A stretch of 64,000 nt of DNA, taken from the NCBI RefSeq assembly GCF_023276435.1, contig NZ_JALLPO010000006.1:124001-188000 (forward strand). Direction: 5' to 3'. Made by a program: the position numbers and the translations under genes. Of the stretch, positions 1-64,000 are shown piece after piece; positions within the stretch are counted from its first letter, which is position 1, and each line of letters starts with the position of its first letter. This stretch comes from Sphaerisporangium perillae. GTDB taxonomy: Bacteria > Actinomycetota > Actinomycetes > Streptosporangiales > Streptosporangiaceae. Under the pieces are notes generated by a model. It was not told the origin of the DNA and ran no database searches. It saw nothing but the letters and a program-made list of their open reading frames with translations.

Positions 1-2
1 CG

Positions 3-62
3 GCGGCGGACGGCGAGGTGGCCCTGATCGACCCGCCCGTCCGGCGAATGAAGGTGGGATGA
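3..62 (+). CDS. C-terminal end of an upstream gene (partial)
   Basis: An open frame enters from the left edge and ends with TGA at 60-62, five bases before the next gene starts. The visible residues are ADGEVALIDPPVRRMKVG. Tight spacing and same strand suggest it belongs to the operon with the zinc-ribbon GTPase that follows. Too little is visible to name a family. Confidence 0.6.
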   Translation, partial: AADGEVALIDPPVRRMKVG

Positions 63-66
63 CCCC

Positions 67-1239
67 TTGGTGATCACCTGCCCGTTCTGCTTCGCGCGGC
101 TCGACCGCAACCGCATCGCGTTCCGCTGCGCGGGCAGGTCCGGGCGCGGCGGCGGCTGCGACGCGCTGCTGGACGAGACCCTGGCCGAATACCTCGGCTC
201 CCCCGCCGCCGCCTCCCTGCCCCCCGTGTTCTCGGTGCGCAGGCCGGGCCGCCGCGCCGACTGCCCCAGGTGCGGCCGATCCACCGGGTGGCGGGTGTGC
301 CCCGAATGCCACAACCGGCTGCCGGCCGAGTACTGCGCGAACCCGGGCAAGATCGTGGCCCTGGTCGGGGCCAAGGGGTCGGGCAAGAGCACCTACATCG
401 CCGTCCTGCTCCACGAGCTGACCAACCGGGTCGGCGCCGAGCTGGACGCCTCCCTGGTCGCCTGCGACGACCGCACCATCACCCGCTACAAGCAGGACTT
501 CGCCCGCCCGCTGTACGGCGAGCAGCGGCTGCTCAGCACCACCCGGCCCGCCGCCACCGAGCCGCGCGACCCGCTGGTGTACCTGCTCACCCGGACCGTC
601 CCGGGACGCCTGCGATCAAAGACGATGTCGCTGACGCTGGTGCTCTTCGACACCGCCGGGGAGGACCTGCGCAGCCGCGAGTCCACCGAGACGCACCTGC
701 GCTACCTCAACGCCGCCGACGCGATCGTCTTCCTGGTCGACCCGCTGGAGCTGCCGGGGGCCAAGGCGTCGCTCAGCGGGCTCGCCCAGGTCAGGAGCGG
801 CGTCAACGCCGGCGACCCCGACAGCGACCCGATCAACGTGATCAGCCGGGTCACCGAGCTGCTGCGCGACCGCGCCGGGTCGGGCCGGCTCAAGGTCCCG
901 GTGGCGGTGGCGCTCAGCAAGATCGACGCCCTGCAGGAGGGCATGGACGCCCAGTCGGCGCTGCACCGGGCCCGCACCCCGTCCGGCACGCTCGACCTCG
1001 ACGACCGCGAGGCCGTCCACGAGCAGGTCAGGGCCCTGCTGGACGACTGGCAGGCGGGGATGGTCGACCGCTACCTCCGCCAGCACTTCACCGACTTCGC
1101 GCTGTTCGGCCTCTCGGCCCTGGGCGGCGTCCCCGGCGCCGACGCGGTCGGCCCCGGCGGCATCCGCCCCTACCGCGTGGAGGACCCCCTCCTGTGGCTC
1201 CTCCACCGCTTCGGCATGCTCGCCGGAGTCCGCATATGA
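67..1239 (+). CDS. Zinc-ribbon P-loop GTPase (DO-GTPase-like) of a GTPase/GAP1 system
   Basis: About 390 residues. The N-terminus carries two cysteine knuckle pairs (CPFC near residue 5; CPRC and CPEC around residues 65-85), read as zinc ribbons. A Walker A motif GAKGSGKST follows at about 101-109, a DTAGE Walker B/G3-like motif near 195 and SKID, a G4-like specificity motif, near 283. No membrane segment is seen. This matches GTPases of actinobacterial conflict/signalling loci that occur beside GAP1 proteins (family recalled, not searched). The start is TTG at 67 or GTG at 70; AAGGTGGGA just upstream serves either. It sits in one operon-like run with 1427-3838 and 3870-5738. The GTPase fold is fairly sure; the biological role is inference. 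Confidence 0.75.
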   Translation: MVITCPFCFARLDRNRIAFRCAGRSGRGGGCDALLDETLAEYLGSPAAASLPPVFSVRRPGRRADCPRCGRSTGWRVCPECHNRLPAEYCANPGKIVALVGAKGSGKSTYIAVLLHELTNRVGAELDASLVACDDRTITRYKQDFARPLYGEQRLLSTTRPAATEPRDPLVYLLTRTVPGRLRSKTMSLTLVLFDTAGEDLRSRESTETHLRYLNAADAIVFLVDPLELPGAKASLSGLAQVRSGVNAGDPDSDPINVISRVTELLRDRAGSGRLKVPVAVALSKIDALQEGMDAQSALHRARTPSGTLDLDDREAVHEQVRALLDDWQAGMVDRYLRQHFTDFALFGLSALGGVPGADAVGPGGIRPYRVEDPLLWLLHRFGMLAGVRI

Positions 1240-1290
1240 CCCCGCCACGGCACAGCCCGGGAACCGGCCGCGTGACCTCCCCTCTACGCC

Positions 1291-1361
1291 CGCTGTGGTG
1301 CCTGTGCATTCGGCGCCGTGACGGCGAGGTGAGATACGGCGATGCCGGCGCCACCGTACGT
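1291..1361 (+). repeat. Dispersed intergenic hairpin repeat, copy 1
   Basis: A block of about 70 bp in the gap after the first GTPase gene. It contains TACGGCGATGCCGGCGCC, and TACGG (1335-1339) pairs with CCGTA (1354-1358). Closely similar blocks, same strand, lie at 35674-35746 and 40499-40570. All three start within about 50-200 bp downstream of a stop codon. Confidence 0.7.
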
Positions 1362-1426
1362 CGAGCGACCCGGCGAGCCTGCGCAGCCGCACTGGACTGT
1401 TCCTCATCCGGCGGAGGTGAGTAGAG

Positions 1427-3838
1427 GTGGCCTGGCAGCTGCACTACACCTCCGCGGAGGCGGGACCGGCCGGGCGCGCGGGCTTCCAGTTCGTCGCCGA
1501 GTCGCCGGGGCTCCCTCCCGAACTCGCGGGCAAGGTGGCCCCCTATCTGACCTACAAGCCCCCGCCCACCGCCCCACTGGCCCCCACCCCCGCGCAGGTC
1601 GCGCGGCTCCCCGTGGCGCTGGCCTACGGCCCCGTCGGCGCACGGTGCGTCCTGACCCGTTGCGTCTACCTGGGGCAGGACTACTCCGGCCGGTACGGCA
1701 ACTACCTGGGGCACGCGGTCGTCGCCGACCCCGAGGAGCTGACGGGCCTGCGCCCGGTGGAGTTCTGGCAGGCCTCGCTGTGGTCCGACGCCCCCGCCCC
1801 TCCCGGCACGCCGCTGCCCGCCCTCGCCGACCTACCGCCGGGCGACCGCGTCGACCCCGAGTCGCTGGCCTCCTGGCTCGCCTCCTGCGGTGATCCCGCC
1901 TACATCAGGCTCGGCGGCCTCCTGGAGACCGTGGTCAGGGCCCTCTCCCAGGGCCACGGGCGCCTGGTGCTGGTCTGCACCGACATCGAGGAGATCGTCC
2001 GGTGGATCGGCGTGATCTCCTACTCGCTGCCGTGGCAGGTGGCGGCGCGGCTGCCGTTCCTCACCTACAGCGCCGATCCGGGGTCGGCGCCGCAGCTCAT
2101 CGTGGGAACCACCCCCGACGTCTGGATGCCCTCCGACATCGACGCCGCCGTCGTTCGGCTGGACGAGCCGCCGCCTGCGGGCGCCCGGCTCGGCCGCTTC
2201 GCCCGCACGGTCACCGACTGCTGGCGGCGGACCGACCTGGCCGGGATCGACGCGATAGGCGAGCTGGCGGAGCTCGCGGCCCACGGCTCCGATTCCGCGG
2301 AGACCGGCGCGGCGTTGCTGGCGTTCTGCCGGGGCGATCCCAGTGTGACCGCCGAGGAGCAGGTGGAGATCGCCGGCGCGCTGTCGCGGGACCTGCCCGA
2401 CTGGCTGTGGGCCGACCTCGCCCTGATGTCCGGCCGGATGGGGTTCGAACTGGCGTCCGCCGCCCTCGCACTGGCGCCTCCCGGCGTCGCGGAACGGTAC
2501 GCCGCGCGCTGCGCCGTACTGGCCCTGCGCGACCCCGCCCTGCCGCCGCCCCCACCGGTGTCGGGGCCGGAGACCCGTGAGGAGCTGCGCAGGGAGGCCG
2601 CGGGGGCGATCGCCACCGCCCGCGACCTCGCGGAGCTGGGCGAGGTCGCGCGGACCGCCCGGGCGGTCGGCGCGCCCGTCTCCGACGCCGACCTCGCCGG
2701 CGTGACGCGGGCCCTGGTCCGCGAAGGGCGGGGCGACCTCGGGCGGCTGCTGGACCAGGTGCCGCCCGACCTGCGGGAGGCCGTGCTCGCGGGCGCCGTG
2801 GCCGGTCTGGAGGAGTCGGCATCCCAGGACCGCCACCGGATGCTGACCGGCGCCGTCTGCGAGGGCCTGGCCGCACGCGACCTGTCGTCCGCCCCGCTGA
2901 CGGGCACAGCGGTGGTGCGCTCCCAGATCCGGCGTGGGCGGATCACCCGTGTCGAGGCCACCGTGCGGCTGGTCGCCCTCGCCTCCGCCTCGGGCACCGG
3001 CTCCCCCGCCTCTGCCTCGGGCACCGCCTCCCCCGCTTGCGGCGGCACGGGCACGCCCTCCGATCCCGGCTCCGGCCACGGAACCGGCTCCGCTTCCGGT
3101 GCCGGTGCCGGTGCCGGTGCCGGTGCCGGTGCCGGTGCCGGGGACGCGGCGGCGGGGGAATTCGACGCGGCCGTCCTCACCGTCTGGGAGGACCCGCCCG
3201 GCGCCGCCGAGTGCGCGGCCCTGGTCGGCAGGCTCGGCGCGGCCATGGCGTACTTCCCGCACCTCAGCGACCTGCCGGTCCGCGCGTTCCTGGCCGAGGG
3301 CATCGAGGACCCCGGCGTCGTACGGCTCGCCGAGCTGGTGCGGGACACAGTGCCCGGCTATCCGGCCACGGACGCCGAGGTGGTGCTCCTGACCGTGGGC
3401 CTCCACGAGGCGACCGTCCCCGGGGACGCGGCCGCGCTGCTCGAACGGCTGGACCTCCTGCGCCCGGAGGCCGACGAGGAACTGCTGGAGGTGGCGGTCG
3501 CCGCCATCGCCCGCACCCTGGCCCTGCGGGACCCGCGGTTCCGCGCCGGGGTTGTCATGGAGCTGCCGGACGCCGGGCGTGCCGGGCTCGCGCGCGCCTG
3601 GCTGGACGGGCGCAGGGGCCGGGACGAGCAGGTCGCCCTGCTGGAGGTCGCGGTCCGCCTCCATCTGGCCGCCGTGCCGGTGCCCGAGCTCGACGACTGG
3701 GCGCGGTCGCAGCTCAACGGCTGGTCACTGTTCGGGTCGATGGAGTCGCACTTCAAGCACGACGCGGAGCTGTCGGCCGGGTTGCGGGAGATGGCGAAGG
3801 CGCGACGCGGCCGGCCCTGGAAGCGGGAGGGCCGGTGA
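1427..3838 (+). CDS. GTPase-associated protein 1-like (GAP1) protein
   Basis: 803 residues from a GTG start, preceded by a GGAGG-rich stretch at about 1410. The N-terminus (MAWQLHYTSAEAGPAGRAGF) and the GNYLGHAVVAD segment near residue 90 resemble the N-terminal domain of GAP1 proteins, which accompany zinc-ribbon GTPases in actinobacteria (family recalled, not searched). The rest is largely helical and alanine/leucine-rich without an obvious catalytic motif. A low-complexity linker rich in Gly, Ser and Ala lies at about residues 525-575 and includes an uninterrupted Gly-Ala run encoded by a hexanucleotide repeat. No signal peptide or membrane segment. Its position between two GTPases implies it acts with them, perhaps as adaptor or regulator. 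Confidence 0.7.
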   Translation: MAWQLHYTSAEAGPAGRAGFQFVAESPGLPPELAGKVAPYLTYKPPPTAPLAPTPAQVARLPVALAYGPVGARCVLTRCVYLGQDYSGRYGNYLGHAVVADPEELTGLRPVEFWQASLWSDAPAPPGTPLPALADLPPGDRVDPESLASWLASCGDPAYIRLGGLLETVVRALSQGHGRLVLVCTDIEEIVRWIGVISYSLPWQVAARLPFLTYSADPGSAPQLIVGTTPDVWMPSDIDAAVVRLDEPPPAGARLGRFARTVTDCWRRTDLAGIDAIGELAELAAHGSDSAETGAALLAFCRGDPSVTAEEQVEIAGALSRDLPDWLWADLALMSGRMGFELASAALALAPPGVAERYAARCAVLALRDPALPPPPPVSGPETREELRREAAGAIATARDLAELGEVARTARAVGAPVSDADLAGVTRALVREGRGDLGRLLDQVPPDLREAVLAGAVAGLEESASQDRHRMLTGAVCEGLAARDLSSAPLTGTAVVRSQIRRGRITRVEATVRLVALASASGTGSPASASGTASPACGGTGTPSDPGSGHGTGSASGAGAGAGAGAGAGAGDAAAGEFDAAVLTVWEDPPGAAECAALVGRLGAAMAYFPHLSDLPVRAFLAEGIEDPGVVRLAELVRDTVPGYPATDAEVVLLTVGLHEATVPGDAAALLERLDLLRPEADEELLEVAVAAIARTLALRDPRFRAGVVMELPDAGRAGLARAWLDGRRGRDEQVALLEVAVRLHLAAVPVPELDDWARSQLNGWSLFGSMESHFKHDAELSAGLREMAKARRGRPWKREGR
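3096..3137 (+). repeat. Seven tandem CCGGTG units inside the GAP1-like gene
   Basis: CCGGTG repeats seven times without interruption and encodes a Gly-Ala run in the linker. The unit is two codons, so changes in copy number keep the frame and only alter linker length. Confidence 0.9.
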
Positions 3839-3869
3839 CCGGCGGGCCGAGGGAAGCGGGGGCGGGCTG

Positions 3870-5738
3870 ATGCCGCTCGTCGTGGTGTTCCTGATCGCGC
3901 TGTGGTGCCTGTGCATGTACTTCGGGTTCCTGTACGGATTCCCGGTGGTCGCGGCGCTGACCCTGGCGGGCGCCACCCTGGTGGGCCTCGGCCACTACTT
4001 CCTGAGCGCCGGACGGGTGCTGCTCCCGGCCACGGCGCACGGGGCCTCTCCCGCGGTCGCGGGCGGGCCGGCCACCGAAGGACGCCCGGACTCTCCGGAG
4101 GCGGACAGGGAGGGGGACCCCGTGTACCGCCACTACCTCTTCCGCCAGATGGCCCTGGACTGGTGGCGGACCCAGCGCTTCGCCGTCCCCGCAATGAGCC
4201 AGGCCGCCGGGCTCGCGATCGGCACGGTCACGCGCCGGCTCATGAGCAACGTGCAGGGGTTCTTCGTCTTCCCGATCTGGCTGGCCATCGTCGCCGGTGT
4301 GGTCGTGGCCGCGGTCCCGCTCGCCGCCGTCGCCGCGGCGCTCACCGCCGCGTACGCGCTGGTGGCCGGGGCCGGCTTGGTGGTGTGGGGGGCCTGCCTG
4401 CTGCTCCTGCTCGGCGTGGAGGCCGTTTTCATGCGGGTGCGGCGGATCCTGCAGACCTGCCCGCACCCTCAGTGCTACGCCCGGATCGCCCTCCCCGAGT
4501 ACGCCTGCCCCACGTGCGGCCGGCGGCACCGGCACCTGAGGCCCGACCTCGAGGGCGCCTTCCGGCACGTGTGCCGGTGCGGCACCCGCCTCCCCACGGC
4601 CATCGTGCTCGGCCGCTACCGGCTGCCGGCGTACTGTCCCGAATGCGGCCGCGCGCTGCCGCCGCGCATCGGGCGTGCTCGGATCGAGCCGCTGCCCTTC
4701 ATCGGCGGGCCCGACGCCGGCAAGACCACGTTCATGGTGCTGGCGATCAACGCCCTGCACGGGGTCGTCAAGACCGCACGGGGGCGGGCGGGGTTCGTGG
4801 TGGAAGGCGACGAGATCGCCTTCACCCGATTACGGCAGGAGCTGCGGCTCGGCAAGGTCTCGAAGACCACGACGCGGGCGCCGTCGGCGACCATGGTGGA
4901 CGTCACGCTGCCGGGGTCGCGCACCCGCAGCGGAAACCGCATCCTCTACCTGTTCGACCCTTCCGGGGAGGGCTTCACCGGGGCCACCCGGGTGGAGGCG
5001 ATGAGCTACCTCGCCCACGGCGAGGCGATGCTCATCGTGGTCGACCCCTTCGCGCTCCCGCTCGTCCAGCAGAGCCTGTCGGACGCCGAACGGCAGGCCC
5101 TTCAGCGCGCGGGTGTCGTGCTGTCCCCCGAGGACCCCTCCGACACCTTCCAGCGGGTCAGGAACGAACTGGCCGCGCGGGCCGACGGCGGGCGGCAGAA
5201 GAGGGTCGCCGTCGTGGTCACCAAGACCGACCTGCTCCGCACGACCGGCGTCGGCCGCGACGCCGACCGGCTGCCCGGCTGGTTCGACGGCGTCGGCCTG
5301 GGGAACATGGTCCGCGACCTGGCCAGAACGGCGGGCGAGGTGCGCTACCTCGCCTCGGGCCTCCCCGCCGACGACACCGCCATCGCCCACCTGCTCGCCT
5401 GGCTCACCGGCCTGCCGCTGGTGGATCCCGCCGCCCAGCACCTCAACGGCTCGGCGGCGAACGGGGAGGCGACGGCACGGTCCGATGACACCGCGACGCG
5501 AGCGGGCGAGGCTGCGGCGAAAGCCGACGACCCGGCGGCGGGCGGCGACGCCGATCTCACCACGGCCGACCTGCGCCGGCCGTGGACGCCCGGCAAGGGC
5601 CGCCAGGGACAGGCCCCGCTCAGCTACCGCCTGTTCCGCTGGTCGATCTTCGGCGTGTCTCTGCCGCTCGGCATCGCCGTCCTGACCCTGCTCGTCGTCC
5701 GCGCCCTGTCCCTCCTCAACGGAGCCGTCCCCTTCTAG
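3870..5738 (+). CDS. Membrane-anchored zinc-ribbon GTPase (DO-GTPase2-like)
   Basis: 622 residues from the ATG at 3870, chosen because it begins directly with a hydrophobic helix (PLVVVFLIALWCLC) and follows the GAP1-like gene by 31 bp. Order: two N-terminal membrane helices (about 3-45), further hydrophobic helices (about 130-180), cysteine-rich zinc ribbons (CPHPQC, CPTC, CRC, CPEC, about 190-275), Walker A GGPDAGKTT (about 280-288), DPSGEG Walker B/G3-like (about 363), TKTD G4-like motif (about 450), a hydrophilic spacer, and a final membrane helix (about 595-618). The same zinc-ribbon plus P-loop plan as the 67-1239 protein makes them partners, one soluble and one membrane-bound. Confidence 0.75.
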   Translation: MPLVVVFLIALWCLCMYFGFLYGFPVVAALTLAGATLVGLGHYFLSAGRVLLPATAHGASPAVAGGPATEGRPDSPEADREGDPVYRHYLFRQMALDWWRTQRFAVPAMSQAAGLAIGTVTRRLMSNVQGFFVFPIWLAIVAGVVVAAVPLAAVAAALTAAYALVAGAGLVVWGACLLLLLGVEAVFMRVRRILQTCPHPQCYARIALPEYACPTCGRRHRHLRPDLEGAFRHVCRCGTRLPTAIVLGRYRLPAYCPECGRALPPRIGRARIEPLPFIGGPDAGKTTFMVLAINALHGVVKTARGRAGFVVEGDEIAFTRLRQELRLGKVSKTTTRAPSATMVDVTLPGSRTRSGNRILYLFDPSGEGFTGATRVEAMSYLAHGEAMLIVVDPFALPLVQQSLSDAERQALQRAGVVLSPEDPSDTFQRVRNELAARADGGRQKRVAVVVTKTDLLRTTGVGRDADRLPGWFDGVGLGNMVRDLARTAGEVRYLASGLPADDTAIAHLLAWLTGLPLVDPAAQHLNGSAANGEATARSDDTATRAGEAAAKADDPAAGGDADLTTADLRRPWTPGKGRQGQAPLSYRLFRWSIFGVSLPLGIAVLTLLVVRALSLLNGAVPF

Positions 5739-5833
5739 CCGGTCGCCGACATTCGGCGCATATCCCCTGGGGCGGCGGGCTTCCGGACGGTAATCTTGAG
5801 GCCTCCGGCGGTGACCAGCTCCTGGATACGGCG

Positions 5834-7348
5834 ATGCCTCATATCTCGCGCAAGCTCAAGTCCGGGTTGAAGCTGGCCGGCGTCGGCGGACTGCTGGCGT
5901 GCGTGGTGGCGGCACCGGCCACTCCCCCCGTCGTCCCGCCGCCCGACTCACCGGGCACGGCCGTGCGCGTGTACGAGCGCGACGGGTCTCTCGTCGGGAG
6001 TCTGGGCGAGACCGTCCTGTGGACCACCGGCATCGGACTCTCCGGCGGCACCGACCGGTTGACCGCGAGAACCGGCTCCTACGTGGTGACCGAGTCCTTG
6101 CCGGACGAGGGGATCGAGCCTTCCGGCAACGGCAGGCGCGTGATCAGCGCTCGCGACGCGTTGACCGGCCTGCCCGCCTGGAGCATCGTCTCCGGATATC
6201 CGGACGAAGGATCCTTCAACCCCTTCTACTACGTGCTCGGGGTGGCCGCACAACAGGTGGTCGTCGACGTCCCCTCGCTGCGCGTGATCCGGGGCCTGGC
6301 GGTCGCCACCGGCCGGATCGCGTGGGAGACCCCCTTGCCGGACGGGTGCGTCAGCCTGAAGCCGACGAACCAGAAGACCGACACCGACACCGACGCGCAC
6401 GGCCGGGAGAACATCTGGGGGACCACGGACGAGCGGACCGCGGGACTCCTCGCACGTTGCGCGGACGCCCGGACGACGTTGCTCGGATTCGACGTTCACA
6501 CCGGCGGACTCCGCTGGAGACGGGCCATGCACCCCGCCGGGAAGCCGGCGATGCGCTTGGAGAAGGGGGTCTTCGTCCTTGAGGGGGACGAATCGCTCGC
6601 GCTCGTCGGCGACGACGGGCTCGTGCTGTTCGACGATGCGGCGATGTTCGCCGAGCTCGCCATCACGGACCGGGCCGTGGTGATGCGCAGCGGCAGCGTG
6701 GCCGAGGGCGAGTTGCGCTCGATCGACCGGCTCACCGGCCGGATCCTGTGGCGGCGGCCCTCGCCCCCGAGGTTCGAGAAGATCCGCGATTCAGCCGGGC
6801 GGGTCGTCATCGGCCAATATCTGGACTACCCGCTGACCGGGCAGGGCGTGCCCGGTCTGGAAACGGTCATCGACCCGGTGACGGGCCGGACGCTTCCCGC
6901 CCCGACCTGGGTCGACCGGGGGATCATCGACCCGAACGCGTGGCCCGACCCCTGCGATCTGGTCACGGCGTCCGATCTCGCATCGAGGTCGGCGGGGCCG
7001 TATTCGGTGACCGCGACGCCCGCGCCGGCGCAGTTCGGGCTTCCCACTCCGGACACGTGCCTGATTCGATTCGACAGCGGGATATCAATCTCCATCCGGC
7101 TGATCTGGGTCTCCCGCCGGGAGAAGGACGCGAGGGCCACGCTGGACGAAATACGCGACGGCATCGTCGAAGGCGAAGCCCGGGGGATCGCCGACCGGGC
7201 TTATTTCCACAACGACGACTACCGGGACGGAGTGCTCCTGTGCCAGGGACCGGTCATCGCGAGCGTTCGCGCCTCCGGTGACGCGCCGCTCGCACTGTGG
7301 GCGGCGAAGACCGTGGCCCGCCATCTACGCGAGATGGAGAACCGATGA
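5834..7348 (+). CDS. Lipoprotein with PQQ-type beta-propeller repeats
   Basis: 504 residues from the ATG at 5834. The N-terminus has a lipoprotein signal: basic residues, hydrophobic stretch and lipobox LLAC with the modified cysteine at residue 23. The body shows propeller-like repeats of the type ATGRIAWETPLPDGC, VHTGGLRWRR and LTGRILWRRPS, as in PQQ-repeat or BamB-like domains, probably a binding scaffold rather than a dehydrogenase. The last 130 residues (from about DPCDLVTASDLASR) resemble secreted DUF3558-type domains. Its stop overlaps the next start (ATGA), so the two are translationally coupled. Acts outside the membrane; ligand unknown. Confidence 0.65.
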   Translation: MPHISRKLKSGLKLAGVGGLLACVVAAPATPPVVPPPDSPGTAVRVYERDGSLVGSLGETVLWTTGIGLSGGTDRLTARTGSYVVTESLPDEGIEPSGNGRRVISARDALTGLPAWSIVSGYPDEGSFNPFYYVLGVAAQQVVVDVPSLRVIRGLAVATGRIAWETPLPDGCVSLKPTNQKTDTDTDAHGRENIWGTTDERTAGLLARCADARTTLLGFDVHTGGLRWRRAMHPAGKPAMRLEKGVFVLEGDESLALVGDDGLVLFDDAAMFAELAITDRAVVMRSGSVAEGELRSIDRLTGRILWRRPSPPRFEKIRDSAGRVVIGQYLDYPLTGQGVPGLETVIDPVTGRTLPAPTWVDRGIIDPNAWPDPCDLVTASDLASRSAGPYSVTATPAPAQFGLPTPDTCLIRFDSGISISIRLIWVSRREKDARATLDEIRDGIVEGEARGIADRAYFHNDDYRDGVLLCQGPVIASVRASGDAPLALWAAKTVARHLREMENR

Positions 7349-8178
7349 CGACGGAGCCCGCGACCCGGGAACCCGGCGGGAAGGAGACCGAGGAGACACC
7401 GCGGAATCCGCTCCTGAGCGCGCTGAAGAAGCCGACGACGTGGGTGGTGACCACGGTGGCAGGCGCACTGGCCACCATTCTCAGCGGCGGGGTGGTGAGC
7501 CTGTGGTCGTGGACCCAGGACACGTGGGCCGACGTGTGGGACAGACAGGCCATCGGCGGTGTGGTCTACTCGCCGATCTACACGGGCCAGTCCTACGCGC
7601 TGACCGAGGCGATCCCCGGCGGCCCGGGCCGCCGGCTTCTCCGCGAGGACGCCGACCTGAACGACGTCGCCGCGCTGGTCCACGCCAAGAAGGGCTACCG
7701 CCTGGGACGGATGGACATCAACATCGTCCTGCAGGGGCTACGACACGATCCTGTGCGCGTCCTGGACGTGCGGCCGCATGTCATCTCGGCCGGTCCACCG
7801 CCGTCCGGCACGTGTTTCACCATTCCGACGGCAGGCGGGGACAACGTCTTCTCGATCCAGGTGGACCTCGATCACCCGATTCCCGGCTACGGCACCAAGC
7901 GCCTCCGTGACAGGTTCCTCAAGAACAACATCAACCTGGCGTACAAGGAACGTGCCACGGTCGAGGTGACGGCCACCGCCGAGCAGCGCTCGTACGAATG
8001 GGAACTACAGGTCGACTACGTCTATGGCGATGGGACGACCGTCCAGCACGCGTACTTCCGCGATGAGCGGGGAGAGCCCTTCCGGCTGTCCGGCGAGGCG
8101 CGCAGATACCGGTTCATCTACGCGACGCCGACGTTGGCGGAGGACTACCGGCTCACCGGTAGGCACACCAAATGCTGA
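7345..8178 (+). CDS. Single-pass membrane protein, unknown function
   Basis: 277 residues starting at the ATG that overlaps the previous stop by four bases. A short charged N-terminus precedes one membrane helix (about 32-55, TWVVTTVAGALATILSGGVV) and a roughly 220-residue extracytoplasmic part without cysteine clusters or recognised motifs. Its stop overlaps the next start by seven bases, so three genes form one coupled operon with the two propeller proteins. The context suggests an envelope-surface complex; I do not recognise the family. Confidence 0.6.
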   Translation: MTTEPATREPGGKETEETPRNPLLSALKKPTTWVVTTVAGALATILSGGVVSLWSWTQDTWADVWDRQAIGGVVYSPIYTGQSYALTEAIPGGPGRRLLREDADLNDVAALVHAKKGYRLGRMDINIVLQGLRHDPVRVLDVRPHVISAGPPPSGTCFTIPTAGGDNVFSIQVDLDHPIPGYGTKRLRDRFLKNNINLAYKERATVEVTATAEQRSYEWELQVDYVYGDGTTVQHAYFRDERGEPFRLSGEARRYRFIYATPTLAEDYRLTGRHTKC

Positions 8179-10724
8179 TCGCGGCGAGATTGCCGGCCGC
8201 GCTGCTCCTCTTGATCGCCACGGTGACGGCCGCCGCGCCGGACGGGATCGCCGAACGGGACTTCACGCGGGCCTGGGTGACCGAGGTACGGCCGGGCTAC
8301 GCCGCGCCCAGCGTGTTCGTCGCCGACGACGACCTGGTGCTGCGCGACAGCACGTCGGTGTCGGCCCTGGACCCCCGGACCGGGATCGTGCGATGGCGGC
8401 ACGTCTTCACGCGTTCCATGCCGTCGGACTGGATCGCCCAGGGAGGGACACTGGTCGCCGTCTCCATGGGGCCGGCGCCGAAGGGTGACACGACCTCCGT
8501 CACCGGTCTGTCCCGCGCCGACGGAACGGTCCGCTGGGAACGTCCCGGCCTCGGCGGGGCGGGCGACTGGCGCGGGCCGTTCGGCGGGGCCGGGCCGATC
8601 TCCGCCGTTCCGGCGTGGGACGCCGGACGGCGGGAGGTCGTCGGACTGGCGCCGGAGTCGGGCGCCGCGAAATGGACGGCGAAGCTCCCCGGCGGCTGCG
8701 ATTCGGTCCTGTCGTCGGGCTCCGCCCCGGCGGCGGTCGTGCTGGTGGCGCGGTGCGACCTCGGGAGCATGCTCCTGGCGCTGGCTCCGGAGACCGGGAC
8801 GACCCGCTGGAGCGCGAGAGTCGGTGGCACGGCGAACCTCTCGGTGCTTCCCGAGGCCGTGGTGCTGGTGCACGACCATCGGCTGACCCTCTACCACCCC
8901 GCGACCGGCCGAGTCATCGTCGAGCGCACCGGATGCTGGGACGCCTGCGTCGCCACCCCGATCGTCGACCTGATCGTCCTCGCCTACGGCGCCGGTTCCG
9001 ACGAGGTGATCGAGGCGTTCGACCCGGCGCGCGGATCGACGAGATGGATTCGCCGCCAACCGGCCTCCGCCGGTCGGTACACGAGACTCCTCGTCGCCGG
9101 GGACCGGCTCTACGGCGTGCTCGACGTGGGTGCCCCTGCGGTGGTGGATCTCATCGATCCGGTGTCCGGAACCGGGCGGCGAACGCGGCTTCCACAGCTC
9201 GGCGACCCGTTCTCCGCCACCGGATCCCTGCTCCTGACGGCCTGGCAAACCGGCGACGCCGGGCAGGCGGCCCAGGTACGTCTCGCCGCTTTCCAGCACC
9301 ACGAGGACATCGTCCAGCGCGTCTCCGCCGCCGCGTGGCCGGGGAGGTCCGCATGCGATCTGCTGTCCGCCGAGGATCTGGCGCCTCTCGGCCCGGACTA
9401 CCGCGAGAAGCCGGACGACCTGCCGTCGGCGGCCGGCTGCCGATACACGGGGAAGGGCATGGAGATCGCCGTCCGCGTGTGGACGGAACCCTCCGCCCGC
9501 CTGGCGGAGGAGTTGTTCGGCGAGCTCAAGGACGCCGTGGGCGGCGTGCGCACATCGGCGCTCGCCGATGACGACTTCACCTCGGGCGCGCACGTCCGAT
9601 CGGTGTACGTGCGCGAGGGCCGCACCGTCATCCGGGTGTCCTCGGTCTACATTCCGCTGCGCGGCGCCCTGCGGGCCATGGCGAGAGAGGCCGCCCGGCG
9701 AGTGCGCGGCGGCGCGGTCGCCTATCCGCCCTATCCGGCCCGGTGGCGGGCGGACACCACCGCCGCCGCCCCGGCGGAGTCATCCGATGCTCTCGTCAGG
9801 CTAGCGGGAACCTCGGTGACCATCCATGAGCCTGCCGGGTCGCCGCTGACCCTGCGCGCGTACAACCCGTTCAACGACGGCCCCACCCGGCTCCGGCAGG
9901 CTTCGGGGGCGGCGTTCTCCTCGGCCGCCGGGCGTTACACCGCCCTGTCACCGGACGGCCGGTGGGGGCTGGCCTTGTCGGACCGATGGTCCAAGGGCAG
10001 GGACGTGGTCACATTGGCCGACCTGCGGACCGGCCGGAGTCGTGCGATCACCATGCCGGTCGTCCAACCGCTGTGGAGCGCCGCCCCCGTCTGGTCCAGG
10101 GACGGCGGAAAACTCCTGTTCACCGTCCGGCGAAAGGACGATGATGACGGCGGCTCCACCCGAGTCGGTTTCATCACCATGGACGTCCCCTCCGGAAAGC
10201 CGGTGTTCGTCCCCACGGACGCCGACGAGGACCTCGGAGAGTTCGATTTCTTCTGGAACGCGGACGAGACGGGGGTGGTGTCGAGCTTCGGCGTGGAGGA
10301 GTCCGAGAACTCCGATGCCGAGGATCCCTCCTACGACACCTACGCGCTGCGCTTCCTTGACCTGTCGGGGAAGCCGACGGGCACAGTGGAGAACGTGGGT
10401 GACCCGGATCTGGGCATGCCGGATCCGTACTCCCCCTCGCGGTCCAGGTTCGTGGCGCACTGCCCTCGACATTGGGGGGCGCTGTGCGTCAGCGACGCGA
10501 CGACCGGTGCGCCGCTGGTCCGCGTCGACCTGTACACCGAGCGGCTCATCGGGTGGTACGACGAGGATCACCTGGTGGTATGGCAGCGCGTGGGCGAGGG
10601 GTACCAGGCCGCCGTCGTCGACTTCGCCGGGCGGGTCGTCGGCCGGCTGGCGGAGTCCACGACGGTCCGGGAGGCCGATACCGAGCTGTTCTACGTCCGC
10701 CGGGATCGGCCTGCACCGCCATAG
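8172..10724 (+). CDS. Large secreted beta-propeller protein
   Basis: 850 residues, beginning with a signal peptide (MLIAARLPAALLLLIATVTA). Residues about 45-380 carry PQQ-type repeats (DPRTGIVRWRH, ADGTVRWERP, ETGTTRWSARV). A middle section (about 390-510) resembles the C-terminal domain of the 5834-7348 lipoprotein, beginning with a similar SACDLLSAEDLAPL motif. The last third (about 590-845) looks like a second, TolB/WD40-type propeller with SPDGRWGLALSD and SRDGGKLLFTVR. The shared architecture suggests duplication of an ancestral gene. A small hairpin follows before the convergent gene. Enzymatic activity is not indicated. Confidence 0.65.
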   Translation: MLIAARLPAALLLLIATVTAAAPDGIAERDFTRAWVTEVRPGYAAPSVFVADDDLVLRDSTSVSALDPRTGIVRWRHVFTRSMPSDWIAQGGTLVAVSMGPAPKGDTTSVTGLSRADGTVRWERPGLGGAGDWRGPFGGAGPISAVPAWDAGRREVVGLAPESGAAKWTAKLPGGCDSVLSSGSAPAAVVLVARCDLGSMLLALAPETGTTRWSARVGGTANLSVLPEAVVLVHDHRLTLYHPATGRVIVERTGCWDACVATPIVDLIVLAYGAGSDEVIEAFDPARGSTRWIRRQPASAGRYTRLLVAGDRLYGVLDVGAPAVVDLIDPVSGTGRRTRLPQLGDPFSATGSLLLTAWQTGDAGQAAQVRLAAFQHHEDIVQRVSAAAWPGRSACDLLSAEDLAPLGPDYREKPDDLPSAAGCRYTGKGMEIAVRVWTEPSARLAEELFGELKDAVGGVRTSALADDDFTSGAHVRSVYVREGRTVIRVSSVYIPLRGALRAMAREAARRVRGGAVAYPPYPARWRADTTAAAPAESSDALVRLAGTSVTIHEPAGSPLTLRAYNPFNDGPTRLRQASGAAFSSAAGRYTALSPDGRWGLALSDRWSKGRDVVTLADLRTGRSRAITMPVVQPLWSAAPVWSRDGGKLLFTVRRKDDDDGGSTRVGFITMDVPSGKPVFVPTDADEDLGEFDFFWNADETGVVSSFGVEESENSDAEDPSYDTYALRFLDLSGKPTGTVENVGDPDLGMPDPYSPSRSRFVAHCPRHWGALCVSDATTGAPLVRVDLYTERLIGWYDEDHLVVWQRVGEGYQAAVVDFAGRVVGRLAESTTVREADTELFYVRRDRPAPP

Positions 10725-10741
10725 CGGACATCCCACCAGGA

Positions 10742-10756
10742 AGCGGCTTCGCCGCT
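10742..10756. terminator. Short hairpin between convergent genes
   Basis: AGCGGC, a TTC loop and GCCGCT form a perfect 6-bp stem 17 bp after the propeller gene and 12 bp before the end of the convergent gene. There is no U-run, so function is only suggested by position. Confidence 0.4.
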
Positions 10757-10768
10757 GACCTCGAACAG

Positions 10769-11500
10769 TCAGGCGGGGAGGAGCCAGGTGGCCTTGGCGG
10801 CGGCGACCAGGGTGCCGTCGACCTCGTACACGGCGCTCTCGCCGAAGAGCTTGCGTCCCTCGCGGCCCGTGGCACGTGCCACTACGGAGTAGGTGCCGTT
10901 GGGGTACACCCGGCGGAAGATCTGGGCCGTGATGCGGCCGAGCAGGCCCGGGCCGCCGGCCGGGGCGTTGGCCCAGCCCGTGGGGCAGTCCAGCGCGGCC
11001 CACACGAGGGCGGCGGGGACGACGCCGTCCTCCTCGGTGACGGTGACCGGAACCCGCCAGCCTGCCGCGATCAGGCCGGTGCCCTCCACAGGGCCGGGGA
11101 AGATCCGCAGGCCGTCACCTGGGTCGCGCAGGCCGCAGACGAAGCATTCTGGGGCGGGATGGCGCCCGGTCAGGCCGGCGAACCCGGCCTCGGCGCGGGC
11201 GGCCTCGGTGAAGGGCACGAACGGCGGCGGGGTGACGTCCTGCGCCACGGGGATTGCCTCTGCCAGCACCTCCCCGCCGTGGGCCAGGGAGGCCGAGTTG
11301 GCCATGTGGGTGACGACCAGGGGGGTGTCCAAGGGGATCGGTCTGCGCAGGGTCACCTCGATCGCGTGCGCGCCGTCCAAGGTGCCCGCCAAGGTGCCCG
11401 CCAGCGTCCCCGCGCTCCAGCCACCGTTCGCGGTGCCCTCGGGACCACGGAAGCGGGCCGGAACGGCCAGCGAGGTTTGCAGACCGGCATCGGTCGTCAT
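10769..11500 (-). CDS. Hotdog-fold thioesterase-like protein
   Basis: 243 residues from the ATG at 11500; an upstream in-frame ATG at 11566 would add 22 non-conserved residues, and a G-run sits just before 11500. The sequence fits a double hotdog layout: an N-terminal half with NGGWSAGTLAG, and a second half beginning with the CFVCG...GL motif often seen in acyl-CoA thioesterase-like proteins, then FRRVYPNGTYSVVARATG. A short tandem of GTLAGTLAGTL residues reflects a small DNA duplication near 11380-11410. Probably acts on an acyl-CoA thioester in the cytoplasm; substrate unknown. Confidence 0.65.
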   Translation of the reverse strand: MTTDAGLQTSLAVPARFRGPEGTANGGWSAGTLAGTLAGTLDGAHAIEVTLRRPIPLDTPLVVTHMANSASLAHGGEVLAEAIPVAQDVTPPPFVPFTEAARAEAGFAGLTGRHPAPECFVCGLRDPGDGLRIFPGPVEGTGLIAAGWRVPVTVTEEDGVVPAALVWAALDCPTGWANAPAGGPGLLGRITAQIFRRVYPNGTYSVVARATGREGRKLFGESAVYEVDGTLVAAAKATWLLPA

Positions 11501-12156
11501 CCTGTGCACCCCCCATATTGCTTCACACCAAGAAGCACAATCGTAAAAATGGTGAGATAGCGTCACATTTTACTCATACGACTCAGACCGCCATCACACC
11601 AGGTGGCCATGACGGACCCGTTAGCCGTGGGTAACGGCGGCGTGACATCCGGGGGGGTGAAGGCACGCGACGCGCTCCCCCACCGTCCCGGCCGCCGCAT
11701 CCCGGCAGGTCGCATGAGAGAGCAACCATCCAGACCACGGCACGATTCCCGGCGAAAACCCATCCCCAGGGAAAACCTCGGGCACGGGGACGCCCTGAGG
11801 CAGTCCCCGGCCCCGGGCTGGTGACTCCGACGCCGAACTCGTCGGGCGCAAGGCTGGAGGAGGTGTCCAGCACCACGAAAGCCGTAGCCGCCGTCTACCG
11901 CCCACGTTTACCCGTGATCTCAATCAAACGCATGACGACATTGCTTTCTGGCCGCGGAGGTTGATACCGGAATGTCTGCCACCGGGCACAACTATCGGGT
12001 TGTCCAGGGCTCGGGCAAGACACGGGATACGTTGGCCGGACGCGACCCGCGCGGGCAGATCGCCCACAAGGGTGAGAAAGCGCCGATCCAGGCCAGCCGC
12101 CGATGGCACGTGGAGCGCAAGCGAACAGCAGTGCTCAATGACGACGGAGGTTTGAC
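11501..12156. other. Gene-free stretch
   Basis: No convincing coding region. Small open frames here lack codon bias and protein-like composition. The left 80 bp are AT-richer and likely hold the promoter of the thioesterase-like gene. A short inverted repeat, CCGTTA (11618-11623) and TAACGG (11632-11637), is present. Confidence 0.5.
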
Positions 12157-12510
12157 GTGGCAAAGCTCACCTACTCTGCTATCGCATCCCTCGACGGATA
12201 CGTGGAGGACAAGCGCGGCAATATCGAGTGGGCGGCCCCCGATGACGAGGTGCACGCGTTCGTCAATGACCTCGAGCGGCCGATCGGCACCTACCTCTAC
12301 GGGCGTCGGATGTACGAGACGATGGTGTACTGGGAGACCGTGAGCACCAGCGGCGATCAACCCGCGGTAACCCGGGACTTCGCGGAGATCTGGCGAGCGG
12401 GCGAAAAGATCGTGTACTCGCGGACGCTCCAGACGCCATCGAGCGCACGGACGCGGATCGAGCGCGATTTCGATCCTGTAGCCCCGAGGGACCACACGTC
12501 GCAGTTGTGA
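12157..12510 (+). pseudogene. Truncated dihydrofolate reductase-family (RibD C-domain-like) gene
   Basis: The start is intact: GTG at 12157 with GGAGG seven bases upstream. Residues 1-110 read well as the N-terminal part of the dihydrofolate-reductase-like family (AKLTYSAIASLDGYVED, YLYGRRMYETM, KIVYSRTLQT). Homology then stops and the frame ends at 117 residues, while family members run to about 185-190, so the last 75 or so residues are missing. The break falls about 10-30 bp before the mobile-element end sequence at 12520, which suggests the truncation came from an insertion or deletion at that end. Confidence 0.7.
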
Positions 12511-12519
12511 TCAGCCCGA

Positions 12520-12628
12520 TCGTGACCTGGCGAAACATCCGAAGCACCTTGATGACCTGGCGTTCGGTGTCTCGGTGGTTCTCGGTGTTTCGCGGTGTTT
12601 CGCGGCTGATCACGATGTCATGTGCCCC
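12520..12628 (+). repeat. Element-end repeat A
   Basis: This stretch resembles 15450-15548. Both begin with TCGTGACCTGG, share ACCTGGCGT and TCTCG(A/G)TGGTTCTCG in the middle, and end with CACGA(A/T)GTCATGTGCCC. The second copy lies directly beside the displaced glnA2 3' end, so these are probably the ends of related integrated elements. Confidence 0.55.
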
Positions 12629-12743
12629 GTTGGTACGGCAGGTCGGGGCCGAAGTCGACGCGCTTGCGACGGCGGGGGTGGCTGTTTAACGGTGTATTGC
12701 CCTGGTCTCAATATGCTGGTTGGGGGATGGGGGGTGCTTCGCG

Positions 12744-13175
12744 ATGCCCGATGTCGTGGACCGGCTGACCAGTGCGTTGAACACGCATGATCTCGACGCG
12801 GCGATGCGGTGCTACCGGCCGGACGCGGTGGCGGTAACGCCGGAGATGGAGTTGGGGGGCCTCGAGGAGATCGGCTCCTTCTTCGCGCAGCTATGGCAGG
12901 GGTTCCCCGACATCCACTACACGGTGTGGGAGAAGATCGTCAGCGGGGACGCCATCGCGGCCGAGATGGTGGGAGTCGGCACGCACACTGGGCCGTGGTT
13001 GGTCGTTGGGGGCGAGGTGCTGGAGGCGACGGGCCGCGCCATCGCGGTGCGCTCCTCCTGGTTCTGGAACCTGGAGGACGGTCTGATCGCCAGCCAGCGT
13101 GTCTACTACGACCAGTTGCAGATATACGCGCAGCTCGGGATGCGCCTCCCCCTCGACTTCGAGCCGTCCCGCTAG
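12744..13175 (+). CDS. SnoaL-like / ester cyclase-type protein
   Basis: 143 residues from the ATG at 12744, preceded by a G-rich ribosome-binding stretch. The order MPDVVDRLTSALNTHDLDAA, CYRPDAVAVTP, FFAQLWQGFPDIHYTV and RSSWFWNLEDGLIASQRVYYD is typical of SnoaL-like small alpha+beta barrel proteins of the NTF2 superfamily, about 130-145 residues long. These include polyketide cyclases, but most members have unknown substrates. No biosynthetic genes are adjacent. It lies between two element-like end sequences and may be cargo. Confidence 0.7.
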   Translation: MPDVVDRLTSALNTHDLDAAMRCYRPDAVAVTPEMELGGLEEIGSFFAQLWQGFPDIHYTVWEKIVSGDAIAAEMVGVGTHTGPWLVVGGEVLEATGRAIAVRSSWFWNLEDGLIASQRVYYDQLQIYAQLGMRLPLDFEPSR

Positions 13176-13479
13176 CCGTCGCACCATCCCGGCTGCCGTC
13201 GACCCCACCGCGGAGCGGCAGCGGGCCGGCGACGGAGGCCCCGCTCCTTCATCGCATCAAGCCCGGCGCGCGGGGAACGTGCCGCCCACCCCACAGGCGG
13301 CCCAGTTCCGACGTGGTAGCGGCCGGGGGTATCACGCTGAGCGCGGCCACCTGGCCGCGGGTGAGACAGGCCAGGACCGGCCGGCTTCGCTGCTGTAGTA
13401 CGCCACGATCTTCCGAACTTCGACTGGAGACGCGTGCAACCGAGGAGCCGGGGTGGTCTCCCGATGCCCCTCGATGCTC
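13176..13479. other. Gene-free stretch between SnoaL-like and TetR genes
   Basis: About 300 bp without a supported gene, hairpin or repeat. Confidence 0.45.
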
Positions 13480-14124
13480 TCAGCGCAGGACCGCGCCGGC
13501 GACGGTCTCGTTGATCCAGCTCTCCCACCGGTCGGGCGTCCATCCGCGTGCCTCGGTGAGCAGGAGATAGACCTCGTGGCTGACGAGCGTGAAGACGATG
13601 TCGGCCGCTTCCTGGACGGTCAGTTCCGGCCGGAGAGCCTGTTTGTCCCCGAGCTGCCGCACGAGGGCGTGGTGGGCGATGAAGCGTTGTCGTTGGTTGG
13701 TCTCCCACTGCGCGGCCATCTCGGGGTCGGCGCCGGCGGCGTCGCGGACGACCTTCATGATCGGCGCGACGCGGCCGAAGATGACGCGGCTGTTGCTCAG
13801 CCAGATGGCCAGCGCCCGCCGGCCGTCAGGCTCCTCGCGCACCTGCCGCACCCACGGCCGGTCCAGCATCGGAATCGGCTCGTCGTCGCCGACGGACATT
13901 ACGTCGACGACCTCCTTGAGGACCGTGGCCTTGTTGCCGAAGTGGAAGTACACGGTCTGCACCGCGACCCCCGCCGCGCCGGCGATCTGATCCAGGGTCG
14001 TCGCCGCGTATCCGTGCCGCAGGAACAGCTCCAGGGCTCCGTCTATGATCCGGCGCCGTGTCGCCCGGGCCTGGGCGGCCCGGCGGGTGCCGCGTCCGGC
14101 CGTGCTCTTGACGCAGTCGCTCAT
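13480..14124 (-). CDS. TetR-family transcriptional regulator
   Basis: 214 residues. A TetR N-terminal DNA-binding domain lies at about 22-68 (RRRIIDGALELFLRHGYAAT, then TLDQIAGAAGVAVQTVYFHF). The C-terminal domain (70-214) is helical and ligand-binding by family. It is divergent from the VOC and cupin genes, with 68 bp between starts that hold two inverted repeats. It probably represses itself and the divergent genes until a small hydrophobic ligand binds; the ligand is unknown. Confidence 0.85.
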   Translation of the reverse strand: MSDCVKSTAGRGTRRAAQARATRRRIIDGALELFLRHGYAATTLDQIAGAAGVAVQTVYFHFGNKATVLKEVVDVMSVGDDEPIPMLDRPWVRQVREEPDGRRALAIWLSNSRVIFGRVAPIMKVVRDAAGADPEMAAQWETNQRQRFIAHHALVRQLGDKQALRPELTVQEAADIVFTLVSHEVYLLLTEARGWTPDRWESWINETVAGAVLR

Positions 14125-14127
14125 TCG

Positions 14128-14168
14128 TTAGAGGCTACTCTAAAGAAATTCGCTAGAGTTAACTCTAG
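14128..14168. promoter_or_regulatory. Two palindromic operator candidates for the TetR regulator
   Basis: TTAGAG-GCTA-CTCTAA at 14128-14143 and the perfect 16-bp palindrome CTAGAGTTAACTCTAG at 14153-14168 lie in the short region between the divergent TetR and VOC genes. Both share the half-site TAGAG, as expected for a TetR dimer. The second ends 14 bp before the VOC ribosome-binding site. Confidence 0.75.
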
Positions 14169-14192
14169 TGAACCATTCAGTCGGAGGTGATC

Positions 14193-14609
14193 ATGGACTT
14201 GGCGATCAGCGGCTTCCACCACGTCAAACTCCCGGTGACGGATGTGGTGCGCAGCCGCGACTGGTACGAGCGGGTGCTCGGCCTGCAGACGCACATGGAG
14301 TTCGTCGAAGAGGGCACCCTCATGGGGATCGCCATGCGCGACGCGAACGACACGATGGACCTGGCCGTACGGCACGACCCCGCGAGGGCGGCCGCGCTGG
14401 CCGGATTCGACCCGATCGCCCTGTGTGTGCCCAGCACCCGCGACCTGGACACCTGGAAGCGGCGGCTGGACGATCTGGCGGAACCTCACGGCGGCATCGT
14501 CACCGGGCATGTCGGTCAGGTGCTCGTGGGCCTGCACGATCCCGACGGCATCGAGGTACGGCTCTACGCTCCGGCCGGCGACGACTCAGGAGGACCTGAT
14601 GAGCTTTGA
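14193..14609 (+). CDS. VOC-family (glyoxalase/bleomycin-resistance-type) protein
   Basis: 138 residues from the ATG at 14193, six bases after GGAGG; the GTG at 14187 overlaps that site and is less likely. The sequence shows the paired beta-alpha-beta-beta-beta modules of the vicinal oxygen chelate fold: GFHHVKLPVTDVVRSRDWYE at the start and GLHDPDGIEVRLY at the end, with metal-ligand candidates His (FHHVKL) and Glu (IEVRLY). The stop overlaps the cupin start by 11 bp. The substrate is unknown; detoxification or ring cleavage of an aromatic is possible. Confidence 0.8.
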   Translation: MDLAISGFHHVKLPVTDVVRSRDWYERVLGLQTHMEFVEEGTLMGIAMRDANDTMDLAVRHDPARAAALAGFDPIALCVPSTRDLDTWKRRLDDLAEPHGGIVTGHVGQVLVGLHDPDGIEVRLYAPAGDDSGGPDEL

Positions 14610-15096
14610 TCCCACCGGTTACCTGCTCGGCACCGACGATGGGCCGCACCTGTGGTTCCTGGACACCCGGATGAGCGTGAAGGCGGGCGCGGACCAGACC
14701 GGGGGCGCCTTCACCCTCATCGAGTGGTCCGCGCCGGCCGGATTCGGGCCGCCGCTCCATGTCCACGACCGCGAGGACGAGGCGTTCTACGTTCTCGACG
14801 GCGAGATCACCATCGATTGCGGCGACCACCACTGGACCGCGGGACCCGGCGACTTCGCCTTCCTGCCCCGCCGAATCCCGCACGCCTTCGTCGTCACCGG
14901 CGGACCGGTCCGCGGCCTGCAGCTGACCACCCCGTCCGGGTTCGAGCAGTTCATCGCCGAGATCGGCCGCCCCGCCGAACACCCCGGCCTGCCGGCTCCG
15001 TCCCCGCCCGACATCCCCCTGCTGATCGAGGCCGGCAGCCGTTACGGCCACCAGATCCTCGGCCCGCCCCCGGCCGCGGCGCCGGCTCACGGCTGA
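14599..15096 (+). CDS. Cupin-domain protein (quercetinase-like)
   Basis: 165 residues from the ATG at 14599, with AGGAGG upstream and an 11-bp overlap with the VOC gene, so coupled translation is likely. The cupin motif is complete: LHVHDREDEAFYVLDGEI supplies the two His and the Glu of motif 1, and PGDFAFLPRRIPHAF supplies the His of motif 2. A metal-dependent enzyme is therefore plausible. The TetR/VOC/cupin arrangement looks like a small inducible module for one compound. Confidence 0.8.
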   Translation: MSFDPTGYLLGTDDGPHLWFLDTRMSVKAGADQTGGAFTLIEWSAPAGFGPPLHVHDREDEAFYVLDGEITIDCGDHHWTAGPGDFAFLPRRIPHAFVVTGGPVRGLQLTTPSGFEQFIAEIGRPAEHPGLPAPSPPDIPLLIEAGSRYGHQILGPPPAAAPAHG

Positions 15097-15173
15097 GCCG
15101 TCGCCCTCTTCCCGGACGCCGCACGGCCCTGCCCGCCGGGCGCCGCCAACTGGACGACCGGAGCGACTTCAAC

Positions 15174-15269
15174 GTGCCGAGCAGTGAGGGGCGCACTCGA
15201 CGAGCCGTGGACAGGGCGTATGAGGCCATGCATCTCAGGTCTGACGGCCCACAGACGGCCCAGGATTGA
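15174..15269 (+). pseudogene. 3' end of a tyrosine integrase gene (relic)
   Basis: The frame reads VPSSEGRTRRAVDRAYEA and ends with TGA at 15267-15269. This matches the usual tail after the catalytic Tyr of actinobacterial integrases (compare LMPSATERARRAMDAFFNDG in the larger relic at 18195-19166). The rest of this integrase is gone. It is followed by a hairpin and then the duplicated glnA2 tail, the same order as at 19.1-19.25 kb. Confidence 0.65.
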
Positions 15270-15280
15270 ATGAAACGGCG

Positions 15281-15314
15281 CGAGGCCAACGGCTGTGCAC
15301 CGCTGGCCCCTCGT
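15281..15314. terminator. Hairpin between the integrase relic and the glnA2 tail copy
   Basis: CGAGGCCAACGG and CCGCTGGCCCCTCG flank a CTGTGCA loop; pairing is good apart from one mismatch and a small bulge. The position matches the hairpin at 19195-19233 beside intact glnA2. Confidence 0.5.
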
Positions 15315-15348
15315 CCTTCGTTCAAGGAGAACCGTCTCTGAGCTGCGA

Positions 15349-15435
15349 TTACAGCACCGGCAGGTAGCGGCCGAGCTCGAACTCGGTGACGGTGCGGCGG
15401 TACTCGTGCCACTCCTGGCGTTTGTTGCGCAGGAA
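15349..15435 (-). pseudogene. Duplicated 3' end of glnA2 (28 codons plus stop)
   Basis: Read on the minus strand this encodes FLRNKRQEWHEYRRTVTEFE then LGRYLPVL and TAA, identical in protein to the last 28 residues of intact glnA2. It differs only at a few third positions and in the stop codon (TAA against TGA). Similarity ends abruptly at 15437. This is what an integrase leaves when it inserts at the 3' end of a gene and supplies a replacement end: the original end is displaced to the far side of the element. Confidence 0.85.
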
Positions 15436-15449
15436 GTGACGCCATGTGT

Positions 15450-15548
15450 TCGTGACCTGGGCCGTAGCGCCGACCACCCCGACAACCTGGCGTCATGCAT
15501 CTCGATGGTTCTCGACGTTTCGCACGTGGTCACGAAGTCATGTGCCCT
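15450..15548 (+). repeat. Element-end repeat B
   Basis: Related to 12520-12628 (repeat A); it starts 12 bp after the glnA2 tail copy. Its right end (TGTGCCCTGAAAGTGCC, extending to 15560) also resembles the last bases of the integrase gene at 19146-19164. Confidence 0.55.
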
Positions 15549-15839
15549 GAAAGTGCCCTGATCGCACATTGATCGCTTGGGAGAAGCGCCTACTGTCCGC
15601 GTATCGCCGGCCAGCTCGGCCCTGATGCCAGGTACAGTATCCGCCTTCCTGCTGACCTCTTGAGTGTGAAGCAACTGAAACGGATGCCTGTCCAGCGGAC
15701 ATGGTGCCGGTGACCTGCGCGAACGTCCGTAAGAGTCCGCCAACGTTCGTGGTCATCCGTCGCGGTTCTCACTCACTTCGTCATCGACACCCGATGTGGT
15801 GCAACCCACAAAAAGGAATCTCCTGGCTAAGCTGGAGAA

Positions 15840-16997
15840 ATGGAGGGTGAGTACGACCATGTCGTAGAACTGTGCACTCTGAAACGGTTTGATCAGGCTC
15901 GCATCCGGCTGAACCACCTGATAGCGAAGTATCCAGACGATCCCGGTCCCATCTTTCTCTTGGCCCACGTCCACATCCTTGAGGGCAGTCCTCAGGCCGC
16001 CCGCGAGGCAATCGACCGGGCGATGATCGTCACCCCGGACCTCCAAGCTCGCGAACTCGTCTTAGCCTGCAGGCTGTTCCGTCTCCTCGGTGACGTCACC
16101 CAGGCGATCTCCTACGGTCGGCGCGCGGTCGAGATCGATCCCGACAACTGGATGGCCCACGAGGCACTGGCCGACGCGTACGCCGCAGACCCCAAGCGCA
16201 ACCTGCTGCTCGAGACCGACTACCACGCCGCAAAATCGGCCGAGCTGGCGCCCGAGGAACCGGAAACACGACCGACGCCCGAGCAACAGGTGGAGAGGCG
16301 TTTCTCCTGGACCTCGATCCGCCCAGGGGTGCTCCTGGTGGTGAGCATCGTCTGCTTGATGTTCGGGCCCACCATCCTGAAATGGCTGGGCCACAGGATC
16401 GAGGACCTGCTGGAAGTCGACCGGCCTCAGGACGAGTTCCCCCTGGTGGGAGTCCCGATCGTCCTCGCGGTGGCCGTGGCCGGATGGGGGATCCACCGGG
16501 CGATCAGGATATGGCGCGGCGGCGACAGGATCGGCCCCGCCATCCAGCGTCGGCGGGCCGTGTCCCGCGAACTCCATCTCACACTCCCCGACAAGCTCGC
16601 CGTCTCGGCGACGAATTTCGCGGGCTGGCTCTGCTTCTTGCCGCTCCTCGTCACGGCGTGGCTCGGCGCTGCCGTGCTGGATGAGAAAGTACCGCCCCGT
16701 CCCGGGGCGGTGGCCGTCGCGTCCGCCGTCGTTGCCGCGCTGAGCCTGCTCCTCTGGCCGGCCCTGCGCTGGTGGCTCGGCCCCGGACAGCCCCGGCGGT
16801 TCCTCACCGCCAGCCTGACGCTGTGCATCTACCTGCTGATCACCGGTGGCCTCATGGTGACCTCCATCATCATGGCGGTCGCTCAGGTTACGAATGAACG
16901 CGCCTGGATCACGGTCACCGTCCTCCATTTCGCCTGGATACTGGCGGTCTTTGTGCCGATCATCAAGGTGAGCCACATGGGTCGCATTCCGAGCTAA
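15840..16997 (+). CDS. TPR-repeat membrane protein, unknown function
   Basis: 385 residues from an ATG preceded by GGAG. Residues 1-130 form tetratricopeptide-like helical repeats (DQARIRLNHLIAKYPDDPG, GDVTQAISYGRRAVEIDPDN). From about 160 there are six hydrophobic segments (around 160-180, 198-215, 255-280, 290-310, 325-350, 358-380). A cytoplasmic protein-binding N-terminus on a membrane domain is the natural reading. It lies alone between the relic ends at 15.3 and 19.2 kb, so it may be cargo of an element. Confidence 0.65.
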   Translation: MEGEYDHVVELCTLKRFDQARIRLNHLIAKYPDDPGPIFLLAHVHILEGSPQAAREAIDRAMIVTPDLQARELVLACRLFRLLGDVTQAISYGRRAVEIDPDNWMAHEALADAYAADPKRNLLLETDYHAAKSAELAPEEPETRPTPEQQVERRFSWTSIRPGVLLVVSIVCLMFGPTILKWLGHRIEDLLEVDRPQDEFPLVGVPIVLAVAVAGWGIHRAIRIWRGGDRIGPAIQRRRAVSRELHLTLPDKLAVSATNFAGWLCFLPLLVTAWLGAAVLDEKVPPRPGAVAVASAVVAALSLLLWPALRWWLGPGQPRRFLTASLTLCIYLLITGGLMVTSIIMAVAQVTNERAWITVTVLHFAWILAVFVPIIKVSHMGRIPS

Positions 16998-17115
16998 CAC
17001 GTGAATGGACCTCACCCAGGCGCGCGGCAGCGGGTCGGGGATCCCGACACAAGCCCTACCGTCTGCGTCCGGCGAAGATCATCCCGAAGTGCACTGAAAA
17101 CCCCTGAACAGCGAA

Positions 17116-17147
17116 AAGGCCCGTCAGGATCACGCCTGGCGGGCCTT
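17116..17147 (-). terminator. Rho-independent terminator of the tRNA relic
   Basis: AAGGCCCGTCAGG (17116-17128) pairs with CCTGGCGGGCCTT (17135-17147), followed on the minus strand by a short T-run. It lies 10 bp after the tRNA 3' end. Confidence 0.75.
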
Positions 17148-17154
17148 GTCTTTG

Positions 17155-17198
<44 letters not shown>

Positions 17199-17403
17199 GC
17201 ATTCGTATCGATCGCTTGGCCTGGCGTTTGAGCTGGTCAACCGGGTCGCCAGTGTGCATCGACGTGCATGTTTGAGTGGCGTGAGGCATCTCTGATGTCA
17301 CTCAGTTGGTCACTCACTCTCGCGATAGGACTCGAACCAGACTCTTGCCGTTTCGATCAGACCACATTGATTCACTGGTGACGCGGACTGGCCTATCGGT
17401 TCC

Positions 17404-17688
17404 CTATGCGGTCGCGCGTCGGCGAAGGAACGCCATCGGGACGCAAGACAAGGTAGTGATAACCATCAGCGCAAAGAGGGGCAAGGCGTCGATTCGGATG
17501 TTCATCTGCGGCTGGAAGGTGGTCATGTACCACTCGTCCAGCGCCGCCAGGATCCAAGCTGCTGCTGGCCATAGGAGATAGTGCCCCCTCCGCTGCTTAC
17601 GCCGCAGAACCCAGGACAAGGCAAGGAAGACGACTACGCCCAGTGTCAGGGGCACGGTCTGGTACAGCATCCCGATCATCTCGTACAT
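17404..17688 (-). CDS. Small membrane protein, unknown function
   Basis: 94 residues with about three hydrophobic segments (PLTLGVVVFLALSWVL, LLWPAAAWILAAL, PLFALMVITTLSCVPM). Basic residues between segments (RRKQRRGH) and at the C-terminus (RRRATA) fit a membrane topology. The ribosome-binding site is weak. No family recognised; possibly element cargo. Confidence 0.5.
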   Translation of the reverse strand: MYEMIGMLYQTVPLTLGVVVFLALSWVLRRKQRRGHYLLWPAAAWILAALDEWYMTTFQPQMNIRIDALPLFALMVITTLSCVPMAFLRRRATA

Positions 17689-18194
17689 GCGGATCTCTCG
17701 GTCGGAGGGTACGAATCCCGGTCAATATAGGTTGTCGCGTAGTGCGCGCGTCGTCCCTCGACAAGGGTCACCCTGGCCTGCCGTCTGCCGTCGTCCCACC
17801 CACGGGGTAGCGGGCCAGCCGCGGGCTGCCCGGTCGCGCGCCCGGTGCCAGGGCCGTGATGGAGCGAAGGCGGCCCCGCGGCTGGTCTGCTAGGGCTTGC
17901 CCCTGGGACGGCGGTAGGTGGGCAGGCTTCCACGGCAACCCACTCAGACGGGCAGGGAACGATCTTGCCTGCCCGGAGCCGGAGCGCCCCCGCCGGAGGC
18001 ATGTAGTAAGCCCGGCTCCGTGACCGCGCGCGCGTGCGCTGACCGACTCGTCCCCGTGACCTGAGAAGTGCGCCCCCTTGTGATCAGATCTGTACCATCG
18101 CACGGCGGCCCCCTCTTCCACTCGTCCGCGCCAGCCGTCCGGCGCGCTCTTAGCCGGCCGCCTGGAGCCCTAGCGGAGGGCGGCGGCGTTCGCC
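17689..18194. other. Gene-free stretch
   Basis: About 500 bp. The open frames on either strand have basic, proline/arginine-rich translations without protein-like patterns. No hairpin or repeat is evident. Confidence 0.45.
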
Positions 18195-19166
18195 GTGACG
18201 GCGGCGCGTGCGGCCCCGTGGGGCCGCCTTGATCGGGGTGAGTACTTGGACCCTGCGGCCGGACAGCTCAGTTTGAGCACCTATGCGAAGGAGTGGCGGG
18301 CAAGCCTGACGATCGACCCCGGAACCCTGGAAGGTGTGGACAGTCGGCTGTCCAGGTGGGTGTACGGCCAGAAGATCGGGTCGGAGACAATGCACTGCCG
18401 TTGACGACCGGATCATCAACCGCAACCCCTTCAAGCTGAAATCGGTCCAGTCCGCTCGGCCGGTTGAAACGATCCTAAGAAGGTGACGCCCTGGACACGG
18501 CCCAGGTCGTCGGTGTCGCCGAGGAGCTCCCGGCCCGCCTCGGGGCGATGGTCTATCTGGGTGCGGGGTGCGGGCTCCGGCAAGGTGAGCTGTTCGGCAT
18601 CGCGAGATGGATGACCTGGACTTCGACAACGGCATGGTGCACGTGAACTGTCAGGTCCGGCTCGTTCGGAGTCGACAGGTGTTCTCCCTGCCCAAGAGGA
18701 AGACGCGTTCGGTACCGATGCCTGCGGCGGTGGCTGAGAGTCTGCGGGCGCACATCGAAAACCATCCGCCCGTGGATGTCACCCTGCCGTGGCGTGCTCC
18801 CGACGGGGAACCCCGGACTTACCGTCTCGTGTTCGTCCGGGAGACCGGAGAGGCTCTGCACTGGGGTTCCTTCAACTACACCTGGCGCGGGGTCATCGAG
18901 CGCGCGGGGATCGTGCCGCCCACTCTCCCGGGCGCCCGGCGCAGGCCGTACCGAGAGCACGGCTGCCACAAACTCCGCCACACCGCCGCGTCGGCCTGGC
19001 TCGCCGCCGGCGTCGACATCGTGACCGTGGCCGAGTACCTCGGGCACAGTGACCCGGCCTTCACACTTCGGACCTACACCCACCTGATGCCCAGCGCGAC
19101 GGAACGGGCGCGGCGGGCCATGGACGCCTTCTTCAACGACGGTGCGTGTGCCCTGGATGTGCCTTG
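18195..19166 (+). pseudogene. Broken tyrosine-recombinase (phage-type integrase) gene
   Basis: Pieces of one integrase lie in different frames. The N-terminal SAM-like part (GEYLDPAAGQLSLSTYAKEW) stops at 18404. A short piece (DDRIINRNPFKLKSVQS) runs from about 18405 to 18486. The piece with the first catalytic Arg (GAGCGLRQGELFGI) reaches about 18603. The last piece, 18607-19166, holds the Lys region (PKRKTRSVPM), HxxR (HKLRHTAAS), the His (LGHSDPAF) and Tyr (RTYTHLMPS). About 40 residues between pieces one and two are missing. All catalytic residues remain but at least three frame breaks make it inactive. It ends 85 bp from the glnA2 stop. Confidence 0.8.
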
Positions 19167-19194
19167 ATCTTCAACGTTCGGAGGATCGCCCCTG

Positions 19195-19233
19195 CCGACG
19201 AGCCTTCCCCAGTCACAGGGGAACGCTCGTCGG
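19195..19233 (-). terminator. Terminator hairpin after glnA2
   Basis: CCGACGAGC and GCTCGTCGG form a perfect 9-bp stem with an inner CCCC/GGGG pairing. It starts 17 bp after the glnA2 stop and also follows the integrase relic, so it may stop transcription from both sides. Confidence 0.7.
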
Positions 19234-19250
19234 TAACGTATTTCAGCAGG

Positions 19251-20612
19251 TCAGAGCACCGGCAGGTAGCGGCCCAGCTCGAATTCGGTGACGGTGCGGC
19301 GGTACTCGTGCCACTCCTGGCGCTTGTTGCGCAGGAAGTAGTCGAAGACGTGCTCGCCCAGCGTCTCGGCGACCAGCTCGCTGCGCTCCATGGTCGAGAT
19401 CGCCTCGTCCAGGCTCTGCGGGAGCGGCTCGATGCCGAGCGCGCGCCGCTCGGCGCTGGTCAGGGCCCACACGTCGTCCTCGGCGCCGGGCGGCATCTCA
19501 TAGCCCCCCTCGATGCCCTTCAGGCCCGCGGCGAGGATCACCGCGTACGCCAGGTAGGGATTGCACGCGGAGTCCAGCGAGCGGAACTCCACCCGGGTGG
19601 AGTTGCCCTTGTGCGGCTTGTACATGGGGACGCGGACGAGCGCGGACCGGTTGTTGTGCCCCCAGCTGATGTAGCTCGGTGCCTCGCCCCCGAGCCCGGC
19701 GATCGCCTCCGCCCCGCCCCACAGCCGTTTGTAGGAATTCACCCATTGGTTACAGACCGCAGTGATCTCGGCCGCGTGCCGCAGGAGACCCGCGATGAAG
19801 GAGCGGCCGATCTTGGAGAGCTGGTAGTCGGCTCCGGGCTCGTAGAAGGCGTTCCGGTCGCCCTCGAACAGCGACATGTGGGTGTGCATGCCCGAGCCGG
19901 GGTACTCGGTGAAGGGCTTGGGCATGAAGGACGCCCAGATGCCCTGCTCCAGAGCGACCTCCTTCATGACCAGGCGGAAGGTCATGATGTTGTCGGCGGT
20001 CGTCAGCGCGTCGGCGTACCGCAGGTCGATCTCCTGCTGGCCCGGGGCGCCCTCGTGGTGGCTGTACTCCACCGAGATGCCCATCGCCTCCAGCATCATG
20101 ATCGCGTTGCGCCGGAAGTCGTGGCCCGAGCTGTGCGGGGTGTGGTCGAAGTAGCCGCCGGAGTCGTTCGGCACCGGCTTCTGCCCCTCCTCGGGCCTGT
20201 CCTTGAGCAGGAAGAACTCCACCTCGGGATGGGTGTAGAAGGTGAAGCCCATGTCGGCCGCCTTGGCCAGGGTGCGCTTGAGCACCCAGCGCGGGTCGGC
20301 GTGCGAGGGCGAGCCGTCCGGCATGAGGATGTCGCAGAACATGCGCGCGGCGCCCGGCGTCTCGCTGCGCCACGGCAGAATCTGGAACGTGCCGGGGTCC
20401 GGCTTGGCGAGCATGTCCGACTCGTACACGCGGGCGAAGCCCTCGATGGCCGACCCGTCGAACCCGATGCCCTCGGCGAACGCGCCTTCGAGCTCGGCCG
20501 GCGCGATCGCCACGGATTTGAGGAACCCGAGCACGTCGGTGAACCACAGCCGGATGAACCGGATGTCGCGTTCTTCGAGCGTACGGAGCACGAATTCCTG
20601 CTGGCGGTCCAA
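19251..20612 (-). CDS. glnA2: Glutamine synthetase-like enzyme, GlnA2 type
   Basis: 453 residues from a TTG start at 20612 (DRQQEFVLRTLEERDIRFI), with AAGGGG eight to nine bases upstream; this start gives exactly the length I recall for the family, while a longer ATG reading adds non-conserved residues. The enzyme core is complete: FDGSAIEGFARV, EFFLLKDRP, SHHEGAPGQQEIDLRYAD, GSGMHTHMS, NQWVNSYKR, and NNRSALVRVP with RVEFRSLD. Streptomyces GlnA2 is reported to be a gamma-glutamylpolyamine synthetase rather than a main ammonia-assimilating enzyme; the same role here is inferred from resemblance. Its 3' end is the target of integrative elements whose relics lie immediately downstream. Confidence 0.85.
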   Translation of the reverse strand: MDRQQEFVLRTLEERDIRFIRLWFTDVLGFLKSVAIAPAELEGAFAEGIGFDGSAIEGFARVYESDMLAKPDPGTFQILPWRSETPGAARMFCDILMPDGSPSHADPRWVLKRTLAKAADMGFTFYTHPEVEFFLLKDRPEEGQKPVPNDSGGYFDHTPHSSGHDFRRNAIMMLEAMGISVEYSHHEGAPGQQEIDLRYADALTTADNIMTFRLVMKEVALEQGIWASFMPKPFTEYPGSGMHTHMSLFEGDRNAFYEPGADYQLSKIGRSFIAGLLRHAAEITAVCNQWVNSYKRLWGGAEAIAGLGGEAPSYISWGHNNRSALVRVPMYKPHKGNSTRVEFRSLDSACNPYLAYAVILAAGLKGIEGGYEMPPGAEDDVWALTSAERRALGIEPLPQSLDEAISTMERSELVAETLGEHVFDYFLRNKRQEWHEYRRTVTEFELGRYLPVL

Positions 20613-20921
20613 GGCATCCCCTTCTGCCGGACGGTGTTCGGACACCATCGTCGTCACGCTGAGCCAGTCTCTGAATCGGCGGAAGACATGTCTGGTCATC
20701 TACCAGTCTGCCCGCTTGGTGTTTCGCACACGTTACGCGGGTCCGTAGTGAGGAGTCGACGCCGGAGCGCCCGACCGGCTCGCGCACATCTCGGTCATCG
20801 GATGCCCGCAGACGCGCATGCCACACCGGAGACAGGACAAGAGCAGTGTGTGGTTGCTTAATGTGACAGCATGGTGTCGTTCTGCATTCGTCAAGGGTGA
20901 CGTCCGGCGAGGAGAGCACAC
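20613..20921. other. Divergent promoter region of glnA2 and the expansin-like gene
   Basis: About 310 bp between divergent starts. It should hold both promoters; no clear operator or riboswitch is recognised. GAGGAGAG at 20910-20917 is the ribosome-binding site of the right-hand gene. Confidence 0.45.
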
Positions 20922-22148
20922 ATGAACGCGGATCGGCGGCACGCCAGGCGTGCTCTGAGCGGGTGGCCGCGGCTGCGGCTGAGGCGCGACCGCCTCACCC
21001 TGCGGCCCGCCCCGCGCGCGGCCGCCTGGCAGCGGCTCGCATGGGCGATGTCGATGGGCACCGCACTGGCGATGCTGGCGCTCGGCGCCTCGGCCGGGAA
21101 GAACGCCGCGTGCGCGGCGGCGTCGCCCGACCCGGGCGACCCAGCCGGCGTGCTGAGCCTGTTCGCGCGCGGCTGCTCGCTGTCGGGTGCCGTCCGCGGT
21201 GACCTGGTCGCCGCCGTCTCCCCCGTGGAGTACGCGGGCTCGGCGGCCTGCGGGGCGTATCTCGACGTCACCGGCCCGCGCGGCACCGTGCGCGTCCAGG
21301 TGATCGACGAGTGCCGGTCGTGCGCCGCCGGGGAGCTCGATCTGAGCCGCGCCGCCTTCGCCCGCATCGCCGGTCCCGATCGCGGTGTCGTGCCGGTCCG
21401 CTACCACCGCGTGCGCAACCCCGCGGTCCCGAGACCCGTGGCGTTCCGCCTCAAGAAGGGTTCTTCGCCCCGCTGGCTGGCCATCCAGGCCGTCGACCAC
21501 GGCAACCCGCTGCGGCGCCTGCAGATCCTGCACGAGGGACACTGGCGCGACCTGTCACGCGAATACGACAACTACTGGGTGGCCGACCGCGGCGCCGGCT
21601 CCGGGCCGTACACCGTCCGCATCACCGACGTGTACGGGCAGCGGCTGGTCGCGAGCGGCATCCACCTGGTGCCCGAGGGGATCCAGCGCACCACGCGCCG
21701 CCTGTACGTCCCAGCGGCGGCCTCGCCCGCTCCCCCGGCGGGCGCGGCGCAGCGCACGACGGGGAACGCGCCGCCGCGCGCCGGAGGCCAGGACACCGCC
21801 GCGCCGTGGAGCCCCCCGTCCGGGAGCGGCGCGGGCGGGCACGCCCGTCCGGGCCGGTCAGGGGACACGCCGTCCTCGGGGACGGCGCCCGGCGCCACCG
21901 CCTCCCCGGGCTCCAGGCCGGAAAGTCCCGCCTCCGAAGGGACGGCGTCCGGGGCCGCGTTCGGGGGGACGGCGTCCGGCGGCGAGGAGTACGGGCGGGC
22001 GGGCGCGGGCGGCTCGGGGCCGGAGAGCTCCGTGCCCGAGGGCGGCGCGGCCAGGGGCACCTTGGACGTCGATTCGGGCGCTCAGGGCTCCACGTCCGGA
22101 CGCGCCCCGCTCGCCGCGCTCCCCTCCACCCGTCCCTTCTTCTGCTGA
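20922..22148 (+). CDS. Expansin-like secreted protein with disordered tail
   Basis: 408 residues. A long basic N-terminus and hydrophobic segment (about 38-60) act as signal or anchor. Residues about 75-150 match a double-psi beta-barrel (GYLDV-type core, VQVIDECRSC with the expected Asp, LDLSRAAFARIA). Residues 155-245 match the second, CBM63-like expansin domain (LAIQAVDHGNPLRRLQIL, YDNYWVADRGAGSGPYTVRI). Together they fit bacterial expansins such as the EXLX1/YoaJ group, which loosen polysaccharide networks without hydrolysis. The last 160 residues are Gly/Ser/Pro/Ala-rich and disordered, ending in a single Cys. The disordered tail is not part of canonical expansins. Confidence 0.75.
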   Translation: MNADRRHARRALSGWPRLRLRRDRLTLRPAPRAAAWQRLAWAMSMGTALAMLALGASAGKNAACAAASPDPGDPAGVLSLFARGCSLSGAVRGDLVAAVSPVEYAGSAACGAYLDVTGPRGTVRVQVIDECRSCAAGELDLSRAAFARIAGPDRGVVPVRYHRVRNPAVPRPVAFRLKKGSSPRWLAIQAVDHGNPLRRLQILHEGHWRDLSREYDNYWVADRGAGSGPYTVRITDVYGQRLVASGIHLVPEGIQRTTRRLYVPAAASPAPPAGAAQRTTGNAPPRAGGQDTAAPWSPPSGSGAGGHARPGRSGDTPSSGTAPGATASPGSRPESPASEGTASGAAFGGTASGGEEYGRAGAGGSGPESSVPEGGAARGTLDVDSGAQGSTSGRAPLAALPSTRPFFC

Positions 22149-22185
22149 TCACGGCCTTCCGCGCCGGCAGCGGCCCGGCGGGCGG

Positions 22186-23148
22186 TCAGGAGCCGCCGAC
22201 GAGGGCGTCCCCTGTGGGGGTGCGCCGGTAGAGGACCTCCCTGCCCAGGCGCCTGCGGGCCACCAGGCCGCTCCCGGTGAGCACCGACAGGTGCTGGGAG
22301 ACCGCGCCGGGCGTGAGGGACATCCGCCTGGCCAGCGCCGTGGTCGACGAGGGGTGCCGCAGCGAGAGCAGCAGCTGGGCGCGGGTCTTGCCGATCAGCG
22401 CCGAGAGCGCCCCGGGGGCCGGCGGCGGCCCGACCTCCCACAGCGTGCCGACCCCGCGCGCCGGGTAGACGAGCATGGGCTGGTAGGGCTCGCACATGAC
22501 GGCGATGTCGGGCCAGCGGAACGCGCTCGGCACCAGGAGCAGCCCGTTCCCGCCGAGCTCGCTGGAGTGGCACCAGCGCCCGTCGCTCTTCAGCCGGTCG
22601 CCCTCCCACCTGACCGAGGCGTGCAGGTCGGCGAAGAGCTCCTCGGCGCCTCCGGTGGCCAGCCGCCGGGTGCGCCACATGAGGTCGGCCTCCAGCAGGC
22701 CGTACACGCGCGGCCAGAACTCGGCGAGCGCGACCTCCCAGTACGCGGCGAGGGCGTCGGCCACTCTGCGCACCCCCGCGACGGGGTCGGCCTGGAACCG
22801 GGCGATGGACCGGGTGTCGGAGGTCTGCACCCACCCGGCCTCCTCCAGGGCCTTCTCGGGCGGCGTCAGCCGTACGCGGGCCAGCTCGGCGGCGAAGTCG
22901 GGCAGCGGCGTGTCCGGCGGCGGGGTGAGGAAGTCGGCCATGTACCCGTGGGCGGGCGCCAGCGCGAACAGCTCGGACAGGTCGAGGGCGGCGAGCCTGG
23001 GCAGGACCGCGCGCAGCCAGGGCAGGTGGACGGAGTGGCGGGCAGGGGCGCGCAGCACCCGCAGGCTCGCGACCAGCTCCCACAGCGGGGAGAACGCGAA
23101 CCGCAGGCGTGCCAGATCATCGGCTCCGAACCGCCACTCGACACCCAC
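22186..23148 (-). CDS. ArsR-type winged-helix regulator with large N-terminal domain
   Basis: 320 residues. The N-terminal 230 residues form a helical domain of the DUF5937 type, and the C-terminal 75 an ArsR-like winged helix (ALARRMSLTPGAVSQHLSVL, recognition helix within). No metal-binding Cys box is seen. It is divergent from the MFS gene, with 83 bp between starts and a palindrome near its own start. It most likely represses the transporter and itself. Confidence 0.75.
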   Translation of the reverse strand: MGVEWRFGADDLARLRFAFSPLWELVASLRVLRAPARHSVHLPWLRAVLPRLAALDLSELFALAPAHGYMADFLTPPPDTPLPDFAAELARVRLTPPEKALEEAGWVQTSDTRSIARFQADPVAGVRRVADALAAYWEVALAEFWPRVYGLLEADLMWRTRRLATGGAEELFADLHASVRWEGDRLKSDGRWCHSSELGGNGLLLVPSAFRWPDIAVMCEPYQPMLVYPARGVGTLWEVGPPPAPGALSALIGKTRAQLLLSLRHPSSTTALARRMSLTPGAVSQHLSVLTGSGLVARRRLGREVLYRRTPTGDALVGGS

Positions 23149-23172
23149 CGTGCTCCCGCCGCCGCACCGAAC

Positions 23173-23192
23173 CTTTTAGCCGTGCCTAAAAG
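23173..23192. promoter_or_regulatory. Palindromic operator candidate
   Basis: CTTTTAG and CTAAAAG, separated by CCGTGC, form a perfect 7-bp inverted repeat between the divergent regulator and MFS genes. AT-rich half-sites in a GC-rich genome fit an ArsR-type dimer site. Confidence 0.65.
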
Positions 23193-23231
23193 ATTGGCAC
23201 GGACACGGGCCGATGTCCAAGGGTTGACGAC

Positions 23232-24452
23232 GTGACCAGCATCATCGCCGACAAGCCCTCCCTCCTTCAGACCAGGATCGGAGGCTTCCCCCGTGCCTTC
23301 TGGGTGCTCTTCGGCGGCACCTTCGTCAACCGGCTCGGCACTATGGTCGAGCCCTTCATCGGGATCTACCTGACCCAGGCCCGTGGCCTGTCCCTCGGCA
23401 CGGCCGGCCTCGTCATGGCGGTCTTCGGCATCGGATCGCTGGTGTCGCAGCTCGTGGCGGGCTGGCTCTCCGACCACGTGGGCCGCCGCGCGACCCTGAC
23501 CGGCGGCATGATCGCCACGGCGGTCACGATGATCGCCCTCGGCTACAGCACCTCGCTCCCCGCCATCGTCGCGGCGATGGGCGTGCTCGGCCTGGTCGTG
23601 GACGCCTACCGGCCGGCCTCGCAGGCCCTGGTGGCCGACCTGATCCCGGCGCACGACCGCTCGCGCGCGTTCGGGCTGCTCTTCTGGGCGATCAACCTCG
23701 GCTTCGGGGTGGCCATGATCGCCGGCGGCTGGCTCGCCCAGTCCGGTTTCCTCTGGCTGTTCTGGATCGACGCGGTCACCTCGGTCATCTTCGGCGTCCT
23801 GGTGTGGCGGGCGGTGCCCGAGACCAGGCCGGAGCGGAGCCGGGAGGCCGGCGGCTTCCTCGACGTGCTGAAAGACCGGCTCATGGTCACCTACGTGCTG
23901 CTCACCCTGCTGTACACCTTCGTCTACCTGCAGGCGTTCACCACGCTGCCGCTCGCGGTCACCGGCCAGGGTCTGCCCCCCTCGGCCTACGGGCTGGCGA
24001 TGGCGGTGAACGGCGTGTTGATCGTGGTCGTCCAGCCGCTGGTGAGCCACTGGCTGGCCAAGCGGGACGCCAGTGCCACGCTCGCCCTCGGCATGGCCGT
24101 GGTGGCGGTGGGGTTCGCGTTCACCGCGTTCGTCTCCACGACCGCCGGCTACGCGGTCACCGTCGCGGTGTGGACCCTGGGCGAGGTCATCACGGCGGGC
24201 ATGGCCGGCACGCTCGTCGCCACGCTGGCCCCGGCGCACCTGCGCGGGCGCTACAGCGGCCTGTTCGGCTTCGCCTGGTCGGCGGGCGGGCTGCTCGCTC
24301 CGCTGATCGGCACCCGTCTTCTGGGGCTGGGCCAGGAGGCGCTCTGGTTCACGGTCGGGGCGCTCGGGCTGCTCGCCGCGATCGGCCAGCTCGCGATCGC
24401 CCCGGCGGTCCGCCGCCGCGCCGCCGCCCAGCTCGTCGTCCCCGCCACCTGA
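23232..24452 (+). CDS. MFS transporter, 12-helix DHA1-like
   Basis: 406 residues from GTG at 23232. Twelve hydrophobic segments are visible. The motif between helices 2 and 3, GWLSDHVGRRATLTGG, is the classical MFS motif A. The helix 5 motif and the RPASQALVADLIP segment also fit drug-efflux members. Divergent from the ArsR-type gene, suggesting it exports the compound sensed by that regulator or is induced by stress. Substrate not predictable. Confidence 0.85.
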   Translation: MTSIIADKPSLLQTRIGGFPRAFWVLFGGTFVNRLGTMVEPFIGIYLTQARGLSLGTAGLVMAVFGIGSLVSQLVAGWLSDHVGRRATLTGGMIATAVTMIALGYSTSLPAIVAAMGVLGLVVDAYRPASQALVADLIPAHDRSRAFGLLFWAINLGFGVAMIAGGWLAQSGFLWLFWIDAVTSVIFGVLVWRAVPETRPERSREAGGFLDVLKDRLMVTYVLLTLLYTFVYLQAFTTLPLAVTGQGLPPSAYGLAMAVNGVLIVVVQPLVSHWLAKRDASATLALGMAVVAVGFAFTAFVSTTAGYAVTVAVWTLGEVITAGMAGTLVATLAPAHLRGRYSGLFGFAWSAGGLLAPLIGTRLLGLGQEALWFTVGALGLLAAIGQLAIAPAVRRRAAAQLVVPAT

Positions 24453-24560
24453 CGCCGCGTCCCAAGGTCAGCGGTTCTTGAAAGCGCTTAGACAGCCACA
24501 GTAAATAATGGAGTCGGATTTCTCGATTTATATCGGTTGAAATGCGATATCAAGCAAGCG

Positions 24561-24590
24561 TTGATTCGATGTTATACGCCGACCCATACT
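24561..24590 (+). promoter_or_regulatory. Possible sigma-70-type promoter of the kinase operon
   Basis: TTGATT (24561-24566) and CATACT (24585-24590) are 18 bp apart in an AT-rich stretch upstream of the first kinase start. Assignment is by consensus only. Confidence 0.35.
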
Positions 24591-24641
24591 TTCCGGATGC
24601 CTCCCGCGCCGTCGGGAGCGCAGAGGGAGGACACGGGGGAC

Positions 24642-26723
24642 ATGCGCCGGCTCAGCTTCGTGGCGGGGACGCTGGCCGCCACTTCGGCCGGCCTGGTCGC
24701 GATCGGACTCGTGCTCCGCTTCCAGGTCCCCCTGCCCGAGCGCATCCGGCCGGGCGTCATGACCGGGGACGACGTGGTGGGCGTGGTCTATCCCGCGCTG
24801 GGGCTGCTGCTCGTCCTGCGGCGGCCCCGCCTCCTGGTGGCCTGGCTGATGCTGACGGGGGGCTTCGCCACGGCGACGCTCGGCCTGTCGCAGGCGTTCT
24901 GGGAACGTTCCTATCTCGCGGGCGACCTGCGCACGGCCTCGCTCATCGGCGACTACAACGCCACCGTCGGGGCGTTGTGCATCATCGCCGTCGACCTCCT
25001 GCTGCCCCTGCTCTTCCCCGACGGCAGGCTGCCCTCGCGCCGCTGGCGTCCGGTCGCGGGGTTCGCCGTCGGCATCGTCGCGTTCCTGGCCTTCCTCTAC
25101 CTCGTCCGGCCCTCCGTCCCCGGCTCGCCGGCCGGGCCGAACCCCTTCGAGATCGCGGCCCTCGCGCCGGTCGGCGACTGGCTCGGCCGCCTCGGCGCCG
25201 ACTGGTACCTGATCGCCGAAGGGCTCTGCGTGCTGTCCCTGGTGGACCGGTTCCGCACCGCCGACCCCGCCGGCCGCCGCCAGGTGGGCTGGCTGCTGTA
25301 CGCGGTGGCCGCCAACTGGGCCGTCGAGCACTGGATGCCCTTCTCCGTGCCCGCCATGCTGACCACGGCCGCCATCCCGGCCGCCATCGGCATCGCGGTG
25401 ACGCGGTACCGCCTGTACGGCATCGACACCCTGGCCAGCCGGACCCTGATCGCGGCCGGGCTCGTCGGCGCCGTCGGGGTGGTCTACTTCGCGGTGAGCA
25501 CGCTCGGCCTGGTCGCCGCGGGCCTCGGCCAGCTCGCCGGCCTGGCCGCCGCCCTGTTCGCCGGCGCCGCCTTCCAGCCCCTGCGGCGAGGGCTGCGCAG
25601 GGTGATCGACCTGATGTTCTACGGCCAGAGCGGTGACCCGCGCCGGTTCGCCGACCGGCTCACCACGGAGGTCCACTCGGCCGAGCCGGTGAGCGCCCTG
25701 GCGGCCGTGGTGGCGACGGTCCGCGACGCCCTCGCCGTCTCCGGCGTCGCCGTCGAGGTGATCGGCGGCCGGCCCGGGCGCGTGGCGACGGGGCTGGTCG
25801 GCCCGTCCCCTCGCGAGGTACGGCTGGTCTGGCACGGCGAGCCCGTCGGGCGGCTGCTCATCGGGCGGCCCGGGCCGAGACGCTTCCCGCTGGCCCACGA
25901 CGAGCGCATGATCGCGGTGCTGACGCCGTTCGTGGCCGACGTCGCCCATGCGGTCCGCATGGCCGCCGACCTGCAACGCTCGCGGGAGCGGATCCTCACC
26001 GCCCGCGAGGAGGAGCGCCGCCGGCTGCGCCGCGACCTGCACGACGGGCTCGGGCAGGCCCTCGGCGACATGGCCATGGCGATCACCATGGCGAGGAGGG
26101 TGCTGCGCGGCTCCCCCGAGTCGGCCGAGCAGTTGCTGGCCCGGCTGCGGGCTGACATGGACCGGGTGACCGGCGAGATCCGCGAGCTGGTGTACGGGCT
26201 GCGCCCGCCCGCGCTGGACGACCTCGGCCTGGCGGAGGCCCTGCGGCGGCTGGCCGAACCGGACGCGACCCTCACGGTGGAGGGCGCGCTGGACGGGCTC
26301 CCCGCCGCCGTCGAGGTGGCCGCCTACCGCATCACCCAGGAGGCCCTGACCAACGCGCGGCGCCACGCGCGGGCGTCCCGCGTGGTGGTGGGGCTGTCCC
26401 GCTCGCCCGGCGCGCTGCGGCTGAGCGTCCGGGACGACGGCCGCGGCCTGCCTCCGAAGGTGCGCGCGGGCGTGGGTCTGTCGTCCATGCGGGAGCGCGC
26501 GGCGGAGCTGGGAGGCACCTGCTCCATCACGGCCGTCCCCGCCGGCGGCACCCTGGTCGAGGTGAGCCTCCCGCTCAGACCGGCAGAAGGGAAGCCGGAC
26601 GGCACCACCGGGCCGGACGGCCCGGCTGATCCGCTTTTCGGGAGTTCCGCCCCCTCGACGGGCCATAATCCTCTCGGTGGCGGGAGGCCGGGGAGTGCCC
26701 CCGCCATCGAGAAGGGTGCGTAG
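24642..26723 (+). CDS. NarL-type sensor histidine kinase, first of two
   Basis: 693 residues from the ATG at 24642, which follows a GGAGG-containing leader; the longer frame from 24537 has no such site. The N-terminal half contains seven or more membrane helices. A GAF-like region covers about 340-440. The HisKA_3 dimerisation helix holds RRDLHDGLGQ with the phospho-acceptor His at residue 467. The HATPase core has QEALTNARRHA (N box), DDGRGLPP (G1) and GVGLSSMRERA (G2). It is paralogous to the next gene throughout and two bases from it, and both precede a response-regulator fusion. Confidence 0.85.
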   Translation: MRRLSFVAGTLAATSAGLVAIGLVLRFQVPLPERIRPGVMTGDDVVGVVYPALGLLLVLRRPRLLVAWLMLTGGFATATLGLSQAFWERSYLAGDLRTASLIGDYNATVGALCIIAVDLLLPLLFPDGRLPSRRWRPVAGFAVGIVAFLAFLYLVRPSVPGSPAGPNPFEIAALAPVGDWLGRLGADWYLIAEGLCVLSLVDRFRTADPAGRRQVGWLLYAVAANWAVEHWMPFSVPAMLTTAAIPAAIGIAVTRYRLYGIDTLASRTLIAAGLVGAVGVVYFAVSTLGLVAAGLGQLAGLAAALFAGAAFQPLRRGLRRVIDLMFYGQSGDPRRFADRLTTEVHSAEPVSALAAVVATVRDALAVSGVAVEVIGGRPGRVATGLVGPSPREVRLVWHGEPVGRLLIGRPGPRRFPLAHDERMIAVLTPFVADVAHAVRMAADLQRSRERILTAREEERRRLRRDLHDGLGQALGDMAMAITMARRVLRGSPESAEQLLARLRADMDRVTGEIRELVYGLRPPALDDLGLAEALRRLAEPDATLTVEGALDGLPAAVEVAAYRITQEALTNARRHARASRVVVGLSRSPGALRLSVRDDGRGLPPKVRAGVGLSSMRERAAELGGTCSITAVPAGGTLVEVSLPLRPAEGKPDGTTGPDGPADPLFGSSAPSTGHNPLGGGRPGSAPAIEKGA

Positions 26724-26725
26724 CG

Positions 26726-28693
26726 ATGGTGCGGATCACAGCGGCACGGGCGGCCGCCGCCGCGACGGCGGTGGTCTCGCCCCTCCTCACCGTCGCCTCA
26801 TTCCTGATCCAGCTCGGGCTTCCGCCCGGATGGCGGCCCAGCGTCCCCATGAGCCCCGACTTCGCGGCCGGCCTCACCTTCCCGGTGGTGGGCGCCTTCC
26901 TGGTGTTCCACCGGCCCCGCCTGAGCATGGCCTGGCTGATGTGCCTCGGCGGCCTGAGCGCGGGGATCAGCGAGTTCTGCGGCATGCTGATGTTCCGGGT
27001 GGCCTCGCAGGGTGACCTCGTCACGGCGGGCTACCTGCGCTATCCCTACATCGTCGGCTGGGCGCTGGGCGGCATGTCCCTGGCCATGTTGCTGCCCCTG
27101 TTCTCCCCCGACGGCAGGCTGCCCTCCCGCCGCTGGTGGCCGGTCGCCGCCCTCGGCATCGTCTCCATATCCGTCGAGCTCGCGCGCCAGATCGTCCGGC
27201 CGCAGCCGCATCCCTACCCCTGGCCCGCCGTCATCCCGAACCCGGTGGCGGTCGAGGCGCTCCGGCCGTACAACGAGCTGATCAACCAGGTCGCCTGGGT
27301 GGGCATCTTCGGCGCCGTGGTGCTGTCGCTGCTGTCCCTCGCGGTCCGGTTCCGCCGTCCGGACTCGGTGGTGCGGCGGCAGATCGCCTGGCCGCTGCTG
27401 GCCTTCGCCGGGTACGTGCTGTTCATGCTGCCCGGTGAGCGGACGTGGCTTCCCGCCACCATCTGGGTGGCCCTCATCCCGATCGCCATCGCCTTCTCGG
27501 TGATGCGCTACCGGCTCTACGGCATCGACACCATCGTCAGCAGGGCGTTCGTCGCGGCGGGCGTCCTGGCCGTGGTCAGCGGCGTCTACTTCGGGATCGG
27601 CGGCCTGTCCAGCCTGGTCGTCTCCCAGCAGCACCAGGTGGCGGGCCTGGTCGCCGCCCTGTTCGCCGGGGCCTTCTTCCAGCCGCTGCGGCGCGCGCTC
27701 CAGCGGCTCGTCGACCGCATGCTGTACGGCCGCGTCGGCGACCCCCGGCTGCTCGCCGAGCGCCTGACCCAGGAGGTCCGCAAGGCGGACCCGGCCAAGG
27801 CGCTGTCGTCGGTGGTGACGGTCCTGCAGGACGGCCTGGCCGTCGAGGGGGCGGCGGTGGAGGTCATGGACGGCAACCCCCGCTACGTCGAGAGCGGGCG
27901 GGTCGGCGAGACGCCCCGGCAGATCCCCCTGGTGTGGCACGGCGAGACAGTGGGCCACCTGCTGCTCGGGCCCCCGGGCGCGCGCCGCTTCGCCGCCGCC
28001 CATGACGAGCGCGTGCTCAGCACGCTGGCTCCGTACGCGGCGGACGTCGCCCACGCCGTGCGCATGGCCGCCGACCTGCAACGCTCACGCGAGCGGATCC
28101 TCACCGCCCGTGAGGAGGAGCGCCGCCGACTGCGCCGCGACCTGCACGACGGGCTCGGGCAGACCCTCTCCTCGATGGCCATGACGATCAACCTGGCGCG
28201 CAGCAGCCTGAAGACCTCCCCCGAATCCGCCGACACCCTGCTCCGCGACCTGCGGACCGGCATGGACGCCGTCTCGGGCGACATCAGGCAGCTGGTGTAC
28301 GGGCTGCGCCCGCCCGCGCTGGACGACCTGGGGCTGGCGGACGCCGTCCGCGCCCTGGCCGGCGAGGGGCCTCCGGCGGCCACCGTGGAGACCACCGGCG
28401 AGCTGTCCGACCTGCCCGCCGCCGTGGAGGTCGCCGTGTACCGCATCGTGCAGGAGGCGCTCACCAACATGCGCCGGCACGCGCACGCCACGAGCGCCCG
28501 CATCGACCTCGACCGCGGCCCCGGCACGCTGCGGGTACGCGTGGCCGACGACGGCGCGGGCCTGCCGGACCGGCCGAGGGCGGGAGTCGGGCTGACCTCG
28601 ATGCGGGAGCGGGCCGCCGAGCTGGGCGGCACGTGCGGCGCGGTGTCCATGCCGGGCGGCGGCACGGTCGTCGAGGCCGTGCTCCCCGTCTGA
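26726..28693 (+). CDS. NarL-type sensor histidine kinase, second of two
   Basis: 655 residues; the start follows the previous stop by two bases. Same plan as its neighbour: N-terminal membrane helices (motifs FSPDGRLPSRRW and MRYRLYGIDTIVSRAF are shared), GAF-like linker, RRDLHDGLGQ with His 474, QEALTNMRRHAH, DDGAGLPD and GVGLTSMRERAAEL. The C-terminal 250 residues are near-identical in pattern, so the pair arose by tandem duplication. The membrane halves differ more, suggesting different signals feeding one regulator. Confidence 0.85.
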   Translation: MVRITAARAAAAATAVVSPLLTVASFLIQLGLPPGWRPSVPMSPDFAAGLTFPVVGAFLVFHRPRLSMAWLMCLGGLSAGISEFCGMLMFRVASQGDLVTAGYLRYPYIVGWALGGMSLAMLLPLFSPDGRLPSRRWWPVAALGIVSISVELARQIVRPQPHPYPWPAVIPNPVAVEALRPYNELINQVAWVGIFGAVVLSLLSLAVRFRRPDSVVRRQIAWPLLAFAGYVLFMLPGERTWLPATIWVALIPIAIAFSVMRYRLYGIDTIVSRAFVAAGVLAVVSGVYFGIGGLSSLVVSQQHQVAGLVAALFAGAFFQPLRRALQRLVDRMLYGRVGDPRLLAERLTQEVRKADPAKALSSVVTVLQDGLAVEGAAVEVMDGNPRYVESGRVGETPRQIPLVWHGETVGHLLLGPPGARRFAAAHDERVLSTLAPYAADVAHAVRMAADLQRSRERILTAREEERRRLRRDLHDGLGQTLSSMAMTINLARSSLKTSPESADTLLRDLRTGMDAVSGDIRQLVYGLRPPALDDLGLADAVRALAGEGPPAATVETTGELSDLPAAVEVAVYRIVQEALTNMRRHAHATSARIDLDRGPGTLRVRVADDGAGLPDRPRAGVGLTSMRERAAELGGTCGAVSMPGGGTVVEAVLPV

Positions 28694-28766
28694 CCGGCCC
28701 GCCGTCCTCACAAAGCGGCGTCCGCCGTATGGTTGCGCGGGATTTGGCTCTACGCTATGCGCTGCG

Positions 28767-30221
28767 ATGTTGAAATTTCATGCTCTTGGGCCGTTCCGGG
28801 CGCTCCTCCAAGACACGGTGCTCGATCTGGGCGGGCAGCGCCAGCAGGCCGTCCTCGCCCGGCTCCTCGTGGCGCACGGCCGTGCCGTCCCCATGAGCGT
28901 GCTGATCGACGAGCTGTGGCCCGGCGAGCCCCCCGCGCAGGCGCTCTCCACGATTCAGGGCTACGTCTCACGGCTGCGCCGCGCGCTGGAGCCGGACCGC
29001 GCCCCCCGCGAGGAGGCGGCGGTACTGGTCACCGCGCCGCCGGGGTACGCGCTGCGCACCGGCACCGAGGCCGTCGACACCTGGCTGTTCGAGAAGCTCG
29101 TGCGCGCCGAGCCCGGCGAGGACGCGGCGGCGGTGTGGGAGCGCATGGAGCGGGCTCTCGCGTTGTGGCGGGGGCCGGCCCTGGCCGAGTTCGCGGACCT
29201 GCCGTGGGCCGCCGCCGAGGCGATGCGGCTGGACGAGCTGCGCCTCATGGCGGTCGAGCACCGCGCCGACGCGGCGCTGCGCCTGGGCAGGGCCGCCGCG
29301 GCCATCCCCGACCTGGAGGCCCACGCCTCGGCGCATCCCCTGCGCGAGGAGGCGTGGCGGCTGCTCGCCCTCGCCCTGTACCGGGCGGGGCGGCAGGGTG
29401 ACGCCCTTGGCGCGCTGCGCCGGGCGCGCACGCTGCTCCGGGAGGAGCTCGGGCTGGACCTCGGCACGACGCTGCAACGCCTGGAGCGGGACATCCTCGC
29501 CCAGGCGGCGCACCTGGACGCCCCCGCCCATGACGTCCCGGTCGCCGGGACGCGCGCGCAGGACGCCTCGACGCTGCGGGTGGTGGTCGCCGACGACCAG
29601 GCCCTCGTGCGCACCGGGCTGCGGGTCATCCTGGAGAGCGAGCCCGGCCTGGAGCTGGCCGGCGAGGCCGAGGACGGCGAGCAGGCCATCGCGCTGATCC
29701 GGCGCACCCAGCCCGACCTGGTCCTCATGGACATCTCCATGCCGCGGCTGGACGGCCTGGCGGCGGCCCGGCGGATCCTCGCCGACGCCGCCCCGCCGAA
29801 GGTCGTCATGATGACCACCTTCGGCACCGACGACAACCTGTACGCGGCCCTGCGGGCGGGGGTCAGCGGTTTCGTGCTGAAGACCTCCGCGCCCGAGCAG
29901 CTCATCGCGGCCATCCGGGCGGCGGCGGCGGGGGACGCACTGATCGACCCCGCCGTGACGACCCGCCTCATCGCCACCTTCGCCGGACGAAGCGACCCTG
30001 CCGTCCCGCCGGCGCTGCACGGCCTGTCCGACGGCGACCTGGACCTGGTGAAGCTGGTGGCGCGCGGGTCGACCAACCAGCAGATCGCGGCGACGCTGGC
30101 CGTGCCGGAGGAGGCGGTGGCCACCTCGATCGCCTCCGTCCTTTCGCGGCTCGGCCTGTTCGACCGCGCCCAGCTCGTCGTGCTGGCCTACGAGTCGGGG
30201 CTGATCAGCCCTAGGGGCTAG
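28767..30221 (+). CDS. SARP-type regulator fused to a receiver domain and C-terminal HTH
   Basis: 484 residues. Residues 1-95 are an OmpR-type winged helix as in SARP regulators (LDLGGQRQQAVLARLL, STIQGYVSRLRRAL); 100-245 is the bacterial transcriptional activation (BTAD) domain (WLFEKLVRA, EHRADAALRLGR). A CheY-like receiver follows at about 270-385 with VVVADDQALVRTG and the phospho-acceptor Asp 322 in LMDISMP. A C-terminal LuxR-like HTH (about 415-475, LSDGDLDLVKLVARGSTNQQ) appears diverged. Fusing a SARP to a NarL-type response regulator is unusual, since SARPs are normally not phosphorylated by kinases. Its position after two NarL-type kinases indicates they phosphorylate it. Probably a global or secondary-metabolism activator. 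Confidence 0.8.
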   Translation: MLKFHALGPFRALLQDTVLDLGGQRQQAVLARLLVAHGRAVPMSVLIDELWPGEPPAQALSTIQGYVSRLRRALEPDRAPREEAAVLVTAPPGYALRTGTEAVDTWLFEKLVRAEPGEDAAAVWERMERALALWRGPALAEFADLPWAAAEAMRLDELRLMAVEHRADAALRLGRAAAAIPDLEAHASAHPLREEAWRLLALALYRAGRQGDALGALRRARTLLREELGLDLGTTLQRLERDILAQAAHLDAPAHDVPVAGTRAQDASTLRVVVADDQALVRTGLRVILESEPGLELAGEAEDGEQAIALIRRTQPDLVLMDISMPRLDGLAAARRILADAAPPKVVMMTTFGTDDNLYAALRAGVSGFVLKTSAPEQLIAAIRAAAAGDALIDPAVTTRLIATFAGRSDPAVPPALHGLSDGDLDLVKLVARGSTNQQIAATLAVPEEAVATSIASVLSRLGLFDRAQLVVLAYESGLISPRG

Positions 30222-30354
30222 AACCTGTGCGAGGGTCCTGCGCGTCGCGGCGGGCCGGCGGTGGCGACCCGCCGCCGGCGATCACGAGGGTCTCCCGTCC
30301 ACAGGGGTGATCCAGCGCTCTCCCGTCGTGACCGCCACACGTAAGGTGGAGACC

Positions 30355-32145
30355 GTGCCTCAACTGCGAATAGCCCTCGCCCAGACAAACCCGGCGGTGG
30401 GCGACCTCTCCGCCAACGCCGGCCAACTCGTCGAGTGGACGCGGCGCGCCGCAGATCGCGGCGCGCACCTGGTCGTCTTCACGGAGATGTTCCTGACCGG
30501 CTATCCCGTCGAAGACCTCGTGCTGCGCACCTCCTTCGTCGACGCCTCGATCGCCACCCTGTCGGCAGCCGCCACCCGGCTGGCCGAGGAGGGCCTCGGT
30601 GAGATCCCGGTGGTCGTGGGATACGTCGACCGCTCCGGGGTCACGCCGCGCGCCGGGCAGCCGAAGGGGGCGCCGCTGGACGCCGCCGCGCTGCTGCACC
30701 GTGGCCGGGTGGTCACCAAGACCGCCAAGCACCACCTGCCGAACTACGGCGTCTTCGACGAATACCGCTACTTCATCCGCGGCGACCGGCTCCCGATCTT
30801 CCGGCTGCACGGCGTCGACGTGGCGATCGCCGTCTGCGAGGACCTCTGGCAGGAGGGCGGCCCGGTGTCGGCCGTCGCCGAGGCGGGCGCGGGCCTGCTC
30901 GTGGTGCCCAACGCCTCGCCCTACGAGCGCGAGAAGGACGACGTACGGCTGGCGCTGTGCGCGAGCCGCGCGCGCGAGGCCGGATGCGCCCTCGCCTACG
31001 CCAACCAGGTCGGCGGTCAGGACGAGCTCATCTTCGACGGCGACTCCATCGTGGTGGACGCCTCCGGTGAGCTGATCGCCCGTGCCGGCCAGTTCCGCGA
31101 GGAGCTCCTGGTCACCGATCTGGAGCTGCCGCTCGCCGACCCGCAGGCCGCTCCGGGGTCGTTCCCCGTGGACGCCGGGGACGGCACCACGATCACCGTC
31201 GAGCGTCTTGAGCTGTCACGCGACCCGCTGCCCGCCTACACCCCCGAGCCGCCGACGGTCGCCCCGCGCCTCGACGATCTCGAAGAGGTCTACTCGGCGC
31301 TGGTCCTCGGCGTGCGCGACTACTTCACCAAGAACGGCTTCCAGTCGGTCATCCTCGGCCTGTCGGGCGGCATCGACTCGGCGCTGACCGCCACCATCGC
31401 CGCCGACGCCGTCGGCCCCGACCGCGTGCACGTCGTCCTCATGCCCTCCCGGCACTCCTCCGACCACTCGGTGAGCGACGCGCGCGACCTCGTCGAGCGA
31501 CAGGGGCTGCACTCCCGGCTGGTCCCCATCGAGGGCATCGTCGACGCCTTCGAGAAGGAGATCGACCTGCACGGCCTGGCCGCCGAGAACCTCCAGGCGC
31601 GCGTGCGCGGCATGCTGCTCATGAGCCTGTCCAACGAGCACGGCCACCTGGTGCTGACCACGGGCAACAAGAGCGAGCTCGCGACCGGCTACTCCACGCT
31701 CTACGGCGATTCCGCCGGCGGCTTCGCCCCGATCAAGGACGTGCTCAAGACGACGGTGTGGCAGCTGTCCGGCTGGCGCAACGCGCAGGCCGGCCGCCAG
31801 AGCGATCTGCTGCACCCCTTCGCCGTGCCGCCCATCCCGGAGAACTCCATCACCAAGGAGCCGAGCGCCGAGCTGCGCCCCGACCAGCGCGACACCGACT
31901 CCCTGCCGCCCTACGACGTGCTCGACCGGCTGCTCGCCGACTACGTCGAGCACGACATGGGCAAGGGTGAGCTCGTGGCCGCGGGGCACGACCCCGAGCT
32001 GGTGGCCAGGGTCATCCGGCTCGTCGACCTCGCCGAGTACAAGCGCCGGCAGTATCCCCCGGGCCCGAAGATCACCCCGAAGAACTTCGGCCGCGACCGC
32101 CGGCTCCCCATCACCAACCGCTGGCGCGAGACCCCCGCCTCCTGA
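30355..32145 (+). CDS. nadE: Glutamine-dependent NAD+ synthase
   Basis: 596 residues from GTG at 30355 (MPQLRIALAQTNPAVGDL); the upstream in-frame ATG adds non-conserved residues. The N-terminal nitrilase-type glutaminase has Glu 44 (EMFLTGYP), Lys 125 (AKHHLPNYGVFDE) and Cys 161 (VCEDLWQ). The C-terminal synthetase has the PP-loop LSGGIDSALTA and NKSELATGYSTLYGD. It converts nicotinic acid adenine dinucleotide to NAD+ using glutamine-derived ammonia and ATP. The order glnA2, nadE, panB, map is a conserved actinobacterial backbone. Confidence 0.95.
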   Translation: MPQLRIALAQTNPAVGDLSANAGQLVEWTRRAADRGAHLVVFTEMFLTGYPVEDLVLRTSFVDASIATLSAAATRLAEEGLGEIPVVVGYVDRSGVTPRAGQPKGAPLDAAALLHRGRVVTKTAKHHLPNYGVFDEYRYFIRGDRLPIFRLHGVDVAIAVCEDLWQEGGPVSAVAEAGAGLLVVPNASPYEREKDDVRLALCASRAREAGCALAYANQVGGQDELIFDGDSIVVDASGELIARAGQFREELLVTDLELPLADPQAAPGSFPVDAGDGTTITVERLELSRDPLPAYTPEPPTVAPRLDDLEEVYSALVLGVRDYFTKNGFQSVILGLSGGIDSALTATIAADAVGPDRVHVVLMPSRHSSDHSVSDARDLVERQGLHSRLVPIEGIVDAFEKEIDLHGLAAENLQARVRGMLLMSLSNEHGHLVLTTGNKSELATGYSTLYGDSAGGFAPIKDVLKTTVWQLSGWRNAQAGRQSDLLHPFAVPPIPENSITKEPSAELRPDQRDTDSLPPYDVLDRLLADYVEHDMGKGELVAAGHDPELVARVIRLVDLAEYKRRQYPPGPKITPKNFGRDRRLPITNRWRETPAS

Positions 32146-32208
32146 CGGCCCACGGCCCGGCGGGGCGTCCGGGCCGATGACGGCGACGAGCGCCTTCCAG
32201 GGCAGCGA

Positions 32209-32240
32209 ACCGCGCTGACCGGCATACCGGTCAGCGCGGT
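32209..32240. terminator. Strong hairpin between nadE and the convergent TetR gene
   Basis: ACCGCGCTGACCGG and CCGGTCAGCGCGGT form a perfect 14-bp stem with a CATA loop. No U-run on either side, but the position suits a bidirectional terminator. Confidence 0.75.
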
Positions 32241-32283
32241 CGTCGGGTGACGGCACCGGGGACGGCCCGCCGTCCCGGCCCTT

Positions 32284-32889
32284 TCAGGGACGCAGGCCCT
32301 GAAGGATCAGGTCGGCGATGCGCTCGGCGAGATCGGCGGGGAGTTCGGCATCGTCATCACGCCACTTGGTGAAGAACATCATCGCGCCGGACAGCGCGGC
32401 CATCGCCACCTCGACGTCCACGTCGGCACGGAGCTCCCCCGAGTCGACGCCTCGCTGGATCGCCGACCGCAGGACCTCCCGCCGGGGCCGGACCACGATC
32501 TCGCGGAAGCGCTCCGCCAGGTGCGGGAAGCGCTCGGACTCGCTCAGCGCGATGTTCATGATGCAGCGAGTGCGCGGATGGTGGGTCTCCAGCTGCATCG
32601 CCGACAGGTAGAGGATGACGTCATCGCGTACCGACGTGCCCGCGAGCTCCGGGATCGGAGCCTTCAGGCTGGCCAGCGCGTCGACGACGAGCTCCTCCTT
32701 GTTGGACCAGCGCCGGTAGATGGTGGTCTTCCCGACGCCCGCCCGGGCGGCGATCGCCTCGATGGAGAGTTCGGCGACACCGGTGCCTTCGGCGATCATG
32801 TCCATCGCCGCATCGATGATCGCCTTCTCCGCCTTCTCGCTGCGGGGACGGCCGGGCGTGCGGACCGCACCCATCTGCTCAGTCATCAT
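32284..32889 (-). CDS. TetR-family regulator downstream of the MFS exporter
   Basis: 201 residues. DNA-binding domain at about 20-67 (AIIDAAMDMIAEGTGVAELS, then IEAIAARAGVGKTTIYRRWS). It follows the MFS gene by seven bases on the same strand, so the two share a transcript. It likely represses the operon from inverted or direct repeats upstream of the MFS gene, an autoregulated exporter arrangement. Three in-frame ATGs (32889, 32886, 32874) leave the exact start open. Confidence 0.85.
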   Translation of the reverse strand: MMTEQMGAVRTPGRPRSEKAEKAIIDAAMDMIAEGTGVAELSIEAIAARAGVGKTTIYRRWSNKEELVVDALASLKAPIPELAGTSVRDDVILYLSAMQLETHHPRTRCIMNIALSESERFPHLAERFREIVVRPRREVLRSAIQRGVDSGELRADVDVEVAMAALSGAMMFFTKWRDDDAELPADLAERIADLILQGLRP

Positions 32890-32896
32890 GGTGATC

Positions 32897-34456
32897 TCAC
32901 ACTACTGCCGGTTCCTTGTTTTCCGCTCGAGCCGCCGGCGTCGCGCCCGCGTTCTTGCCCGGAAGCCACTTGGCCACGACCGCCGCGCCGATCAGGGCGA
33001 CGACGGCGCCGCAGAGCGCCGTGACGTGCATGCCGTCCATGAACGCCTGCTTGGCGGGCTCGACGAGCGCCGCGCCCTTGGGGCCGAGCGCCTGGGCGAC
33101 GCCCATGGTGGCCGTGATGGACTCGCCCGCCGCGTGCCGGAGGTTCTCGGGAAGCACCGACAGCGAGCCCGCCATGTTGTCGCGGTAGGTGGCCGACAGG
33201 AGCGAGCCGAGGATGGCGACGCCCAGCGCGCCGCCCACCTGCCGGACCGTGTTGGTCATCGCCGAGCCGACGCCGGCCTTCTCGCGGGGCAGCGAGGACA
33301 TGACCGCCTCGGTGGCCGGCGGGTTGATGTTGGCCATGGCCGCGCCCTGGACGAAGCCGATGAGCTCGAAGACCCAGATCGAGGTGTCGACCTGCAGGAG
33401 CGTGTAGCTGGCCAGCGCGGCGGCCACGACCACCAGGCTCACGGTGGCGACCGACTTGGCGCCGAACCTGCGGACCGCCTGGGCGCTCAGCGGCGAGAAG
33501 ATGAGCTGCGCCGCCGCGAAGGGCAGCACGAGCGCGCCGGCCTGCAGCGGGCTGTAGCCCTTGACGATCTGCAGGTAGAACGCCAGGAAGAACATCACGC
33601 CCATCATCGCGAAGAACACCAGCCCGACGCTCGCGACGGCCGTGGAGAACCTCGGGATGGCGAAGTAGCGCACGTCGAAGGCCGGGTGGGTGGCCCTGCG
33701 CTCGTGCCGGACGAAGGCCGCGAGCACCGCGATGCCGGCGAGGCCGGGCAGCCACACCTCGGGGTCCAGGACGGTGCCGAGCTCGCCGCCCTTGATGATG
33801 CCGTAGACGACGCCGACCAGGCCGATGACGGAGAGCAGCACGCCGACCGGGTCGAGCTGGGCCTTGTCGGGGTTCCTGGACTCGGGCACCAGGAGGGCGA
33901 TCAGCACCGAGCTGATGAGCACGACCGGCACGTTCACCAGGAACACCGAGCCCCACCAGAAGTGCTCCAGCAGCAGGCCGCCGGTGATCGGGCCGATGGC
34001 GATGGCCAGGCCGACGCCGCCCGCCCAGATGCCGATCGCCTTGCCGCGCTCCTGCGGCGCGAAGACGTTGGAGATGATCGCCAGCGTGGCGGGCATGACG
34101 GCGGCGCCGCCGAGGCCCATGGCGGCTCGCGCGAAGATCAGCTGGGTGGGATCCTGCGCGTAGGCGCTGGCCAGGGAGGCCAGGCCGAACAGGACCATGC
34201 CGATCTGCAACATGCGCTTACGGCCGAACCGGTCACCGAGCACTCCGAAGGTGAACAGCAGACCGGCGAAGACCAGCGTGTAGGAGTTGATGGCCCACTC
34301 GAGCTGGCTCTGGGTCGCTCCGAGGCCTGCCACCGGATCGGAGATGACCTTCAGCGCGACGTTGAGGATCGTGTTGTCGAGCACGATCGCCAGCAAACTG
34401 AACACCATCACGCCGAGGATCCGCCATCGGCGCGGGTGACCTGTCGGTTCTTCCAC
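32897..34456 (-). CDS. MFS exporter, EmrB/QacA-type (14 helices)
   Basis: 519 residues from GTG at 34456 with GGGGGA at good spacing. About fourteen hydrophobic segments. Motif [17 protein letters not shown] is MFS motif A, and [10 protein letters not shown] in helix 1 is the DHA2 signature seen in QacA/EmrB exporters. Expected to be a proton-driven exporter of lipophilic or antibiotic compounds. First gene of an operon with the TetR regulator. Confidence 0.9.
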
Positions 34457-34488
34457 GGTTGTCCCCCATGAAGTTTCGCTTCGAGAAT

Positions 34489-34541
34489 TTCGATACGATT
34501 GAGTTTCGCAACGCTACCGTAGCGCTTGGGGATTCGATACG
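34489..34541. promoter_or_regulatory. Operator region of the MFS/TetR operon
   Basis: The direct repeat TTCGATACG (34489-34497 and 34533-34541) flanks the palindrome CGCTACCGTAGCG (34512-34524) just upstream of the GTG start. A dense set of AT-richer symmetric sequence here fits TetR binding; which element is the operator is not decided by sequence. Confidence 0.5.
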
Positions 34542-34714
34542 CAACCGTTCCGTTTCAATATCCTCGCGACCCTCGGCCCGGCCATCGGTGACAGGGATCT
34601 CACGCCGCCAGGGGATGAGGAAGAGACATCCCGGGTGTTGCCATATCGGTCAGGCGTGCGATGATCTGACCGTCCGGGGACGCCACAAGGGCGCCTCGAG
34701 GCCTGGAGGGATCC

Positions 34715-35569
34715 ATGATGTCCTCTACGTCAGCCATTTCCAGCTCGTCGACCACGCTCTACGGCGGCCAAGCTGGGCGCAGGGTGACCGTCCGCGACAT
34801 CTCCGCCGCCAAGGAGCGCGGCGAGAAGTGGCCGATGGTCACCGCCTACGACGCGATGACCGCCAGGGTGTTCGACGAGGCCGGCATCCCGGTCATGCTC
34901 GTGGGCGACTCGGCCGCGATGGTGGTCTACGGCTATGACTCGACCCTGCCCGTCTCCGTCGGCGACCTCATCCCGCTCACGGCGGCGGTGGTCCGCGGCT
35001 CCTCGCGGGCGATGGTCGTCGCCGACCTCCCCTTCGGCTCCTACCAGTCCTCTCCGCAGCAGGCGCTGGAGTCGGCGGCGCGGTTCATGAAGGAGGCCGG
35101 CGCCCACGCGGTCAAGCTGGAAGGCGGCCGCCGCGTGCTGCCCCAGGTCGAGACCCTCGTCTCGGCCGGCATCCCGGTGATGGGCCACCTCGGCCTGACC
35201 CCGCAGTCCGTCAACGTCTTCGGCGGCTACCGCGTACAGGGACGCGGCCAGTCCGGTGACGAGCTGATGGCCGACGCCAAGGCCCTGGAGCACGCCGGCG
35301 TCTTCTCCGTCGTCCTCGAATGCGTACCCGCCGACCTGGCCGCGCGGGTCACCGCCGCCCTGTCGGTCCCCACGATCGGCATCGGCGCGGGCCCCTCATG
35401 CGACGCCCAGGTGCTCGTCTGGCAGGACCTCATGGGCCTCACCCCGCGTCCGGCGAAGTTCGTGAAGAAGTACTTCGACCTGGCCGGGGAGATGGACCAC
35501 GCGGTCCGCGCATTCGCCGACGAGGTGGTCTCCGGCGCCTTCCCCGCCGCCGAGCACAGCTACCACTGA
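34715..35569 (+). CDS. panB: 3-methyl-2-oxobutanoate hydroxymethyltransferase
   Basis: 284 residues from the ATG at 34715, four bases after GGAGGG. First enzyme of pantothenate synthesis, making ketopantoate from 2-oxoisovalerate and methylene-tetrahydrofolate. The family features are clear: KWPMVTAYDAMTARVFDEAG, the metal-binding LVGDSAAMVVYGYDSTLPVS, VKLEGG, PVMGHLGLTPQSVNVFGGYR and PTIGIGAGPSCDAQVLVWQD. The first 25 or so residues are variable. No other pantothenate genes are adjacent. Confidence 0.95.
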   Translation: MMSSTSAISSSSTTLYGGQAGRRVTVRDISAAKERGEKWPMVTAYDAMTARVFDEAGIPVMLVGDSAAMVVYGYDSTLPVSVGDLIPLTAAVVRGSSRAMVVADLPFGSYQSSPQQALESAARFMKEAGAHAVKLEGGRRVLPQVETLVSAGIPVMGHLGLTPQSVNVFGGYRVQGRGQSGDELMADAKALEHAGVFSVVLECVPADLAARVTAALSVPTIGIGAGPSCDAQVLVWQDLMGLTPRPAKFVKKYFDLAGEMDHAVRAFADEVVSGAFPAAEHSYH

Positions 35570-35673
35570 CCCGGGCCTCACCCCCACTTCCCCGCCGACG
35601 CGACAGCCGTACCGCCACTCCCGGCGGTACGGCCCCGCGCGAATCCAAGCCCGCGTATCCGGGTTACCTCCCG

Positions 35674-35746
35674 GTGTGCTGCTTGTGGAATCGGCGCCGC
35701 GACGGCGAGGAGTGGTACGGCGATGCCGGCGCCGCCGTACGGCGGG
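35674..35746 (+). repeat. Dispersed intergenic hairpin repeat, copy 2
   Basis: Same block as 1291-1361 and 40499-40570. The stem TACGGCG (35716-35722) pairs with CGCCGTA (35733-35739). It lies between panB and the convergent trans-sulfuration gene and may serve as terminator. Confidence 0.75.
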
Positions 35747-35762
35747 GGACCTGGCGCCGGGG

Positions 35763-36938
35763 TCAGTGCTCCAGGGCCTGGACGAAGTCGGCCCACAGGT
35801 CCTCGGGGTGCTCGATGCCTACCGCCACGCGCACGGTGCCCTCGCCGATGCCCGAACTCTCCAGTTCCGCGGCGGTGAGCGAGCGGTGCGACGTCGTGGC
35901 CGGGTGCAGGATCAGCGTCTCGACGCCGCCGAGCGAGGGGGCGAGCAGCGCCAGCCGTACCGAGCTCATGAACCTCTCGCCGGACGCGCGGCCGCCGGTC
36001 AGGTCGAAGGAGAACACCCCGCCGAAGTCGGGCAGCAGCTTGGCCGCCAGCTCGTAGGAGGGGTGCCCGGGCATGCCCGGCCAGTGCACGGCGTCGACGG
36101 CCGGGTGCTCGGCGAGCCGGGTGGCGAGGATCCGGGTGTTCTCGCAGTGCCGCGCCATGCGCAACGGGAGGGTCTGCATGCCCCGCAGCGTCAGCCAGGC
36201 GGCGAAGGGGTCGAGAGTCGCGCCGAGCTTCGTGGAGTACGCCCAGAGCCTCCGGTAGAGCGCATCATCGGCGAAGACGGCGATCCCGCCGAGCACGTCG
36301 CTGTGGCCGCTCAGGTACTTCGTCGTGGAGTGGACGACGATGTCGGCGCCGTGCTCCAGCGGCCGGCACAGGATGGGCGAGGCGAAGGTGTTGTCCACCA
36401 CGGCGACCACCCCCGCCTCACGGGCGACGGCGCACATGCCGGGAAGGTCGGCCACCTGGGTCATCGGGTTCGCGATGGTCTCCAGGTACAGCAGCTTGGT
36501 CTCCGGCCGCAGGGCCTCGCGCGCCGCCACCGGGTCGTCCTGATCGACGTAGGTGACCGAGACGCCGAACCGGGCGCCGAGATCGGCGATCGAGGCGGCC
36601 GTCCCGCCGTAGAGCGGCCTCTGGGCGATCAGGTGGTCACCGGGCTGGAGCAGCCCGAACAGCACGCTGTTGATCGCGCCCATGCCGGAGCCGGCGGCCA
36701 CGGCGGCCACGCCGCCCTCCAGGTCGGCGACCGCCTCTTCCAGGGCGCGCACGGTGGGGTTGCTGAGTCGTCCGTACACGAAGGCGCCATCGGGGCGGCC
36801 CATGCCGTCCGCGAACACGGCGGGATCGTCGAAGACGAATCCGGAGGTCTGGTACAGGGGCACCGCGATCGGCGTGCTGCCGTTCAGGGGCGGTTGGGGC
36901 AAGTGGACGGCACGGGTATCCGGGTGCAGAGAACTCAT
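35763..36938 (-). CDS. Cys/Met-metabolism PLP-dependent enzyme (trans-sulfuration family)
   Basis: 391 residues. Fold-type I PLP enzyme of the cystathionine gamma-synthase/gamma-lyase/methionine gamma-lyase family. Visible: YQTSGFVFDDP and FVYGRLSNPTVRALEEAVA (substrate/PLP phosphate region with Tyr and Arg), AAGSGMGAINSVL, VVDNTFASP (PLP Asp) and HSTTKYLSGHSDVLGG with the Schiff-base Lys. The exact reaction cannot be assigned from sequence; gamma-lyase or O-acylhomoserine sulfhydrylase are the options. Monocistronic, convergent with panB. Confidence 0.85.
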   Translation of the reverse strand: MSSLHPDTRAVHLPQPPLNGSTPIAVPLYQTSGFVFDDPAVFADGMGRPDGAFVYGRLSNPTVRALEEAVADLEGGVAAVAAGSGMGAINSVLFGLLQPGDHLIAQRPLYGGTAASIADLGARFGVSVTYVDQDDPVAAREALRPETKLLYLETIANPMTQVADLPGMCAVAREAGVVAVVDNTFASPILCRPLEHGADIVVHSTTKYLSGHSDVLGGIAVFADDALYRRLWAYSTKLGATLDPFAAWLTLRGMQTLPLRMARHCENTRILATRLAEHPAVDAVHWPGMPGHPSYELAAKLLPDFGGVFSFDLTGGRASGERFMSSVRLALLAPSLGGVETLILHPATTSHRSLTAAELESSGIGEGTVRVAVGIEHPEDLWADFVQALEH

Positions 36939-36991
36939 GCCGTCAAGAATGACCGTAAAAGCCCCCTTTGTCAGATTTCCTGGCCGGACGC

Positions 36992-37014
36992 GGCGCCATT
37001 CCGGATGTGGCGCC
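36992..37014. promoter_or_regulatory. Inverted repeat upstream of the trans-sulfuration gene
   Basis: GGCGCCA and TGGCGCC, nine bases apart, form a perfect 7-bp inverted repeat about 55 bp upstream of the start on the minus strand. Could be an operator or a leader hairpin; I see no SAM-riboswitch core. Confidence 0.4.
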
Positions 37015-37098
37015 TATCCGTACTCGGCCCCTGACCCGCCCGTCCCTCCCCGTGACCCTCTTCACCGGCCCGCTCACCCCTGAGCGAGGGTGGGGCGC

Positions 37099-37770
37099 TC
37101 AGACGTCGGTGACGCGGAGGCCGGCGTGGGCCTTGTAGCGGCGGTTGATCGAGATCAGGTTGGCGGTGAACGCCTCGATCTGGCGGGCGTTGCGGAGCCG
37201 TCCCCCGTAGATGCCGCGCGCGCCCGGGATCTGGGATGCCAGCGCCTGGACGGTGTCGGTCGCCTCGCGGTCGTCGCCGAGCACGAGCACGTCAAGGTCG
37301 ATCTCCGCCACACCCGGGTCGAGCAGCAGCACGGCGGAGACGTGGTGGAAGGCCGCGACGACCCGGCTCCCGGTCAGGACGGCCGCCGCCTGCTGGGCCG
37401 CGCTGCCCTCCTCGACGTCCAGCGCGAAGGCCCCCTGCTTGTCGAACCCCAGGGGGTTGACGCAGTCGATGACGATCTTGCCGGTCAGCTCCGAACGCAG
37501 CGACTCCAGGATGGACCGGTGCCCGTCCCACGGCACCGCCACGATGACGACGTCGGCCTCGGCGGCGACGCTCGCGTTCTCGGCGCCCCGGACCGGAAGG
37601 CCGGGGCCGAGGCTGTCGGCGGCCTCCTGCGCCCGCGAGGCGTTGCGCGATCCGATCAAGACCTGGTGCCCGGCCATGGCGAACCGGCGGGCCAGCCCCT
37701 TGCCCTGGTCTCCCGTGCCACCGAGGATCCCCACCGACAGGTCGCTGACGTCCCGAAGCGCATCGCTCAT
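37099..37770 (-). CDS. npdG: F420-dependent NADP reductase-like protein
   Basis: 223 residues from the ATG at 37770; the longer upstream frame is not protein-like, and AAGGAGAAG lies 11 bases before this start. The Rossmann motif SVGILGGTGDQGKGLARRFA, the NADP-phosphate binding IGSRNASRAQEAA and the GFDKQGAF, AFHHVSAVLL segments match F420H2:NADP+ oxidoreductases of actinobacteria and archaea. It passes hydride between F420 and NADP in the cytoplasm. Family assignment is good; physiological direction is not shown. Confidence 0.8.
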   Translation of the reverse strand: MSDALRDVSDLSVGILGGTGDQGKGLARRFAMAGHQVLIGSRNASRAQEAADSLGPGLPVRGAENASVAAEADVVIVAVPWDGHRSILESLRSELTGKIVIDCVNPLGFDKQGAFALDVEEGSAAQQAAAVLTGSRVVAAFHHVSAVLLLDPGVAEIDLDVLVLGDDREATDTVQALASQIPGARGIYGGRLRNARQIEAFTANLISINRRYKAHAGLRVTDV

Positions 37771-37860
37771 GATGTGGCTCTTCTCCTTGCTCGGCTCGCG
37801 ATTCTCCCCGATCATGCCAGGTGGTTCATATCGCGACGGCGGCGGGGGCGATGATGCACC

Positions 37861-38454
37861 ATGGAGCCCATGGACGCTGCGTCGGTGGCCTTCCTGCGCG
37901 AGGCGCTCTCCACCACCCGATGGGTGGAGCGCACCCGCGAGCTCGGGTCCCGCCTCCGCTCGACCCGCACGCCCGGAGGGCTGCTCCTGGTCGGCACCCC
38001 GCAGGAGGAGCCGTGGCACCTCGCCGCCCACCTCGACGACGAGGCGCGCATGTCCGGGCTCGCCCAGCTCGCTCCCACACTGGTGCGCTGGTCCCCGCCG
38101 CCCGGCGCGGCGCCTCACCTCGCGGTGGGCATCGACCGCATCGAGGCCGTGCGCCGGGGTGAGACCTTGTTCGTCGTCGCCGAGGACAAGGCTCCCGTGC
38201 CGCTGCTCGAGCGTGTCGACGACGCGCGGCGCACGGGGGCGACGATCCTCGCTTTGGACGGCGGCGACCCCGAGCTGGAGGGCCTGGCCCACGACGCTCT
38301 GGCCGTGCCGGCCCAGGACGGCCTGTTCACCTTCGACGCGGCGCAGCATCTCGTGAGCCTGGCCGCCGGCGAGGCACGGCGATCACGCTCCCGGCTGATC
38401 GACCGGCTGGCCCGCCTCGCCGAACGCATCACCGGCCCCAGCGTGAGCGACTGA
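37861..38454 (+). CDS. Conserved hypothetical protein
   Basis: 197 residues, alpha/beta composition, no membrane segment. Possible starts are ATG at 37861 and 37870. Runs such as GGLLLVGTPQEEPWHLAAHL and GATILALDGGDPELEGLAHD suggest a Rossmann-like domain. Divergent from the npdG-like gene with 90 bp between. I do not recognise the family, though codon usage and context (between backbone genes) make it a real gene. Confidence 0.65.
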   Translation: MEPMDAASVAFLREALSTTRWVERTRELGSRLRSTRTPGGLLLVGTPQEEPWHLAAHLDDEARMSGLAQLAPTLVRWSPPPGAAPHLAVGIDRIEAVRRGETLFVVAEDKAPVPLLERVDDARRTGATILALDGGDPELEGLAHDALAVPAQDGLFTFDAAQHLVSLAAGEARRSRSRLIDRLARLAERITGPSVSD

Positions 38455-38524
38455 AGCCGAGTCCCGGGCAGGGCGCCGGCCCGCGAAGCGCGACTCCCGA
38501 ACGGCCCGGCGGCATCGGGAGCCG

Positions 38525-38590
38525 GGCGGCCGGGAGATATCGAGAGCCTTAAGATATCGGGAACCGCGGCGGCCGGGAGATACCGGGAGC
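38525..38590 (+). repeat. Two 23-bp direct repeats in an intergenic region
   Basis: GGCGGCCGGGAGATATCGAG (38525, continuing GC to 38547) recurs at 38568-38590 with two changes. They lie between the hypothetical gene and the small genes at 38.7-39.2 kb; the surrounding 280 bp contain no other gene. Confidence 0.55.
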
Positions 38591-38731
38591 AAAACGTACG
38601 CCAAGATGGGACGCGGTTGCGCTCGCTTCTGAAGACTGCACATCCGCGTGGAACTGCCGCCGCGTCGTCCGGGGGGCGGCTGCGCCCATCGACAGTAGCG
38701 TTAGCGGCGACACCGCTGAAAAGGGCGTGAC

Positions 38732-38911
38732 GTGGGAAAACACCGACGCCGCCGATCGCGCCGACCGGCACTTCCCGCAGCGCCGGCACGCACATGGATT
38801 GGGGGAGCTCCATTGCACTACAGGACCTCACGCCGGAAATATCCAGCTTTATACGCTCCTTCCCGCCTCCAACGCCTCCCCCAGAGGCCGGCCCCGCTGA
38901 CGGAGACCTGA
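38732..38911 (+). CDS. Possible small basic protein (59 residues)
   Basis: A GTG at 38732 with AAGGG eight bases upstream opens a 59-codon frame beginning GKHRRRRSRRPALPAAPA and ending five bases before the next gene. The basic start resembles N-termini of secreted actinobacterial proteins, but no hydrophobic core follows and the rest is Arg/Pro-rich. It could equally be a leader sequence of the downstream gene. Confidence 0.3.
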   Translation: MGKHRRRRSRRPALPAAPARTWIGGAPLHYRTSRRKYPALYAPSRLQRLPQRPAPLTET

Positions 38912-38915
38912 AGCG

Positions 38916-39176
38916 GTGCCTCTCCTCATCGACATCCTGGGCATGCTCGGCGCCGGGGTGCTGCTCTACGCCTACGCCATGCTGTCGACGCGCAGGATGT
39001 CAGGTGACAGCCTCGCCTACCAGCTTCTCAACCTCGGCGGAGCGATCGCCTTAATGATCAACTCCGCCTGCCATCTCGCGTGGCCGTCCGCCGTGCTCAA
39101 CCTCATCTGGTGCGGCATCGGCATACTCGCCCTGTGGCGACTGGCGGTCACCCGGCCCTGGAAGCGCCAGGTCTAG
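38916..39176 (+). CDS. Small membrane protein, CBU_0592-like
   Basis: 86 residues from GTG. Three hydrophobic helices (LIDILGMLGAGVLLYAYAML, LLNLGGAIALMINSACHLAW, VLNLIWCGIGILALWRL) with LLNLGG and a Trp-rich middle. This resembles the short CBU_0592 membrane family, related to N-terminal parts of lipid-A-disaccharide-synthase-like proteins and PnuC-type folds (recalled). Its stop overlaps the convergent small gene by four bases. Confidence 0.7.
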   Translation: MPLLIDILGMLGAGVLLYAYAMLSTRRMSGDSLAYQLLNLGGAIALMINSACHLAWPSAVLNLIWCGIGILALWRLAVTRPWKRQV

Positions 39177-39355
39177 TCACCGTCCCACTCCTTGTCCTCC
39201 TCCTGCCAGGTCTTGTTGCGGGCGGCGGCCGTCTGCAGCGCCGCCGCCGCTTCCTCTCGCGTGGCATAGGGGCCGAGGCGATCTTTGTTCGGGCAGCCCT
39301 TCTCCGGCTCGACCGCCATGTGCTTCAGGCAGAACCACCACTGGTCAGCGCTCAT
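39173..39355 (-). CDS. Small conserved protein, SPOR-like
   Basis: 60 residues from the ATG at 39355. The sequence DQWWFCLKHMAVEPEKGCPN then KDRLGPYATREEAAAAL matches a small actinobacterial protein known near map; GPYATREEAAAAL resembles a SPOR-type motif, and Cys/His residues at the start could bind metal. Acidic C-terminus. Overlaps the previous gene tail-to-tail by four bases. Confidence 0.7.
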   Translation of the reverse strand: MSADQWWFCLKHMAVEPEKGCPNKDRLGPYATREEAAAALQTAAARNKTWQEEDKEWDGD

Positions 39356-39457
39356 GTGTCCTCCTCGCACGGTGGCCTTCAAGCATGCCCCCGAAACACC
39401 CGCCACGCTCGCTCTCAGGCAGATCCTGCCCCCTTCGAGCAGAACTAGACTTGGCGC

Positions 39458-40306
39458 ATGACGACACTGCTCCGGCCAGGGCGGCTCTCGCCCACCCGCA
39501 AGGTTCCCGCCCACATCGAGCGCCCGGAGTATGTCGGCCGCAAGGAACCCCGCCGGGGCGAGTCCGACGTGCAGACGCCCGAGACGATCGAGCGCATGCG
39601 CGTCGCCGGGCGCATCGCCGCCCAGGCGCTGGAGGAGGTCGGCCGCCACATCGCCCCGGGCGTGACCACCGACGAACTCGACCGCATCGGGCACGAGTTC
39701 CTCTGCGACCACGACGCCTACCCCTCGACGCTCGGCTACCGCGGCTATCCCAAGTCGCTGTGCACCTCGCTGAACGAGGTGATCTGCCACGGCATCCCCG
39801 ATGACACCGTGCTCAAGGACGGCGACATCATCAACATCGACATCACCGCCTACATCGGCGGCGTGCACGGCGACACCGACGCCACCTACCTGGTCGGCGA
39901 GGTGGACGAGGAGTCGCGGCTGCTGGTCGAGCGCACGCGCGAGGCCATGATGCGGGCGATCAAGGCCGTGGCCCCCGGGCGCCAGCTCAACATCGTGGGA
40001 CGGGTGATCTCGGCCTACGCCAAGCGTTTCGGGTACGGCGTGGTGCGCGACTTCACCGGGCACGGCATCTCGACCTCGTTCCACTCCGGCCTGATCGTGC
40101 CGCACTACGACGACCCTTCGCTGTCGGTCACGCTGGTGCCCGGCATGACCTTCACGATCGAGCCCATGCTCACCCTCGGCACCATCGAGTACGACGTGTG
40201 GCCCGACGGCTGGACCGCCGTCACCAAGGACCGCAAGCGGACCGCCCAGTTCGAGCACACGATCCTCGTAACCGACACCGCCAGCGAAATCCTCACCCTC
40301 CCCTAG
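39458..40306 (+). CDS. map: Methionine aminopeptidase, type I
   Basis: 282 residues from ATG. Removes the initiator Met from nascent proteins. All five metal ligands are visible: Asp pair in [19 protein letters not shown], His in FTGHGIST, Glu in TIEPMLTLG and Glu in QFEHTILV. A roughly 40-residue N-terminal extension ([20 protein letters not shown]) is typical of actinobacterial type Ic enzymes with an SH3-binding-like segment. Monocistronic. Confidence 0.95.
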
Positions 40307-40319
40307 CCCCCGCCCTCCC

Positions 40320-40400
40320 CCCAGCACACCGCGGCCCCACCTCCCAGCACACCGCGGCCCCACCTCCCAGCGCACTGCGGCCCCACCTCCCAGCACACCC
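40320..40400 (+). repeat. 23-bp tandem repeat, 3.5 copies
   Basis: The unit CCCAGCACACCGCGGCCCCA plus CCT occurs at 40320, 40343 and 40366 (two changes in the third) with a partial fourth at 40389. It starts 14 bp after the map stop. No gene is seen in 40307-40741. Confidence 0.85.
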
Positions 40401-40498
40401 ATCGAACCCGCCCACAACCCCCCGCCACCACGCCCACGCCCGATCGCCGGCACGCCGACGGCCCACCTTCACCCGGACCGCCTTGCTCTCTCCGCTCG

Positions 40499-40570
40499 CT
40501 GTGGTGCTTGCGCGTCCGGCGCCGCGGCGGTGAGAGGCGGTACGGCGATGCCGGCGCCGTCGTACGGTGG
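40499..40570 (+). repeat. Dispersed intergenic hairpin repeat, copy 3
   Basis: Third copy of the block at 1291-1361, starting GCTGTGGTGCTTG and ending GCCGTCGTACG. Closest to copy 1 at its left end. Confidence 0.75.
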
Positions 40571-40611
40571 CCGGCCGGGGAGCGTCCGGTGAGCGTCCGC
40601 GGGAACCGGGC

Positions 40612-40797
40612 TAGTTGACCTCCTCCCCCTCGTGAACGAGGGGGAATCCGACCCTCGCGGGTCAGGTTTCCTGCTTCACCGCCGGTCGCCCGCCAGAGAG
40701 GACTCCCTCCTTTGAGCTCTTACACCAGCTCCACAGGCGTTTCACCTCTCTGCCAGCCCGGCAGCGAGGATGTTCTTGGCCGCGTTGATTAAAGAGA
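40612..40797 (-). mobile_element. 3' end of an IS605-type tnpB with right-end (omega-RNA-like) sequence
   Basis: On the minus strand the piece starts inside tnpB: INAAKNILAAGLAER then stop, the usual C-terminus after the zinc ribbon of actinobacterial TnpB (D-x-NAA-x-NIL). Downstream come about 100 bp of structured sequence and the right-end hairpin CCCCCTCG-TGAA-CGAGGGGG (40625-40644), ending with GGAGGAGGTCAA. This is where the omega RNA scaffold and guide junction lie in TnpB systems. All upstream tnpB, any tnpA and the left end are absent, so it is a relic. Confidence 0.7.
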
Positions 40798-41652
40798 TTC
40801 GATGAAGGCGAACCACCAGACCAGCAGGGTGACGGCCACGCCCGCCGCGACGATCGACGGCCACCGGAAGCGGCTGCGGAACAGCAGGACGACACTGAGC
40901 AGGGCCGACAGCGCCGCCAGGGTGCCGTACCAGGTCACGGCCGTCGGGACGCCGACGGCCAGCGCGGTCTCGTTGGTCGCCGCCGCCCGGTAGACGCCCA
41001 CCACCGCCAGCAACGTGAACGCCACCCCGGCCAGGCCGGCCACCGTCGTCAGGGCCACCACCGAGGAGACCCTGCCCTCCGGCCGCCGCCGCGTGAGCGC
41101 CGTCAACCCCGCGACCAGTTGCACGGCGGAGGTCACGAAGAAGAGCGCGAACGGGATCAGCAGCCACCAGGCACCCGTGCTGACCCGGTAAACGGCCGCG
41201 GTCAGGTGGAACTCTCCCTGCCTCCAGATCCGGTAGGGAGCCTGCCGCGGATCGCAGGGCGCCGCCGCGCGAGGATCGGCGACGAACGCCGAGATGGTCT
41301 GCCGGCCGCACCGGCTCGACAGGAAGACGGCGTGCCCCACACCCGCGAACTCCACGAACCGCGCGCCGGGCAACTCCCGGCTCACTTGCACGCCCCTGCG
41401 CTCCGGCACCACCAGGAACCCGCAGGGGGTGCCCGAGGGCACCGGAACAGGACATGCCCGCTCCTCCAGCCGCGGCGCCGTGATCGCGGAGCCGCGCGGA
41501 GCGGTGGCGGGGGCGGAGGTACGTGGGGTGAAGGGGGCGGCGGTGGCGAGGGTGGGGGTGAGGAGCAGGGTCATGGCGGTCGCGAAGAGTGTCACGCCGG
41601 TGACGGACCATCGCCGTGTCCGGTGGGCGGGGCCGCCGGGAAAGCGCGTCAC
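40789..41652 (-). CDS. Secreted hydrolase remnant joined to a four-helix membrane domain
   Basis: 287 residues. After a signal peptide (about 14-38), residues 66-86 (ACPVPVPSGTPCGFLVVPER) match the start of the secreted TAP-type alpha/beta-hydrolase domain. Residues from about 92 (ELPGARFVEFAGVGHAV, then SSRCGRQTISAFVADP) match its C-terminal end. The roughly 300 residues between, including the nucleophile Ser and catalytic Asp, are missing in frame; only the His region remains. Four membrane helices follow (about 165-285). The final helix ends where the tnpB relic begins, so the 3' end may also have been altered. An active hydrolase is excluded by sequence; it may be a decaying gene. Confidence 0.6.
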   Translation of the reverse strand: MTRFPGGPAHRTRRWSVTGVTLFATAMTLLLTPTLATAAPFTPRTSAPATAPRGSAITAPRLEERACPVPVPSGTPCGFLVVPERRGVQVSRELPGARFVEFAGVGHAVFLSSRCGRQTISAFVADPRAAAPCDPRQAPYRIWRQGEFHLTAAVYRVSTGAWWLLIPFALFFVTSAVQLVAGLTALTRRRPEGRVSSVVALTTVAGLAGVAFTLLAVVGVYRAAATNETALAVGVPTAVTWYGTLAALSALLSVVLLFRSRFRWPSIVAAGVAVTLLVWWFAFIESL

Positions 41653-41906
41653 GCGACGGCTCCGCTGAGCGAGGGGCGCACGGCGATCACTTCATCTGCT
41701 CCGTCCGACGAGGGTTCACACGGGTCCTGCCACGACACTAGTGACCTGATCTCCGCGACGACCGGCGAGCATCTGCCCTGTGGACAACGTCTCTAACGGC
41801 CCGCTCCGGCCTGCGGTTTTCCACAGCCCCGGGCTGCGGCATCCCCCCGAAAGCCCGACGGTTCTCCTCATGCCCTGATATGTCCGGTATTGATTAGCGT
41901 GCAGCC

Positions 41907-42548
41907 ATGAACACCAACACCGTGGACGGCGTCGCCGGATGGGCGATCGGACTCATGGAACAGCTCGGGGCCCCAGGGGCGGGAGTGGCCATCGCCCTGG
42001 AGAACCTGTTCCCTCCGCTGCCGAGCGAGGTGATCCTTCCGCTGGCGGGGTTCACCGCGAGCAGGGGTGACATGAGCCTGTTCGACGCGCTCCTCTGGAC
42101 CACCTTGGGCTCGGTGGTCGGCGCGCTCGCGCTGTACGCCGTCGGGGCGCTGCTGGGACGTGACCGGACGGTGGCGATCGCGGCCCGGCTGCCGCTCGTC
42201 AAGGTGTCCGACATCGAGAAGGCGGAGGCGTGGTTCGCCCGGCACGGCAAGAAGACGGTGTTCCTCGGGCGCATGATCCCGCTCTTCCGCAGCCTGATAT
42301 CGGTTCCCGCCGGGGTGGAGCGCATGCCGCTCGTCCCCTTCGTGGGTCTCACCACGCTGGGCAGCCTGATCTGGAACACGATCTTCATCCTGGCCGGGCA
42401 CCAGCTCGGGGAGAACTGGGGGCTGGTGGAGAGCTACGCGGGGATCCTGTCGAAGATCGTGCTCGGGGCGGTCGTGCTCGCCGCGGCGACCTTCGTGGCC
42501 GTACGGCTGAGCGAGCGGCGTCAGAAGGGCAGGCATGGCTCTCGCTGA
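41907..42548 (+). CDS. DedA-family membrane protein
   Basis: 213 residues with about five hydrophobic segments. Family motifs: ENLFPPLPSEVILPLAGF near the N-terminus and FLGRMIPLFRSLISVPAGVE, with the conserved Glu and Arg of DedA/SNARE-associated proteins. Members flip or transport undecaprenyl phosphate or phospholipids and support envelope integrity. The stop overlaps the next gene by 14 bp, so its translation is coupled to a two-component system. Confidence 0.85.
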   Translation: MNTNTVDGVAGWAIGLMEQLGAPGAGVAIALENLFPPLPSEVILPLAGFTASRGDMSLFDALLWTTLGSVVGALALYAVGALLGRDRTVAIAARLPLVKVSDIEKAEAWFARHGKKTVFLGRMIPLFRSLISVPAGVERMPLVPFVGLTTLGSLIWNTIFILAGHQLGENWGLVESYAGILSKIVLGAVVLAAATFVAVRLSERRQKGRHGSR

Positions 42549-43782
42549 CCCGCCCGGCCCGGGAGCGGCGGGACGGGCCGCCCGGGTGCCGCTCGCGCTC
42601 CTGCTCGGCACGGGCACCGCCGTGGCCGAGCTGATCTACCTCGTCCTGGCCGGGATCGTCGCCCTCGGCTGCGTGACGAGCGCTCGGGGGCGGCGGGCGG
42701 CGACGCGCCTGATACTCGCGGGCGCCCAGCGGCTGGCCGCTCTTGAGGTGCGGCGGCTGCGGCTCATGGGCGCGGCCGCCATCCCCGTGCCCGGGTGGGA
42801 GAACGCGTCCGCCCTCGGGTCCCACGGCCGGCCGCGGCGCGAAGCGAGCGTGGAGCCCCAGCGGTACGAGGGGCGGCGCGCGCTCGCCTACGTGGCGGCT
42901 CGCTGGCCCGTCGGCGTCCTGGGCGGCATCGTGCTCCTGTTGCTCGTCCTGGGACTCGGCACCGGGGCACAGCTGGCCTGGGGTTGGGCGCTCGGTGAGA
43001 ACTACGATGGCATCCCGCCCACGCCGCCCATCCTGCTCTACCTCGGCGTAGCCGGGATCGTGCTGCTGTTCCTCGACGTCACGGGCATGTTCGGGGTGGC
43101 GGCCCTGGAGCGTGCCCTGGCGCGACGGCTGCTCGGCCCGAGCACGACGGAACTGCTGGAACGGCGGATCGCCGAGCTGGCCGAGAGCCGAGCCGGGATC
43201 GTGGCGGCCGTGGACCAGGAGCGACGGCGCATCGAGCGTGACCTGCACGACGGGCTGCAGCAGCGGCTGGTCGCCCTCGCCATGCTGATCGGCAGGGCCC
43301 GCCGGGGACGCTCCCCCGAACTGCTCGATGCGCTGCTCCTGCAGGCGCACGAGGCGGCGAGGGAGGCGATCGGCGATCTGCGCGAGGTCGCCTGGCGGGT
43401 GTACCCGACGGGCCTGGACTCCTCCGGGCTGCGGGACGCGCTGGCCACGGTCGCCGAGCACGCGGCCGTACCGGTCGAGGTCCGCTACGACCTGGCCGAG
43501 CGGCCGGCGCCGACCATCGAGACCGCCGCCTACTTCGTGGTCTGCGAGGCGGTCACGAATGCCGCGAAACACGCGAACGCCCGGCTCATCACCGTCCATC
43601 TCGCCCGGCGGGAGACAATGATCGTCGTGCGCGTACACGATGATGGGCAGGGCGGGGCCGATCCCGCGGGCAGCGGCCTGTCCGGGCTGGCGCGCCGGGT
43701 CGCCGCGCTGGACGGCCGGTTCCACCTCCAGAGCCCCGCCGGAGGGCCGACCACCGTCGTCGCGGAACTGCCGTGCGAGTGA
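42535..43782 (+). CDS. NarL-type sensor histidine kinase coupled to DedA
   Basis: 415 residues. Hydrophobic segments at about 18-45, 122-150 and 160-185 anchor it. The dimerisation helix has RRRIERDLHDGLQQRLVALA with the phospho-acceptor His 238. HATPase motifs: CEAVTNAAKHANA, HDDGQGGADP and GSGLSGLARRVAAL. The first part resembles the sensor domain seen in many small actinobacterial kinases. Overlaps both neighbours (DedA by 14 bp, regulator by 10 bp), so all three proteins are made together. Confidence 0.85.
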   Translation: MALADPPGPGAAGRAARVPLALLLGTGTAVAELIYLVLAGIVALGCVTSARGRRAATRLILAGAQRLAALEVRRLRLMGAAAIPVPGWENASALGSHGRPRREASVEPQRYEGRRALAYVAARWPVGVLGGIVLLLLVLGLGTGAQLAWGWALGENYDGIPPTPPILLYLGVAGIVLLFLDVTGMFGVAALERALARRLLGPSTTELLERRIAELAESRAGIVAAVDQERRRIERDLHDGLQQRLVALAMLIGRARRGRSPELLDALLLQAHEAAREAIGDLREVAWRVYPTGLDSSGLRDALATVAEHAAVPVEVRYDLAERPAPTIETAAYFVVCEAVTNAAKHANARLITVHLARRETMIVVRVHDDGQGGADPAGSGLSGLARRVAALDGRFHLQSPAGGPTTVVAELPCE

Positions 43783-44417
43783 TCCTGGCCGAGGACTCGA
43801 CGCTGCTGCGCGAGGGCCTGGTGCGGCTTCTCCTCGAGGAGGGGCACGAGGTACCGGCCGCGGTGGGCGACGCCACCGCGCTCCTCGCGGCGGTGGCCGA
43901 GCACCGGCCCGACGTCGTGGTGGCGGACGTGCGGATGCCGCCGACGCACACCGACGAGGGGCTGCGGGCCGCGCTCGACATCCGGCGCCGGTGGCCGAAG
44001 ACCCGCGTGCTCGTCCTGTCGCAGTACGTCGAGAAGCGCTACGCGACCGAGCTGATGAGCGGTGACGTCGAGGGCGTCGGCTACCTGCTCAAGGACCGGG
44101 TGGCCCAGGTCTCCGACTTCCTCGACGCCCTGGACCGGGTGGGCGCCGGGGGCGCGGCCTTCGATCCGGAGGTGGTGCGCCAGTTGCTCGCCCGCACGAG
44201 CCACGGCGATCCGCTGGCCACGCTGACGCCCAGGGAACGCGATGTGCTCGACCACATGGCCCAGGGCTGCACCAACGCGTCGGTCGCCGCGCAGCTCCAC
44301 GTGTCGCAGAGCGCGGTCGAGAAGCACATCAATGCGATCTTCGAGAAGCTCGGGCTGTCCCACGTGACGGGCTACAGCCGCCGGGTGCTCGCCGTCCTGT
44401 GCTATCTCGGCTCCTGA
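43773..44417 (+). CDS. NarL/FixJ-family response regulator
   Basis: 214 residues from GTG (VRVILAEDSTLLREGL). Receiver domain 1-125 with Asp 52 (VVADVRMPP) as phospho-acceptor; LuxR-type HTH at about 148-205 (LTPRERDVLDHMAQGCTNAS, then VAAQLHVSQSAVEKHINAIF). Cognate partner of the overlapping kinase. Confidence 0.9.
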   Translation: MRVILAEDSTLLREGLVRLLLEEGHEVPAAVGDATALLAAVAEHRPDVVVADVRMPPTHTDEGLRAALDIRRRWPKTRVLVLSQYVEKRYATELMSGDVEGVGYLLKDRVAQVSDFLDALDRVGAGGAAFDPEVVRQLLARTSHGDPLATLTPRERDVLDHMAQGCTNASVAAQLHVSQSAVEKHINAIFEKLGLSHVTGYSRRVLAVLCYLGS

Positions 44418-44515
44418 ACGCGGCGAGGGGGGAGACGGCGCGGGTGCTGATCTTCTACGCTCGATGTTCAATGCACCTTTAACGCGAAAAATGCTGTTAT
44501 GTAAGGAGATACCGC

Positions 44516-46198
44516 GTGGACGACTTCCAGCCGGCGACCACCGCCGAGCACCTGCTGTGGCTACTCGCCGAGCACGGCGTCGAGCACCTCTTCCTCAACC
44601 CCGGCACGGACTCCGCCCCGTTGCAGGAGGCGGTCGCCACGCTGGCCAAGGCGGGAGTCCCCACCCCCAAGATCATCATCTGCTCCTTCGAGTCGGTCGC
44701 GCTGGCCGCCGCGCACGGCTACTGGCAGGTGACCCGCCGCCCGCAGTGCGTGTTCGTCCACGTGGACGTGGGCACGCAGAACCTCGGCGCCATGATGCAC
44801 AACATGCTGCGCGACCGGGCCGGCGTGATCGTCATCGCGGGCAAGACGCCGTACGCCGAGGAGCCCGGCGCCCCCGGCGGCCGCTCGCACACGATCCACT
44901 GGCAGCAGGACGTCCCCGACCAGGCCGGCGTCGTCCGCGGGTACGCCAAGTGGGTCATGGAGATCACCCGGCCCGGCATGCTGGCCCGGGCGATCGGCCG
45001 CGCCGTGCAGGTGGCGACGGGCGGCCGCCCGGGTCCGGCGTACCTCATGGTGTCGCGCGACGTCCTCATGGACCCGCCCGCGCTCGAGCTCGGCCGCACG
45101 ACCCGGTACGCCGTCCCGCGCCCGCCGGCGGCCGATCCGCAGACCGTGGACTGGCTCGCCGAGCGGCTCGCGGGCGCCGAGCGGCCGCTGCTCGTCACGG
45201 CGAAGGTGGGCCGGCGGCCCGAGGGGTTCCACGCGGTCACGCGTCTCGCCGACCTGGCGGGAATGCGGGTGATCGACCTCGCGGAGAGCGGCTGCGTCAA
45301 CATCTCGACGTCCCACCCGATGAACCTGCTGTCCGCGGCGGACGGGCAGCGGGCCGTCGAGGAGGCGGATCTGATCATCATCGTGGACGCAGACGTGCCG
45401 TGGATCCCGAGGTTCACCCATCCCCGGGAGGATGCGACGATCGTCCACATCGACGTCGACCCACTCAGGACCGACATGCCGATGTGGACCTTCCCGGTCG
45501 ACGTGGGGATCACCGCCGACGGCGCCACCGCGCTGGACCAGATCGCCGACCGCCTCCAGGAGATGGGCCGCACCGCGCCCCAGGCGAGCACGCCGGAGAC
45601 CGCTCGGCCCGCCGAGGCGGCCACCGACGGGCCGATCACGGGGGTGGAGGTCGTCGCCGCGCTGAACGAGGTGCTGCGGCCGGACGACCTCGTCATCGAG
45701 GAGGCCGTGACGAACGCCCGCGCGCTGCACGAGGTCCTGAGCCGCACCGAGGCCGCGACGATGTACGGCACGGGATCGCCGGGCCTCGGCTGGGGGCTGG
45801 CCGGGGCGGTCGGCGTGAGCCTGGCCTCGCCGGGACGCCGCGTCGTGACCGTGGTGGGCGACGGCGCCTTCATGTTCGGCGTGCCCACGGCGGCGCTGTG
45901 CCTGGCGGCCGAGGCGGGCGCTCCGATCCTGGCGGTCGTGCTCAACAACGACGGCTACCGGGCCAGCCGGCTGCCCGTCTTCGAGCTCTTCCCGCAGGGT
46001 CTCTCGGCGACCCGGGGCGACGCCGAGGGGACGCGCTTCAGCGCGCCTCCGGACTTCGCGGCGGTGGCGCGCGCCTGCCACGCCGATGGGGAGACCGTCA
46101 CCGACCGGGCGGACCTCATCCCCGCCCTCCAGAGGGGGCTGCGGGCCGTCGAATCGGGACGCTCCGCCGTGGTGGACGTCCACATCATCCGGGACTGA
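44516..46198 (+). CDS. TPP-dependent enzyme, acetolactate synthase-like
   Basis: 560 residues from GTG at 44516 with AAGGAG at seven bases. Three-domain TPP fold. The catalytic Glu is in CSFESVALAAAHGYW, and the TPP/Mg motif is GDGAFMFGVPTAALCLAAEA followed by LNND. A central domain (about 200-350) contains STSHPMNLL and DADVPWIPRF. It resembles 'thiamine pyrophosphate-requiring' proteins of the acetolactate synthase/benzoylformate decarboxylase superfamily, but no small subunit gene or typical FAD motif is visible. The reaction is undetermined; it stands alone after an AT-rich promoter region. Confidence 0.75.
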   Translation: MDDFQPATTAEHLLWLLAEHGVEHLFLNPGTDSAPLQEAVATLAKAGVPTPKIIICSFESVALAAAHGYWQVTRRPQCVFVHVDVGTQNLGAMMHNMLRDRAGVIVIAGKTPYAEEPGAPGGRSHTIHWQQDVPDQAGVVRGYAKWVMEITRPGMLARAIGRAVQVATGGRPGPAYLMVSRDVLMDPPALELGRTTRYAVPRPPAADPQTVDWLAERLAGAERPLLVTAKVGRRPEGFHAVTRLADLAGMRVIDLAESGCVNISTSHPMNLLSAADGQRAVEEADLIIIVDADVPWIPRFTHPREDATIVHIDVDPLRTDMPMWTFPVDVGITADGATALDQIADRLQEMGRTAPQASTPETARPAEAATDGPITGVEVVAALNEVLRPDDLVIEEAVTNARALHEVLSRTEAATMYGTGSPGLGWGLAGAVGVSLASPGRRVVTVVGDGAFMFGVPTAALCLAAEAGAPILAVVLNNDGYRASRLPVFELFPQGLSATRGDAEGTRFSAPPDFAAVARACHADGETVTDRADLIPALQRGLRAVESGRSAVVDVHIIRD

Positions 46199-46212
46199 CC
46201 GGCACCGCCAAC

Positions 46213-46257
46213 GCACGCCTGCCCCGCCACCGCCGCCAGGTGACGGGGCGGGCGTGC
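46213..46257. terminator. Hairpin between convergent genes
   Basis: GCACGCCTGCCCCG and CGGGGCGGGCGTGC pair over 14 positions with one wobble across a 17-base loop, midway between the TPP enzyme and the convergent membrane-protein gene. Confidence 0.65.
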
Positions 46258-46271
46258 GCGCTCTCAGAGCC

Positions 46272-46838
46272 TCAGCTGTGGCCCCCCACCTTCACGCCCA
46301 CGCGCTCGCCGAGGCGCTCGTCATCTCTCCCGGCTCGGGCCCCCACCCTGAGCTCGTGCTTGCCGATCCGCCGCTCGCCGCGGGACGCCGCGCGCGCGAG
46401 AGCGCGGAACACCCGCTCGCGCCGCCGGAGCAGCTTGGCCGGATTCCGCGGCGTGCCGGCCCTCAGGTACAGCACGTTGGTCGAGGAGGCGCCGAGCCCT
46501 CCCAGCTCGGGAAGCCTGACGACCGCGACCTCCTCGGCGTGGCCGGCGACCCGGCTCCCCACCGGTGTCTCGCTGACCTCGAACGCCATCACTCCCGCCC
46601 TGCATCCGATCTCGACCTTCAGCCCGTCCCGGGTGCGTACCACGGGAACGGTCCTTCCCAGAGTTCTTTCCCGCCACGACAGACCAGCCTCCACCGCGAT
46701 CCGCGCTGCCTTCTCCGGAGTGAGCGGGAAATCGCCGGCGACCGACGCGAGCGCGTCGTTCCCCTGGCGGTTCCGCCACGAGTAGAGAACTCCGGAGAAC
46801 AGCGTGATCACGAGGATGGCGATGGTCAACCCCTCCAT
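46272..46838 (-). CDS. Single-pass membrane protein, unknown function
   Basis: 188 residues from the ATG at 46838, preceded by GAGGAG at seven bases; longer readings lack a site. An N-terminal membrane helix (GLTIAILVITLFSGVLY) is followed by a roughly 95-residue alpha/beta domain (FPLTPEKAARIAVEAGLSWR, VEIGCRAGVMAFEVSETPVG) and a basic tail rich in Arg. No family recognised. The upstream 470 bp hold a strong palindrome. Confidence 0.55.
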   Translation of the reverse strand: MEGLTIAILVITLFSGVLYSWRNRQGNDALASVAGDFPLTPEKAARIAVEAGLSWRERTLGRTVPVVRTRDGLKVEIGCRAGVMAFEVSETPVGSRVAGHAEEVAVVRLPELGGLGASSTNVLYLRAGTPRNPAKLLRRRERVFRALARAASRGERRIGKHELRVGARAGRDDERLGERVGVKVGGHS

Positions 46839-47310
46839 AGCCAGCTCCTCGCCTGTGCCGGTACCACCGACGACGTCGACCGGTCTCCCCCGCGTCGACG
46901 GCCGGAAAGCCGTCAGGTACCGACAAACCCCTCCCTCTTGACATAAGGACAATATCCGCATTGATCACCCATAGTGCATGTGTCCGCGACGGGTTTTCGA
47001 GCACGGAGGCTCAGTACTAAGTACTGCTCACGCTCGCTGGGTGAACCCGCGGGAACAGTCGGTAACCGGAATAGCCGAACCTGGTTCGCGAGAATTACCG
47101 CAAACGGCGCCAGAGACCACCCTTATGCACTCCGGAACGTGCAGCGGCACGTGAATTGCGGGTCATTCGCAAGTAACGTGCGACACCGTCCCGGCGCCCG
47201 AGGACGCCGCCCGCTTGCTCGCCATAGGCCGAGCCGGCTTCGGCGCACGCCGATCGGACCGCCGAACGTTCATGGACATCGCGGACCGGCCGGCGCGCGG
47301 CGATCAGGCG
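46839..47310. other. Gene-free stretch with a palindrome
   Basis: No supported gene. Left part is the promoter region of the 46272-46838 gene; the palindrome at 47012-47026 is listed separately. Confidence 0.45.
47012..47026. promoter_or_regulatory. 15-bp palindrome, operator candidate
   Basis: CAGTACT-A-AGTACTG is a perfect odd-length palindrome in an otherwise unstructured intergenic region between two minus-strand genes. Its owner is unknown; the LuxR-type regulator gene ends 285 bp to the right. Confidence 0.45.
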
Positions 47311-48312
47311 CTAGTCGAAGAAATGCTCGAGCTTGGCCGCGATGCCGGATCGTTGCTCGACACCGAGTTTGCGCAATATGCGGGAGACGTGGCCTTTGAT
47401 GGTCGATTCCGTGACGAAAACCCGGGCCGCGATCTCCTTGTTCGTCATGCCGCCGCGGGCGATCAGAAAGGCGATCTCCCGCTCCTTGGACGACAGCGAG
47501 TTGAGCAGGTTCTCGGCGCGGGCCGACGGCCGCGCGATGATGTCCATGGTCTCGGTCTGCCCCCGCTCGCACTCGTACCGGAGCTCCCTGACCTGGCGCA
47601 CCAGCTCCCGCTCGCCGATCGGGATGGCCTCTTCGAGCGCGCAGATGCGGGAGTGCAGGTCCACCAGGATCGCCGAGACGTCCTGCACCACCTCGACGAC
47701 GGAAGGCTGTTCGGTCTTGGAGCCCTCGGACGGGACCGCCAGCTCCTCACGGTTGAGATCGTCCTCGCGTTCCCGCGCGAGCACCGTCGCCACCGATCTC
47801 GCCGTCCACTCGAAGGCCCGCACGTGCTCGTCGGTGTAGGCGTTGCTCCTGTAGGTCTGGATGGACGCGAGGCCGATCACGACGCGCTCGCCGTCCCGGG
47901 TGTCGGACATGGGGATCGTGATGGCGTCCGCCGAGACCCGCTGCGCGTCGCCGAAGGAGACGCCGTGGTGCAGGAGCAGGCCGTTGTCGCTGGCGTAGGT
48001 GTAGGGGCGCTTGTGCTTCAGAATCCACGCGGCCTGCCCCTTCGGCCCGTACCCGCTGACCTCGGGAGGCACGTACCTTTTGATCGCGATGGTGTCGTCG
48101 AAGGTGTACGGATAGACGATCCTGCGGCCTTCCCGGTAGAACCCCACGTAGAAGGCGTCCACGCTGCAGATCGTGCTCATGGCGAAGCGCCAGTAGTCGA
48201 AGAGCGCGTGATGGTTGCCCATGCGCATGCGAATCCCTCGGTCGGCCTGGCTCAGAGCCGCGGCGACATCCGGCGAGAACCCGGAATTCGAACGAGGCAC
48301 TCGTCCTCCCAT
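47311..48312 (-). CDS. GAF-domain regulator with LuxR-type HTH
   Basis: 333 residues from the ATG at 48312 (AAGGG nine bases upstream); a start at 48402 is possible. Residues about 25-190 form a GAF-like sensory domain (CSVDAFYVGFYREGRRIVYP, then HHGVSFGDAQRVSADAITIP). A helical linker follows with PSVVEVVQDVSAILVDLHSR. The C-terminal HTH is at about 270-330 (LSSKEREIAFLIARGGMTNK, then EIAARVFVTESTIKGHVSRI). Orphan regulator that likely responds to a small molecule; no receiver domain. Confidence 0.75.
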   Translation of the reverse strand: MGGRVPRSNSGFSPDVAAALSQADRGIRMRMGNHHALFDYWRFAMSTICSVDAFYVGFYREGRRIVYPYTFDDTIAIKRYVPPEVSGYGPKGQAAWILKHKRPYTYASDNGLLLHHGVSFGDAQRVSADAITIPMSDTRDGERVVIGLASIQTYRSNAYTDEHVRAFEWTARSVATVLAREREDDLNREELAVPSEGSKTEQPSVVEVVQDVSAILVDLHSRICALEEAIPIGERELVRQVRELRYECERGQTETMDIIARPSARAENLLNSLSSKEREIAFLIARGGMTNKEIAARVFVTESTIKGHVSRILRKLGVEQRSGIAAKLEHFFD

Positions 48313-49292
48313 GACCGACCCTTGGCGTTCCACGGACACACCTGCCCAGAAAAGCGGGGTGTACTTCTGAGCCTTACTGACTGACGTGCACCTCGTCATC
48401 ATTTCGTCAGATTTGGTGTCATTAAGTGATCAATTTGCGCCCATCCGGCGCCCGGCGAACACGCCTTACGGCCGCAGGCAACCCCACAACCTCGGCCGAT
48501 GCCCTTTTGTTATATACATGCCTGAGGGAAGCCGCGTGGCTTACCAAAACGGCCGCCACCGCGGGCCACTGACTCCGAAACCGGGAACCGGAGTCAAGAA
48601 AGACGTGGCGGCGGTTCTCCCGCCGGGAGTGGCGAGGGCGGCGACCGGCGCGCGCGATCCGCTCGCGCGCCACCGTCCCCGCCGCGACGCGCAGGGCGCC
48701 ACGACCCGTCCCCGACGGTATCCCGCCGAACTTTGATCCGCCGGCCGCGCGGAAGGGTTCCAGAGACGGTCGCGCCGGAATGGCCGCGCGAATCACGGCC
48801 CGGAGGGCACGCGGCGAAGGCGCGTCCCGCCCGCTCTTCTTCCGCCCCGCGCGGCGATTCCAAGAACGTCACGAGTGCGACCGTGTTCCACACCTGGAGC
48901 ACAATGCGTGTGCTGAATTCGTGAATGTCGCCGGCCGGTCTGGAGCACCTGTCCGATAAGGGGGTAGCGGGATACGTCCGGACGTATTCCATGGGCTGCC
49001 TCCGGCGGCGCTCATCGCCGGCCACAAGGCGATGACTTCCGGGTGCGGACGGCTCCGGAAAGACGCCGCCCGGCGGCACCCCTATGGCGGGCCGGCGCCC
49101 TCGGAAGGCACCGGAGGGTTTTCGCCCGGCGCGGACCGGACCATGGGCCGCACGACAGGAATTCGGGCTTCCCATGATACTCCACATCCATTACCTTGAG
49201 TATCCGCTTAACTACACAGTGAAGTCACGGCTCGCGTGGAACGGTGGTCACGTCTCGGCTCGCCCACCACAAAATGGAGTAAGGAGTTTCAA
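48313..49292. other. Long gene-free stretch
   Basis: About 980 bp. Open frames exist on both strands but show Arg/Pro-rich compositions without domain-like patterns. AT-richer parts at 48395-48440 and 49175-49290 probably hold promoters of the flanking genes; AAGGAG at 49281-49286 serves the XRE gene. Confidence 0.45.
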
Positions 49293-50120
49293 ATGCCACA
49301 TATGACTAAAATCAACCCGGAAGATTCCGCGCGCGCCCGTTTCGCCTACGAGCTTCAGCGCTACCGCATACTGGCGGGGCTCACTCAAGAGCAGCTCGGC
49401 CGCCGGGTCGGCTTCTCCGGCAGCCTCATCGGCGCCGTCGAGAACCTCAAGCGCACTCCCAGCGAGGACTTCGCCAAGCGCTGTGACCAGGCATTCGAGC
49501 TCGACGGCGTGCTCCAGGCCCTCCACCTCGAAGGCTGGCCGCCCCCGCCGCCGGTCGCCGATCATTTCCGCGATTTCACCTTCGAGGAGCGCCGCGCGAC
49601 GGCAATTCAAACGTGGGACCCGCTACTGGTGCCCGGGATCTTCCAGACCGAGCCATATGCGCGGCGGATCTTCAGCCGCGCGCCGGGCAGCACGCCCGAA
49701 CAAGTCGAGGAACGGGTGATCGGCCGGATGCAGCGCAAGAACATCTTGTCGCAGGAAAATCCGCCTCTGATCCTCAGCCTGATGGACGAGGGCGTTCTGC
49801 GCCGGCCCATCGGCGGCAAGGAAGTGATGCGGAACCAGATGCGGCACCTTCTGGAAATGGCCGAGCATCCACGGGTGACGATCCAGATCGTTCCCTTCGA
49901 CGCCGAGGCTATCCCCGGCCTGCTTGCCGGTTTCGTTATAGCCGAACAGCGCGGGACGCCATATACGGTATATGTGGATTCAGTGCCCGACGGACGTACG
50001 ATGAGCGATCGAAACGCGATCGCGTTGCTCACCGCTCGTTACGACGCCATCAGGGCGGAGGCCTACCCCCAGTCCCTGTCGCTCAAAGTAATCAAGGAAG
50101 CGGTGGACAAATGGATCTGA
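49293..50120 (+). CDS. XRE-family regulator with DUF5753 domain
   Basis: 275 residues from the ATG at 49293, six bases after AGGAG. HTH at about 12-70 (ELQRYRILAGLTQEQLGRRV, then GFSGSLIGAVENLKRTPSED). The DUF5753 domain is at about 95-270 (WDPLLVPGIFQTEPYARRIF, EHPRVTIQIVPFDAEAIPGL). This type, with a DUF397 partner, is expanded in sporulating actinomycetes and includes regulators of development and antibiotic production. The downstream DUF397 gene overlaps by 10 bp. Confidence 0.85.
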   Translation: MPHMTKINPEDSARARFAYELQRYRILAGLTQEQLGRRVGFSGSLIGAVENLKRTPSEDFAKRCDQAFELDGVLQALHLEGWPPPPPVADHFRDFTFEERRATAIQTWDPLLVPGIFQTEPYARRIFSRAPGSTPEQVEERVIGRMQRKNILSQENPPLILSLMDEGVLRRPIGGKEVMRNQMRHLLEMAEHPRVTIQIVPFDAEAIPGLLAGFVIAEQRGTPYTVYVDSVPDGRTMSDRNAIALLTARYDAIRAEAYPQSLSLKVIKEAVDKWI

Positions 50121-50311
50121 GTGCCGCGTTATGGCGCAAGTCATCCCGCTCCGGTGACAACGGCGGCCATTGCGTCGAAGTCGCGAGCAACCTGGCCGAC
50201 GCGATCGCCGTCCGTGACTCCAAGCGACCCGACCGTCCCGCGGTGATCTTCAGCTACGGCGAGTGGCACATGTTCGTCGACAACCTCAAGACCGGTCACA
50301 TCACCCTCTGA
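50111..50311 (+). CDS. DUF397 protein
   Basis: 66 residues from the ATG at 50111, overlapping the XRE gene. Signature ALWRKSSRSGDNGGHCVEVA, AIAVRDSKRPDRPAVIF and a Trp near the end (GEWHMFVDNLK) are those of DUF397. These small proteins act with the adjacent DUF5753 regulator, probably as antagonists or partners. Confidence 0.9.
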   Translation: MDLSAALWRKSSRSGDNGGHCVEVASNLADAIAVRDSKRPDRPAVIFSYGEWHMFVDNLKTGHITL

Positions 50312-50409
50312 CCGACTGAAGAAGCCGCCCCGAAGCCCGGCGTCATCAGGGCGGCAGGCTGTGCCGTAAACGACTGTTCACCGGCGGCCACGGCGGCGAC
50401 AATGAGCCG

Positions 50410-50916
50410 ATGAGCATCCGTATGGCGGCCGCCGACGAGCTTCCCCTCCTGCAGGACATCGAGCGCGCCGCCGGGCGATCCTTCCGCGACATCGGCATGT
50501 CGGTGATCGCCGATGACCCTCCTCTCTCCCTGGAAGTACTGGCCGGCTACCAGGCCGCCGGACGGGCATGGGTCAAGGTCGACGCCGGTGACCGGCCGGT
50601 CGCCTACCTCATCGCCGACGTGCTCGACGGCAACCTCCACCTGGAGCAGGTCTCCGTGCATCCCGCCTCCGCCCATCGCGGCATGGGACGGTCGCTCATC
50701 GACCACGCCGCGGCCTACGCCAAGGCCGAGGGCCTCCCGGCCCTCACCCTCATCACCTTCACGCGCGTGCCGTGGAACGCCCCCTACTACGAGCGGTGCG
50801 GTTTCTGGTGCCTGGACGACGCCGAGCTCACGCCGGGTCTGCGCGACCTCCGCCGGCGCGAGACCGCGCACGGCCTCGACCGGTGGCCCCGGGTGTGCAT
50901 GCGCCGCGATCTGTGA
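50410..50916 (+). CDS. GNAT-family N-acetyltransferase
   Basis: 168 residues from the ATG at 50410. Acetyl-CoA binding motif A: VSVHPASAHRGMGRSLIDHA (R/Q-x-x-G-x-G/A pattern). Motif D-like segment TFTRVPWNAPYYERCGFWCL closes the fold. The substrate is not predictable; the DUF397 gene lies upstream on the same strand with about 100 bp between. Confidence 0.85.
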   Translation: MSIRMAAADELPLLQDIERAAGRSFRDIGMSVIADDPPLSLEVLAGYQAAGRAWVKVDAGDRPVAYLIADVLDGNLHLEQVSVHPASAHRGMGRSLIDHAAAYAKAEGLPALTLITFTRVPWNAPYYERCGFWCLDDAELTPGLRDLRRRETAHGLDRWPRVCMRRDL

Positions 50917-51133
50917 CCACCGGGCACCACCCGAGCCCCGTCGACCCCAGCGGCGAGCAGGTCGTGGTCCGCCAGTGCGGGCGGCTCTACGGAGAGCAGC
51001 CCCACAGTCCCACCTGCTGAACCCGTACGACCTTTCGAACTATCGGCGCCCGCGGCGCGTACCTCCTGCCGAGGGCGGTGCCGGAGCCCACGATCCGGCA
51101 CCGCCCGACGATCGCTGTTCGGAGGAGATCCCG

Positions 51134-51313
51134 ATGACGGACACCCGGAGGACACACGGGTACACCCCTGCTCTGAGCCTCCTGGCCCTCGCCGGCGCCC
51201 TGGCCGGCGTCGTGCTTCTGGCACAGGCGGACCCGGGGGGCGACGTGGAGCTCAGGCTCAACATCTCGCAGTCCGCCGACCACACCGGCGCCTCCCCCAT
51301 CGTGGCGCCCTGA
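51134..51313 (+). CDS. Small single-pass or secreted peptide (59 residues)
   Basis: ATG at 51134 with GGAGGAG at eight bases. The N-terminus TDTRRTHGYT is followed by one hydrophobic helix (PALSLLALAGALAGVVLLAQ) and a roughly 28-residue polar tail (DPGGDVELRLNISQSADHTG...). No family recognised; an exported or membrane-tethered peptide is plausible. Confidence 0.5.
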   Translation: MTDTRRTHGYTPALSLLALAGALAGVVLLAQADPGGDVELRLNISQSADHTGASPIVAP

Positions 51314-51397
51314 CCGCCCGGATCCCGCCGGCCGTCCGGATCCTCCCCTCGGGTTCCACCGCGCTTCGGATCGGGCCGCCCGGCGCCGTCCCGCCTG

Positions 51398-51967
51398 TCA
51401 GATCTGGCCGCTGACGGTCGTCCCCTCGCCGACGACGCTGTTGATCGTCAGCGTGCCGCCCACCTCGCTGAACCGCCGCTTCATCGTGTCCATGCCGCGG
51501 CCGGTGCGTCCCGGCGGGAAGCCGATGCCGTTGTCGCTGACCGTGAGCCGCAGCCCGCCGCGCCCGGTGGTGAGCGCGATGGAAAGCGTGTGGGCGCCGC
51601 TGTGCCGCTCGACGTTGGCCAGTGCCTCAAGGACGACGGCGTACACGGCATCGGCCACGGGGCCGGTCACCCGCTCCTTGGGCATGGCCCATACCTCGAC
51701 GGCGATTCCGGTGCGCTCCGACCATTCCGTCAGATAGTCCTCGATTGCTCGCGCCAGACTTCGCTTTCCGCGCATGCGCAACTCTTCGTACAACTCCCCC
51801 AACCCTTCTGGGCAGCGCACCGCTCCGGGCCACGTGATCCCGGCCCCACCGCGTCGCCCCCGACGAGACGGCGGGACGCTACCGGCGCGTGCTTGAAGAG
51901 CGGTTGAGAAATCGCTCGGAGTAGGGGCGAGGCCACTCCTGCGAGGCGGGTCTGCCGTAATGCCCAC
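51398..51967 (-). CDS. Histidine-kinase ATPase domain without kinase core (fragment)
   Basis: Up to 189 residues from GTG at 51967; a later ATG at 51775 gives a 125-residue form. The HATPase part is clear: VVLEALANVERHSGAHTLSI (N box), VSDNGIGFPPG (G1) and GRGMDTMKRRFSEVGGTLTI (G2). The preceding helix (LYEELRMRGKRSLARAIEDY) is where NarL-type kinases continue from their dimerisation domain, but no RDLHDG-type phospho-acceptor or membrane segment exists upstream. It is either the last part of a decayed kinase or a stand-alone ATPase. Confidence 0.55.
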   Translation of the reverse strand: MGITADPPRRSGLAPTPSDFSTALQARAGSVPPSRRGRRGGAGITWPGAVRCPEGLGELYEELRMRGKRSLARAIEDYLTEWSERTGIAVEVWAMPKERVTGPVADAVYAVVLEALANVERHSGAHTLSIALTTGRGGLRLTVSDNGIGFPPGRTGRGMDTMKRRFSEVGGTLTINSVVGEGTTVSGQI

Positions 51968-52091
51968 CCGAGGTGTTTATGCCCGAACTCCTTGATGCCA
52001 CGCTACCCGCAGGTAGGTGCGGGCGCGCTTGACGAGACACCCGGCCTGCCTTCGCCGGTCCCAGCAGGCCCCGTGGGCCCCGGGGGCCCCG

Positions 52092-54080
52092 TCAGTCGCG
52101 GCCGCTCTGGTCGAGCTTGGCCAGATAGGCGTTGTAGGCGTCCAGCTCGGCGTCGCCGGTGCCGCCCTCTTTGGCGGCGCGCGCGTCGGCGCGCCGGTCG
52201 GCCCGCCTGGTCGTGCGCTGCTCGTCGCGGTACCACTGGAAGGCGAGCGCGATGAGCACGATCAGCGTGGGGATCTCGCCGAACGCCCAGGCGATGGCTC
52301 CGCCGGTGCTCTGGTCGGAGAGCCCGGAGGCTCCCCAGGTGCGGCCGAGCTGGTCGTACCACTCCCCCGCGATCGGGGTGCCCATGTTCATCAGCGCGAT
52401 GCCGAAGAAGGCGTGGAACGGCATGGTGACGAAGAGCAGGAGCAGCCGGCCGACATGCGGGATCTTGGTCGGCGCGGGGTCGATCCCGATGATCACCCAG
52501 AAGAAGAGGCTCCCGCTGAGCAGGAAGTGGACGGTCATCGCGATGTGACCGAGGTGCTCCTCCATGGCCGCGGCGAACAGCGGCGTGAAGTAGAGCGCGT
52601 ACGTCGAGACGATGAAGATCGCGGTGGCGATCGCCGGATGCGTGACCACCTTGACGACCCGGCTGTGCAGGATCGTCGTCACCCACTCGCGCGGGCCTCG
52701 GTCGCCCCGCCGCGCGGCGGGTTTGAGCGCCCGCAGGGCCAGGGTGACCGGGGCGCCCAGGACCAGGAAGATGGGCACGAGCATCGACAGGATCATGTGC
52801 TCGGTCATGTGCACGCTGAACAGCACCGGAGCGTAGCGGGCGACGCCGCTCTGGGTGACCAGGACGAGCAGCAGCACCCCGACGCCCCAGCTGATCGTGC
52901 GGCCCATCGGCCAGTGGTCGCCGCGGCGCGCCAGCCGCACCGCCCCCGCACCGTACAGGAAGGCGAGCAGGGCGGCGATCGTCGCGAAGAACAGGTCGAA
53001 CCACCACAGCGTGAGGAGGTTCGCGACCGAGATCGGCGGCGGGACGAGGTAGCCCAGCAGCTCGAAGGCGCGGTCCACCGGCAGGTCGAGCGGCGGCGGG
53101 GCGGTGCGCGACAGCGCGACGGCCAGGCCGACCGCTACCAGCATGATCAGGCCCTCGACGCCGGCGAGCCTGACGAAGGCGCCCGGCCGGCCGGCGGACA
53201 GCGCGGGAAGGGTACGGCCGCGGTGCCACCAGCCGATCACTCCGAGGGCGGTGAAGGCGGCGACCTTGGCCAGGATGATCAGGCCGTAGGAGCTGGTGAA
53301 GAGGTCCTGGACCGACGTCAGCCGGCTCAGCGCGCTGAACGCGCCGGACAGGCCGACGCCGACGAAGCACCACAGCGCCATGCGGGAGAAGCGTTGCGCG
53401 GCGAGGTCGAGGTGGGGCTCCTGGCGCAGGGCGTGCACGCACAGCAGCAGGAGCCCGCCTACCCACAGCGACAGGACGAGCAGGTGGAGCGCGACGCTGG
53501 TCGTGGCCAGGCCGTGGTTCGGCGCGGAGGAAGAGTGGCCGGTGAGGGCCGGCGGCATCAGCGTGGCAAGCGCGAGGACGAGCAGGCCCCCCGAAGCGCC
53601 CGCGGTGATCGCGCCCCGCGAGAACAGGGCGATGGCGGCGCCGAACAGCACGACGAGGGTGAGGGCGATGCCCTGCGGCACCTGGCTGGCGTAACTGGTG
53701 AGCTCGTTTCCGCCGAGCACGTCGACGACGGGCGTGCCCAGCGTCTCAGAGAGGCTGAAGACGAGGGTGGCGGCCGCCGCCGCGGCCCAGAGCAGGCCCG
53801 TCCAGGAGGCGGCCCGGACGTAGCGGAGTGCGGGCTTGCCCAGCAGACCCTTGTCGCTCGGGAGCAGCATGGTCGCGAGGAGCAGCAGGCCGACGGTCAG
53901 CACGCCCGCGGCGTCCATCGCGAGCTTGGACACCGGCAGGGCCCAGCGGGTCAGCGCCCCCTCGTCGGGCAGGCCGGGGATGATGCGCGGCGTGGCCGCG
54001 CCGCCGACGACCATGGCGACGATCAGGCCGCCGAGCGCCAGGCAGGCCCCCGCGATCCCGAGCCGGACGGTCTTGCTCAT
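52092..54080 (-). CDS. CopD-CtaG fusion: copper-resistance and cytochrome oxidase assembly membrane protein
   Basis: 662 residues from the ATG at 54080, overlapping copC by four bases. About 16 hydrophobic helices. The first half is CopD-like (LHLLVLSLWVGGLLLLCVHA, RFSRMALWCFVGVGLSGAFS). The second half is a CtaG/Caa3-assembly domain (VHMTEHMILSMLVPIFLVLG, LFFWVIIGIDPAPTKIPH, PFHAFFGIALMN) with His residues expected to bind copper. This two-part protein is usual in actinobacteria and moves copper across the membrane for oxidase metallation. Confidence 0.9.
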   Translation of the reverse strand: MSKTVRLGIAGACLALGGLIVAMVVGGAATPRIIPGLPDEGALTRWALPVSKLAMDAAGVLTVGLLLLATMLLPSDKGLLGKPALRYVRAASWTGLLWAAAAAATLVFSLSETLGTPVVDVLGGNELTSYASQVPQGIALTLVVLFGAAIALFSRGAITAGASGGLLVLALATLMPPALTGHSSSAPNHGLATTSVALHLLVLSLWVGGLLLLCVHALRQEPHLDLAAQRFSRMALWCFVGVGLSGAFSALSRLTSVQDLFTSSYGLIILAKVAAFTALGVIGWWHRGRTLPALSAGRPGAFVRLAGVEGLIMLVAVGLAVALSRTAPPPLDLPVDRAFELLGYLVPPPISVANLLTLWWFDLFFATIAALLAFLYGAGAVRLARRGDHWPMGRTISWGVGVLLLVLVTQSGVARYAPVLFSVHMTEHMILSMLVPIFLVLGAPVTLALRALKPAARRGDRGPREWVTTILHSRVVKVVTHPAIATAIFIVSTYALYFTPLFAAAMEEHLGHIAMTVHFLLSGSLFFWVIIGIDPAPTKIPHVGRLLLLFVTMPFHAFFGIALMNMGTPIAGEWYDQLGRTWGASGLSDQSTGGAIAWAFGEIPTLIVLIALAFQWYRDEQRTTRRADRRADARAAKEGGTGDAELDAYNAYLAKLDQSGRD

Positions 54081-54682
54081 GGCTTCTTCCGCAGGCTGAT
54101 GGCCATGCCGATGCCGATGCCGGCGATCCCGAAGATGACGATCCACACCCAGACGGGGATGCCGCCCGTCTGGCGGGACTCCTGCGACACCGGGGTCGGG
54201 GCGAAGGCGGGCGGCGTCGGCGTGGTGGCGTTGGGCGACGCGGCGGGCGGGCTCGCCTGCTCGGTAGAGGACGGAGCGCTCGCCTGGGAGGACTGGGCCG
54301 GCGAGGGGCTCGCGTCGGGGGCCCGCACCGTGAAGGGGATCTCCCCCTCGACGGGATGGCCGTCGTCGGAGACCACGCGCCAAGCGATGGTGTACTTCCC
54401 CGAGGGCAGCGGGCCGGCCACCTTCTGTGTGACGGTCGGACCGTCCGTCTTGGGCTTGCCCTCGTGGTGCTCGCGACCGCCCGCGTCGCGCACGAGCACG
54501 ACGGGGAGGCGCACCGCCTCGGTGAACGTCAGCGACACCGAGTCGAGGCTCTTGACCGTGGCCCCCTTCTTGGGGTCGCTGCTCTTGAGCGAGGTGTGGG
54601 CGAGCGCTGGAGACGCGAAGGCCGTGCCCAGCACGACGGCGACCACGAACGCCAGGGCGGCGGCAAGCGGAGAAGTCCTCAT
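54077..54682 (-). CDS. CopC-domain copper-binding protein with C-terminal anchor
   Basis: 201 residues. Signal peptide 1-28 ends at ASPALA, leaving His 29 at the mature N-terminus (HTSLKSSDPKKGATV), the classic Cu(II)-binding position. Asp and His in SDDGHPVEG complete the site. A CopC beta-barrel runs to about 120, followed by a Ser/Pro/Ala-rich linker and a C-terminal membrane helix with basic end (LRKKP). Works with the overlapping CopD-CtaG protein in periplasmic copper handling. Confidence 0.9.
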   Translation of the reverse strand: MRTSPLAAALAFVVAVVLGTAFASPALAHTSLKSSDPKKGATVKSLDSVSLTFTEAVRLPVVLVRDAGGREHHEGKPKTDGPTVTQKVAGPLPSGKYTIAWRVVSDDGHPVEGEIPFTVRAPDASPSPAQSSQASAPSSTEQASPPAASPNATTPTPPAFAPTPVSQESRQTGGIPVWVWIVIFGIAGIGIGMAISLRKKP

Positions 54683-54802
54683 AGCACCCTAAGGCTACTC
54701 AGACGGCAGGCCGGTCCTCACCACGCGTCGCCGCCTGTGGAAAACCCCGGCGCCAAGAACACCTCCCTCGCGTTCCCGGCGCCGGACTCGTCCTTCGCGG
54801 TC

Positions 54803-56101
54803 CTACAGGCCGACACTCGCGAGCGCCCGCTGATAGGCGGCCACGCTGCCTTCCCCGCCATCGAGATGCTCCAGCACCATGGCCGTGGCCAGCCACCCCT
54901 CGGCCGCCTTGCGGGAGGCGGGCGAGTGCTCGAGCGACCGCTCCACCGCCATCAGCTCGACGGACGCCTCGGGCGCCTCGTCCAGCAGCAGGAGGGCGTT
55001 GCCCAGGACCAGGCGCGCCTCGGCGAGGAGCGCCGGGGTGCGCTCGTCGAGCATGTCCCTGCCCCGGCGGGCGTGCTCGGCGGCCTTCTTGGCATCGCCG
55101 AGCACGATCTCGGCCTTGGCCAGATAGATCGCCGCCCGCGCCAGGTCGACGGCACCCGCGGAGGACTCGGCCAGCTCTCGCTCGCCGCGCAGCATCAGGT
55201 CACGGCAGGCCGCGGCCTCCGCGGGGCGCGTGCGCAGTAGCAGGACGGCGTACTCCATGCGGAGCCTGGCGAGGTTGCGGGGCTCTCCGGTCTCCGACTG
55301 CACGGCCAGCGCGCGCTCCACCAGAGAGATCGCCTCGTCGCTGCGCCCGGTGATGTCGGCGACGACGGCGGCGTTCCAGCAGGCCGCGACGGTCGAGCGA
55401 GGCGTGCCCAGCATCTCGGCGGCGGCGAGCAGCTCCACCGAGAACTGGCGGGCCCGCAGCAGGTCGCCCCGCACGATGTAGGCGCCGAGGAGGGTGGAGC
55501 CGAGCTCCACCAGGTCGTCGTTCCAGGTGGGCCGGCCGGCGCCGAGAAGCGTCTCTTCCCCGACCTGCACCGCGGCGGCCAGGTCGCCGCGCTCGCGGTA
55601 GCACCGTGACAGCGCGACGGCGATGGCCACCACCTGCTCGGCGGGCAGCGTCGACCCGGTCGCGTCACGCAGCCGCGACAGGACGATGATCGCCTCGTCG
55701 AGGTCGCCGCACGCCTCCGCGGCCAGGGCGTAGCCGTACTCGGCCTGCTGCATCAGGGAGCGAAGCCCGGCGAGGCTGCCGTCTTCGAGCAGCTCGGCGT
55801 ACCGCCGGCGGGCCTCGGCGACCTCGCCGTTGTTGAGCGCCAGGCTCGCGTAGCCGAGCCGGAGCTCGAGGTCCTGCATCTGTTCGGCCGTGACGCCGTT
55901 GATCAGGTAAGTTAGGGAGCATTCGAGCTTGGCCGCCAGCAGTTCCAGAACGGCCGCCGTGGGCGTACGCTTGCCACTCTCGATCAGTGAGACGTAACTG
56001 TCCGAGAGTTCCGGATGCGCCAACTGGGCCTGGGAAAGACCGCGCTGGCGGCGGGTCGTTTTGATTCGCTGTCCAATAAGATCTTGACCGTTCACCGGCA
56101 C
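54803..56101 (-). CDS. XRE-family regulator with C-terminal TPR repeats
   Basis: 432 residues. HTH at about 8-66 (LIGQRIKTTRRQRGLSQAQL, then SDSYVSLIESGKRTPT). The rest is a chain of TPR-like helical pairs (about 80-430), e.g. GDLDEAIIVLSRLRDATG, GRSDEAISLVERALAVQ, GDAKKAAEHARRGRDML. This is the plan of RRNPP peptide receptors: an HTH plus a TPR superhelix that binds a small imported peptide. A gene for a 44-residue secreted peptide lies divergently 48 bp away. Whether this protein senses peptide is inference; many actinobacterial XRE-TPR proteins have no known ligand. Confidence 0.8.
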   Translation of the reverse strand: MPVNGQDLIGQRIKTTRRQRGLSQAQLAHPELSDSYVSLIESGKRTPTAAVLELLAAKLECSLTYLINGVTAEQMQDLELRLGYASLALNNGEVAEARRRYAELLEDGSLAGLRSLMQQAEYGYALAAEACGDLDEAIIVLSRLRDATGSTLPAEQVVAIAVALSRCYRERGDLAAAVQVGEETLLGAGRPTWNDDLVELGSTLLGAYIVRGDLLRARQFSVELLAAAEMLGTPRSTVAACWNAAVVADITGRSDEAISLVERALAVQSETGEPRNLARLRMEYAVLLLRTRPAEAAACRDLMLRGERELAESSAGAVDLARAAIYLAKAEIVLGDAKKAAEHARRGRDMLDERTPALLAEARLVLGNALLLLDEAPEASVELMAVERSLEHSPASRKAAEGWLATAMVLEHLDGGEGSVAAYQRALASVGL

Positions 56102-56149
56102 CCCTTCAAGATGTAATCCCCGACAATCTGCGACCGACAGGAGTCAGTC

Positions 56150-56284
56150 TTGCGTCGCCGCCGCCTCGCACTTCTCGCCTTGGGCATCGTATTCTCGGCC
56201 ACCCTTGGCCTCTCCGGCAATGGTACGGCCGTTGCCGACTCCCCGTCCGCCCATAACGTCCGTGCGGACTTCCTGTGCTGTTGA
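56150..56284 (+). CDS. Small secreted peptide (44 residues), candidate signal
   Basis: TTG start at 56150, six bases after AGGAG (56139-56143). The product begins RRRRLALLALGIVFSATL, a textbook signal peptide, continues to a likely cleavage after GTAVA (residue 29), and leaves a mature part of 15 residues: DSPSAHNVRADFLCC. Stop at 56282-56284. It is too short for usual gene calling and needs a TTG start, so it may be unannotated. It is divergent from the XRE-TPR gene with 48 bp between starts, so the promoters overlap. A ribosome-binding site, signal peptide and stop in the right places argue against chance. Confidence 0.6.
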   Translation: MRRRRLALLALGIVFSATLGLSGNGTAVADSPSAHNVRADFLCC

Positions 56285-56321
56285 TTCACCATTCGGTTTT
56301 CCTGAGCCACTGATTCGCTAT

Positions 56322-58070
56322 TCAGTTCGCACGTAGTGCGAGAAAAAGATCAACCCTGTCCGCCATCGAACCGAGATCGCGTCCGGTGAGTTCCTCGACT
56401 CGCCGGATGCGATATCTCACCGTGTTCACGTGCACGTGCAGACGCTCGGCGCAGGTGTGCCATGAACCGGCGCACTCAAGGAAGACATCGAGCGTACGGA
56501 CCAGCTCCGACCGGTGCCGCTGATCGTAAGCGAACAGTGGCACGAGGATCCGGTCGGAGAAGGACCGGCGAACCTCGGCGGGAACGGTGGCGAGCAGTAG
56601 GGCGTGCGTGTAGATCTCGTCACTTGTCACCACCCCTCCGCCTCGCGTCTCCGCCAGGCGCCGTGCGTGACCAGCCTCCTCGGCACCGCCCCGGATACCC
56701 GAGGCACCGGTGAGCCAGGCACTGACGCCGATGGCCACCTGCGCTCTCGGCATCCCGGCCGAGAGGGCCGTCACACGCTCCCTCAACGTGTGTACCAATG
56801 CTTGCACATGACCGTTCATTTGCCCATGCACTTGCGCCCGCACTTGCGGATGAATGTGCATCGATTCGGCGGCGGTCCTGACTCGGCGCTCATGTTCGCG
56901 GTCAGCTCGCCCATCCGCACGCGATTCCGCGGCCTTTTCGCCGCCCGGATCGCTCACCGGCCCGCCGCCGGAACCGTCGATCTCCACGGCGTCCCCGGGC
57001 TCCTCGCCGGCCGTGCTCCCGGCGCCGATGGCCTCCACGACGTGCCGCGGGACCAGCGCGACGGCGCCGTCCGCTCCCCGGGCCGCGACCACGCGGCGGT
57101 CGAGCAGCTCTTCCAGCATCTGGCCGCCCAGCGTGGCGAGGTCGGGCCCCTCCATGGCGCCCGGCCTGAGAACGGCCGCCGTGACCACGGCGTACGGCTC
57201 CTCGGTGCCGATCCCGCAGGTGCGCAGCCGCGACGCCAGCTCGGCCGTGTCGGCGGCGCCGGAGCAGGCCAGTCCGATGAGCTCCTCCGCGAGCCGCCGC
57301 TCGACCCTGCGGCCCTCCTCAGTGCGGCTGCGCGAAAGCGCGACGCAGGCCGCGAGCTCGAACCCGGTGTCGGCGTGGTCGAGCAGGTCGGAGCCCAGGG
57401 CGAGGGCCCAGCCCGCGGCCCGGTGCGACCGGTCGACGGCGAACAGTGTGAACGGCCCCTGCGGAGTGCGCACCAGGTGGGGCAGCCGCGTGGCGGCCAG
57501 GAACTCGCGCGCGAGCAGCGCCGGGAGATCTCCCTGCAGCCGTCCCGCGACGACGGCGCCGCTCGCCGAAACCACGGCGCCGGTGATGCCCAGCTCCTGG
57601 GCGATGATCGCGAACAGGTCGTCGAGCCCGGTGCCCTCGGCGATGGCCGCGACGATCCGGCGGTGCCGGCCGAGCGCCCCGCGCAGGTCGACGACCCGGT
57701 TGCGGCCGAGGCGGGCCTCCACGACCTCGCTCAGCGTGCGGAACGAGACCTCCACCGGCACGTCCAGCAGCGGCAGGTCGTGCTCGCGGCAGGCCTCGAC
57801 CAGGTCGTCCGGCACATGGCCGAGCCAGGCCCGACCCGCGCCGAGCGCGGCCACCTTCGCCTTCGCCAGGATCTCGACGAAACGCCGGGAGTCCTCCGGA
57901 CCGTGGCGCCACATCAGCCCGGTCAGCACCAGCTCGCCGCCCGACAGGTAGCGGCCGGGGTCGGGCAGGTCGGTGATGTGCGCGCCGGTGAACCGCCGGT
58001 CCAGATGATCCTCTCCGGATAGCAGGGTGAGCCGGAGCCCCTCGATGGCGAGCAGGTCACGTATGCGCAC
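56322..58070 (-). CDS. pucR: PucR-family transcriptional regulator
   Basis: 582 residues. N-terminal PucR (purine catabolism) domain at 1-125 (ITDLPDPGRYLSGGELVLTG), a middle GGDEF-like/CdaR-type region, and a C-terminal PucR HTH at about 520-580 (CAERLHVHVNTVRYRIRRVE, then ELTGRDLGSMADRVDLFLAL). Divergent from the xanthine dehydrogenase gene, fitting control of purine breakdown. Residues about 398-428 form an unusual His/Met/Gln/Val-rich insert (SMHIHPQVRAQVHGQMNGH). Confidence 0.85.
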   Translation of the reverse strand: MRIRDLLAIEGLRLTLLSGEDHLDRRFTGAHITDLPDPGRYLSGGELVLTGLMWRHGPEDSRRFVEILAKAKVAALGAGRAWLGHVPDDLVEACREHDLPLLDVPVEVSFRTLSEVVEARLGRNRVVDLRGALGRHRRIVAAIAEGTGLDDLFAIIAQELGITGAVVSASGAVVAGRLQGDLPALLAREFLAATRLPHLVRTPQGPFTLFAVDRSHRAAGWALALGSDLLDHADTGFELAACVALSRSRTEEGRRVERRLAEELIGLACSGAADTAELASRLRTCGIGTEEPYAVVTAAVLRPGAMEGPDLATLGGQMLEELLDRRVVAARGADGAVALVPRHVVEAIGAGSTAGEEPGDAVEIDGSGGGPVSDPGGEKAAESRADGRADREHERRVRTAAESMHIHPQVRAQVHGQMNGHVQALVHTLRERVTALSAGMPRAQVAIGVSAWLTGASGIRGGAEEAGHARRLAETRGGGVVTSDEIYTHALLLATVPAEVRRSFSDRILVPLFAYDQRHRSELVRTLDVFLECAGSWHTCAERLHVHVNTVRYRIRRVEELTGRDLGSMADRVDLFLALRAN

Positions 58071-58186
58071 GAATTAAGGCTAACCGCATTCCTTTGGACG
58101 AACCTACAAGCCGCTGTCCCGCCCGGTGACGGCGTTTCGCGGCTGCGCCCATTGGCCGCCCCGAGCCGGGCTGATGTACTGCCCGT

Positions 58187-60430
58187 GTGACCCATACCGC
58201 GAGCGGCCGCAGCCAGGAGCAGGGCATCGGCGCCGGCGTGACCAGGCCGGACGGCACCTTGAAGGTGACCGGGGAGTTCGCCTACTCCTCCGACCTGTAC
58301 CTCGCCGGCATGCTCTGGGGCGCCACGCTGCGCAGCCCGCACCCCTCCGCGTGGATCCGCTCGATCGACGTCGGCCCCGCGCTGAAGATGCCCGGAGTCC
58401 ACGCCGTACTCACCCACGAGGACGTGCCCGGCGAGCGGTTCTACGGCCTGGAGCACAAGGACCAGCCGGTGCTCGCCATCGACCAGGTCCGCTACCAGGG
58501 GGAGCCGGTCGCGATCGTCGCGGCCGACCATCCTGAGACCGCGCGCCGGGCCGCCGCGGCCGTCATCGTCGAATACGAGCCGCGCGAGGCCGTCACGGAC
58601 GCGCGCCGCGCCCTGTTCGACCCGCGATCCCCCAAGGTGCAGCCGGGCGGCAACCTCGTCCGCCACCAGCCGGTACGCGCCGGGACCATCCCGCGGGCCG
58701 AGGTCGTCGTCACCGGCGACTACGAGGTCGGCATGCAGGACCAGGCGTTCCTCGGGCCCGAGTCCGGCCTGGCCGTCCCGGCCGAGGACGGCGGCGTCGA
58801 CCTCTTCGTGGCGACGCAGTGGCTCCACGTCGACCAGGACCAGATCGCCTTCTGCCTCGGCCTGCCCAAGGACAAGGTGCGGCTGACGCTCGCGGGTGTC
58901 GGCGGCGCGTTCGGCGCCCGCGAGGACCTGTCCATGCAGGTCCACGCGAGCATGCTGGCCCTGCGGACCGGAAGGCCGGTCAAGGTGGTGTACGGGCGGG
59001 AGGAGTCGTTCTTCGGCCACGTCCACCGGCACCCCGCCCGCATGCGCTACGAGCACGGCTCCACCCGCGACGGCAAGCTGGTCTACGTCAAGGCCGAGAT
59101 CGTGCTGGACGGCGGCGCGTACTGCTCCTCCTCGCCCGCCGTCGTCGGCAACGCGGCCTCGCTGGGCGTCGGGCCGTACGAGGTGGACAACATCGCGATC
59201 GACGCCTACGGCGCCTACACCAACAACCCGCCCTGCGGGGCGATGCGCGGCTTCGGCGCGGTCCAGGCCTGCTACGCCTACGAGTCGCAGATGGACAGGC
59301 TCGCCGAGGCGTGCGGGCTCGACCCGGTGGAGATCCGCCTGCGCAACGCCGTTTCCCAGGGGTCGCGGCTGGCCACCGGCCAGGTGATCGAGTCGCCGGC
59401 GCCGCTCGCGGGCATGCTGCGTGAGCTGGCCGCCATGCCGCTGCCGCGCACGCCGGACTCCCCCGACCTGCGGTCCCTGCCGGGCGGCGTGGCCCAGACG
59501 ACCCATGGTGAAGGGGTGCGGCGCGGCGTCGGGTACGGGGTGGGCATCAAGAACATCTGCTTCTCGGAGGGCTTCGACGACTACTCGACGGCCAAGGTGC
59601 GGGTCGAGCTTCTCGGCGACGAGCCGCACGTGCTGGTCCACACCGCCGCGGCCGAGGTCGGCCAGGGCCTGGTCACCGTCCAGGCGCAGATCGCCCGCAC
59701 AGAGCTGGCGGAGCTCGGCATCGAGCGCGTCACCGTCGCCCCGGCCGACACCTCCGTCGGCTCGGCGGGCTCCAGCTCGGCGTCCCGCCAGTCATACGTC
59801 ACCGGAGGCGCGGTCAAGGCCGCGTGCGAGGCGGTGCGCGAGCGCCTCGGCAAGCTGCGCGCCGGCCACCCCGGTCTCACGCTGGAGGAGCTGTTGCGGG
59901 CGTACGGTCCGGTCGAGGAGACCCGCGAGTACCGCCACCGGCCGACCTACCCGATGGACCCGGTCACCGGGCAGGGCGACTCCCACACCCAGCTCGCGCT
60001 GTGCGTCCACCGCGCGGTCGTCGACGTGGACGTGGACCTCGGCCTGGTGAAGGTCGTCGAGCTCGCCGCCGTGCAGGACGTCGGGAAGATCCTGAACCCG
60101 CCGGCGCTCGAAGGGCAGATCCACGGCGGCTCGGCGCAGGGTCTGGGCCTCGCGCTCATGGAGGAGATCCAAGTCAGGGACGGCAAGGTGCTCAACCCGT
60201 CCTTCACCGACTACCTGATCCCGACGATCCTCGACATGCCGCCCATGAAACTGTCGATCCTCGAGAACCCCGACCCCGACGCGCCGTACGGGCTGCGCGG
60301 AGCGGGCGAGCCGCCGACGCTCTCGTCCACCCCCGCCATCGCCGCCGCCGTCCGCGCCGCGACCGGCCTGCCCCTCACCCGCGTCCCCATCCGCCCGCAC
60401 GACATCGCCCTGCCGCCCGCCTCCACGTGA
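58187..60430 (+). CDS. pucD: Xanthine dehydrogenase, molybdenum-binding subunit
   Basis: 747 residues from GTG at 58187. Aldehyde oxidase/xanthine dehydrogenase large subunit: GIGAGVTRPDGTLKVTGEFA at the N-terminus, the molybdopterin motif GVGGAFGAREDLSMQ, the substrate-side Arg in AMRGFGAVQACYAYE, GSAGSSSASRQSYVTGGA, and the catalytic Glu in GAGEPPTL near the C-terminus. It oxidises hypoxanthine/xanthine or a related heterocycle. The FAD and 2Fe-2S subunits normally encoded alongside are not in the window's vicinity, so they must lie elsewhere or be fused. Regulated by the divergent PucR. Confidence 0.85.
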   Translation: MTHTASGRSQEQGIGAGVTRPDGTLKVTGEFAYSSDLYLAGMLWGATLRSPHPSAWIRSIDVGPALKMPGVHAVLTHEDVPGERFYGLEHKDQPVLAIDQVRYQGEPVAIVAADHPETARRAAAAVIVEYEPREAVTDARRALFDPRSPKVQPGGNLVRHQPVRAGTIPRAEVVVTGDYEVGMQDQAFLGPESGLAVPAEDGGVDLFVATQWLHVDQDQIAFCLGLPKDKVRLTLAGVGGAFGAREDLSMQVHASMLALRTGRPVKVVYGREESFFGHVHRHPARMRYEHGSTRDGKLVYVKAEIVLDGGAYCSSSPAVVGNAASLGVGPYEVDNIAIDAYGAYTNNPPCGAMRGFGAVQACYAYESQMDRLAEACGLDPVEIRLRNAVSQGSRLATGQVIESPAPLAGMLRELAAMPLPRTPDSPDLRSLPGGVAQTTHGEGVRRGVGYGVGIKNICFSEGFDDYSTAKVRVELLGDEPHVLVHTAAAEVGQGLVTVQAQIARTELAELGIERVTVAPADTSVGSAGSSSASRQSYVTGGAVKAACEAVRERLGKLRAGHPGLTLEELLRAYGPVEETREYRHRPTYPMDPVTGQGDSHTQLALCVHRAVVDVDVDLGLVKVVELAAVQDVGKILNPPALEGQIHGGSAQGLGLALMEEIQVRDGKVLNPSFTDYLIPTILDMPPMKLSILENPDPDAPYGLRGAGEPPTLSSTPAIAAAVRAATGLPLTRVPIRPHDIALPPAST

Positions 60431-60462
60431 CCCGGCCCACGGTCAGGTGACATCACACACGG

Positions 60463-61923
60463 TCAGGTGATGTCGCCTCGCTCGCAGGCGACGCCGTCGT
60501 GGTCGCCGTCGACGTACCACTCGTACTCCGGGTGGACGCCCTTGGTGTACGGCCCGTAGTTGGCCGCGTGGGCCTGCTTGCAGCTCGCGAAGCGCGGGTC
60601 GGCGGTGCGCGTCTGCCGGCTGGACGCGCCGGTGGAGCGGGTGCGGGGAGTCTCCCCGCCCTGGCCCGCCGGGGAGGTGCGCGAGACGGCGCCGGGCGTG
60701 TGCGTCGCCGACGGCGGGACCAGGGGCATGGACCCCGGCTGGGACACCGAGGCGCTGGGCGCGCCGGACGGCGCCTGGGTGGGGGTGCCGGCGCTGGGAG
60801 AGCACGTCGCGGGGTCGCCGAGCGGGCCGGACCCGGGCGAGGCGCCGGTCCCGGGCCCACCAGAGGGCCCACCGGACGGTCCGGTCGACGGTCCACCCGA
60901 AGCTCCGGCCGACGGCCCGACCGGCGGCGTGGCGGCGGAGTCGCCGCCGGTGGTGCCCGGCGGGCAGGTGGAGGTGGGGCCGGCGGAGGAGGGGGTGGGG
61001 GCGCCGGTGCCCGTGACGCTCCCGGCGGTGCCGAGCAGGCGGTACACGAGCGCGTCCGCCGTCTCCTTGGTGAGCCCGGCGATGCTGAGGCTGTCCTCGG
61101 TCATCGGCTGGGCGACCCTCGGCGCCGTCACGACCTTGTCGTCCACCACGACGGCGAGCTGCTGGTCGAGCGTGTCCTTGGTCAGATCGGCCAGCTTCTG
61201 GCGGCTCTCGGGAGCGGGCACGAGGCGCACCGAGTAGGTGCCTTCCTTGTCGGCCACCGTCTCGATCTTCACGGCCGAGGTGACCGTGACGCCGGGAGCG
61301 ACCTGGTAGCACGTCGTCCCGGCTTCGTCGAGGACCGCTTCCGCGCCGGGGCAGGGCGCGGCGCGCACGCCGGTGACCGGGGCGAAGTGGATCGGCGCGG
61401 CGAGACGGCGCGGTGGCGCGGCGCCCAGCGGGAGATCGGGCTCACGCGTCATGAGCACGGCGACCGTGCCGAGGACACCCGTGACGACGATCGCCACGAA
61501 GAGCCCGGCGATCAGGGCGATGGTGGTGGCACGGGCGGCCCGGGGCGGCCCGGCCGGCGGCCCACCTGGGGCGGCCGGTCCCCCTCCGGGGCCGGGAGGG
61601 GGACCACCGGGTCCGGGAGGCGGGCCACCAGGGCCCAGGGGTGGCTCGTCCGGACCGATCGGCGGATCCCACATGCCGTACGGCGGCCCTCCGAGGTCGC
61701 GCGTGGGTTCGTCCATGATGTGCGGCGGCTCGTCCACGACGAGTGGTGACTCGTCCATGACGGGCGGTGGCTCGTTCACGAAGAGTGACAGCCCCTCCAT
61801 GACGGGTGGCGGCTCGCCGGGCTCGCCTGAAGGCGCGCCGAGGAGATCCGGAGGCGTGTCCGTTCGATCCCCGTGATCGTCGGCCGCCGGACGATTACGC
61901 ATCCCCACCCCTGCTTGTGACAT
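60463..61923 (-). CDS. Membrane protein with SecD-like head and C-terminal Excalibur domain
   Basis: 486 residues from ATG at 61923 (an ATG at 61902 follows a G-rich stretch and is an alternative). The N-terminal 130 residues are Pro/Gly-rich with repeated EPPPVMDE/GPGGPPP units, cytoplasmic by topology. One membrane helix (about 132-158) precedes a domain resembling the SecDF P1 head (VRLVPAPESRQKLADLTKDT, then LDQQLAVVVDDKVVTAPRV). A long Gly/Ser/Pro linker leads to a C-terminal Excalibur calcium-binding domain (NYGPYTKGVHPEYEW, DGDHDGVACERGD). Expected at the cell surface; function unknown. Confidence 0.75.
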   Translation of the reverse strand: MSQAGVGMRNRPAADDHGDRTDTPPDLLGAPSGEPGEPPPVMEGLSLFVNEPPPVMDESPLVVDEPPHIMDEPTRDLGGPPYGMWDPPIGPDEPPLGPGGPPPGPGGPPPGPGGGPAAPGGPPAGPPRAARATTIALIAGLFVAIVVTGVLGTVAVLMTREPDLPLGAAPPRRLAAPIHFAPVTGVRAAPCPGAEAVLDEAGTTCYQVAPGVTVTSAVKIETVADKEGTYSVRLVPAPESRQKLADLTKDTLDQQLAVVVDDKVVTAPRVAQPMTEDSLSIAGLTKETADALVYRLLGTAGSVTGTGAPTPSSAGPTSTCPPGTTGGDSAATPPVGPSAGASGGPSTGPSGGPSGGPGTGASPGSGPLGDPATCSPSAGTPTQAPSGAPSASVSQPGSMPLVPPSATHTPGAVSRTSPAGQGGETPRTRSTGASSRQTRTADPRFASCKQAHAANYGPYTKGVHPEYEWYVDGDHDGVACERGDIT

Positions 61924-62328
61924 GGCACGGCCGAGCCTATCGAGGCTCGCGTGTACGAGCTAACCGCACGATCGGCGCCCGCAAGAGGGTTCTACGCTGT
62001 AGATGTCCTGACAATTTGCCATGTACCTGGTCGAATTCATTCCAGCCTGCTCCGTGGCCGTAGCTTTCCGGGGAACGCGAAGTGGATAGGGACTCGGCCG
62101 GAATGTCTCCCGGCTCCGCGCCGACGGCCCCCGCAGAGGCCCGCCGCACAGGATGCCGGGGACGGGCGCGGGGCCGCCTGCCGGGCGTGGCCGCAGGTCA
62201 GAGGCGGGTCACGGCAGGGAGCGCCGATCCCGGGAGCAAAGGGTCAGGGTGCGCCGGCGGCGGTCACGGGCGGTCCCGTCACGGCACGCGAACGGGCAGT
62301 GCGCCGCCCTTGGGTCGAAGGAGATCTC
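61924..62328. other. Intergenic region upstream of alanine dehydrogenase
   Basis: About 400 bp without a supported gene. It holds the promoter of the alanine dehydrogenase gene and the start region of the Excalibur gene. No riboswitch or clear operator recognised. Confidence 0.45.
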
Positions 62329-63444
62329 ATGAAGGTCGGAATACCCCGAGAGGTGAAGGACCACGAGCACCGCGTCGCCCTCACCCCCGCCGGAGCCAAC
62401 GAACTGACCCGCCACGGCCACAAGGTCTTCGTGGAGCGCGGCGCGGGCGCCGGCTCCGCCATCCCCGACGAGGACTTCCTCGCGGCCGGCGCCGCGACCC
62501 TGGACTCCGCCGAGGAGGTCTGGCGCGAGGGCGACATGATCCTCAAGGTCAAGGAACCCATCGCCTCGGAGTACCCCTTCATGCGCGAGGGCCAGATTCT
62601 GTTCACCTACCTGCACCTGGCGGCGTCCCGGAAGCTGACCCTGGCGATCCTGGAGTCCCGGGTCACCGCCATCGCCTACGAGACCGTCCAGACCGAGAAC
62701 GGGGCGCTGCCGCTGCTGGCGCCCATGTCCGAGGTGGCCGGACGCCTCGCGCCGCAGGTGGGCGCCTACCACCTGATGCGGCAGGGCGGCGGCAGGGGGG
62801 TGCTCATGGGAGGCGTCCCGGGCGTCTACCCGGCCAAGGTGGTGGTGCTCGGCGCCGGGGTGACGGGCATGAACGCCGCCACGATCGCGCTCGGCATGCA
62901 GGCGGAGGTCCTGCTGCTCGACAAGAACATCGACCGGCTGCGCCAGGCCGACACGATCTACCGGGGACACCTGCAGACCGTCGCGTCCAACACCTACGAG
63001 ATCGAGCGCGCCGTCCTGGACGCCGACCTGGTGATCGGAGCGGTGCTCGTCCCCGGAGCCAAGGCGCCGAAGCTCGTCACCAACGAGCTGGTCGCCCGGA
63101 TGAAGGAGGGGTCGGTGCTGGTGGACATCTCCATCGACCAGGGCGGGGCGTTCGAGGACTCCCGGCCCACCACGCACGCCCATCCCACCTACCGCGTGCA
63201 CAACTCGGTGTTCTACTGCGTGGCCAACATGCCGGGGGCCGTGCCGACCACCTCGACGTACGCGCTGACCAATGTGACCCTGCCCTACGTCCTCGCGATC
63301 GCCGACAAGGGCTGGCGGGAGGCCCTGCGCGACGACCCCTCGCTCGCACGCGGGCTCAACGCCCACGCGGGCACCCTCACCAGCCGGCCGGTCGGCGAGG
63401 CCCACGCACTGGAGGCCGTGGACCCCGAAGACGTCCTGGAGTGA
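62329..63444 (+). CDS. ald: Alanine dehydrogenase
   Basis: 371 residues from the ATG at 62329 with AAGGAG at six to seven bases. NAD-dependent reversible deamination of L-alanine to pyruvate. N-terminal motif [20 protein letters not shown] with the pyruvate-binding Arg, ILKVKEP with the catalytic Lys, YLHLAAS with the catalytic His, the nucleotide-binding [14 protein letters not shown], and [17 protein letters not shown] complete the family. Length matches the family (about 370). Monocistronic. Confidence 0.95.
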
Positions 63445-63465
63445 CCGGTCCTCACCGGCCGATGG

Positions 63466-64000
63466 TCAGGAGCTGGGCGTGGCGGTCGGGGCCGGGGTGG
63501 CCGAGCCGGTCGCCGCCGGGGTCGGCACCGCCGTGGGCAGCGGGTTGTCCGAGGCGAGCGCGGCCGTGCTGCCGGAACCGGTGCAGGTGGCGCCGTATTC
63601 GGGCGTCGTGCTCGGGTTCTGCTTGTACTTGGTGATGTACCTGGCGAGCCGGGGGTCGTCGGCGCCGGTGAGCGCGAGCTGGTGGTTCCAGGAGCTGGCC
63701 ACGACGGGCGACTTCAGGCCGGGGTACGGGCTGAGCAGGAGGTAGTCGGAGGTGACGAGCGCCTTGAGCTTGTCCACGTCGGCCTTGGGCAGGTCGGGCC
63801 GGTAGGTGATCCACACCGCGCCGTGCTCCATGGAGTGCACGCCGTTCTCGGGGTTGATCGGCGCGTCATAGACCCCGCACTGCTGCCACTCGGGGTTGTG
63901 CTCGCCGCCGACCGGCGGGGTCTCCTTGTAGTTGACCTTGATCGAGGTGTGCTGGGATCCCTTGTACGCGAAGCTCTTGACCCCGTCGAGCGACGACGCG
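63466..64000 (-). CDS. DUF3105 protein, C-terminal part (cut by window end)
   Basis: The frame continues past the right edge, so the N-terminus is missing. At least 177 residues are visible. The DUF3105 core is clear: NPEWQQCGVYDAPINPENG, HSMEHGAVWITYRPDLP and YPGLKSPVVASSWNHQLAL. The C-terminus is a Pro/Ala/Thr-rich tail (TAVPTPAATGSATPAPTATP). Members usually have an N-terminal membrane helix and an extracytoplasmic domain. Role unknown. Confidence 0.85.
   Translation of the reverse strand, partial: ASSLDGVKSFAYKGSQHTSIKVNYKETPPVGGEHNPEWQQCGVYDAPINPENGVHSMEHGAVWITYRPDLPKADVDKLKALVTSDYLLLSPYPGLKSPVVASSWNHQLALTGADDPRLARYITKYKQNPSTTPEYGATCTGSGSTAALASDNPLPTAVPTPAATGSATPAPTATPSS

Follow-up and report, generated by a model that had tools for sequence, protein, structure and literature searches.

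Results

The window, the 64,000-nucleotide stretch of Sphaerisporangium perillae DNA analyzed here, contains an XRE-type regulator gene with tetratricopeptide repeats (TPRs) and, divergent from it, a short frame encoding a propeptide that ends in Cys-Cys (Table 1). An earlier note on this DNA had claimed a divergent TTG-initiated frame of 44 residues with a good ribosome-binding site, a signal peptide and a 15-residue mature part ending in two cysteines. The frame, its TTG start, its Cys-Cys end and its ribosome-binding site were borne out: 48 bp (56102–56149) separate the two starts, and GGAG lies six bases before the TTG; the signal peptide and mature part are predicted by eye.

Table 1. Features of the regulator-peptide locus and its surroundings (positions in the window)
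Feature	Position	Strand	Basis
XRE/HTH and TPR regulator, 432 aa, GTG start	54803..56101	-	ORF list, Pfam, AlphaFold2 model, relatives
Propeptide gene, 44 aa, TTG start, Cys-Cys-stop end	56150..56284	+	ORF list, relatives, shuffles
Signal-peptide-like part, residues 1-29, N-x-T motif and AxA	56150..56236	+	alignment; cleavage by eye
Predicted mature part DSPSAHNVRADFLCC	56237..56281	+	comparison with relatives; cleavage by eye
ACAGGAG, ribosome-binding site before the peptide's TTG start	56137..56143	+	sequence; relatives have comparable G-rich sites
Promoter-like element for the peptide gene: TTGACC and AGATGT about 19 bp apart	56084..56114	+	conservation by eye
copC and CopD-CtaG fusion	52092..54682	-	
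XRE-DUF5753 regulator	49236..50120	+	Pfam
XRE-DUF5753 regulator with the following DUF397-like frame	49236..50311	+	DUF397-like frame by eye

The signal-peptide-like part, MRRRRLALLALGIVFSATLGLSGNGTAVA, was called from its basic start, hydrophobic core and AxA, using simple rules and inspection by eye, and cleavage after AxA was likewise judged by eye. Its N-x-T motif and AxA are common in the aligned signal parts of relatives. At the homologous place, tabulated relatives mostly start with ATG or GTG, and TTG is used by the window's genome and by L003, the relative nearest to it. The earlier note had proposed a check of mature-part conservation, and this held for the last seven residues, RADFLCC, which are kept in L003 and L004, and failed for the residues before them, which vary. 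A Pfam scan assigned the window peptide to no family, and 25 aligned peptides including it matched no Pfam or NCBIfam family; a DUF397 partner is thus absent. In the window's own genome, the 25-row peptide profile gave one strong match (E 1.9e-17). Further matches (8.9e-4 and weaker) lay in open frames of at least 305 aa and were set aside as unrelated signal sequences.

The HTH-plus-TPR plan previously read from the regulator's sequence agreed with Pfam, which matched HTH_3 (E 1.7e-10) and TPR_12 (E 1e-8), both above its cut-offs. In the AlphaFold2 model (mean pLDDT 89.1, from 15 sequences), the HTH region consists of short N-terminal helices and is followed by a long array of paired helices. 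Profile comparison matched PlcR (E 2.1e-14, profile positions 5–191), and NprR and Rap appear among many matching TPR folds. The TPR fold resembles those of NprR, Rap and PlcR, and because eukaryotic scaffold proteins score as high or higher, such TPR folds are to be taken as generic. An NCBIfam scan of the regulator gave no model at its cut-off. The RRNPP signature, as worded in excerpts of PMC10075063, comprises an HTH and TPR receptor of 250–500 aa and an adjacent propeptide of 10–100 aa within −60 to 400 bp. The regulator fits the receptor part of this signature in size, TPRs and DNA-binding domain, and the 44-aa frame at its 48-bp spacing fits the propeptide part. As both structural parts are present, we call the pair RRNPP-like; the regulator is not placed in any named RRNPPA receptor subfamily.

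Among the f1 (Streptosporangiaceae) relatives compared, the promoter-like element (TTGAC, about 18–19 bp, AGATGT) and the ribosome-binding site are kept, and the f21 sequences differ. The TTGACC box covers regulator codons 5–6, so the 5′ ends of the two genes overlap. A sigma-70 consensus scan of the intergenic region returned no match and did not recognize this element. The only inverted repeat found there was one 12-nt pair, 83% complementary, with a right arm that differs in relatives. Several relatives have a TGACCGGTCA palindrome at the TTGAC box; it is absent from the window, and we therefore claim no operator.

Recurrence of the pair

The regulator was found at E ≤ 1e-40 in 84 of 198 related genomes and, at E ≤ 1e-30, in 56 of the 393 genomes searched from its class; a profile search raised hits at E ≤ 1e-40 in 71 of these 393. 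In a first set of 126 distinct regulators (29–100% identical), 80 had a divergent signal-peptide-like frame ending in Cys-Cys (CC), as against 0–1 CC frames in 20 dinucleotide shuffles of the same stretches and none on the other strand. Among 2,668 other ORFs of 30–110 aa at the same loci, 11 end in CC, giving an expectation of 1.5 for the divergent slots; five of the 11 were signal-peptide-like, and these turned out to lie behind the regulator as its convergent partners. Chance does not account for a CC peptide beside the regulator.

The final set comprises 160 distinct regulators. For 105 of them, a signal-peptide-like frame whose last two residues are CC lies next to the regulator gene (96 divergent pairs and nine convergent), and the other 55 have no frame ending in CC. 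Because we searched for frames with a CC end and a signal-peptide-like start, all 105 necessarily have both; the flanks measured about 0.6–1.5 kb for most loci, so more distant peptides would be missed. Beside five more regulators (L073, L186, L188, L189, and L205) CC is followed by 1–5 further residues, and CC thus need not be terminal. These five were kept from seven near-terminal CC frames seen beside CC-less regulators; the other two were dismissed, in L019 as an overlapping high-GC frame and in L021_2 as a neighboring module's own peptide.

According to the earlier note, orthologous loci lacking any conserved divergent peptide would speak against a regulator-peptide link that it had drawn from context. 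This is not the case, as the peptide accompanies 14 of 14 named orthologues in addition to the wider set above. The pairing outlasts a change of arrangement, divergent or convergent, and goes with particular receptor residues (see below); it is not universal, since some regulators have no such peptide next to them. The observation is larger than the note supposed.

Exact-CC pairs occur in ten family groups: f1/Streptosporangiaceae, f11, f16, f21, f22, f27, f28, f29, f40, and f41, with one locus each in f22, f29, and f41. We guess that f21 is Micromonosporaceae-like and f20 Streptomyces-like. On Streptomyces plasmids, a CC-ending candidate lies near two of five regulators, both annotated as hypothetical proteins, with none at the other three. 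WP_123083198.1 (71 aa, over the length rule and flagged by its CC end) immediately follows the regulator on its strand, and WP_331750220.1 is about 1.9 kb behind it with another gene between; we regard these as weaker evidence.

Variable tails and regulators without a CC peptide

Between clades, the CC end stands beside a hypervariable tail: positions −3 to −10 agree in only 5–10% over 735 pairs whose receptors are 60–75% identical. Within clades tails agree, as with RADFLCC in three Sphaerisporangium-like loci and GPRVHCC in six, and at position −3, 73 of 105 peptides carry Y, W, L, F, H or M. Rough dN/dS estimates from small samples were near 2 in the mature part versus 0.25 in the signal part for four g65-group relatives, near 0.3 in both parts for eight f21 relatives (mature part 0.28), and 0.72 and 0.43, respectively, for L055–L057. 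Given the mature-part values of 0.28 and 0.72, diversifying selection is not general. Two loci of one genome (L031 and L048, G107 C23) are neighboring regulator-peptide modules on one strand with different CC peptides, a tandem duplication whose tails have diverged.

No CC peptide was present within the flanks examined for 50 of the 160 regulators, nine of which have a frame with a W/P-type tail. The nine belong to one receptor clade (10 rows, SH-aLRT 100) and retain the signal peptide but have a replaced, mostly W/P-rich tail (L019, L050, L052, and L062–L067; for example GWNHPD or WGWPG, with L065 ending in PLNNAE). The tenth row, L073, is of the CC-variant type. It is possible that the pheromone type was switched in this clade.

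The CC peptide was also absent at twelve f1 paralogues, including the second copy in the window's genome, at eight f20/f39 homologues, and at eight f1 regulators on two neighboring branches. In L076 and L077, 46 bp separate the regulator from a PucR gene, and the peptide gene therefore seems lost. Such peptide-less regulators may be orphan or eavesdropping receptors. Eleven regulators from the same phylum outside the class had no convincing peptide, and the Streptosporangium plasmid locus L216 had no CC peptide. At 12 viral-contig loci, the match was limited to about 50–60 HTH residues and no peptide was convincing by eye; in phage record MT836207.1, an unverified fecal scaffold, the regulator is truncated where the record ends, and no CC frame was seen. 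In the paralogue clade without CC peptides, three members (L134, L144, and L148) seem, from inspection of the DNA by eye, to have in common an upstream same-strand gene with a C-terminus like DQAL..PFIPYPE.LYLEVC.

Receptor residues associated with the CC tail

Across 107 conserved regulator columns, the four most strongly associated with a CC partner were N276, T203, N243, and A239, with R275 next. Fisher tests, which ignore kinship, gave values from 2e-18 to 2e-14. Sign tests on 14 independent pairs gave median p values of 0.031 for T203, 0.0625 for N243, 0.125 for N276, and 0.219 for A239, so that the kinship-corrected association is only suggestive. Of the 105 receptors with a CC partner, between 6 and 13 lack one or other of the four residues. 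In the W/P-tailed clade, N243, N276, and A239 are missing in nine of nine receptors and T203 in seven of nine; in the eight peptide-less f1 regulators of the two neighboring branches, N243 is missing from all eight and T203, A239, and N276 each from four or five.

These residues sit in model helices 195–211, 234–250, and 274–291, three neighboring TPR helices that we read as the A-helices of consecutive TPRs. By our register of the model, T203 and N243 would occupy repeat position 6 and A239 position 2, and in peptide-binding TPRs these two positions line the groove. Judged from the sequences and the model, the pattern fits a pocket for the CC end.

Neighboring genes

The copC and CopD-CtaG fusion genes follow the regulator on its strand in the window, and copC and copD are both present in 14 of 14 named Streptosporangiaceae loci. 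With more than 1 kb available behind the regulator, copC/copD matches were found at 42 of 117 loci, all in f1/Streptosporangiaceae and 37 of them with a CC peptide; conversely, copC-copD is present in 37 of 42 CC-partnered f1/Streptosporangiaceae loci with such a flank. These genes are possible targets of the regulator, and since they follow it in most CC-partnered f1 loci we keep a local copper role as a possibility. Outside f1, where genes were called by a simple GC3 rule at 19 loci (two dropped for lack of a regulator), 37 neighbor frames from 16 loci contained no copper family by Pfam, and this led us to reject copper as the general function; four frames had no family and one was an MntP manganese efflux pump. 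The f21 neighbors scanned included ribonucleotide reductase, EamA, and aminotransferase genes, with other genes in other families. EamA- or LysE-type transporters adjoin the pair in L253, L254, and L255 (f21), L269 (f27), and L261 (f28), which could be chance.

Beyond the peptide position, a PucR gene lies on the regulator's strand in 44 of the 44 rows where it was found, 39 of them with a CC peptide; in the window, a xanthine-dehydrogenase-type gene follows it. For the 96 divergent peptides, the best GC3-scored frame beyond the peptide ran opposite to it in 64 cases, in the same direction in 16, and was undecided in 16 (nine unclear, seven with too little flank). This count replaced a look at the longest ORF, which had given mixed strands. 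The regulator-peptide pair is the only constant part found and its neighbors differ by family, as expected for a stand-alone signaling module. Elsewhere in the window, the XRE-DUF5753 regulator followed by a DUF397-like frame (Table 1) is what we take to be a common actinomycete pair.

Discussion

We consider it likely, from the sequences and by analogy, that the two genes form an RRNPP-like peptide-signaling pair of a propeptide and a cytoplasmic receptor, in which the CC end is a constant anchor and the variable part sets specificity. The signal peptide would direct export of the propeptide, and cleavage would leave a short C-terminal peptide with the Cys-Cys end; this peptide would be taken up again, probably by an oligopeptide permease. 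Inside the cell, it would bind on the concave side of the superhelix formed by the regulator's TPRs, to which the CC-associated residues point, and binding would alter the regulator's hold on DNA, probably first at the shared promoter region. The Cys-Cys end may serve as the constant anchor, read by T203, A239, N243, and N276 with R275 near by, and the residues before it may give specificity. That the peptide acts between cells is what we infer. A bolder version, which we offer tentatively and with considerable doubt, is an undescribed actinomycete peptide language of Cys-Cys anchors, hypervariable parts and XRE-TPR receptors, possibly with a redox- or copper-gated pheromone. Neighboring thiols can form a vicinal disulfide or hold a metal, so the receptor may sense cell density jointly with the redox or copper state outside the cell.

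Some of these observations could also arise without a population signal. The peptide might be a secreted Cu(I) or redox ligand, with a regulator that controls copper genes and senses the metal or thiol state. A C-terminal Cys-Cys is a plausible soft-metal site on general chemical grounds, and copC/copD accompany all 14 named loci and 42 of the 117 loci with enough flank, all 42 in f1; as the 37 neighbor frames scanned outside f1 are free of copper families, and as neither the hypervariable residues before CC nor the W/P-tailed clade would be expected of a simple metal ligand, we think this reading unlikely. It is similarly improbable that the peptide merely informs the producer's own regulator about that cell's state of secretion, proteolysis or uptake, with no exchange between cells. 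Such self-sensing would leave the same traces, namely genetic linkage, but the pherotype-like tails suggest selection for specificity between strains.

Two further readings treat the short frame quite differently. A bacteriocin-like or toxic peptide held down by the regulator would agree with a small secreted-type product whose tail varies and whose gene is divergent from one of XRE repressor type. This seems very unlikely to us, given a predicted mature part of only 15 residues in the window and no recurrent immunity, transporter or modification gene among the neighbors scanned, save the EamA/LysE-type genes at some loci of three families. Two Cys codons before the stop, and a next frame on the peptide's strand in 16 of 96 divergent cases, would suit a cysteine-responsive leader peptide acting as an attenuator. 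We reject this as wholly improbable on the strand counts, with the next frame on the opposite strand in 64 of 96, PucR on the regulator's strand in every row where it was found, and nine convergent loci in which the peptide runs towards the regulator's 3′ end.

If the RRNPP-like signaling pair holds true, it would define a peptide/receptor family in ten actinomycete family groups, including Nonomuraea and Microbispora, genera known for antibiotics, and would open up control by peptides over development and secondary metabolism in actinomycetes. The CC end and variable tail also offer directly synthesizable candidate pheromones, such as RADFLCC and GPRVHCC. Communication signals of Actinomycetota are typically enzyme-made small molecules, according to excerpts of PMC10075063. 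As far as searched, published RRNPP work is about Firmicutes: the main texts of two papers on RRNPPA evolution (PMC9765709 and PMC12700828) do not mention "actino" or "cysteine," and titles and abstract beginnings in the open-access literature, a body that leaves preprints and most subscription papers outside, contained no CC peptides with XRE-TPR regulators.

Compared with the RRNPP/RRNPPA pairs of Firmicutes (PlcR-PapR, NprR-NprX, Rap-Phr, Rgg-SHP, ComR-ComS, PrgX, and AimR), the pair described here is alike in receptor and propeptide sizes and spacing, the signal-peptide-like start, the TPR fold and clade-specific tails. It differs in its actinomycete host, in the Cys-Cys at or near the C-terminus and in being divergent or convergent, and a redox-gated pheromone would be unlike the known systems. 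Mycobacteria are known to have cysteine-responsive leader peptides, which likewise are short frames with consecutive Cys codons before a stop; here, however, the frame begins like a signal peptide, the gene beyond it usually lies on the opposite strand, and linkage to the regulator comes in two arrangements. Actinomycetes are also known for XRE-DUF397 pairs, similarly made up of an XRE regulator and a small partner gene, whereas the partner here is of a secreted type without a Pfam family, and the regulator has TPRs and no DUF5753.
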